A model generated the notes under the pieces. The model ran no database searches. It was not told where the DNA came from and worked only from the letters and a program-made list of their open reading frames with translations. From an uncultured Bacteroidia bacterium (GTDB lineage: Bacteria > Bacteroidota > Bacteroidia > Bacteroidales > F082), in the NCBI GenBank assembly GCA_902767725.1, contig CACXIM010000007.1:1-35139 (forward strand): DNA of 35,139 nucleotides. Reading direction: 5' to 3'. Numbering within the stretch: the stretch's first letter is position 1; each line of letters begins with the position of its first letter. Below, one piece after another: positions 1-35,139 of this stretch. The position numbers were made by a program, and so were the translations under genes.

Positions 1-135
1 CTTAGCAGCCTCGAATTCGGGGTGCTTGTTGTATTCTTCTTCGATGGTTTCCAGGACTTCGCGAACGGCCTGTAAGTACTCATTTTCGCCCGGATGCTTA
101 GCTTCCAGAGCGGTCATAATTTCATTGACTTTCAT
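1..135 (-). CDS. gdhA: NADP-type glutamate dehydrogenase, N-terminal fragment (cut by window edge)
   Basis: Reading leftward from an ATG at 135, 45 codons stay open to the window edge. The peptide begins MKVNEIMTALEAKHPGENEY and continues with an EVLETIEEEYNKHPEFEAA-like stretch. This is the opening helix of the hexameric NADP-dependent glutamate dehydrogenases of Bacteroidales, which interconvert 2-oxoglutarate plus ammonia and glutamate in the cytoplasm. The catalytic and Rossmann domains lie outside the window. A good promoter sits about 64 bases upstream of the ATG, so the gene is probably transcribed on its own rather than from the lipoprotein gene before it. Identification rests on 45 residues recognised by eye. 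Confidence 0.85.
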   Translation of the reverse strand, partial: MKVNEIMTALEAKHPGENEYLQAVREVLETIEEEYNKHPEFEAAK

Positions 136-198
136 TTGTTTGACTTTAATTAAAGGTTTATTGTGTTTGTTTGAAAGTTTCTGCTTATCTAAAGCGTT

Positions 199-233
199 GC
201 AAAGTTAGGGTTTTTATTTGAACAATTTTCAAA
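199..233 (-). promoter_or_regulatory. Bacteroidota-type promoter of gdhA
   Basis: On the minus strand a TTTG box (230-233) is followed after 22 bases by TAACTTTG, with C next (199-207). This matches the TAnnTTTG -7 element and the TTTG -33 element of the Bacteroidota primary sigma factor; the spacer is one or two bases longer than usual. The start would lie about 57 bases before the gdhA ATG. Confidence 0.65.
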
Positions 234-261
234 TTATTCAAAATATTTTCATTTTCCTTGC

Positions 262-930
262 TTATTCACCATTGTCTTGAGGATTATCGTCAGTCGAAAC
301 CACTTTACCATTCTCGTACTCAACAATTTTTGTTATACTGCCCATAGAGTTGTAATAGACTTCCCTGCCATGCTTCACATTGTCGACATACGACACTTCA
401 AGACATTTATATCCTGATTCATCATAGCCCACCTGCTTGCCAGAGCCCATTTTGTATTCGGCCTTGCTGGCCAAGGCACCACTAGGATAGAAGATGAACC
501 ACGGACCATCCATCATGTCGTCGACATATTGCCCTTCCTGAAAGACCTGACCTTCCTCATACCATTTCTTAGATTCACCATTGAGCTTGCCTTTGACATA
601 ATGGCTCTCCGAAGCCAAATTCCCTTTAGGCGAATACGTGCGGCAGATGCTGTCGCGCAGGCCATGCTTGTACCAGCATTCCATCTCAAGCACACCGTAT
701 TTACTGAAACGTTGATAGCGGCCTTCGAGCGTGTCGTTTTTGTAGAATGCCCTCGTCATCACCCTACCCTGTTCCGTGTACCAAACACTTTCGCCATTCA
801 ATTTGTTGCCGTCATAGTGCAGTTCCGACTTCAACTTGCCGTTCTCCCAATAGTCTTTCTGTACGCAATCATCGCAAGCGCAGAGAGACAATACAAAAGA
901 AAGAAAAAGTAAGCAAAAAGGCTTAGTCAT
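262..930 (-). CDS. YwqK-like (MORN_2 repeat) lipoprotein
   Basis: A 222-residue protein starting MTKPFCLLFLSF. A short hydrophobic signal ends in L-C-A-C, so Cys19 is the probable lipidation site; Asp-Asp follows it. The rest is a run of roughly 20-25-residue beta-hairpin repeats of the type G-x-L-x(n)-Y-x-G-x-L-N/D-G (for example around YDGNKLNGESVWY and YVKGKLNGESKKWY). These are the MORN_2 repeats of the family often labelled YwqK antitoxin. No toxin gene lies next to it, so I would not call it an antitoxin. The start chosen at 930 overlaps the last eight bases of the LysM protein gene, which implies translational coupling; a longer frame to 1038 lies wholly inside that gene and lacks a signal at its N-terminus. 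The role is unknown, probably at the cell envelope. Confidence 0.8.
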   Translation of the reverse strand: MTKPFCLLFLSFVLSLCACDDCVQKDYWENGKLKSELHYDGNKLNGESVWYTEQGRVMTRAFYKNDTLEGRYQRFSKYGVLEMECWYKHGLRDSICRTYSPKGNLASESHYVKGKLNGESKKWYEEGQVFQEGQYVDDMMDGPWFIFYPSGALASKAEYKMGSGKQVGYDESGYKCLEVSYVDNVKHGREVYYNSMGSITKIVEYENGKVVSTDDNPQDNGE

Positions 931-3289
931 CAGCTTCGGGTTTCTTGAAAGCATCGATGGGAACAAGCTCAACGTTGTCCTTGTCGTACTGGTAAATGCT
1001 CCAATACAGATTCTCCTTGCCATCGTTGCCAGCCACATTCATGTAGTTCTTGTAGTAGAAACGATAATTGGTGTGCAACATCGAAGCCTGATAGCAATGC
1101 AGACAACTGATAAGGTCATCGGCGCCATATTGCATCAAGGCATTGAGAAAATAACAACCCACATCATAACCTTCAAAAGCGTATTGTTGCGGATCGATGT
1201 CATACTTTTGTCTGAACTGAAGCACAAAACGCTTGGCATCTTCACTGTTATAGTCCACAAAGCAGTCACTAATATAGATAGCGTTCATTTTCAACAAGTT
1301 GTCAACCAAAAGCTTTTCGTGTTTTTGCCAATCGTGAACACAAACCAAGGTGACTGGATAACGCCCGGCAACCTTAGTCAAGGAATTAAGCATTTGGGTG
1401 GCAAACACATTGTCCTCGCCATAAGCGATGATGACGTTGTCGCGCACGCCTGAAAGTTGCGACTTGACTGACCCAATCTGGCTGTAGGGGTAACGTTTCA
1501 CCGTATTGGTAAGCACAACTTCATCGGTTGCTCCACTTTGGAAATCACCTGTAGAATACACCTGTCCCTCTACATCAATAGTCGGCACCAACCGGCTGCC
1601 CATCTGCTGACGTTCGCTTTCGTTGCGAGCAAATTCCAGGAAATCGTCACTCGAAACCCTAACTTCTTCATTGACAGCCATGTTCAAGTGATGCTCCAGT
1701 TGATCCAAGAAAGCTGAATCGGCAGCATTCTCGCGACTGACGATAAACACATTGGCATCGGAGTAACGGTTCTTAACCAAGTTTGAAAGGGTCAGTATCA
1801 AGCCCACTTCTCCTGCTTTTGCCTTGATGACATTAGGACTATCCTCAATCACCGACTTACGGGTAGTCATAGGATTAACCACAGGAATATCGTTGGCTTT
1901 AGCATATTCCTCTACAACTTCAAACGCGTTGCCAAAGAAAGGACCTACAATCAAATCGATATCTTTGTTGTTAATCTTTGCGACGGCATTTTCTGCAGAG
2001 GAAACATTGTCGGTTACATCGATGACGGTCAAATCCAACTTCATCCCTTTTCTCTCCATGGCCTCCGCAGCTATCATAAAGCCTTCATAGAACTGAAGAA
2101 ACGACATGGGCCTCGATTTCTTGGACTTGTTCACTTTGTCCTTCGACGTATCAACGCCTCCAATATCATATAAGTACAGAGGCACCATCAACGCCACATG
2201 ATAGTGCTTGGTGGCATTGGCGGGGTCGGCTACGCAATCGGGGATTTCACCCATTTCAAAGTCGAAATCCAGCACCTCGTGTTCTTGGACTTCTTGAGGC
2301 TCTTCAGTTTCCTCAACCAACTCATCCACTTCACCTTGAGCCTCTTCTTGAGGCATCCAATAGAAATCAGTAATCTGTTGGATTGGAATCAGAACCACTT
2401 GGTTTTCAAATACATGGGAACCTACAGACACATTCATGTTTCTGAATACATTTTCATCCACTTTCCAACGCTTCAACAACGAGGAAACGCGCTCATTGTA
2501 TTCGCAAGAATGCACAATATAGTCGTTTTCGTTGGCAATCTGTGGGATGACGATACGTGTTCCCTCCTTAGGATCCTCAAATGTCATTCTGGGGTTGGCT
2601 TGCTTAAGCGCTGCTACATCGATGCCATATTCCTTGGCGATGTCGTATAGGCTCTCGCCGCGTTGCACGATACGAGCCTTACCATCAAAAAATGCCCTAT
2701 GATTGGATTGTGGAGCCTCAGCAGCAGGCGTCTCCACCTCTTTAGGCAACTCCACAACAGTTTCCGGGTCAGGTTCCGGTTCAGTCTTGACGGGCTCCTC
2801 TACAACAGGCTCTGGCTCGGGCTCAGTTTCGTTTTCCACAATAGGCTCTGGCTCAGGCTCATGTATTACAGGTTGCTCCACAACGGGTTCTGTTTCTGGC
2901 TCTGGTTTCACCACAACAGGCTCTTCTTTAGTTTCGGGTTTCACAGGCTCTGGTTTCGGCTCTGGTACAACTGCCACGGGCTGAGGTTCTTCCTTTTGGG
3001 GTTCTACAGCAGGACGGACAGGGATACCCAACACGTGCCCAACCTTCAAGCCGTCCTTCACCTCTGGATTTAACAATTCTAATTCTTCAATAGACACATT
3101 GTAAACCTTCGACAAGCCATAGAGTGTCTGCCCCTGTTTCACACGGTGCAGATAGTACTCCTTGCCTCCGATCTTGGTTTTCTCAGTCGAACGCTCAACC
3201 ACCTCTTGTGCCATCACATTGCCTGAAAGCAACATTCCAAAAAGGAAAAAGAGGAAGAAAAACAGTTTATTTTTCATTGTCTTACTCAT
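923..3289 (-). CDS. LysM-domain protein with periplasmic-binding-protein-like (PBP1) domain
   Basis: 788 residues. A signal peptide (about 1-28, ending V-M-A-Q) is followed by a LysM domain (about 46-92, VKQGQTLYGLSKVYNVSIEE). Then comes a low-complexity Pro/Glu/Val linker (about 95-195, PEPEPEP runs), a second LysM (about 205-250, VQRGESLYDIAKEYGID) and a weaker third (about 255-305). From about 360 to the end is a type I periplasmic-binding fold like that of branched-chain amino-acid receptors (VALMVPLYL, DLIVGPFFGNAFEVV, PVVNPMTT). It should be exported and held on peptidoglycan through LysM, with the C-terminal lobe binding an unknown ligand. No ABC transporter is adjacent. It follows guaA by 8 bases (or 20 if the alternative start MKNKLFFF at 3277 is used, which gives a cleaner signal peptide) and overlaps the lipoprotein gene, so the three form one unit. 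Confidence 0.85.
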   Translation of the reverse strand: MSKTMKNKLFFFLFFLFGMLLSGNVMAQEVVERSTEKTKIGGKEYYLHRVKQGQTLYGLSKVYNVSIEELELLNPEVKDGLKVGHVLGIPVRPAVEPQKEEPQPVAVVPEPKPEPVKPETKEEPVVVKPEPETEPVVEQPVIHEPEPEPIVENETEPEPEPVVEEPVKTEPEPDPETVVELPKEVETPAAEAPQSNHRAFFDGKARIVQRGESLYDIAKEYGIDVAALKQANPRMTFEDPKEGTRIVIPQIANENDYIVHSCEYNERVSSLLKRWKVDENVFRNMNVSVGSHVFENQVVLIPIQQITDFYWMPQEEAQGEVDELVEETEEPQEVQEHEVLDFDFEMGEIPDCVADPANATKHYHVALMVPLYLYDIGGVDTSKDKVNKSKKSRPMSFLQFYEGFMIAAEAMERKGMKLDLTVIDVTDNVSSAENAVAKINNKDIDLIVGPFFGNAFEVVEEYAKANDIPVVNPMTTRKSVIEDSPNVIKAKAGEVGLILTLSNLVKNRYSDANVFIVSRENAADSAFLDQLEHHLNMAVNEEVRVSSDDFLEFARNESERQQMGSRLVPTIDVEGQVYSTGDFQSGATDEVVLTNTVKRYPYSQIGSVKSQLSGVRDNVIIAYGEDNVFATQMLNSLTKVAGRYPVTLVCVHDWQKHEKLLVDNLLKMNAIYISDCFVDYNSEDAKRFVLQFRQKYDIDPQQYAFEGYDVGCYFLNALMQYGADDLISCLHCYQASMLHTNYRFYYKNYMNVAGNDGKENLYWSIYQYDKDNVELVPIDAFKKPEADD

Positions 3290-3297
3290 TTACAAGA

Positions 3298-4872
3298 TTA
3301 TTCCCATTCGATGGTCGCCGGAGGCTTCGACGAAATGTCGTAGCACACGCGGTTGACACCTTTCACCTTATTAATAATGTCATTCGACACCTTGGCCATG
3401 AACTCGTATGGCAGATGTACCCAGTCGGCGGTCATGCCATCGGTGGAAATCACCGCACGAAGGGCAATAGTGTATTCATAGCTCCGTTCGTCGCCCATCA
3501 CGCCCACCGATTTCACGGGAAGGAGAATAGTACCCGCTTGCCAGATGCTGTCATACAGGTTGTCGGCCATCTCATTTGGATACGAGGCACTCGGCAGTTC
3601 GCATGGCCAGCTTCGCAGTCCCTTGATAAAGATGTCATCAGCCTCGCGCAAGATGCGAAGCTTCTCTTCGGTAACCTCGCCCAAAATACGGATGCCAAGG
3701 CTCGGTCCCGGGAAAGGATGGCGGCCGATGAGTTCGCGCTTGATGCCCAAGGCGCGGCCCACGCGGCGCACCTCGTCCTTGAAAAGCGAACGCAACGGCT
3801 CAACAATCTTCAGGTTCATCTTTTCGGGCAGACCACCTACGTTGTGGTGCGACTTGATCTTGCAACTAGGCCCATTGACACTCACACTCTCGATGACATC
3901 GGGATAGATGGTACCTTGCGCCAACCAGCGGGCGCCTTCAATCTTTTGCGCCTCAGCGTCAAACACATCGATAAACGTGGATCCGATGGCCTTGCGTTTG
4001 GCCTCAGGATCGGTCACGCCCGCCAGTTTTTTCAGGAACAGCGGTCCTGAATGTACGCCTATGACATTGAGCCCCATCTCTTTATAAGAGTCAAGCACAT
4101 CATCAAACTCATTCTTGCGCAATAGACCGTTATCCACAAAGATACAAGTGAGGTTATTGCCGATTGCCTTGTTGAGCAGCACGGCTGCCACGGTGCTGTC
4201 GACGCCACCCGAAAGGCCAAGGATGACCTTGTCGTCGCCCAGCAGCTGTTTCAGGCTTGCCACCGTATTATCGATGAAGGAATCTGGTGTCCAGTCGCCT
4301 TTGCAGCCACAAACGCCAAGGGCAAAATTGGCCAACATCTGTGGGCCTTCCTTGGTATGGAACACCTCGGGGTGGAACTGCACCGCGTAGGTCTCCTCGC
4401 CTTCAATCTTATAAGCGGCATTCTCCACATCGTCGGTCGAAGCGATGATACGAGCGCCCGTAGGCAGCTTGGCGATGGTGTCGCCATGACTCATCCACAC
4501 TTGTGAAGTCTTGCTCACCCCCTTAAACATTGGCGAAGCCTCGTCGACCACCGTCAACATGGCGCGGCCATATTCGCGGGCGATGCTGCCATTGACCTCA
4601 CCACCGAAATGCTGAGCGATGAACTGGGCGCCATAGCAGATGCCAAGCAACGGGAGCTTGCCTTTGATATTCGACAAGTCGGCAATGGGTGCCTTCTCAT
4701 CGCGCACCGAGAACGGGCTGCCGCTGAGAATCACGCCTTTGACATTGGAGCCGATGGTAGGTATTTTATTAAAGGGATGGATTTCGCAATAGACGTTCAA
4801 CTCGCGCAGTCGGCGTCCAATCAATTGGGTCACCTGCGAGCCAAAGTCAAGAATGAGAATCATTTCTTGCAT
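3298..4872 (-). CDS. guaA: GMP synthase (glutamine-hydrolysing)
   Basis: 524 residues counted from [13 protein letters not shown], the usual Bacteroidales start; the frame is open upstream but that part is unlike the family. GuaA converts XMP, ATP and glutamine to GMP. The class I amidotransferase domain (1-190) shows the nucleophile Cys79 in GICYGAQ and the His167/Glu169 pair in QFHPEV. The ATP-pyrophosphatase domain follows with the PP-loop SGGVDS at 221-226. The C-terminal dimerisation domain ends in [13 protein letters not shown], the canonical terminus, so the gene is complete. A TAnnTTTG box lies 16 bases before the ATG, implying a very short leader. It heads the unit that continues into the LysM protein and the YwqK-like lipoprotein, and is divergent from prsW. 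Confidence 0.97.
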
Positions 4873-4888
4873 ACACAAAAATTTTGTG

Positions 4889-4896
4889 CAAAAATA
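4889..4896 (-). promoter_or_regulatory. -7 box of guaA
   Basis: The minus strand reads TATTTTTG, an exact TAnnTTTG, 16 bases before the guaA ATG at 4872. No good TTTG -33 box is visible. It lies 23 bases from the oppositely directed prsW -7 box, so the two promoters overlap and may compete. Confidence 0.6.
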
Positions 4897-4919
4897 GGAC
4901 TTTTTCACGGATAAAACCG

Positions 4920-4927
4920 TATTTTTG
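4920..4927 (+). promoter_or_regulatory. -7 box of prsW
   Basis: TATTTTTG, an exact TAnnTTTG, 18 bases before the ATG at 4946. No -33 TTTG at the right spacing is seen. Back-to-back with the guaA box at 4889-4896. Confidence 0.55.
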
Positions 4928-4945
4928 CAGAAAAGTAAAACTATT

Positions 4946-5719
4946 ATGGTCATTAATTTACTGCTTTACCACGTACTACTGTTCCTCTCCGTGCTTCCTG
5001 CTGCACTACTGATCATATTCATTTATCGTCAGGACAAATATCAAAAAGAGCCATTCAAATCGCTGTGTAAGGCCTTCTTCGGTGGCATGCTGGCCGTCGT
5101 GTTCACCATCGTCACCGTCAGAATCATCGACTACACCATAGGACTCATCCCCTATCTCAACCAGACCGTTTTCTATGACTCGTTCATCACTGCAGGCATC
5201 CCCGAAGAACTTTGCAAATTCTTGATTTTCATGATATTCATTTGGAACGACAAGAACTTTGACGAGTATTTCGACGGCATTGTATATGCTTCCTTTATCA
5301 GTTTAGGCTTTGCCACCGTCGAAAACATCATGTACGTCATGCCTGGCGGCATTGGCACGGGTATCGTACGCGCTTTGATCTCCGTTCCTGGACATTTCCT
5401 CTTTGGCGTCATCTTAGGATATTTCCTCTCCATGGCCAAGTTCAACAGCGACAAGAAAGGACGTTACATCATCATCGGCTTGCTCATCGCCATGGCCGCA
5501 CACGGCTTGTTTGACTGGCTGCTCATGTTCAGCGACAGGATTGGGGGCGCACTAAGCTCTTTCATCTATACGTTCTTCATCGCAGGCGACGTCATGCTAT
5601 GGCGCCTAGGCATCCGACTCATCAAGAAGCATCAAAACAACTCGCTTATTCAGGCACAGGAAATCGCAACAGAAAACGAATACGACCGAATCGACTGGAA
5701 CGCGGGTGAGAAGCAATAA
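4946..5719 (+). CDS. prsW: PrsW-family intramembrane protease
   Basis: 257 residues, starting [13 protein letters not shown]; an upstream TTG at 4925 is in frame but overlaps the promoter, so the ATG at 4946 was chosen. About seven or eight hydrophobic segments are visible. The family's active-site motifs are present: Glu87-Glu88-x-x-Lys91 (PEELCK), Glu126 in FATVEN, His150 in VPGH and His186/Asp190 in AAHGLFDW. The first loop [10 protein letters not shown] is also typical. PrsW proteins are glutamic or metallo-type membrane proteases; in Bacillus PrsW cleaves the anti-sigma factor RsiW. No anti-sigma gene is nearby, so the substrate is unknown. It ends 36 bases before ychF. Confidence 0.9.
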
Positions 5720-5724
5720 ATTCG

Positions 5725-5732
5725 TATATTTG
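5725..5732 (+). promoter_or_regulatory. -7 box of ychF-idi
   Basis: TATATTTG, an exact TAnnTTTG followed by C, 23 bases before the ychF ATG at 5756. No clear -33 element. It suggests that ychF and idi can be transcribed apart from prsW. Confidence 0.5.
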
Positions 5733-5755
5733 CAGCAAATTTAAACCTTATCATT

Positions 5756-6826
5756 ATGGCACTCAATTGCGGAATCATCGGTCTTTCAAGCACTGGAAAG
5801 ACCACCATATTCAATTGTATATCAAACACCAAGGCAGAGATTGGCTTTGCCTCAAAGTCGAATATCGGCATGTGCGAGGTGGTGGACGAGCGACTCAAGC
5901 TCATCGACAATATCTCCCACTCGAAGCGCATCGTGCCCGCCACGGTCGAGATCGTCGACCTTCCTGGTTTGAGCAAGGGCGGACAGGGCGTGGGTAACAA
6001 ACTCCTCGCCGAGGTGCAGACCATGGATGCCCTCATCCACGTGCTGCGATGCTTCGACGACCCCAACATCCCTCACAGCGAGGGCAGCATCGACCCTGTG
6101 CGCGACATGGAACTCGTTGATTTTGAACTGCAAGTGCGCGATTTGGATTTAGTCACCCGCAAGCTGGAACGCACCCAAAAAATGCTCAAAAACGGCGAGA
6201 AAGACTTCAAGAAAGCCTTCGATGTACTCAGTGTCTACAAGGAAACCTTGGAGAACTTCGGCAACGCACGCGACGCCAAAGTGGCCGAGGAAGACAAGAA
6301 ATACGTACAGGACATCCAACTGCTGACGGCCAAGCCCATGATTTATGTTTGCAACGTGGACGACGCCTCAGCCACCACAGGCAACAAGTACTCCGATGCC
6401 GTGAAGGCCGCATTGAAGGAAGGTCAGGAAATGCTCGTCATCGCCGGCAAACTGGAGGCCGAAATCGCCGAACTTGACGCCGACGACAGAGCCTTGTTTA
6501 TGGAAGACGCTGGCTTGACCGAACCTGGCGTGAACAAACTCGTCCGTACAGCATATCACACTTTGAATTTGCATTCCTTCTTCACCACGGGTCCCGATGA
6601 GACGAGGGCTTGGACCATCCATGTGGGCGACACCGCTCCCATCGCCGCTGGTGCCATCCACAGCGACCTGCAGCGTGGCTTCATCCGTGCCGAGGTAATG
6701 AGCACCGAGGACTTCCTGAAATACGGCTCGGAGGCCGCAGTGAAGGAAGCTGGCAAGTTCCGCGTGGAGGGCAAGACTTACGTCGTACAAGATGGTGACA
6801 TTCTTAACATAAGATTCAACGTATGA
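5756..6826 (+). CDS. ychF: YchF/Obg-family P-loop NTPase with TGS domain (divergent)
   Basis: 356 residues, close to the family's usual length. The G domain has the P-loop GLSSTGKT (9-16), the G3 motif D68-LPG71 with SKGGQGVGNK after it, and N200-VDD in place of the usual NKxD; YchF proteins have a relaxed base-specificity motif and bind ATP. A helical insert (about 125-185) is followed by the C-terminal TGS domain, with HSDLQRGFIRAEV and GDILNIRFNV typical of YchF. What is odd is the start. Standard YchF reads GLPNVGKST and then a strongly conserved AxxANFPFxTIxPN segment. Here the P-loop is SSTGKTT and the latter segment is replaced by AEIGFASKSNIGM. This may be a second, diverged YchF-like protein rather than the housekeeping copy. 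The stop overlaps the idi start (ATGA). Confidence 0.85.
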   Translation: MALNCGIIGLSSTGKTTIFNCISNTKAEIGFASKSNIGMCEVVDERLKLIDNISHSKRIVPATVEIVDLPGLSKGGQGVGNKLLAEVQTMDALIHVLRCFDDPNIPHSEGSIDPVRDMELVDFELQVRDLDLVTRKLERTQKMLKNGEKDFKKAFDVLSVYKETLENFGNARDAKVAEEDKKYVQDIQLLTAKPMIYVCNVDDASATTGNKYSDAVKAALKEGQEMLVIAGKLEAEIAELDADDRALFMEDAGLTEPGVNKLVRTAYHTLNLHSFFTTGPDETRAWTIHVGDTAPIAAGAIHSDLQRGFIRAEVMSTEDFLKYGSEAAVKEAGKFRVEGKTYVVQDGDILNIRFNV

Positions 6827-7350
6827 TGGAACAAGTCATCCTCGTCGACGAACAGGACAACCCCATCGGCTTGATGGAGAAACAGGCAGCCCATATCGAA
6901 CCTCATCTACATAGGGCTTTCTCTATCTTTTTGTTCAATTCGAAAGGTGAACTGCTCATGCAGCAACGCGCGCTGTCGAAATACCACTCCCCTGGCCTAT
7001 GGACCAATACCTGCTGCAGCCATCCGCGCGCTAGTGAAACGACAGCCGAGGCAGCCTCACGCCGCCTCATGGAAGAGATGGGCATGCGATGCGAAATGCA
7101 CGAAGTCTACACCTTTATATATAAAGCCCCTGTCGGGCAAGGCCTCACCGAACATGAGTTCGACCATGTTTTCATCGGTCAGAGCGATGACATTCCCTGC
7201 ATCAACACTGAAGAAGTCGCCTCATGGAAATACATGACCATAGACGACCTTTCTAAAGACATTGCCTTGTATCCAGAGCATTACACCGAGTGGTTCAAGA
7301 TTACCTTTGAGGAAATGACGCACCACGCCGGGTTGCTTGGTAAAATATAA
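6823..7350 (+). CDS. idi: Isopentenyl-diphosphate delta-isomerase, type I
   Basis: 175 residues (174 if the second of two adjacent ATGs, at 6826, is used). A Nudix-fold protein that interconverts isopentenyl and dimethylallyl diphosphate. The signature W-TNTCCSHP is present, and the catalytic cysteine aligns with the second Cys (about residue 65, in CSHP). The Nudix-like helix REASRRLMEEMG and the metal/catalytic glutamates in EHEFDHVF are also seen, with N-terminal HLHRAFSIFLFN. The ATG overlaps the ychF stop as ATGA, so expression is coupled. Complete by comparison with family length (about 170-180). Confidence 0.95.
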   Translation: MMEQVILVDEQDNPIGLMEKQAAHIEPHLHRAFSIFLFNSKGELLMQQRALSKYHSPGLWTNTCCSHPRASETTAEAASRRLMEEMGMRCEMHEVYTFIYKAPVGQGLTEHEFDHVFIGQSDDIPCINTEEVASWKYMTIDDLSKDIALYPEHYTEWFKITFEEMTHHAGLLGKI

Positions 7351-7353
7351 GAT

Positions 7354-7390
7354 TGATTGAGGTGACTACCCCATCAACCTTTATTTTTTT
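7354..7390 (+). terminator. Possible terminator after idi
   Basis: An imperfect hairpin (TTGAGGT pairing with ACC...TCAA across a short loop, with bulges) is followed by a T-rich run TTTATTTTTTT. It lies four bases after the idi stop and upstream of the porin promoter. The stem is weak, so this is tentative. Confidence 0.35.
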
Positions 7391-7400
7391 GCGAAAAATA

Positions 7401-7420
7401 ATAGTAAGTATATTTACTAT
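7401..7420. promoter_or_regulatory. 20-bp near-perfect palindrome, candidate operator of the porin gene
   Basis: The sequence is ATAGTAA, six bases, then TTACTAT; nine of ten base pairs are symmetric. The right half-site TTTACTAT recurs at 7429-7436, reaching into the -7 box. Its position just upstream of and across the expected -33 region fits a transcription-factor site. Confidence 0.4.
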
Positions 7421-7432
7421 AAGTATTTTTAC

Positions 7433-7440
7433 TATTTTTG
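7433..7440 (+). promoter_or_regulatory. -7 box of the porin gene
   Basis: TATTTTTG (TAnnTTTG), followed by CC, 42 bases before the ATG at 7483. The expected -33 region is occupied by the palindrome at 7401-7420. Confidence 0.5.
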
Positions 7441-7482
7441 CCGCGCAAAAGAAAATTGAAAACGTTTAATTATTTAACTACT

Positions 7483-8838
7483 ATGAAACGCATATTTCGC
7501 ATCATCGTCGGAATGCTATTATTGGCCATTCCGTTGTGCCTCAATGCACAAGTGAACAAAACAACTAAAGTTGGGACCAAGCCAAAGACTGAAAAAGTCG
7601 ATGCCCAAAAGACTGGAAAGGATGAAAAACCCGACAAAACCGACAAAACTGGTACGGTCACTAAGACAGAAAAAACAGTAAAGCCAGTTAAAAATGAGCA
7701 AAAAGACAAGCCCGAAACAACCGTAAAGCCTATAATGAATGAAAAGAACGAAGCGCAGGAGAAACCCGAAAAGCCCAAAGACGGATTGACCATGCCCAAA
7801 ATCTCAGGCTTTGTCCAAGGTATGTACCAAGCCAACTTGAGTGACAAGGGCGACCTTATTGACAACACCTTGAGAATGCGCCGCGTGCGTCTGTCAGTCG
7901 AAGGCAACCTTTCGAAAACCGTTAGCTACAAGATCCAAGGCGACTTCACCCGCAGTCCCATGTTGGTAGACGCTTTCATCAAGTACAAACCCTGCAGGGA
8001 GTTTGCCATCCAACTCGGTCAGTTCAAGACTCCGTTCACACTTGAAAGCCCCATCAACCCCGTCAACCTCGAGATCTTCGACTATGGCGAGAGCGTACAA
8101 CAATTGGTCGGCTACAAAGACGTTTGCGGTGTGGGTGCCCTCGGCCGTGACCTCGGTATCATGGCTACAGGTAGCCTCTTCCCTGTTATGAATGCCAATG
8201 GTTACCAATACAGCATCGTTGACTACTCCATAGGTGTGTTCAACGGCAACGGTGCCAACCAGCTCGACAACAACAACCGCAAGGACGTTGTGGGCCGCTT
8301 GGAAGTGCATCCCGGCCTGAAAGCCCTGACATTGAGCGGATCGTATTATTATGGCAAGTATTATAAAGACGAAGATTTCAACGGCACCCGCAACCGCTGG
8401 GCAGCAGGTTTGCAGTACAACGATGGTAAGCTTGTGATTCGTGGCGAATACCTAAACGGCACGACGGGCTATCAAGGTTTTGAAGGCGAAGAAGCACCCA
8501 AACAATTCAATAGCAAAGGCTACTACGCTGTGGCTGGCTACAACTTCCAATTTGGCAAGGAAGGCAAAGAACAGAAACTGATGCCTGTGCTAAGATATGA
8601 GCATTTCGAGCAGCAAACTGGTGCTTTTGGAGCCCATACTGCTGATCATGTAATTTATATGCTTCCAGATGCCTCGGCTCCAACGAGTTATTACACTGTC
8701 GGCATCAACTATTGGCCCATCAAAAGCGTGAATTTCAAGCTTGACTTTTCTTTAATTGATGGTGCCAAAAAAGTTGACAACCATTACCAAGACTATATGT
8801 CTCACCGCGTAGTCGGCATTTTGAGCTACAAATTCTAA
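7483..8838 (+). CDS. Porin O/P family outer membrane protein with long charged N-terminal linker
   Basis: 451 residues from MKRIFRIIVGMLLLA; an in-frame TTG at 7438 lies inside the promoter and was not used. Signal peptide about 1-22. Residues 24-105 are an unusual Lys/Thr/Glu/Pro-rich low-complexity stretch. The remainder is a beta-barrel of the OprO/OprP (phosphate-selective porin) superfamily: FVQGMYQ, RMRRVRLSVEG, YKIQGDFTRSPMLVDAFIKY, LGQFKTPFTLES, GRDLGIMATG, YSIGVFNGNG, and a terminal strand ending in F (VVGILSYKF), the usual outer-membrane assembly signal. In Bacteroidota such porins are general or anion channels; the substrate cannot be read from sequence. The gene stands alone with its own promoter and operator-like palindrome, and a repeat array follows it. 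Confidence 0.88.
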   Translation: MKRIFRIIVGMLLLAIPLCLNAQVNKTTKVGTKPKTEKVDAQKTGKDEKPDKTDKTGTVTKTEKTVKPVKNEQKDKPETTVKPIMNEKNEAQEKPEKPKDGLTMPKISGFVQGMYQANLSDKGDLIDNTLRMRRVRLSVEGNLSKTVSYKIQGDFTRSPMLVDAFIKYKPCREFAIQLGQFKTPFTLESPINPVNLEIFDYGESVQQLVGYKDVCGVGALGRDLGIMATGSLFPVMNANGYQYSIVDYSIGVFNGNGANQLDNNNRKDVVGRLEVHPGLKALTLSGSYYYGKYYKDEDFNGTRNRWAAGLQYNDGKLVIRGEYLNGTTGYQGFEGEEAPKQFNSKGYYAVAGYNFQFGKEGKEQKLMPVLRYEHFEQQTGAFGAHTADHVIYMLPDASAPTSYYTVGINYWPIKSVNFKLDFSLIDGAKKVDNHYQDYMSHRVVGILSYKF

Positions 8839-8846
8839 AATAGCTG

Positions 8847-8907
8847 CGGGACTGCGAGACTACGGGACTTAGGGTCTCGAAGTCTCACGTCCCGAAGTCT
8901 CGAAGTC
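8847..8907. repeat. Inverted array of 8-base repeats
   Basis: On the plus strand three octamers follow one another: CGGGACTG, CGAGACTA, CGGGACTT. After a short centre the same kind of units appear on the other strand (AAGTCTCACGTCCCG, AAGTCTCG, AAGTC). The whole can fold into a long imperfect hairpin between the porin and yeiH genes. A second member of the family lies at 17195-17271. Confidence 0.8.
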
Positions 8908-8924
8908 AAAAACAGAAATATATC

Positions 8925-10289
8925 ATGTCAAACAATAACAACATCTCTAACCTCTGGAAAAAGGAAGACTGGCTAGCCGTATGGATTGGCTTCATCGTCA
9001 TCGCCATCGGCTGCATCGCCGTACTTACCCAAAGCTTCGACTTCTCTGCCGCCAAGTTCAGTACCTGGCACTGGTGGGAGAACGTTGACGAAAAGAAATC
9101 CCTGATTGACCAATTCAATGGCGCCTTCTGGATCAAACTACTCCGCACCTTCCTGGTGCTCGGCATCCTGTTCGCCATCGGCATCAAGCTGCAAGGCGAG
9201 AAAATCGGCAAGTTCATTCCTGCCTTCATCGTGCTGTTTATCATCTGCATCGTGGTGCGTCTGGTGAGTGCCGAGTTCACCCTGAACCGTTACCTCGAGT
9301 GGGCCTTCTGGGCCTTGCTCATCGGCCTATTGATTTCCAACACCATCGGCACACCTGAATGGCTGAAACCCGCCATCCGTACGGAGTTCTACATCAAGAC
9401 CGGTCTGGTCATCATGGGCTTCTCCGTATTGTTCAGCAACATCGCCAAGTTCGGCCTCTACGGTCTCGGCATCGCATGGATCGTGACACCTATCGTCATC
9501 ATCTTCATGTGGTGGTTGGGCACCAAGGTGCTGAAGATTGACAACAAACCTCTGGTCATCACTTTGGCTTCGGCCACATCGGTGTGCGGTACTAGTGCCG
9601 CCATCGCCACGGGTGCTGCCTCCAAAGCCAAGAAGGAAGACCTCTCATTAGCCATCAGCATCTCCATTATCTTCACCATCCTCATGATGGTATTTGAGCC
9701 CATGATCATCCGTGCCTGCGGCATGAGTCAACTCATGGGTGGCGCCCTCATCGGCGGTACCGTTGACTCAACGGGTGCTGTGGTGTTGGCGGGTAATGCC
9801 CTCGGCGAAGAAGCCGAGCAAGCTGCCGTGCTCGTGAAGTCCATCCAGAACATCCTCATCGGTTTCATCGCCTTCTTCGTGGCCATCTTCTTTGCCACCA
9901 AGGTCGACAAGGACCCGAACCAAAAGGTGGGTGCCGGCGAAATCTGGAACCGCTTCCCAAAGTTCATCATCGGTTTCTTCGTGGCTTCACTCGTTGCCTC
10001 CTTCATCATCCAACCCCTCACCAAGGGTATGGATTTCAATGGTGCCTCTGCTGTGAAGGCCATCAACGGCGTGCTTGACCAATACAAGAACTGGGCTTTC
10101 GTGCTGGCTTTCACCAGCATCGGCTTGGACACCAATTTCAAGAGCCTCTTCAAGCGCATGCAAGGCGGCAAGGTGCTCTGGCTCTACATCATTGGCCAGG
10201 TCTTCAACATCGCCCTTACGCTGTTTGCCGTGTGGTTCCTGCTGTCAGGAAAGATCTTTGACATTCCTTCTCTCGACATGTTCAAGTGA
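8925..10289 (+). CDS. YeiH/UPF0324 family (putative sulfate exporter) membrane transporter
   Basis: 454 residues with about ten hydrophobic segments. The family marks are present: SATSVCGTSAAIATGAAS followed by KAKKEDLSLAISI, and the second half GGTVDSTGAVVLAGNALG. This is the PF03601 family, annotated as putative sulfate exporter from weak genetic evidence in other bacteria; the true substrate is not established. The N-terminal region (MSNNNNISNLWKKEDW) is soluble and the C-terminus ends shortly after the last helix (PSLDMFK). The stop overlaps the ATG of the small membrane gene behind it (TGATG), which suggests a two-part transporter. No promoter box is visible in front; the upstream gap is filled by the octamer repeat array. 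Confidence 0.88.
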   Translation: MSNNNNISNLWKKEDWLAVWIGFIVIAIGCIAVLTQSFDFSAAKFSTWHWWENVDEKKSLIDQFNGAFWIKLLRTFLVLGILFAIGIKLQGEKIGKFIPAFIVLFIICIVVRLVSAEFTLNRYLEWAFWALLIGLLISNTIGTPEWLKPAIRTEFYIKTGLVIMGFSVLFSNIAKFGLYGLGIAWIVTPIVIIFMWWLGTKVLKIDNKPLVITLASATSVCGTSAAIATGAASKAKKEDLSLAISISIIFTILMMVFEPMIIRACGMSQLMGGALIGGTVDSTGAVVLAGNALGEEAEQAAVLVKSIQNILIGFIAFFVAIFFATKVDKDPNQKVGAGEIWNRFPKFIIGFFVASLVASFIIQPLTKGMDFNGASAVKAINGVLDQYKNWAFVLAFTSIGLDTNFKSLFKRMQGGKVLWLYIIGQVFNIALTLFAVWFLLSGKIFDIPSLDMFK

Positions 10290-10579
10290 TGAACAAAAAC
10301 CACATCATATTTAAAGTGATTACCATCCTTGTGGTGGTAATCACTTTGTTTTTGGCCGGTTGGATCATGGCCAACCAACTCGGCCTCGTCGAAGGCTACG
10401 ACTTCGGCGCAGGCGCCTATTACTATGCCGACATCCCCACAGAACAATACAACGAAATCGACAAAGAAGGCGCCTATACAACCTCCATACCAAAATGGAT
10501 CTTCTATGTCCTCTTCTTCGCCTGGGGCTGGCTGATGTGGCGGTTGTGGGTATGGATTGAGACGCGGGGAAAGAAATAG
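10289..10579 (+). CDS. Small two-helix membrane protein, coupled to the YeiH transporter
   Basis: 96 residues from MNKNHIIFKV. Two transmembrane helices are predicted, VITILVVVITLFLAGWIMA (about 9-27) and WIFYVLFFAWGWLMWRLWVW (about 71-90). They flank a loop rich in Tyr, Gly and acidic residues (EGYDFGAGAYYYADIPTEQY). The start codon shares one base with the yeiH stop (TGATG), so the two are translated together. I do not recognise a named family. Its position suggests an accessory subunit of the transporter. Codons 9-20 contain a strong inverted repeat, listed separately. Confidence 0.75.
   Translation: MNKNHIIFKVITILVVVITLFLAGWIMANQLGLVEGYDFGAGAYYYADIPTEQYNEIDKEGAYTTSIPKWIFYVLFFAWGWLMWRLWVWIETRGKK
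10313..10347 (+). repeat. Perfect 12-bp stem hairpin inside the small membrane gene
   Basis: AAAGTGATTACC (10313-10324) is exactly repeated in inverted form at 10336-10347 with an 11-base centre that can add one further pair. In mRNA it would form a stable hairpin 22 bases after the small gene's ATG. Confidence 0.85.
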
Positions 10580-10611
10580 GCCACAAATACCTTAATTCCA
10601 TTTTTTCTTTG

Positions 10612-10619
10612 TAACTTTG
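10612..10619 (+). promoter_or_regulatory. -7 box of the kinase-RapZ/MurU-like/AddB-like operon
   Basis: TAACTTTG followed by C, an exact TAnnTTTG, 25 bases before the ATG at 10645. No well-placed TTTG -33 box is seen. Confidence 0.55.
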
Positions 10620-10644
10620 CCACAATAGAAAACAATGGAATTCC

Positions 10645-12105
10645 ATGCAAACCCCTGATATTCAAAACATACTAGCCGAATTAACCCGTTCCATCGGTGA
10701 AACGCCCAAGGATATTTTACCTATAGCAGAGTCAGGCTCGGCGAGGAAGTATTTCCGTATCATCACTGACAATAAGAGCCTTATTGGCACTTATAGTAAC
10801 AATGTTGAGGAGAACGAGGCTTTTCTCTGTTTCAGCAAGCATTTCCATGACTTGGGGCTGAATGTGCCCAAGGTCTTTGCCGTCAATGCTGAGCGCACTT
10901 GTTATTTGCAAAGCGACTTCGGAGATGACAACTTGTTTGCGCATGTGCAGAAGGCTTTGATGGCTGAAGGTTTTGGAGAGAATAATATCGAGCTTTATAA
11001 AAAGGCATTGGGGCATCTTGTGAAACTGCAAGTACTAGGACACCAAGGCTTGGACTACAGCAAGGCCTACCCTACCGAGCGTTTCGACCGTCAGGCTATC
11101 ATCGACGACCTTAACTATTTCAAGTATTACTTCGTCAAGCCGCACGAGGAAATCGACTTCAACGAGACGCGTCTGGGCAAAGACTTCGAAGCTTTTGCTG
11201 ACTTTGTCAGCCAAGCACCCTGCGACTTCTTCATGTACCGCGATTTCCAATCTCGCAACATCATGGTGAAAGATGGCGAACTGTATTTCATCGACTTCCA
11301 AGGCGGGAGAAAAGGTCCGTTGAACTACGATGTGGTCTCGCTGCTCTATCAAGTGAAGGCGCAGATTCCACAAACCATACGCGACGAACTGGTCAACTAT
11401 TACAAAGCTGAACTTTCCCAATACATGAGCCCAGAAGCCGTCAAATTTGACACTTACCAACCCTATTTCGTTTACTTGAGGTTGATGCAAGTACTTGGCG
11501 CTTACGGTTTCAGAGGTCTCATCCAAAAGAAGTCGCACTTCATTGAGAGCATCCCATACGCCTTAAAAGAACTAAAAGCCTGGAATGAAACCCACCCATT
11601 AATCAAATACCCTGAACTCCAAAGCATCATCTCCCAACTCTCCACTCTCAACTATCCACTCCCAACCGACTCTAAACTCTCAACTCTAAACTCTAAACTC
11701 ACAGTCACCATCAACAGCTTCTCATTCAAGAAGGGCTACCCAGCCGACTTCAGCGGCAACGGAGGCGGCTTCGTGTTCGACTGTCGCGCCCTGCCCAATC
11801 CGGGCCGCGAGCCTGAATTCAAGACCAAGACCGGTCGCGACTGGGAGGTCATCGACTACCTCATGGCCAAACCGCCCGTCCATGTCTTCCTCGACCATGT
11901 GAAAGGCATTGTAAGCCAAAGTGTTGAAAACTACAAAGAACGGCATTTCAGCAACCTAATGGTCTCCTTTGGCTGCACAGGCGGACAGCACCGCTCCGTC
12001 TTCTTCGCCCAAACCATCTACGAATGGCTGAAAGCGACCTATCCCGACATTCACCTGAAACTAAACCACATCGAACGCAAAATCACGGAGGAAGCTGGCT
12101 TATGA
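10645..12105 (+). CDS. AmgK-like sugar kinase fused to a RapZ C-terminal domain
   Basis: 486 residues in two parts. Residues 1-330 are a phosphotransferase of the aminoglycoside-kinase fold: SGSARKYFRI near residue 30 (the AmgK/choline-kinase-like N-lobe mark), catalytic loop YRDFQSRNIM with Asp200 and Asn205, and metal-binding Asp217 in FIDFQGG. Residues 352-486 match the C-terminal domain of RapZ (UPF0042): SFSFKKGYP, FVFDCRALPNPGREPE, TG-D, and GCTGGQHRS (443-451). The RapZ N-terminal P-loop domain is absent. In E. coli the RapZ C-terminal domain binds glucosamine-6-phosphate and small RNAs; AmgK phosphorylates MurNAc and GlcNAc at C1. Together with the MurU-like gene (ATGA overlap) this suggests a cell-wall sugar salvage kinase with a built-in sensor; that role is inference. 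The linker (331-351) is encoded by a heptamer repeat array. Confidence 0.85.
   Translation: MQTPDIQNILAELTRSIGETPKDILPIAESGSARKYFRIITDNKSLIGTYSNNVEENEAFLCFSKHFHDLGLNVPKVFAVNAERTCYLQSDFGDDNLFAHVQKALMAEGFGENNIELYKKALGHLVKLQVLGHQGLDYSKAYPTERFDRQAIIDDLNYFKYYFVKPHEEIDFNETRLGKDFEAFADFVSQAPCDFFMYRDFQSRNIMVKDGELYFIDFQGGRKGPLNYDVVSLLYQVKAQIPQTIRDELVNYYKAELSQYMSPEAVKFDTYQPYFVYLRLMQVLGAYGFRGLIQKKSHFIESIPYALKELKAWNETHPLIKYPELQSIISQLSTLNYPLPTDSKLSTLNSKLTVTINSFSFKKGYPADFSGNGGGFVFDCRALPNPGREPEFKTKTGRDWEVIDYLMAKPPVHVFLDHVKGIVSQSVENYKERHFSNLMVSFGCTGGQHRSVFFAQTIYEWLKATYPDIHLKLNHIERKITEEAGL
11637..11700 (+). repeat. Heptamer tandem array forming the kinase-RapZ linker
   Basis: Consensus ACTCTNA repeated about nine times, four of them nearly perfect at the end (ACTCTAA, ACTCTCA, ACTCTAA, ACTCTAA, then ACTC). 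Three 7-base units make seven codons, which gives the repeated peptide SKLSTLN. It lies exactly between the two domains. Confidence 0.8.
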
Positions 12106-12875
12106 GTCCAAGAATCGACACCACCGCAATGATATTGGCCGCCGGCCTCGGCACGCGCCTCAAAGCACTGACCCAAGACAGGCCCAAGGCTTTGGTAGAG
12201 CTTAACGGCAAGCCTTTATTGCAGCATTGCATTGAGAACCTGATTGCCAACGGCTTCTATCACATTGTCATCAACGTGCATCATTTTGGCGAACAAATCA
12301 TCGAATTTGTGAGCCAACATCGGTTTGATGCCGTCATCCAGATTTCCGACGAGCGCGACTTGCTCATGGACACGGGCGGAGGTATCGTCAAGGCCACTCC
12401 ACTTTTCAAGGATTCAAAAGCCGTTATGGTGCATAATGTGGACATCATCAGCAATGTGAATCTACGTGAAATGAGCCAACAATTCCTCGATTCTGATGAT
12501 GATGCTTGGCTGCTGACGCAAGATAGGGAGACGAATAGAAAACTGCTGTTTGATGATGAGAACTTGCTGATTGGGTGGATGAACAAGGCTGAAGCACAAT
12601 TCAAATGGGTCGATGAATCTAGTACGGCCCTTCGACGGGCTCAGGGACCTCAACCATGCTATAAAGAACTGGCCTTCAGCGGGTTGCATTTCTTCCGCAA
12701 CGATTTGTTTGCCAAGTTTGAGGTCAAACCACAGAGTGTCATTGACTTATACCTTCATTTGGCCAAAAGCAAACGCATCGTTTCCAAGCCTATCCAACCC
12801 GATTATTGGTTCGATTTGGGCAAGCCCGAACAATTGCAAGCCGCTGAAAATTACCTTAACAACATAGTAAAATGA
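12102..12875 (+). CDS. MurU-like sugar-1-phosphate nucleotidyltransferase
   Basis: 257 residues from MSPRIDTTAM; a longer frame from 12024 runs inside the previous gene and was not used. The nucleotide-binding signature ILAAGLGTRLKALTQDRPKAL is at 11-31. D90-TGGGI matches the ETGGGI motif typical of MurU/mannose-1-phosphate guanylyltransferase-like enzymes, and the metal-binding Asp lies in HNVDII (about 114). The C-terminus DYWFDLGKPEQLQAAENYL is also typical. MurU transfers UMP to MurNAc-1-phosphate in peptidoglycan recycling; the nucleotide and sugar cannot be fixed from sequence. Start and stop both overlap neighbours as ATGA. Residues about 175-184 (TALRRAQGPQ) are encoded by a REP-like repeat unit and look like an insertion in a surface loop. 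Confidence 0.85.
   Translation: MSPRIDTTAMILAAGLGTRLKALTQDRPKALVELNGKPLLQHCIENLIANGFYHIVINVHHFGEQIIEFVSQHRFDAVIQISDERDLLMDTGGGIVKATPLFKDSKAVMVHNVDIISNVNLREMSQQFLDSDDDAWLLTQDRETNRKLLFDDENLLIGWMNKAEAQFKWVDESSTALRRAQGPQPCYKELAFSGLHFFRNDLFAKFEVKPQSVIDLYLHLAKSKRIVSKPIQPDYWFDLGKPEQLQAAENYLNNIVK
12626..12649 (+). repeat. REP-like unit embedded in the nucleotidyltransferase gene
   Basis: Contains CCCTTCGACGGGCTCAGGG, the same unit found between genes at 23331-23399 and 32161-32179. Here it is read through in frame as ALRRAQGP. Confidence 0.8.
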
Positions 12876-15778
12876 GCCACGACACCTTCATTTCAAAACT
12901 AGCCCAGCACATACAAAGCCACTACGACCTCAAAAAGCAGGAACTGACCGTAGTGTTCCCCAACAAAAGGGCGGCTTTCTATTTGCGCAACGCGTTCAAA
13001 ACAAATTGCGGCCAGACCCTTTGGCTGCCACAAATGATTTCCATAGAGGAGGCGGTCACCCAATGGAGCGGAATGGCCCTCGCCGACAACATCGACTTGC
13101 TATTTGAGCTCATCGACATTGATGCTAAACTGCACGTGGCGCAAGCCAGCGACCTGAGCGCTTTTGGCGGTAAGGCGGCCCAAATGGCCAAGGACTTCGA
13201 CGAGATTGACCAGTATGGCATCAACGCAGAAAAAGTGTTCCAATATGTAGCCGACGACACCGCACTGAGAATTTGGGACGTGGAGGGTGCAAACCACACC
13301 AAAAAAGAGCTCGAATACCTTGGATTCTATAAATCGCTTCATGGCTATTACCTCCAACTCCGCGAACGTTTGGCCCAACAACGCAAAGGCTATTACGGCA
13401 TGATCACCCGTCAGCTTTCGGAGCTGTCAGAGAAGGAACTGATTACCAAAATCGGCGACAGACAGATCATTTTCGCCGGCTTCAACGCTTTGACCACAAC
13501 AGAAGAGCACATCATCGACACTTTGATCAAAAACGGCAAGGCCGAAATCCTCTTCGACTATGACCACTACTATGTTGACGACCCCGTGAACGAGGCAGGG
13601 ACTTTTGCCCGCAAGTATCAAATACATCACCCCGATTGGCTGAAAGACGGTATTGTCAACCGCTTACAAACTGAGGAAAAGACCATTCATATCATCAGCG
13701 CAGGCGGCAATGCGATGCAGGCCAAGGCCTTGCAAGCCAAGCTTCAAGAGACAAACAGCAAAGACCAGGCCGTCGTCCTTGCTGACGAGAACCTGCTCAT
13801 TCCTGTCTTGAATAGCATACCCAACTCGAACTCAGAATTCAAAGTCTCCATGGGTTATCCGCTATCTCAAACACCCGTCAACCAACTCATTAAGGCGTGT
13901 TTTGCCTTGTCGCGCCGTGACAAAATCGTCCGAAACATCACCGAAAACGGCTCCGTGCGCCAAGCCAAAGGCTTTTACATCTGGCCCATCCTGCAACTCA
14001 TGGACCTCGAAATCGTGAAAATCATTTTCCCTAGAAACGAGCTCAATGCCTTTAGCCAATGGAAATACAAGGCCGTTAAGGAAGGTAAGTTCATCTTTGA
14101 GGGCAATGACATTGATGCCTTACAACAAATGCCTAACATCCAAGCATTTCTGAGGGTTATCCTTACAAGAGATGCAGAGCAATCGCCCGCTGCAACCTTG
14201 GATAATGCCATTCAACTATTGGCTTTCATAGCGCAGTTGCTCCAATCAAAACCCGAGCAAGACAGGAACTATTTCCTCCTCAACCAAGTGGGCGAGATTG
14301 GGAAAATCATCAGCCGGCTGCAAAAGATCATCGCTCAAAACTCCCAATATATCAAAGACATACACAGCCTTGAGGCCTTGTATCGGGTGCTTTCGTCGGC
14401 ATCGAATCTGAAGTTGAACAGCAGCGAGACCGACGGCCTACAGATCATGGGCTTACTCGAGACCCGCAACCTTGACTTTGAGCAACTTCACCTGCTCAGC
14501 GTCAACGAAGGCATCATGCCGCCCGACAAGTCGCGTGGCAGCTTTATCCCCCAGTTCATCCGCCGTGCCTGTGGACTGCCGAGCTACACCGAAAGTCAAG
14601 CCGTGGTGGCCTACCATTTTTATCGGTTGTTGCAAAACGGTAAAAAGATCCACCTGTACTTTAACAACTTGGGCGAGACCTTTGGTGGCGAAGCCAGTCG
14701 CTTCATCTTGCAAATCAAGCACGAACTGGCCAAAAATCCCAACATCAAGATTGAGGAAGCGGCATTCAGCACCACGGCCAAGTCCTCCATCGAGACGAAA
14801 TCCCTTAGTGCCCTGAAAACCGAGGAAACAGTAAAGAAGCTCCATTTTCTGCTCGAAGACGAGGAAAAAGGCCTCTCTCCCACATCGCTGTCGACCTACC
14901 TCAACTGTCCGTTACAATACTACCTCAAGCATATCGTCAACATCAAGGACAACAGTGTTGAGGAAGAAACGGGCACCGACGTCATCGGCAACATCATCCA
15001 CGACACCTTGCAATTCCTGTTTGACGACTATCTCCCGCAAGATGGCAAGCCCCAAATCATCGACAAGAAACTCTTTGTCGAGGTCATCAAGCCACAATGG
15101 GAACAGAAACTGGCCCTATCCAAAGCGAAAAACACGCCCAACGGCTTCCCCGATGTGGGCTTCAACTACCTGAACCATGTCAAAGTTGACCAGCAGTTGA
15201 AAAACTACCTCAACTATACTTCCAATCAATTGGAAAACAGCGACTTGGTAATCCTTAAAACCGAGGGCAAGCTAAAAACCAAGCTCCATACCGACCAAGG
15301 CGATTTCATCATCAGTGGCCGTGCCGACCGAATCGACCAGTTTGGAGGCATCACACGCGTCATCGACTACAAGACAGGCTCGGTAGACAGCGCCGACTTG
15401 AAAAAACCCGTACGCCATCACAGCGAGACCGACTTGGAATATATGAGACAGATTCCCGCGAAGGCTTTGCAACTGCTCCTTTACAAATACCTGTACCTCA
15501 AAGAGAATCCATTCATGAATCCCAATGCCATCGCAGGCGCCATACATGGGTTGAAGTATCCTCACAACATTGAATTCAGCCTTTCGCAGGCCACTGCCAA
15601 AAAAGAAGAAAAAGATGTTGATGCCAATTTCCTTGAGGGCAGTTCCTTTGTCGCCGACATGGACGCCATGCTGAAAGCCGTTATCGAAGAGATGCTTGAC
15701 ACGGACACCCCCTTCGTGCAAGCCGAGGACGACAAGAAATGCAAGTATTGTGATTTTAAGCTGATCTGCAAGAGGTAA
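12872..15778 (+). CDS. AddB-like PD-(D/E)XK nuclease with iron-sulfur cluster motif
   Basis: 968 residues. The N-terminal part resembles an inactivated UvrD-like helicase as in AddB (LTVVFPNKRAAFYLRNAF in place of a Walker A, LLSVNEGIMPPDKSRG further on). The C-terminal RecB-type nuclease domain has ISGRADRID and Asp832-Tyr-Lys834 in VIDYKTG, then QLLLYKYLY. Four cysteines arranged as Cys679 (LNCPLQYYL) and Cys957-x2-Cys960-x5-Cys966 reproduce the AddB/Dna2 4Fe-4S staple. AddB works with the AddA helicase in double-strand break end resection. No addA gene is adjacent in this window. The start overlaps the nucleotidyltransferase stop (ATGA), so it belongs to that operon; its stop faces the DUF721 gene with only two bases between. 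Confidence 0.88.
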   Translation: MSHDTFISKLAQHIQSHYDLKKQELTVVFPNKRAAFYLRNAFKTNCGQTLWLPQMISIEEAVTQWSGMALADNIDLLFELIDIDAKLHVAQASDLSAFGGKAAQMAKDFDEIDQYGINAEKVFQYVADDTALRIWDVEGANHTKKELEYLGFYKSLHGYYLQLRERLAQQRKGYYGMITRQLSELSEKELITKIGDRQIIFAGFNALTTTEEHIIDTLIKNGKAEILFDYDHYYVDDPVNEAGTFARKYQIHHPDWLKDGIVNRLQTEEKTIHIISAGGNAMQAKALQAKLQETNSKDQAVVLADENLLIPVLNSIPNSNSEFKVSMGYPLSQTPVNQLIKACFALSRRDKIVRNITENGSVRQAKGFYIWPILQLMDLEIVKIIFPRNELNAFSQWKYKAVKEGKFIFEGNDIDALQQMPNIQAFLRVILTRDAEQSPAATLDNAIQLLAFIAQLLQSKPEQDRNYFLLNQVGEIGKIISRLQKIIAQNSQYIKDIHSLEALYRVLSSASNLKLNSSETDGLQIMGLLETRNLDFEQLHLLSVNEGIMPPDKSRGSFIPQFIRRACGLPSYTESQAVVAYHFYRLLQNGKKIHLYFNNLGETFGGEASRFILQIKHELAKNPNIKIEEAAFSTTAKSSIETKSLSALKTEETVKKLHFLLEDEEKGLSPTSLSTYLNCPLQYYLKHIVNIKDNSVEEETGTDVIGNIIHDTLQFLFDDYLPQDGKPQIIDKKLFVEVIKPQWEQKLALSKAKNTPNGFPDVGFNYLNHVKVDQQLKNYLNYTSNQLENSDLVILKTEGKLKTKLHTDQGDFIISGRADRIDQFGGITRVIDYKTGSVDSADLKKPVRHHSETDLEYMRQIPAKALQLLLYKYLYLKENPFMNPNAIAGAIHGLKYPHNIEFSLSQATAKKEEKDVDANFLEGSSFVADMDAMLKAVIEEMLDTDTPFVQAEDDKKCKYCDFKLICKR

Positions 15779-15780
15779 AC

Positions 15781-16071
15781 TCAGTTGAGCACGATTTCCT
15801 TCACCATCTCCTTCCCTACTATCTCGTTCAAGTTCTTCATCAACAAGGACTTGGAATAACTCAGTTCGTTGCGCAAGGCATCGCTGTCGACGCGAACAAA
15901 CAGTCTTCCCTCCTTGATGGAAAGGTCAATGGTATGCGAAGCAATGAAAGGCCCGACCACCTTAGGCCATGATTCCACGACCTTGACTTCGTCAAGATAC
16001 TCAGGGCCACGATGCTGTTCGTAGAACGCTTTGATAAGGTCGCCCAAAGGCTTCACGTCGTAGTAAATCAT
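15781..16071 (-). CDS. DUF721 / DciA-like protein
   Basis: 96 residues, full length for this family. Residues include VKPLGDLIKAFYEQHRGPEYLDEVKVVESWPKVVGPFIASHT and LFVRVDSDALRNELSYSKSLL, the DUF721 core. DUF721 overlaps DciA, the replicative helicase loader of many bacteria that lack DnaC or DnaI; the KH-like fold binds DNA and DnaB. In Bacteroidota this loader role is inferred from family. Its ATG overlaps the recF stop (ATGA), so RecF and this protein are made together, a common neighbourhood linking it to replication and repair. Confidence 0.88.
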   Translation of the reverse strand: MIYYDVKPLGDLIKAFYEQHRGPEYLDEVKVVESWPKVVGPFIASHTIDLSIKEGRLFVRVDSDALRNELSYSKSLLMKNLNEIVGKEMVKEIVLN

Positions 16072-17186
16072 AGCCCACCTCCTATCTCTTTTACACAGCC
16101 TTTTTCCACTTCGAAAATCTTGTGGTCGATATTAGTATTTTCGAACAGCTTCTCAACCCTACCCTGCTGTGTGTCAGTGATAAACACCTGACCGAAATGA
16201 TCGTCACCGACCAAACGAACGAGTTTCATCACGCGCTGGTCGTCGAGTTTGTCGAAGATGTCATCCAACAGCAAAATGGGCTTGTAACCGATTTTTTGAT
16301 AGTTGAACTCGAACTGTGCCAAACGGATGGAAACCACAAACGATTTCTGCTGTCCCTGTGAGCCGAAACGCTTCAAAGGATGGCCGTCAAGGGTAAACTC
16401 CAAGTCATCCTTGTGGATGCCCACGTTGGTGTAGCCCGAATATCGATCCTGCTGCAAACTCTCCTCAAAAAGTTCGTATAATGGCTTTTCGTCAAGCCGC
16501 GACTGGTAAATCACGTTCACCTTCTCCGTGCCACCTGAAACAATCTCATAATAATGCTGGAAAATGGGTAGGAACTCCTCCAAAAACCGATGGCGCTTGG
16601 CATGGATGTCGTCAGCATGTTGCGCCAGCTGGTCCTCCCAAAGTCGGAGCAACTCACGGTCAAAATGACGGCTTTCGGCAAATTGTTTCAATTGCATATT
16701 GCGTTGCAGCAAGGCTCGGTTGTATTTCAGCAATGCGTTGAGATACAAGGGATCAAACTGAGAGATGACGCCATCGATGAACTTTCGGCGCAGGTCACTA
16801 CCTTCATTAATAAGGTCGCGGTCGTAGGGCGAGATCATCACCAAGGGGAACTTACCGATATGGTCGCTGAGGCGGTCGTATTCCTTCTTGTTGAAACGAA
16901 ACGACTTCTTCTGGTCGCGTTTCTGCACGCACGACACCAACTCGTCATCCTTGCCATCGTGAGAATACACGCCATGGATGGCAAAGAAATCCTGCTCGTG
17001 AAGGATGTTTTGCTTGTCAGTAGCGCCAAAGAAGCTCTTGCAAAACGAAAGGTAATAGATGGAATCGAGGATGTTGGTCTTCCCTGCCCCATTGAGGCCC
17101 ACGAAACAATTGACGTTCTCCGAAAGCAGCAAATCGGCCGATTTGCAGTTCTTGAAGTTGGTCAGTTTAAGTTCGTGGAGATACAT
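16068..17186 (-). CDS. recF: DNA replication and repair protein RecF
   Basis: 372 residues, typical length. The start MYLHELKLTNFKNC is canonical. Walker A is GLNGAGKT (30-37), followed by DSIYYLSFCKSFF. The ABC signature region is LKRFGSQGQQKSFVVSIRLAQ and Walker B is ILLLDDIFDKLD, with a D-loop-like sequence after it. RecF is an SMC-like ATPase that loads RecA at gaps with RecO and RecR. It overlaps the DUF721 gene and lies 88 bases after porQ; the gap is occupied by an octamer repeat array and shows no promoter box. Confidence 0.97.
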   Translation of the reverse strand: MYLHELKLTNFKNCKSADLLLSENVNCFVGLNGAGKTNILDSIYYLSFCKSFFGATDKQNILHEQDFFAIHGVYSHDGKDDELVSCVQKRDQKKSFRFNKKEYDRLSDHIGKFPLVMISPYDRDLINEGSDLRRKFIDGVISQFDPLYLNALLKYNRALLQRNMQLKQFAESRHFDRELLRLWEDQLAQHADDIHAKRHRFLEEFLPIFQHYYEIVSGGTEKVNVIYQSRLDEKPLYELFEESLQQDRYSGYTNVGIHKDDLEFTLDGHPLKRFGSQGQQKSFVVSIRLAQFEFNYQKIGYKPILLLDDIFDKLDDQRVMKLVRLVGDDHFGQVFITDTQQGRVEKLFENTNIDHKIFEVEKGCVKEIGGGL

Positions 17187-17194
17187 GTTTTTAT

Positions 17195-17271
17195 GACTTC
17201 GGGACTTCGGGACTTCGAGTCTTCAAGGACTTGACATGTCTCGCAGTCCCGCAGTCTCGTAGTCTCGTGTC
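17195..17271. repeat. Inverted array of 8-base repeats, second copy
   Basis: Plus-strand units GACTTCGG, GACTTCGG, GACTTCGA are followed by GTCTTCAAGGACTTG and then by inverse units (CTCGCAGT, CCCGCAGT, CTCGTAGT, CTCG). The array fills nearly all of the recF-porQ gap. It is the same family as 8847-8907. Confidence 0.8.
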
Positions 17272-17274
17272 AAT

Positions 17275-18324
17275 TTAGAATTTACTTAAATCTACACGGA
17301 GTGTCAGGAAATTGGGCGAGCCAACGATGTTGTTCCTTGAGCGGGCATAGTCGATCTGGAATGCCTTGATTCTCACGCCAAAACCAGCAGAGAAGCCTAC
17401 CAAGCTACGTGCCTCGGGCACACTCATCTCGCGGTGAGTCTCGTAGTTGTAAGATGCCCTAAGGAATAGGTTCTTACCGATAGCCAACTCACCGCCAATC
17501 AACAGATGGCAACCCAAGTTAGTGAAAAACCGAGCGGCCTTCGAAGGCGCTTGATACTCGCCCGAAATGGGATCGTAATAACCAGCCAAATCGAGCGGAT
17601 CGTCATAGAGTTTGTTCCAATGTTGGATGTCCTTATAGCCCATGATGATGGTCAACGGCAAGTGGTCGAGTTTCTTGGAAGCCATGAAATCCAAAGAGAA
17701 AGGCAGCCATTTGTCATCCACGTTCAACTCTTGCGAAAAGAGCTGTCGGCCAATGTTGCGCGCGGCAAGAGTGAATGCCCAGTTGGAATAAGACCAATAG
17801 GTGCCAGCCACATCCACACCCAACGCACCAGCACGACCCGCTTCATACTGCACACCGGCATACTTCAAGTTGGCACCGATGCTCCATTTGTCAGTCAACT
17901 CGCGGCCCCAGCCAAGGGTGACGGCATAGTCGGAAACGTTGAAAGTGCTACCGTCGGTGTAGCCGCTTTCGGAAGCATACTGCATCGCGCCATAGTTGTA
18001 ATACTGCACCGAAGTTGCGAAGCTACCCAAGCTCTCGAATGTGTGGCTGTATTGTGCCGTGGCGAAGTTGGTGCCGACATTAAAATCACCAACATAAGAC
18101 AAGGTCAGTTGGTTGTTCATCTCGGGCGAGATGGCCGAAGGGTTGAACACGGCCGTCTGCAAATCACCGTCATGCACGGGCAACGGCAGTCCACCCAGAG
18201 CCACCACACGGGCCGAGTTGGCATCTGTCAAGGCGCGATAGAGGCCATTGCTCACTTGTGCATGGGATTGCAAAGCGATGATTGACAGCACCAAAGAGCA
18301 TATAACGTAGATTGTTCGTTTCAT
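17275..18324 (-). CDS. porQ: Type IX secretion system protein PorQ
   Basis: 349 residues from MKRTIYVICSLV; a start nine codons earlier is possible but spoils the signal peptide (about 1-22, ending SHA). The body resembles the PorV/FadL-like beta-barrel of PorQ: ARVVALGGLPLPVHDGDLQTAVFNPSAI, QYNYGAMQYASESG, LGWGRELTDKWSIGANLKY, and LVGFSAGFGVRIKAFQIDYARS near the end, closing with VDLSKF. PorQ is part of the attachment complex that, with PorU, PorV and PorZ, processes type IX cargo at the outer membrane. The rest of the system is not in the window. It follows nusB by 57 bases with no promoter box in between, so it may be read from the nusB promoter. Confidence 0.88.
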   Translation of the reverse strand: MKRTIYVICSLVLSIIALQSHAQVSNGLYRALTDANSARVVALGGLPLPVHDGDLQTAVFNPSAISPEMNNQLTLSYVGDFNVGTNFATAQYSHTFESLGSFATSVQYYNYGAMQYASESGYTDGSTFNVSDYAVTLGWGRELTDKWSIGANLKYAGVQYEAGRAGALGVDVAGTYWSYSNWAFTLAARNIGRQLFSQELNVDDKWLPFSLDFMASKKLDHLPLTIIMGYKDIQHWNKLYDDPLDLAGYYDPISGEYQAPSKAARFFTNLGCHLLIGGELAIGKNLFLRASYNYETHREMSVPEARSLVGFSAGFGVRIKAFQIDYARSRNNIVGSPNFLTLRVDLSKF

Positions 18325-18381
18325 AGATTCATTTTTACAGGATAACGACACCTATTTCATTATTATTGCGCTGATGTGCAA

Positions 18382-19335
18382 TTATTTGTCCACCAAGCCC
18401 AAGCCTGTCTTCACCAGCCTGCCCTTCTCTTTCAGCTCGGTCGAGAGGCGGTCGAGCATGCCGTTCACGAAACGGCGGCTCTCAGGCGTGCTATAAAACT
18501 TGGAGATTTCGATGTATTCGTTGATGGTGACCTTCACGGGGATGGAATGGAATTCAATGAACTCAGTCAAAGCCATGAAAATCAATATCTTATCCATCAA
18601 TGCCAAACGGTCATAATCCCAATTGGAGATATTGGCCTTCACCATTTCCATGTACTCATCAGCGTGAAGAATAGTCTTCTCGAACAGTTTGACGACAAAC
18701 TCCTTGTCTTCAGCCTCATCCTTATAAACCGGAGGCAACATGCTGGCAGCATCGAAACTGGCGGGCAACTCACTGATGAATTTCCAAAGCAGATAGATGG
18801 CTAACTGATAGTCGCTGTTGTAGGAAAGTTCACGATCGGAATAATAGTCGTAGAGCAAGCCGTTTTCGGGCATGTAGGTGTCAATCACCGTAGCCAAGAA
18901 ACGTTTGTCATCGCTAAAACTGCTCTTGCCGTTGTTCATATACTCTTGATACTCAGGTGTCTCAGTTAGCTTCACGAACATATTTCGGATGAAGTCCTCA
19001 CGAGAGTCGGTCCAGTCGATTTTGTATTGATCAACGAGTTTGTTCAAATGCTGGTTGTCATCCAAAACCTTGAGAACCCTGTTGTCGACAAACTTCATGT
19101 TGGGATTCAGGTCTTCCTCCGTCGGGAAATGCTTTTGCTTGTTCTCCTCTATGCGACGTTCGGCAAACTGCCTGATCTCGACCCAGAAAGAAAGCTGGTA
19201 GACAAAGAGCTTGTATAAATCGTCAACCCCGGCAAGCAGCTGACGCTCGGCTTGGGGCAAGTTGGAACTTTCGGACTGATGATAGGCGTAAATAGATTGT
19301 AACGCCTTGACTCTCAAAAATCTTCTATTCAACAT
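18382..19335 (-). CDS. nusB: Transcription antitermination factor NusB (long Bacteroidota form)
   Basis: 317 residues, about twice the length of E. coli NusB but usual for Bacteroidales. The N-terminus MLNRRFLRVKALQSIYAYHQ is the NusB opening. A long charged insert (about 60-160) separates it from the C-terminal half, where LFEKTILHADEYMEMVKANISNWDYDRLALMDKILIFMALTEF and IPVKVTINEYIEISKFYSTPESRRFVNGMLDRL match the NusB RNA- and NusE-binding helices. NusB acts in rRNA antitermination. It is divergent from rubrerythrin and has its own -7 box. Confidence 0.95.
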   Translation of the reverse strand: MLNRRFLRVKALQSIYAYHQSESSNLPQAERQLLAGVDDLYKLFVYQLSFWVEIRQFAERRIEENKQKHFPTEEDLNPNMKFVDNRVLKVLDDNQHLNKLVDQYKIDWTDSREDFIRNMFVKLTETPEYQEYMNNGKSSFSDDKRFLATVIDTYMPENGLLYDYYSDRELSYNSDYQLAIYLLWKFISELPASFDAASMLPPVYKDEAEDKEFVVKLFEKTILHADEYMEMVKANISNWDYDRLALMDKILIFMALTEFIEFHSIPVKVTINEYIEISKFYSTPESRRFVNGMLDRLSTELKEKGRLVKTGLGLVDK

Positions 19336-19366
19336 AAAACGGGTTGTTTAGCTTGGAAACAAAATG

Positions 19367-19374
19367 CAAAAGTA
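19367..19374 (-). promoter_or_regulatory. -7 box of nusB
   Basis: The minus strand reads TACTTTTG (TAnnTTTG), 31 bases before the nusB ATG. A CAAA on the plus strand at 19400-19403 would be a -33 TTTG, though the 25-base spacing is too long. Confidence 0.45.
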
Positions 19375-19444
19375 AGAAAAAAACTCTTGCATGTCCACAC
19401 AAAGAATATTTTTCATCAACGATAGAGATTTGGAATAAAAAGTA

Positions 19445-19452
19445 TATCTTTG
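19445..19452 (+). promoter_or_regulatory. -7 box of rubrerythrin
   Basis: TATCTTTG followed by C (TAnnTTTG), 43 bases before the ATG at 19496. No properly spaced -33 TTTG is seen, which would fit an activated promoter. Confidence 0.5.
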
Positions 19453-19495
19453 CATTTGCATTTTTCGTAAAACTAACTTAATAAATAGCACAACT

Positions 19496-20044
19496 ATGAA
19501 GAAAAAATTCATCTGCCCCATCTGCGGGTACGTACACGAAGGTGAGGAAGCACCCGAGCGCTGCCCCCAATGCAAGCAAATCGTTGAATGGAAAGTCGTC
19601 GACGAGAGCGCTGCCCTGAATTTCGTTACCGAACACGTCCTTGGCATCGCCAAAGGCACTGGCGAGGATATGATCAAGGACCTCAACGCACATTTCATGG
19701 GAGAGGCCACCGAGGTCGGCATGTATCTGGCCATGAGCCGTCAAGCTGACCGCGAAGGCTATCCCGAGATTGCCGAGGCCTTCAAGCGCTATGCCTTCGA
19801 AGAGGCTGAGCACTGCGCCAAGTTTGCCGAATTGCTGGGCGACGTGGTGTGGGACACCAAGACCAACCTCTACAAGCGCATGATCGCTGAATGCGGCGCC
19901 TGCGAAGACAAGATGCGTATTGCTCGTGTGGCCAAGGAGCGCAACCTCGACGCCATCCACGATACCGTCCACGAGATGGCAAAAGACGAAGCCCGCCACG
20001 GCAAAGGCTTTGAGGGTCTATACAAACGTTATTTTGGCGAATAA
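19496..20044 (+). CDS. rbr: Rubrerythrin with N-terminal rubredoxin domain (reverse rubrerythrin)
   Basis: 182 residues. The order of domains is reversed relative to classic rubrerythrin: the rubredoxin iron site comes first (Cys7-x2-Cys10 and Cys23-x2-Cys26, CPICGY and CPQC). A ferritin-like four-helix diiron domain follows (Glu70 in FMGEATE, Glu103-x2-His106 in EEAEH, and DEARH near the C-terminus). Such proteins reduce hydrogen peroxide with electrons from NADH via a partner oxidoreductase, protecting anaerobes in the cytoplasm. It is followed after 128 bases by ferritin, a sensible pairing for storage of released iron. The gap holds a REP-like hairpin rather than a second promoter box. 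Confidence 0.93.
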
Positions 20045-20052
20045 AATTAGGT

Positions 20053-20128
20053 TTGTAGGGCTGTCGTATTACGGCAGCCGCCCACATTGTAATGATCGTG
20101 CGGCTGCCACGGTGTGACAGCCCTACAA
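20053..20128. repeat. MITE/REP-like inverted repeat between rubrerythrin and ferritin
   Basis: Two 29-base arms (20053-20081 and 20100-20128) are inverted copies: TTGTAGGGCTGTC, seven unmatched bases, then GGCAGCCGC, around an 18-base centre. Half of the same element occurs at 24176-24201. Confidence 0.85.
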
Positions 20129-20172
20129 CCAACAAATAAACAATTAAACAATCAACAATTAAACAGCAAAAA

Positions 20173-20685
20173 ATGATTAGCAAGAAATTAGCAAAAGCCA
20201 TCAACGACCAGATCAATGCTGAGATGTGGTCGGCCTATCTCTATCTGAGCATGTCGCAAGACATCTATGCCAAAGGTTTCCATGGCATCGCCCATTGGTA
20301 CAAGGTGCAGTTCCTCGAGGAACAGGCCCATGCCGCCATTATGATCAATTACCTGCACTCGCAGGACGAGAAGGTCATCCTGGCCCCCATCGCCAAAGTG
20401 CAAACCAGTTGGAAGAGCGTCCTGGCCACCTTCGAAGACACCCTTGAACACGAAAAGAAAGTGACCGCGATGATCAACAACCTGTGCGACATCGCCGACG
20501 AAGACAAGGACCGCGCTGCCGCCAACTTCCTCGCCTGGTTCATCGACGAACAAGTGGAAGAGGAAGAGAACGCCCGCGACCTCGTGCGTCAAGCCAAGAT
20601 GATTGGTGACCATATCGGTGGCATGATCATGCTCGACAAGGAGCTCGGCGCCCGTGAATATCACACGCCTAGCCCTTTGAAATAA
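20173..20685 (+). CDS. ftnA: Bacterial non-heme ferritin
   Basis: 170 residues, the usual ferritin length, with no heme-ligand pattern of bacterioferritin evident. Ferroxidase ligands are visible: Glu17 (NAEMWSAYLYL), Glu50 and His53 (FLEEQAHA), a conserved Tyr in AYLYL, then Glu in FEDTLEHEKKVT and the WFIDEQVEEEENA helix. It oxidises Fe(II) and stores iron as mineral in a 24-mer. No promoter box is visible in the gap, so it may be transcribed with rubrerythrin. A strong hairpin terminator follows. Confidence 0.96.
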   Translation: MISKKLAKAINDQINAEMWSAYLYLSMSQDIYAKGFHGIAHWYKVQFLEEQAHAAIMINYLHSQDEKVILAPIAKVQTSWKSVLATFEDTLEHEKKVTAMINNLCDIADEDKDRAAANFLAWFIDEQVEEEENARDLVRQAKMIGDHIGGMIMLDKELGAREYHTPSPLK

Positions 20686-20695
20686 CACAACAATT

Positions 20696-20723
20696 GTAGA
20701 GACGTAGCATGCTACGTCTCTAC
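20696..20723. repeat. 28-bp perfect palindrome
   Basis: GTAGAGACGTAGCA followed directly by its exact reverse complement TGCTACGTCTCTAC. It sits ten bases after the ferritin stop and 12 bases before the terminator stem. Sequences of this form are dispersed in many bacterial genomes. Confidence 0.9.
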
Positions 20724-20735
20724 CAACCCCAACAA

Positions 20736-20772
20736 AAAGAACTCCGCTGATCATCGACCAGCGGAGTTCTTT
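20736..20772. terminator. Bidirectional terminator between ferritin and the aldo/keto reductase
   Basis: A perfect 14-bp stem (AAAGAACTCCGCTG against CAGCGGAGTTCTTT) with a nine-base loop, A-rich on the left and T-rich on the right. The flanking genes converge, so it can serve both. Confidence 0.85.
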
Positions 20773-20800
20773 ACTTTCAGCGAATTCTGCGTGAAATAAA

Positions 20801-21832
20801 TCACAATTCCCCAGCCTGTTTCTTCGCCCAATACTCCTTGAAGACCTCATAGTTCTTCTCAAGCAGCGTCGGCGTGTCAAGGCCGTAAGGGCATTTCTCG
20901 TGGCAGGCGTTGCAGTGCTTGCACTTCTCAATCATCTTCATCTTTTCAGCCCATTCCTCAGTGAGGTAGACGCTATAAGGTGCGCGCTTCAGGAAGAGAC
21001 TCATACGGGCACAGTCGTTGATTTGGATGCCCGCCGGACAAGGCATACAATAACCGCAGCCACGGCAGAACTCACCCGAGATCTCAGCACGTTCCTTCTC
21101 AATCTTGCGCCACGATGCAGAAGACAGCTCCGGCTCATGGTCTTGATAGGAAAGGAATTCGTCCAACTCACTCTCGCGCTGTATGCCCCAGATGGGCAAA
21201 GCATGATCGAACTGGTTGAGGAAGGCGTATGCCAAGGCGGAGTCGTTGATAAGACCTCCCGCCAGAGCTTTCATGCAGATGAAGCCCATGTTGTGTTTGA
21301 AGCAGGCCTCCACAATCTTCTGGTCGTCCTCCGACGAGAGATAGGAGAATGGATATTGCAGCGTGTCGTAGCAGTCGCGCTCGATGGCTTCCAAAGCCAC
21401 ATTCTGGCGGTGGTTACTGATGCCTATGAAACGCACCTTGCCTTGGCGTTTGGCCACCTTCATGGCATCATACAAACCTTCTTTATCACCTGGACGCGGG
21501 CAATAATCAGGATTATGGAACTGGTACAAATCCAGATAGTCGGTCTTCAAATTTTTCAAAGTGGTATGAAGGTCTTTCCAAAAATCTTCGATGGTGGTGG
21601 CAGCCGTCTTGGAAGCAATGATGACTTTTTTCCTTCTGTCCGCAAAGGCAGCTCCGATTTTCTCCTCGCTGTCGGTATAGAACCGCGCCGTGTCATAAAA
21701 GTTGATGCCGTTGTCGTAAGCTTTGTGCAGCAGATACACGGCTTCCTTTTCGCTGATTCTTTGGATGGGAAGGGCTCCGAAACCATTCTTGTTGACCTTC
21801 AAGTTGGTCTTGCCTAATGTAATGATCTTCAT
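20801..21832 (-). CDS. Aldo/keto reductase with C-terminal 2[4Fe-4S] domain
   Basis: 343 residues. An aldo/keto reductase barrel carries the catalytic tetrad Asp47, Tyr52 (YDTARFY), Lys75 (IIASKT) and His106 (YQFHNPDY). After about residue 255 comes a ferredoxin-like tail with two cysteine clusters, CRGCGYCMPCPAGIQI and CKHCNACHEKCPYGL, giving two 4Fe-4S sites. This architecture is common in anaerobes; substrates are mostly unknown. A promoter with both elements in good spacing precedes it, and it converges on ferritin with a shared terminator. It is separated from the atoE-like gene by 102 bases and is probably its own unit. Confidence 0.92.
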   Translation of the reverse strand: MKIITLGKTNLKVNKNGFGALPIQRISEKEAVYLLHKAYDNGINFYDTARFYTDSEEKIGAAFADRRKKVIIASKTAATTIEDFWKDLHTTLKNLKTDYLDLYQFHNPDYCPRPGDKEGLYDAMKVAKRQGKVRFIGISNHRQNVALEAIERDCYDTLQYPFSYLSSEDDQKIVEACFKHNMGFICMKALAGGLINDSALAYAFLNQFDHALPIWGIQRESELDEFLSYQDHEPELSSASWRKIEKERAEISGEFCRGCGYCMPCPAGIQINDCARMSLFLKRAPYSVYLTEEWAEKMKMIEKCKHCNACHEKCPYGLDTPTLLEKNYEVFKEYWAKKQAGEL

Positions 21833-21872
21833 AACTACCTGAATTTAACTTCGTTGAATCGTAGATTTGGCA

Positions 21873-21904
21873 CAAAAATACAAAAAGAATTGAAATACGC
21901 CAAA
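21873..21904 (-). promoter_or_regulatory. Promoter of the aldo/keto reductase gene
   Basis: On the minus strand TTTG (21901-21904), 20 bases, then TATTTTTG (21873-21880). This is a full match to TTTG-N19/21-TAnnTTTG. The start would be about 35 bases before the ATG at 21832. Confidence 0.7.
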
Positions 21905-21934
21905 TTTAGTGGAGAAAAATTCACTTAATTTACG

Positions 21935-23284
21935 TTAAGCCCAAAGCAAAAGTCCTCCGCAGATAATCAATCCGGTGACGAACAAGTCGATGATGCAAAA
22001 ACCCATGATGTCCTTGGCGTTGAGTTTGGCAATGGCCAAGGCAGGCAAAGCCCAGAAAGGCTGGATGAGATTAGTCCAAGCATCACCCCACGAGATGGCC
22101 ATGCCCGTCAAGCCCGGAGCCACACCCAAGGCGGCACCAGCCGTAAACATGATGGGTGCTTGGATGGCCCAGTGACCTCCACCCGACGGCACAAACATGT
22201 TCAAGATGGCCGCACAGAAGAAGGTGAACAGTGGATAAGTCTTAGGCGTGGAAATGGAAACGCAAGCGTTGCTCACCACCTCACCCAAACAGATGCCCGA
22301 CTCCCCTACTCCCGTGATGATGCCCATGATACCTGCATAGAACGGAAACTGAAGTAGGATACCAGCCGCACCACCCACCGATTTGCCAAAGGCCTTGACG
22401 TATGCCAATGGCGTGCCGTGCAAGATGACGCCCAAAAACAGGAACAACATGATGACCGCACCAAGGTCGAAACTGCCACCTTTGACGAACAGCTTGATGA
22501 CGAGATAAGTCAAGCCCAACAGAGAGATGATCCATGACAGAATGCGGCTGTTTTCAAGCTTTTCTGCCGGTGTAGTGGCTTTAGGTGCAGGCTTGGGCTC
22601 TTCCTCAAACAGCAGGGAAGGCTCAATGGCCACCACATGCTCACCTTTGGGATGCATCAGCGCGTTGACCACCACAATAGCCACAATGACAACCGCCACC
22701 ATGATAAGGTTCTGATAAGCTAAAATCGTCTCACCAACAGGTATAGGTTGTGTAAGTGTGCCATTGGTAACTTTCTCAAGGTTGGATTCCATAGAGGCCA
22801 TCGTAAGCGGGATAGAGCCCGAGAGACCGGCATGCCACACCACGAAGCCGCTATAAGCAGAGGCGATGAGCAGACGGTAGTCCACGCCTTTCAGCTTCTT
22901 GGCGATTTCTTTGGCAAAAATGACGCCCACGATGAGGCCGAATCCCCAGTTGAGCCAGCAAGCCAAGGCCGAGATGCCCGTCACCAAAGCGATGGCACCT
23001 GCGGGCGTCTTGGGCAAACCCGCCAAAGCACTGATGCCTTTCTTGATGGTAGGTGCCGCTGCCAAAGCCGAGCCCGTCACCAGCACCAAGGCCATCTGCA
23101 TGGCAAAAGCCAATAGCGACCATACGCCGTTGCCCCAATGCTCGACCACCTCAAGGGGAGTTTGCTTACACACAGGCATGGCAATGATGAAGGCCAACAA
23201 GGTCAACACCACGGCAAAGATGAAAGGCTCTGGAAGGTATTTTTGAACTAATTTGACGCAAAAACGGATTAGCTTTTGGAACAT
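21935..23284 (-). CDS. atoE: AtoE-type short-chain fatty acid transporter
   Basis: 449 residues with about twelve hydrophobic segments. The family marks are present: RFVKLVQKYLPEPFIFAVVLT-like opening, ISALACWLNWGFGLIVG, YSGFVVWHAGLSGSIPL, and near the C-terminus LNMFVPSGGGHWAIQAPI, the AtoE/SCFA transporter signature. A cytoplasmic Glu/Pro/Lys-rich loop lies around 225-245. In E. coli AtoE takes up acetoacetate and short-chain acids; here it could carry butyrate or related acids, direction not known. No promoter box was seen just upstream. The gap to truA holds a REP-like inverted pair. Confidence 0.9.
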   Translation of the reverse strand: MFQKLIRFCVKLVQKYLPEPFIFAVVLTLLAFIIAMPVCKQTPLEVVEHWGNGVWSLLAFAMQMALVLVTGSALAAAPTIKKGISALAGLPKTPAGAIALVTGISALACWLNWGFGLIVGVIFAKEIAKKLKGVDYRLLIASAYSGFVVWHAGLSGSIPLTMASMESNLEKVTNGTLTQPIPVGETILAYQNLIMVAVVIVAIVVVNALMHPKGEHVVAIEPSLLFEEEPKPAPKATTPAEKLENSRILSWIISLLGLTYLVIKLFVKGGSFDLGAVIMLFLFLGVILHGTPLAYVKAFGKSVGGAAGILLQFPFYAGIMGIITGVGESGICLGEVVSNACVSISTPKTYPLFTFFCAAILNMFVPSGGGHWAIQAPIMFTAGAALGVAPGLTGMAISWGDAWTNLIQPFWALPALAIAKLNAKDIMGFCIIDLFVTGLIICGGLLLWA

Positions 23285-23330
23285 TTAATTGAAGATTTAA
23301 GATTTATAGATTCAAAATTTCTAATTAGTC

Positions 23331-23399
23331 GGGCCTTCGACGGGCTCAGGCGCCTTCGGCTCTTGCATCAATCAAAGTCCCTGAGCTTGTCGAAGGGCC
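23331..23399. repeat. Inverted pair of REP-like units overlapping the truA 3' end
   Basis: GGCCTTCGACGGGCTCAGG at 23332-23350 and CCCTGAGCTTGTCGAAGGG within 23379-23399 are inverted copies with a 28-base centre, forming a long stem. The right unit encodes the last residues of TruA. Confidence 0.85.
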
Positions 23400-24133
23400 G
23401 GATTATAGTCCACTTCTTCCAAGAATAAAGCATGCGCTGGCACAGAGGTTCCGGCTTCGCAGCGGTCCTTTCGTTCGATGACAGCACGGAACTCCTCCAA
23501 CGTCATGCGTCCCTTCCCTATCTCCAACAAGGTGCCGACGATAGCTCTCACCATATTGCGCAAGAAGCGGTCCGCCTTTATACGAAACACCAACAACCCG
23601 TCCTGCTCAAACCAGCGTGCTTCCATAATCTTGCAATTGTTAGTCTTCACTTGGGTATGCACTTTGGAGAAACTTGTAAAGTCCTCGTATTCAAAGAGGA
23701 TGTTGGCGGCTTGCTGCATTTTTTCCACATCCAAATCACCATAAAGGAAATAGGCGTCGTTGGTATGGAACGGGTTCTTCGTGCGTGTGATATAATAATG
23801 ATAGGTGCGCGAAACGGCATCAAAACGGGCATGCATCTCGGGCGCGACCTGCCAAATCCGATAAATCACAATGTCCTCTGGAAGGAAGGCATTCATCTGA
23901 TGGGCAAGGTTTTCGGGGTCTTTTAATTCATTTTCGATGTCGAAATGGGCATAATAATTCCTCGCGTGGACACCCGTGTCGGTGCGCCCGCAACCCGTGA
24001 TGGAGACTGGCTGTCCCAGCTTGAGGCTCAAGCATTGCTCCACCGTAGCCTGCACGCTGTTGGAGTGCGGCTGGATTTGGTAACCATGGTAGCGGCTGCC
24101 GTTGTAGGCCAGATGGATAAAATATCGCGGCAT
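23372..24133 (-). CDS. truA: tRNA pseudouridine(38-40) synthase TruA
   Basis: 253 residues from MPRYFIHLAYNGSRYHG, the normal start; the frame is open far upstream but that region lies across the promoter and a repeat. Catalytic Asp in CGRTDTGVHA, followed by ARFDAVSRTYHYYI, FTSFSK and RADRFLRNMVRAIVGTLLEIGKG, all standard. TruA makes pseudouridine at positions 38-40 of tRNA anticodon stems. The last eight residues, ALRQAQGL, are encoded by a REP-like repeat unit and are not part of the family, so the original stop was probably lost. A -7 box lies 17 bases before the ATG. Confidence 0.96.
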   Translation of the reverse strand: MPRYFIHLAYNGSRYHGYQIQPHSNSVQATVEQCLSLKLGQPVSITGCGRTDTGVHARNYYAHFDIENELKDPENLAHQMNAFLPEDIVIYRIWQVAPEMHARFDAVSRTYHYYITRTKNPFHTNDAYFLYGDLDVEKMQQAANILFEYEDFTSFSKVHTQVKTNNCKIMEARWFEQDGLLVFRIKADRFLRNMVRAIVGTLLEIGKGRMTLEEFRAVIERKDRCEAGTSVPAHALFLEEVDYNPALRQAQGL

Positions 24134-24150
24134 TTGTCTGTTAAATCGTG

Positions 24151-24158
24151 CAAAAATA
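24151..24158 (-). promoter_or_regulatory. -7 box of truA
   Basis: The minus strand reads TATTTTTG, 17 bases before the truA ATG, implying a leader of about 10 bases. No spaced TTTG -33 box. Confidence 0.5.
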
Positions 24159-24175
24159 CGGAAATTTAGTGTACT

Positions 24176-24201
24176 GCTGCCATAATATGACAGCCCTACA
24201 A
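24176..24201. repeat. Half copy of the TTGTAGGGCTGTC element
   Basis: GCTGCC, seven bases, then GACAGCCCTACAA. This is one arm of the element at 20053-20128, with the same 7-base variable centre. It sits between the divergent truA and aat promoters. Confidence 0.75.
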
Positions 24202-24213
24202 AGCAAAAATTCC

Positions 24214-24221
24214 TATTTTTG
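24214..24221 (+). promoter_or_regulatory. -7 box of aat
   Basis: TATTTTTG followed by C, 18 bases before the ATG at 24240; expected leader about 11 bases. Confidence 0.5.
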
Positions 24222-24239
24222 CACTTCGATTTCAACGAG

Positions 24240-25022
24240 ATGAACATTTTGTACCAACTCAACGACGACGACTGCTTCTTCCCGCCTGCCGACAGGGCCA
24301 ATAAAGACGGATTGTTGGCTTTTGGTGGCGACCTCTCGCCCCAACGTCTCGTGGTGGCCTACGCCAACGGCATCTTCCCTTGGTACAGCGAAGACGAACC
24401 CTTGCTCTGGTGGTCGCTCGACCCTCGACTCATCATCCGTCCAGGTGAGATGCGCGTGAGCAAATCGCTGAGACGCACCATAAGATCAGGTAAATTTAAA
24501 GTGCGCATCGACACCAACTTCCGAGAGGTGATGCTGCATTGCGCAGAAACGCCGCGCAAAGGACAGGACGGCACGTGGATTCAGGATGAGATGGTGGACG
24601 CTTACTGCGAACTTCACGACTTGGGCATCGCCCATTCCTTTGAGAGTTATCAGGACGATGAGTTGGTTGGGGGACTGTATGGAGTCTCCATCGGCAAGGT
24701 GTTTTTCGGCGAGTCGATGTTCCACACCGTCACCGATGCCTCAAAAGTGACCTTCTATCATCTGAATCAGTTTTTGCAAGAGCATGGTTTCAAACTCATT
24801 GACTGCCAACAGGAAACGGAGCACCTGATGAGTCTAGGTGCCTACAGCATCCCCCGCAAGGACTTCATCGACGAACTCAAGGTCTTGACACAAGAAGCCA
24901 CTTTGTGCGGTCAATGGGGCACGGACGACTGCGAGGAACTGTACCTCAACATCAAGCAACCCGAGAAACTGCGATTCAGGGCCTACAACATGGACCAGGA
25001 CGTCGCCCTTTCCAATGATTGA
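24240..25022 (+). CDS. aat: Leucyl/phenylalanyl-tRNA--protein transferase
   Basis: 260 residues from MNILYQLNDDDCFFPPA; a TTG at 24219 is in frame but lies in the promoter. The family signature is clear: GLLAFGGDLSPQRLVVAYANGIFPWY, PLLWWSLDPRLII, TWIQDEMVDAYCELHDLGIAHSFE, LVGGLYGVSIGKVFFGESMFH, and LIDCQQETEHLMSLGAYSIPR. The enzyme attaches Leu or Phe from tRNA to N-terminal Arg or Lys of proteins, marking them for ClpS/ClpAP. About 30 extra residues after the core (CEELYLNIKQPEKLRF) make it longer than the E. coli protein. It is divergent from truA and has a short leader. Confidence 0.95.
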   Translation: MNILYQLNDDDCFFPPADRANKDGLLAFGGDLSPQRLVVAYANGIFPWYSEDEPLLWWSLDPRLIIRPGEMRVSKSLRRTIRSGKFKVRIDTNFREVMLHCAETPRKGQDGTWIQDEMVDAYCELHDLGIAHSFESYQDDELVGGLYGVSIGKVFFGESMFHTVTDASKVTFYHLNQFLQEHGFKLIDCQQETEHLMSLGAYSIPRKDFIDELKVLTQEATLCGQWGTDDCEELYLNIKQPEKLRFRAYNMDQDVALSND

Positions 25023-25074
25023 CAGCGGATTGCGAACTTCAAGTAGAAATCCGACCCGATTTTCCACTTTTTTC

Positions 25075-25105
25075 TTTGGCCTTTCCGAGTTTTTTCCTAA
25101 TTTTG
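25075..25105 (+). promoter_or_regulatory. Promoter of arcA
   Basis: TTTG (25075-25078), 19 bases, then TAATTTTG (25098-25105) and C. A full match to the Bacteroidota consensus; the start would be about 52 bases before the ATG at 25164. Confidence 0.7.
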
Positions 25106-25163
25106 CGCCCATCTTTGGAGCGTGGCCAAGGCCAGCTCTTATTGTTTCACCAATACACATTTT

Positions 25164-26414
25164 ATGGATTCACAAGAAGGAATCAAAGTCAGTGTCAACT
25201 CTGAAATCGGAAAACTCCAACACGTTTTAGTACATACTCCAGGTCCGGAGCTGGAAAAAGTGACCCCGGAAAACGCGCACACCTTCCTGTTCAGCGACAT
25301 CCTGAACATGCAAGTGTCGCAAAAAGAATACAGCTATTTCAAGAGGGTGCTGCAAAAAGCGGCTGAAGTCCATGAGATTGGCGATCTGCTCACCGACATC
25401 TTGCAGATGGAGAACGTGAAGAACGCTATGGTCGACCGTGTGTGCAAGACCGAAGACAAAGGTTTCCTCGCGCCTTACCTGAAGTCGCTGACAGCCGAAG
25501 AGCTCTCCCGTCAGCTCATCGAAGGTGTCCGTTTGGAGAACGTCACCTACATCAACAAGGATCCGTACGCTTTGTTGCCGATTCCCAATCTCTTCTTCAT
25601 GCGCGACGCCTCGTTCACCATGTTCGACAACATCATGATCAGCAACATGGCCACTACGGTGCGCGCCCGTGAATGCTTGATTCTGAACAGCATCTATAAC
25701 CTACATCCCTTGTTTGAGACCAAGGTCATCAACCCTGTGTTGAGCTATGACATTCACGGCGAGGGTACGGTGGAAGGCGGCGATGTGCAGATTATCCGCG
25801 ACGACGTGGTGATTTGTGGTTTAGGCTCTCGCACCAACATGCACGGCGTAGAGGCACTGGTCGAGCACCTGAAGACCAAAGAGGGCGTGAAGCACCTCAT
25901 CTTCCAAGAGCTGCCTTTGGAGCCCGAGTCGTTCATCCACCTCGACATGGTGTTCACCATGCTTGATGTCGATAGATGCATGATCTACGAGCCCGTCATC
26001 ATGAACAGCAAATACAAAACCTTCCATATCACCGTCGACGGACAGAAGGCCATTGGCAAAGAAGTCCCCGATTTGATTGCCGGACTGAAAGAAGTCGGCA
26101 TCGACTTGGAGCCGGTGTATTGCGGCAACCGCAACAACGACTGGGCGGCACGCGAGCAGTGGCACAGCGGCTGCAACTTCTTCTGCCTTGAGCCAGGCAA
26201 GTTCATCGGCTATGGTCGCAACCAGCACACCTTGGAAGCCTTGAACAACGCTGGCTTCAACATCGTCACGGCTTCGGACGTGGCCAACAACAGGGTCAAC
26301 CTGAACAACGTGAAGAAGTGCATCGTCGCCTTCGAAGGCAATGAGCTCTCGCGCGGTGGCGGCGGTGCCCGATGCATGACCATGCCAGTGCAGCGAATGG
26401 CTGTGGAGTGGTAA
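25164..26414 (+). CDS. arcA: Arginine deiminase
   Basis: 416 residues from MDSQEGIKVSVNSEIGKL; an in-frame ATG at 25122 gives a longer N-terminus unlike the family. ADI hydrolyses arginine to citrulline and ammonia. Active-site motifs are present: PNLFFMRDASF, GEGTVEGGDVQI, FIHLDMVFTMLD, and the nucleophile Cys404 in GGGARCMTMP near the C-terminus. Full length for the family. The other genes of the fermentative arginine pathway (ornithine carbamoyltransferase, carbamate kinase, antiporter) are not adjacent. It has a consensus promoter and a strong terminator, so it is monocistronic. Confidence 0.96.
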   Translation: MDSQEGIKVSVNSEIGKLQHVLVHTPGPELEKVTPENAHTFLFSDILNMQVSQKEYSYFKRVLQKAAEVHEIGDLLTDILQMENVKNAMVDRVCKTEDKGFLAPYLKSLTAEELSRQLIEGVRLENVTYINKDPYALLPIPNLFFMRDASFTMFDNIMISNMATTVRARECLILNSIYNLHPLFETKVINPVLSYDIHGEGTVEGGDVQIIRDDVVICGLGSRTNMHGVEALVEHLKTKEGVKHLIFQELPLEPESFIHLDMVFTMLDVDRCMIYEPVIMNSKYKTFHITVDGQKAIGKEVPDLIAGLKEVGIDLEPVYCGNRNNDWAAREQWHSGCNFFCLEPGKFIGYGRNQHTLEALNNAGFNIVTASDVANNRVNLNNVKKCIVAFEGNELSRGGGGARCMTMPVQRMAVEW

Positions 26415-26417
26415 AAC

Positions 26418-26444
26418 AAAAGGCGCTCGGTTGAGCGCCTTTTT
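26418..26444. terminator. Bidirectional terminator between arcA and the beta-galactosidase
   Basis: AAAAGGCGCTC, loop GGTT, then GAGCGCCTTTTT. A perfect stem with a T run on the plus strand and the matching A-rich flank on the left for the minus strand. It starts four bases after the arcA stop and ends three bases before the lacZ-like stop. Confidence 0.9.
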
Positions 26445-26446
26445 AA

Positions 26447-30846
<4,400 letters not shown>

Positions 30847-30870
30847 TTTAATGTTTTATTGTTAATTTGT

Positions 30871-31338
30871 TTATTTGTTATCTTCACTTCCTTCAATCCT
30901 CTTTCGTTCTTCTTCTTTTAATCTCATGGCCTCTTTTGCATTCAGTGAGGTTACCACAGCCTGCTCAATGCTCAATTCAGGGTCTTGCATTTGGTCAAGA
31001 CGTTGGGCTGCCACTTGTGCCATCCATCGCTTGAAAGGCTCTGCCTTGGGAGAAGGAATAGACTGGATAATCCTTAGAATCCCTTCCATCAATGCAAAAT
31101 TTGTCTTTTGCTTCCCTCCTGCAGTGTCTACGGAAAGGGGGGTGACAATTTGTCCCCACCCTTCTGCAAGCATAGGATCTCGTTTTCTCATTTTTTTAAT
31201 GTAGTCTGTTGGATTCTTGCTATCGGTCAGAACCTCAACCACATCCAAAACGGAAAAATACCATTTTTCTTCTGCATCATCCCAAATGGCACGGACCTTC
31301 TTCTCCTCAAAGAGCTGTATTTTGTTGTGCTGAGTCAT
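30871..31338 (-). CDS. BRO-N domain (phage antirepressor-like) protein, short form
   Basis: 155 residues. Residues 1-110 (NKIQLFEEKKVRAIWDDAEEKWYFSVLDVVEVLTDSKNPTDYIKKM, then TNFALMEGILRIIQSIPSPKAEPFKRWMAQVA) are a BRO-N domain as in phage antirepressors and in chromosomal Bacteroidota proteins. The related proteins I know are about 270-290 residues; this one ends soon after RLDQMQDPELSIEQA with a Lys/Glu-rich tail, so the usual C-terminal region is missing. It starts only two bases after the nadE stop and is visibly more A/T-rich than its neighbours. No integrase or other phage gene is near. It may be a remnant or a shortened working regulator. Confidence 0.8.
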   Translation of the reverse strand: MTQHNKIQLFEEKKVRAIWDDAEEKWYFSVLDVVEVLTDSKNPTDYIKKMRKRDPMLAEGWGQIVTPLSVDTAGGKQKTNFALMEGILRIIQSIPSPKAEPFKRWMAQVAAQRLDQMQDPELSIEQAVVTSLNAKEAMRLKEEERKRIEGSEDNK

Positions 31339-31340
31339 AA

Positions 31341-32087
31341 TCAGTATTCAAAATGCGGAATCGGCTGCAGTTTGAAGAGGTTGGTGATGTGCTTGTGATC
31401 AATGAGAGCCTTGGTCTTGGGGTCGTTGCAGACGCCAGTGCGGATGTAGTTGTCCAACACGGCGTAGGTGAAGCCCAGATTATCCTCATCGCTCTTGTTG
31501 GTGAGGCCGTCGGATGGGGTCTTCTCAACCAATTCAATGGGCAAGCCCAACTCCTTCCCTATCGACTTGACTTCCTGCACGGTAAGACCTCCCAAAGGAG
31601 CAAAGTCACCAGCAGCATCGCCATAGCGGGTAGAATAGCCCACCCAGTCCTCAGAAAGGTTGCAGGTGTTGGCCACACGGCCGTTCATTGACTGTGAAAC
31701 GGCATACAAAGTGCTCATACGCAGACGCGGAGGCAGGTTAATCGTGGTCTGACGGCTGACTTCGGCACCCAAAGTGCCGAGTTGCTCCTTCACGGCAGCA
31801 ATCAAGGTATTATAGGTGTCGCCGATATTGACACAGCAATGGCGAATGCCCAAATGGTTAATGAGTTTCATGCTGTCGTCGATGTCAGGTTGCACACCAT
31901 TAGGCATGGTCACACCGATGACACGGTCCACGCCGAGGGCTTCAACACAGAGGCCAGCGACGACGCTGCTGTCCTTGCCGCCCGAGATGCCGATGACGGC
32001 GTTACAGTCTTTTCCGTTCACTTCAAACCAATCGCGAATCCATTGGACGACTTGGTCTTTTACTTGTTTAGGGTTGAATGTATACAT
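31341..32087 (-). CDS. nadE: NAD synthetase, short ammonia-type
   Basis: 248 residues without the glutaminase domain, so ammonia is the probable nitrogen donor. NadE adenylates and amidates nicotinate adenine dinucleotide to NAD. The PP-loop ISGGKDSS is at 34-41, with MPNGVQPD, ARLRMSTLYAVSQ-like RLRMSTLYAVSQSMNGRV, NLSEDWVGYSTRYGDAAGDFAPLGGL and EKTPSDGLTNKSDEDNLGF, all conserved. Complete. It lies downstream of the nucleoside kinase with a 109-base gap holding REP-like units and is followed directly by the BRO-N gene. Confidence 0.95.
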   Translation of the reverse strand: MYTFNPKQVKDQVVQWIRDWFEVNGKDCNAVIGISGGKDSSVVAGLCVEALGVDRVIGVTMPNGVQPDIDDSMKLINHLGIRHCCVNIGDTYNTLIAAVKEQLGTLGAEVSRQTTINLPPRLRMSTLYAVSQSMNGRVANTCNLSEDWVGYSTRYGDAAGDFAPLGGLTVQEVKSIGKELGLPIELVEKTPSDGLTNKSDEDNLGFTYAVLDNYIRTGVCNDPKTKALIDHKHITNLFKLQPIPHFEY

Positions 32088-32118
32088 GTTGTTATAGTTT
32101 TGTCAGGTTGCTGAGTAA

Positions 32119-32179
32119 TGAGCCTGTCGAAGTATCGAAGCACCGTCTTTTTGCTGTCGACCCTTCGACGAGCTCAGGG
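32119..32179. repeat. Inverted pair of REP-like units upstream of nadE
   Basis: CCCTTCGACGAGCTCAGGG at 32161-32179 and an inverse, less complete unit at 32119-32132 (TGAGCCTGTCGAAG). Same family as 12626-12649 and 23331-23399. Confidence 0.75.
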
Positions 32180-32196
32180 CTCAGGGGCTTTGGGTT

Positions 32197-33864
32197 TTAC
32201 ATAAAGCTGCTGCCGCCGATGAACTGACGCAGCATGGATGTGGCCGGAATCTCCTTGTCGGAGACGGGCGTGAAATAATGCAGGAAACGTAGCAAACGAT
32301 GCGCCTCGGTGTATTCTGGACAGTTGTTCGGCACTGTGGCCAGGATGCTCTCGGCATGATTACGCATGACGGCAAACTCCAACAGATAGGCCGAGTTGAA
32401 CATCACGTCAGCATTCTCTTGGAAGGGATAGATCCATTTTTCCTCGGCAGCACGCACACTGGCCCATTGGCTGATGGTCTGGCGAGCAGTGAAGGCACCC
32501 TTATTGCTGTCGCGCACGATGCGGCGCAACAAGCGGTTGTCATCCGTTGGGATGGTGTTGTGGTCATCCAGCGCAGTGCTGGTCAAAGTAGAGATGAAGA
32601 TGCGGAACTTGGTCGACTCAGGAATCTGGTCCGTGAGCATGGGATTGAGAGCATGAATGCCTTCGAGTAACAAGACGCAGCCTGGCTTGAGTTGCAGCTT
32701 CTTTCCGTTGTATTCGCGAATACCTGTAACAAAGTTGTACTCAGGCACTTCAATCTCTTCACCTCTCAGCAAGGCCAGCAAGTCACGCTCAAGAGCAGCG
32801 TGGTCAACGGTATCGAAGTTGTCGAAGTCGTAGGTGCCATCGGGAAGCTTAGGTGTATCCACGCGATTGACGAAATAGTCGTCCGTCGAGAACGAGATAG
32901 GCTTCAGTCCACAAGCTTTCAGTTGTATGCTCACACGGCTGCAGAAGGTGGTCTTGCCACTGCTACTCGGTCCAGTAATCAACACCAAACGCACAGGGTT
33001 TTCGCTGTGATAGCGGCGGTCGATCTCCTCGGCAATCTGAACGATTTTCTTCTCTTGCAGGGCCTCCGCCACTTGCACCAGTTCGCGAGCCATCCCGTTT
33101 TGGCAGGCGTGGTTGACGTCGCCGACCGTGCTCAGCCCCATGATGTCGTTCCATTTCAAGCTCTCCGAAAACACCTCGAAGGTCTTGGGCTGGTCTTGCA
33201 TCTCGGCCAGTTGGTCGGGATGGTCGCGGTCGGGAATACGAATCAAAATGCCATCGCGATAGGCCTCGATGTCCCAGATGTTGAGATAACCCGTGGAAGG
33301 CACCAAGCGACCGTAATAATAGTCCGCAGTGTCTTCCAAAGTATAGTAATCGGTATAGGCTTTTCCGCTGGTTTCAAACAGTTTCACCTTGTCCTGCTGC
33401 CCCATCTTGCCAAACATGTCGATGGCGTCCTCGATGCGTGCCTCGTGGCGGTGGAACTGAATGTCGTCGGCCACTATGTTCCTCATCCGTAGCCTCAATG
33501 CAGCGATGTCATTACCATTAAGGATTTCACCATCGCTTTTCTTGATGCGGCAATAGAAACCTTTGGAAATAGGGTGCTCCATGTTCAGCTTGCTGCCTGG
33601 GAAGAGGTCTTGAGCCGCCTTGTAAAGCAAGAAACCCAGCGACCTGAAGTATACCAAACGAGCTGTGTGGTGCGTGAGGTCAAGGAATTCAACATCACGG
33701 CTGTTGTACACGCGGAACTTCAGTCCTTGCGACACATTGTTGACCTTGGCGGAAACGATAGGATAAGGCCTTTCGAACTCGAATTCGGGCAACATCTCAA
33801 GCAAGGTCGTGCCTTCCTTGAACTCTTTCGTCGTCTTGTTGTTGATGCAATAAACTTGGAGCAT
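32197..33864 (-). CDS. Nucleoside (uridine) kinase with threonyl-tRNA-synthetase-like N-terminus
   Basis: 555 residues. The N-terminal part (1-70) is a TGS-like domain, followed by a region like the second additional domain of ThrRS (HHTARLVYFRSLGFLLYKAAQDLFPG, about 65-250). The C-terminal uridine/phosphoribulokinase-type domain has P-loop GPSSSGKT (298-305), FSTDDYFVNR and DFDNFDTVDHAALERDL, a Walker B-like LLLEGIHALNP, and RRIVRDS. This three-part protein is widespread in Bacteroidota and Firmicutes and is annotated as nucleoside kinase; it probably phosphorylates uridine or cytidine, while the role of the ThrRS-like part is unknown. It starts 12 bases after the TPR lipoprotein stop, so the two form one unit. 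Confidence 0.9.
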   Translation of the reverse strand: MLQVYCINNKTTKEFKEGTTLLEMLPEFEFERPYPIVSAKVNNVSQGLKFRVYNSRDVEFLDLTHHTARLVYFRSLGFLLYKAAQDLFPGSKLNMEHPISKGFYCRIKKSDGEILNGNDIAALRLRMRNIVADDIQFHRHEARIEDAIDMFGKMGQQDKVKLFETSGKAYTDYYTLEDTADYYYGRLVPSTGYLNIWDIEAYRDGILIRIPDRDHPDQLAEMQDQPKTFEVFSESLKWNDIMGLSTVGDVNHACQNGMARELVQVAEALQEKKIVQIAEEIDRRYHSENPVRLVLITGPSSSGKTTFCSRVSIQLKACGLKPISFSTDDYFVNRVDTPKLPDGTYDFDNFDTVDHAALERDLLALLRGEEIEVPEYNFVTGIREYNGKKLQLKPGCVLLLEGIHALNPMLTDQIPESTKFRIFISTLTSTALDDHNTIPTDDNRLLRRIVRDSNKGAFTARQTISQWASVRAAEEKWIYPFQENADVMFNSAYLLEFAVMRNHAESILATVPNNCPEYTEAHRLLRFLHYFTPVSDKEIPATSMLRQFIGGSSFM

Positions 33865-33876
33865 GATTCAGTGGTT

Positions 33877-34914
33877 TTATTCTATTTCTTGGTTTTGTAC
33901 ACGATTGAGGGCATCGATGGCCAACTTGTAGTCAGGCTGGGTTTTGAGAACATCCCTATAGATTTCAGTGGCTTGTGCATAGTCGCCCATCTGTTCGAGC
34001 ACGCGGCCTTTGTTGTATTTGGCGTCAATGTAGGCAGGATTGATGGTCAAAGCACGATTGAAATAATCCAGTGCAGCCTCGTTATCCATGAGGTAAACGT
34101 AATTGACGTAGCCCTTGTTGAACAGCACGATATAGTTATAGGGATACTTCATCAGGATGGTGTCGTAATGCGCCAAGGCCTCCTCAGGCTCGCCATGACT
34201 TTGAAGATACATAGCCAACTCATAGCGCGGTGTCGGAATATCGGGGAACTGCTGCTGCGCCTTGCGCAGATAGTCCATGGCGTATGGCGGCTGCTGCACG
34301 GCATAGATACGGCTGATTTGCTCAACGGGGTCGTAGAAGTTCGCGTCCTGTTCCGAGGCCAGTTGGAAGTTCCTCAGCGCGTTAACCGTATCCTGTTTCG
34401 ATATCATGTAGCACATGCCTTTCACGAAATATGCCTTGGGGTTGTATGAGGCAAGACCTAAAGCCTTGTCAACGTATGCGAAAGCAAGGTTGTAATTCTG
34501 CTGCAAGAGGTTTAGCTCAGCCAGTTTCACCAGCGGACGCGCATCCAATGAGTTGATTTCCACCGCCTTGTTCAGCGTTGAGGCGATATTGTCTTGATCG
34601 CCTAAGGCATAATACACATCGGCGAGCAAGAGGTAGGTTTCCACATTGTTCGGGTCGAGCTGCAGTGACTTGTTGATGTCGACCATGGCCTGTCCGATTT
34701 GCTCACTGGCGAAATAAGCCTTTGCGCGGTGCACATAGAGGCTCGCATTGGTGCTGTCCAGGGTAATGGAGTCGGAAATCAGCTGGATAGCATCGTTCAC
34801 AGTGATAGGCGCCTTGGGCTCTGGGTTAGTATTTTCCGTTTCTGGTTTCGGTGTATTGTTGCATGCAAAAAGGGCGAGCAGCAGGCCAAGGAATAGGATG
34901 GATTTGTTTTTCAT
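33877..34914 (-). CDS. TPR-repeat lipoprotein
   Basis: 345 residues from MKNKSILFLGLLLALFAC; a start seven codons earlier (34935) is possible. Lipobox L-F-A-Cys18, then Asn-Asn and a Pro/Glu-rich linker (20-40). At least seven tetratricopeptide repeats fill the rest (for example ASLYVHRAKAYFASEQIGQAMVDINKSLQLDPN, and DAKYNKGRVLEQMGDYAQATEIYRDVLKTQPD at the end). Such lipoproteins are scaffolds at the periplasmic side of the inner or outer membrane; no specific partner can be named. It is followed by the nucleoside kinase after 12 bases and preceded by a heptamer repeat array that separates it from recA. Confidence 0.88.
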   Translation of the reverse strand: MKNKSILFLGLLLALFACNNTPKPETENTNPEPKAPITVNDAIQLISDSITLDSTNASLYVHRAKAYFASEQIGQAMVDINKSLQLDPNNVETYLLLADVYYALGDQDNIASTLNKAVEINSLDARPLVKLAELNLLQQNYNLAFAYVDKALGLASYNPKAYFVKGMCYMISKQDTVNALRNFQLASEQDANFYDPVEQISRIYAVQQPPYAMDYLRKAQQQFPDIPTPRYELAMYLQSHGEPEEALAHYDTILMKYPYNYIVLFNKGYVNYVYLMDNEAALDYFNRALTINPAYIDAKYNKGRVLEQMGDYAQATEIYRDVLKTQPDYKLAIDALNRVQNQEIE

Positions 34915-34948
34915 TGAATTTTCTATTGATCTCATAATGTCATTGGCC

Positions 34949-35019
34949 GTCAGCTTTCAGCAATCAGCATTCAGCTGGCAGAAACCAAGCTGATGGCTGA
35001 CTGCTGATGGCTGATGGCT
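34949..35019. repeat. Inverted array of GCTGANN heptamers
   Basis: The right part reads GCTGATG, GCTGACT, GCTGATG, GCTGATG, GCT on the plus strand. The left part carries the inverse units (AGCT, TTCAGCA, ATCAGCA, TTCAGCT). The array fills the gap between recA and the TPR lipoprotein gene. Confidence 0.8.
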
Positions 35020-35024
35020 AAAAA

Positions 35025-35139
35025 TCATTCTTCGCTCTTCTCCAACGCCTCGAAGATCTTGGCAGCGAGTTCGTCGGCGAGTTCGGGGTTGTCTTCGATG
35101 AGTTTCTTGACCGAGTCGCGGCCTTGGGCGAGCTTGGAG
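35025..35139 (-). CDS. recA: Recombinase RecA, C-terminal fragment (cut by window edge)
   Basis: Thirty-eight codons before a TGA at 35025-35027 read [20 protein letters not shown] and continue [17 protein letters not shown]. The GRD-x-K-x-x-x-x-x-NPE-x-A-x-E pattern is the C-terminal domain of RecA, including the acidic tail. The ATPase core lies outside the window. The gene is on the minus strand and is followed by the heptamer array, not by an obvious terminator. Confidence 0.9.

Follow-up and report, generated by a model that had tools for sequence, protein, structure and literature searches.

A kinase–RapZ_C fusion in a conserved MurU-linked module of Bacteroidota suggests a working role for the RapZ C-terminal domain in cell-wall sugar recycling, possibly as the missing phosphatase

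Introduction

The C-terminal domain of RapZ (RapZ_C) is a known metabolite sensor that binds RNA and has an essential cysteine that lacks an explained role, and a locus from an uncultured member of the Bacteroidales raises the question of what this domain does when it is joined to a sugar kinase and parted from the rest of RapZ. A preliminary description, made from the 35,139-nucleotide stretch analysed here (the window), proposed that the fused domain senses an amino-sugar phosphate and tunes the kinase, or else connects cell-wall recycling with the supply of amino sugars. Here, we place the fusion among its relatives, compare its residues with those of RapZ and suggest that RapZ_C is a working part of a recycling line, possibly its missing phosphatase.

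The fusion gene and its neighbours

The locus has the following features, all on the plus strand.

10645–12105, plus: fusion gene encoding 486 aa, with an AmgK-like kinase of APH fold joined to RapZ_C (Pfam, NCBIfam, structure model)
10645–11634, plus: kinase domain, approximately residues 1–330 (Pfam APH, Foldseek, invariant residues)
11637–11697, plus: inter-domain linker with 7-base ACTCTMA-like repeats (repeat count, model confidence)
11698–12069, plus: RapZ C-terminal domain, residues 352–475 (Pfam PF22740)
11758–11769, plus: NGGG insert, residues 372–375 (alignment rows)
11971–11997, plus: GCTGGQHRS, residues 443–451, the C-x5-R-S phosphate-binding loop (alignment; likeness to Cys phosphatases drawn for E. 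coli RapZ in PMC7199280)
12102–12875, plus: MurU-like sugar-1-phosphate nucleotidyltransferase, 257 aa (NCBIfam MurU 6.1e-35, below cut-off; alignment A4)
12630–12649, plus: copy of a genome-wide short repeat within the MurU-like gene (alignment A4, repeat search)
12872–15778, plus: neighbouring AddB-like PD-(D/E)XK nuclease gene (PDDEXK_1 1e-27, addB_alphas 7e-18)

Both domains are recognised on a single 486-aa open reading frame (ORF): Pfam APH matches residues 24–255 (E 1e-9) and Pfam RapZ_C (PF22740) matches with an E value of 3.1e-33 and 115 bits against a gathering score of 27 bits, so the preliminary description had the coordinates and domains of the fusion right. It had also placed correctly the GCTGGQHRS loop at residues 443–451 and Asp200, Asn205 and Asp217, which we take to be the APH catalytic residues and which are invariant across the 73 rows of alignment A2. 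The structure prediction that it proposed was run (model mdee503994f37) and gave a mean pLDDT of 93.6 and a pTM of 0.77, the low-confidence residues 343–349 falling in the linker. There, an ACTCTMA-like 7-base repeat (11637–11697) has 5 matches against 0.11 expected and, as these repeats build the linker, a simple repeat has been turned into coding sequence.

For the kinase half, the top Foldseek match is 3csv (E 4.6e-12), and two AmgK models of NCBIfam match it (2.9e-15 and 5.1e-11), each far under its curated cut-off, with 56.2 bits against the 550 bits of NF045759. By the NCBIfam cut-off rule, this half counts as a nearest relative and a non-member. Full RapZ was rejected as an identity for the fusion, its N-terminal half being an APH domain with no Walker-type domain and its NCBIfam RapZ score being 108.1 against 244 bits.

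The MurU-like gene starts at ATG 12102, overlapping the kinase stop (12103–12105) as ATGA, and the AddB-like start at 12872 overlaps the MurU-like stop, both overlaps being as first described; the start at 12024 in the ORF listing is merely the first in-frame ATG, and ATG 12102 was taken instead. Among the NCBIfam matches listed (25 of 37 families), two MurU models come top (6.1e-35 and 9.8e-34) with AglF next (2.1e-20), and the protein scores 120.7 bits against the MurU curated cut-off of 370 bits (NF045697). Within this gene lies one copy of a short repeat, CTTCGACNNGCTCAGG, that recurs in the window (12630–12649, 23335–23354, 23376–23395 and 32163–32182) and across the whole genome G000 (51 copies in forward and 43 in reverse orientation, a reversed-pattern control giving 0 in each). 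None of the other 19 rows in alignment A4 has the stretch that holds it; the MurU-like gene of locus L031 has a longer insertion at this site, and that of L106 (11493–12314) an unrelated in-frame insertion of about 28 residues elsewhere in the gene.

Locus L031, from a rumen metagenome-assembled genome, is the closest among the matches listed, with 86% identity over the fusion and the three genes in identical order. Together with at least 588 encoding relatives, it rules out the fusion as a product of chance or chimeric assembly.

A conserved module of kinase, RapZ_C and MurU-like protein

Scanning a single genome for each species returned at least 593 candidate stretches, at least 588 of which encode relatives; the best 80 of these (L031–L110) and the window are the 81 named sources that we call the best-80 set. 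The titles of the 80 loci include Bacteroidales, Chitinophagales, Saprospirales, Ignavibacteria, Calditrichia, Elusimicrobia, Acidobacteriaceae and Delongbacteria, and most are metagenome-assembled genomes. Gene-order and motif counts in this set were made on unfiltered ORFs, overlapping ORFs being kept. A RapZ_C frame is present in all 81 sources of the best-80 set, fused to the kinase in 80 and split from it in L041. In that Calditrichaceae contig (L041:3896–5332), kinase and RapZ_C occupy separate frames followed by MurU, a split outside Bacteroidota that is not in the tree described below.

Adjacency of MurU was scored in the 78 sources of the best-80 set that have at least 900 bases downstream or MurU in place. 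It is next door in 56, fused in one (L099), elsewhere in the locus in two and absent from the locus in 19, so that kinase–RapZ_C and MurU are adjacent or fused in 57 of 78. The fused case (L099:10010–12292) is a single 760-aa ORF with Pfam APH, RapZ_C and NTP_transferase in that order. Five loci with no MurU nearby (L045, L046, L050, L052 and L055) have in common a different +1 gene of about 222 aa.

A sample of 395 Bacteroidota genomes was searched for RapZ_C and with kinase-only and MurU-like alignments. RapZ_C is present in 49, in frames of 476–524 aa in 37 and of 134–169 aa in 12; none of these 49 has a RapZ_C frame of canonical RapZ length. A close kinase (E 1e-79 or better) occurs in 50 of the 395, namely all 49 RapZ_C genomes and G009 (49/49 versus 1/346; Fisher p 4e-62, uncorrected for kinship), and a MurU-like protein (E 1e-60 or better) in 51, namely the same 49, G009 and G231 (2 of the 346 others). 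Beyond these, a distant kinase (E 6e-20 to 2e-43) occurs in 84 further genomes, every one of which belongs to family f19, G345 has a marginal kinase match (5e-5), and the next MurU-like matches come from 12 f19 genomes (1e-45 to 1e-48, the search cut being 1e-45). The sole close-kinase case without a RapZ_C match in the 395 is G009 (L160:3090–4801), where kinase and MurU-like genes overlap by 4 bases.

In 39 of the 49 genomes, no more than 489 bases separate RapZ_C from a MurU on its own strand; MurU is on another contig in nine and 280 kb away in G271. Where RapZ_C stands alone (12 loci), kinase, RapZ_C and MurU are consecutive genes in eight (L111 and L116–L122), L115 has RapZ_C and MurU, and L112–L114 have neither kinase nor MurU beside RapZ_C; the missing genes of L112–L115 are located elsewhere in the same genomes. 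The order kinase, RapZ_C, MurU is thus kept as a fusion plus a gene, as three genes or as one ORF. This retention of RapZ_C as a separate gene after splitting, along with the nearly unchanging loop residues described below, argues against a domain that merely holds the enzymes together as a dimer or channel with no ligand role; dimerisation of E. coli RapZ_C (PMC5737377) and the triple fusion in L099 are in its favour, and we consider it improbable. Strict co-occurrence and fusion would also suit a regulatory domain, that is, an allosteric sensor of GlcN6P, MurNAc-6P or some other amino-sugar phosphate that tunes the kinase in cis or in trans within the same salvage module, although RapZ_C lies away from the kinase gene in four of the 49 genomes (G180, G271, G306 and G331).

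The gene-neighbourhood survey across Bacteroidota that was first proposed has found all 49 RapZ_C genomes to carry a close kinase and a MurU-like protein, and the claim of an AmgK–MurU salvage pair gains from it, the three parts forming one conserved unit best matched to AmgK–MurU. We are confident that the module is real. It resembles the AmgK–MurU system (with MupP) for anomeric MurNAc recycling in Pseudomonas in having an APH-type kinase adjoining a MurU-like uridylyltransferase, with these as the nearest NCBIfam models, and differs in that the kinase is fused to or accompanied by RapZ_C and the scores are far under the curated cut-offs. A description of the kinase–RapZ_C fusion was not found in the literature searched; the architecture is real, widespread and undescribed there, while the pathway itself is of a known kind.

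What the RapZ_C residues suggest

In E. coli, RapZ_C binds GlcN6P (PMC7073468) and dimerises, with a pocket of His190, Thr248, Gly249, His252 and Arg253 that binds sulphate or malonate (PMC5737377), and the RNA contacts of RapZ include Lys194 and Lys251 (PMC9841335). A phosphatase loop in this protein is already proposed: the pocket has been likened to a Cys-phosphatase loop and GlcN6P hydrolysis by RapZ conjectured (PMC7199280), and a C247S variant was reported to be inactive, the thiol suggested to be catalytic and density seen of a probably transformed GlcN6P (PMC9841335).

We compared these positions in 77 rows picked by the loop motif itself, in the 81 sources of the best-80 set, which repeat the counts without that filter, and in a second motif set of 42 rows selected by PF22740. 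The loop residues C, T, G, G, H and S are unchanged in 81/81 sources of the best-80 set and in 42/42 PF22740 rows, and C-x5-R-S is kept in 80 of the 81, including the window, and in all 42. The only fusion of the best-80 set with the loop Arg replaced by His is L042:35–1483; as this is a metagenome contig, the His may be a sequencing error. In RapZ_C, C-x5-R-S sits between a strand and a helix, which is where cysteine-dependent phosphatases carry this signature motif. The likeness to such enzymes (PTP and low-molecular-weight PTP) lies in the motif and its setting, whereas the overall fold here is that of RapZ and fold matches are at noise level. Asp368 and Asp379, each present in 77/77 motif-selected rows, are putative general acids and candidates only.

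Elsewhere the domain departs from RapZ. The His190 position is Gly in 81/81 sources of the best-80 set and in 42/42 PF22740 rows, and the ligand is therefore probably recognised in another way than in E. coli. The Arg238 position, an RNA contact, is Phe in 81/81 and 36/42 (Trp or Tyr in the other 6), and a GGG insert is found in 81/81 and 42/42, in 0/6 canonical RapZ and not in E. coli. Gly387 is present in all 81 and all 42, while residues 433 and 435 vary in the set unfiltered by motif. The Lys194 position varies, that of Lys251 is Gln in 71/77 motif-selected rows, and the K170 and R184 positions are mostly kept in the motif-selected rows. With Gly and Phe at the His190 and Arg238 positions, full RapZ identity was rejected by pocket and RNA contacts too. 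Compared with E. coli RapZ, whose Bacillus counterpart is YvcJ, the fusion has in common the RapZ_C fold and the phosphate loop, and differs in lacking the RapZ N-terminal domain, in His190 to Gly, in Arg238 mostly to Phe and in the GGG insert.

These changes bear on two of the alternatives. That RapZ_C has kept its E. coli function, so that it would bind small RNAs and link the kinase with an RNA-based control of amino-sugar synthesis, seems to us quite unlikely, given Phe at the Arg238 position in every source of the best-80 set and in 36/42 PF22740 rows, the varying Lys194 and the replaced Lys251 (contacts from PMC9841335; Gln251 also occurs in 3/6 canonical RapZ), a kinase in place of the RapZ N-terminal domain and a canonical RapZ present separately, in addition to the fusion, in 6/6 Acidobacteria and Elusimicrobia genomes checked. 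The allosteric sensor gains from GlcN6P binding in E. coli (PMC7073468) and from the kept phosphate loop, and loses from the His190 to Gly change throughout both sets and from a loop Cys that is unneeded for mere phosphate binding yet unchanged in 81/81 of the best-80 set and 42/42, partly by selection. The comparison with the GlcN6P pocket first proposed thus came out divided, with the loop kept and His190 replaced, and sensing of GlcN6P as by E. coli RapZ is unsupported as stated, given Gly for His190 and mostly Phe for Arg238. A changed ligand or catalysis would fit the residues at least as well as sensing.

A possible phosphatase slot in MurNAc salvage

Recycling of the Pseudomonas type runs in the order AnmK, MupP, AmgK, MurU (PMC13041923), MupP being the MurNAc-6P phosphatase (PMC5371407). 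A phosphatase is therefore the part that a kinase–MurU pair would need when its source is MurNAc-6P, and RapZ_C may fill that slot in the 49 genomes that carry it. We tentatively propose that the locus is a MurNAc salvage module in which RapZ_C is a Cys-dependent (C-x5-R-S) MurNAc-6-phosphate phosphatase, the fusion clearing carbon 6 and charging carbon 1. RapZ_C would strip the 6-phosphate off MurNAc-6-phosphate via the loop cysteine and hand MurNAc to the kinase, taking the role of MupP in Pseudomonas; the kinase half would phosphorylate carbon 1, going by the AmgK family, and the MurU-like enzyme would form UDP-MurNAc, going by the MurU family. MupP is a HAD-family phosphatase and no HAD match is found in the fusion by Pfam or NCBIfam, so the role alone is proposed to be shared.

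Kinase–MurU pairs without RapZ_C offer a contrast. RapZ_C is found in none of the 84 f19 genomes, and neither these nor G009 are among the 272 of 395 genomes with AnmK; no MurQ was found in the 11 such genomes searched (10 of f19 and G009). In 16 f19 regions compared by ORF (L161 and L163–L177), the operons combine a distant AmgK-like kinase, a MurU-like protein that is longer at its C-terminus, the exo-muramidase NamZ and a sodium symporter, with no RapZ_C (MurU in 16, kinase in 15, NamZ in 13, symporter in 13); NamZ also adjoins the kinase in G020, G075 and G106, missed in that comparison. In L161, Pfam gives NamZ_N 2.7e-73 and SSF 2.7e-27. With MurNAc freed by NamZ and then imported, the f19 route would need no MurNAc-6P and no 6-phosphatase.

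AnmK or MurQ is present in 36 of the 49 RapZ_C genomes and neither in 13. AnmK occurs in 32 of the 49, one by a weak match (G216), versus 272 of 395 overall, and is thus not enriched, and MurQ (E 7e-89 or better) occurs in 20, of which 18 are over the curated cut-off. In the genome that holds the window (79.6% complete, 5.8% contaminated), AnmK and NamZ are both present; its only MurQ candidate, a 2.9e-9 match in a 618-aa frame, was taken by length as GlmS.

Strict co-occurrence, kept gene order, the near-invariant loop, the E. coli reports on C247S and transformed GlcN6P, the kinase retained in all 49 genomes despite the changes between fused and standalone RapZ_C described below, and the absence of AnmK from the f19 and G009 pairs that lack RapZ_C (and of MurQ from the 11 searched) count for a phosphatase, whereas the lack of AnmK enrichment, MurQ in only 20 of 49 genomes and the 13 of 49 without AnmK and MurQ count against it. 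The phosphatase is our best guess and a lead, the sensor being nearly as likely.

History of RapZ_C

In a tree of 96 RapZ_C domains, with few columns and many forks unresolved, seven canonical domains are set apart (100/100) and standalone RapZ_C fall among the fusions. Well-supported branches require a minimum of three switches between the fused and the standalone form, yet the kinase is present in 49/49 RapZ_C genomes; rooted on the canonical side, the tree reads as a fusion that split three times. Acidobacteria and Elusimicrobia have a canonical RapZ (283–337 aa) beside the fusion in 6/6 genomes checked, and the remaining 13 of the 19 checked have a single RapZ_C, of the fusion class. A wider and rather unlikely conjecture is that RapZ_C was ancestrally a sugar-phosphate phosphatase, that it dephosphorylates MurNAc-6-phosphate in a line of one or two proteins leading from MurNAc-6P to UDP-MurNAc in Bacteroidota, Acidobacteria and Elusimicrobia, and that the RNA regulator of E. 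coli descends from it, with the catalytic pocket turned into a GlcN6P and RNA sensor.

The AddB-like neighbour

The preliminary description had left the coupling to a nuclease unexplained. Its overlap is real, and an AddB-like gene follows the module in 7 of 70 loci of the best-80 set with at least 4.5 kb downstream (the window, L031, L032, L033, L039, L093 and L106), as well as in L060, which has less than 4.5 kb. The top AddA-like match in the window's genome is on contig C22, not on this contig; the protein resembles AddB of the AddAB helicase-nuclease, with no AddA beside its gene. A functional coupling that ties wall recycling to DNA repair could draw on the ATGA overlap and on these recurrences, but with only 7 of 70 loci (best 80 of at least 593, plus the window), L060 aside, and the top AddA-like match on another contig, we regard it as very improbable. 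The coupling therefore needs no functional explanation: the AddB-like gene looks like a bystander and the overlap like compact packing. Just downstream, on the minus strand and convergent with the AddB-like gene, recF lies beside a PorQ-type secretion gene (16068–18351).

Implications

The module ties RapZ_C, parted from the other half of RapZ, to a metabolic pathway and so makes the published phosphatase guess directly testable. If true, the proposed activity would provide wall-sugar recycling with its phosphatase step in some Bacteroidota, RapZ_C being present in 49 of the 395 genomes, and would hint at the job that RapZ had before its role as a regulator.
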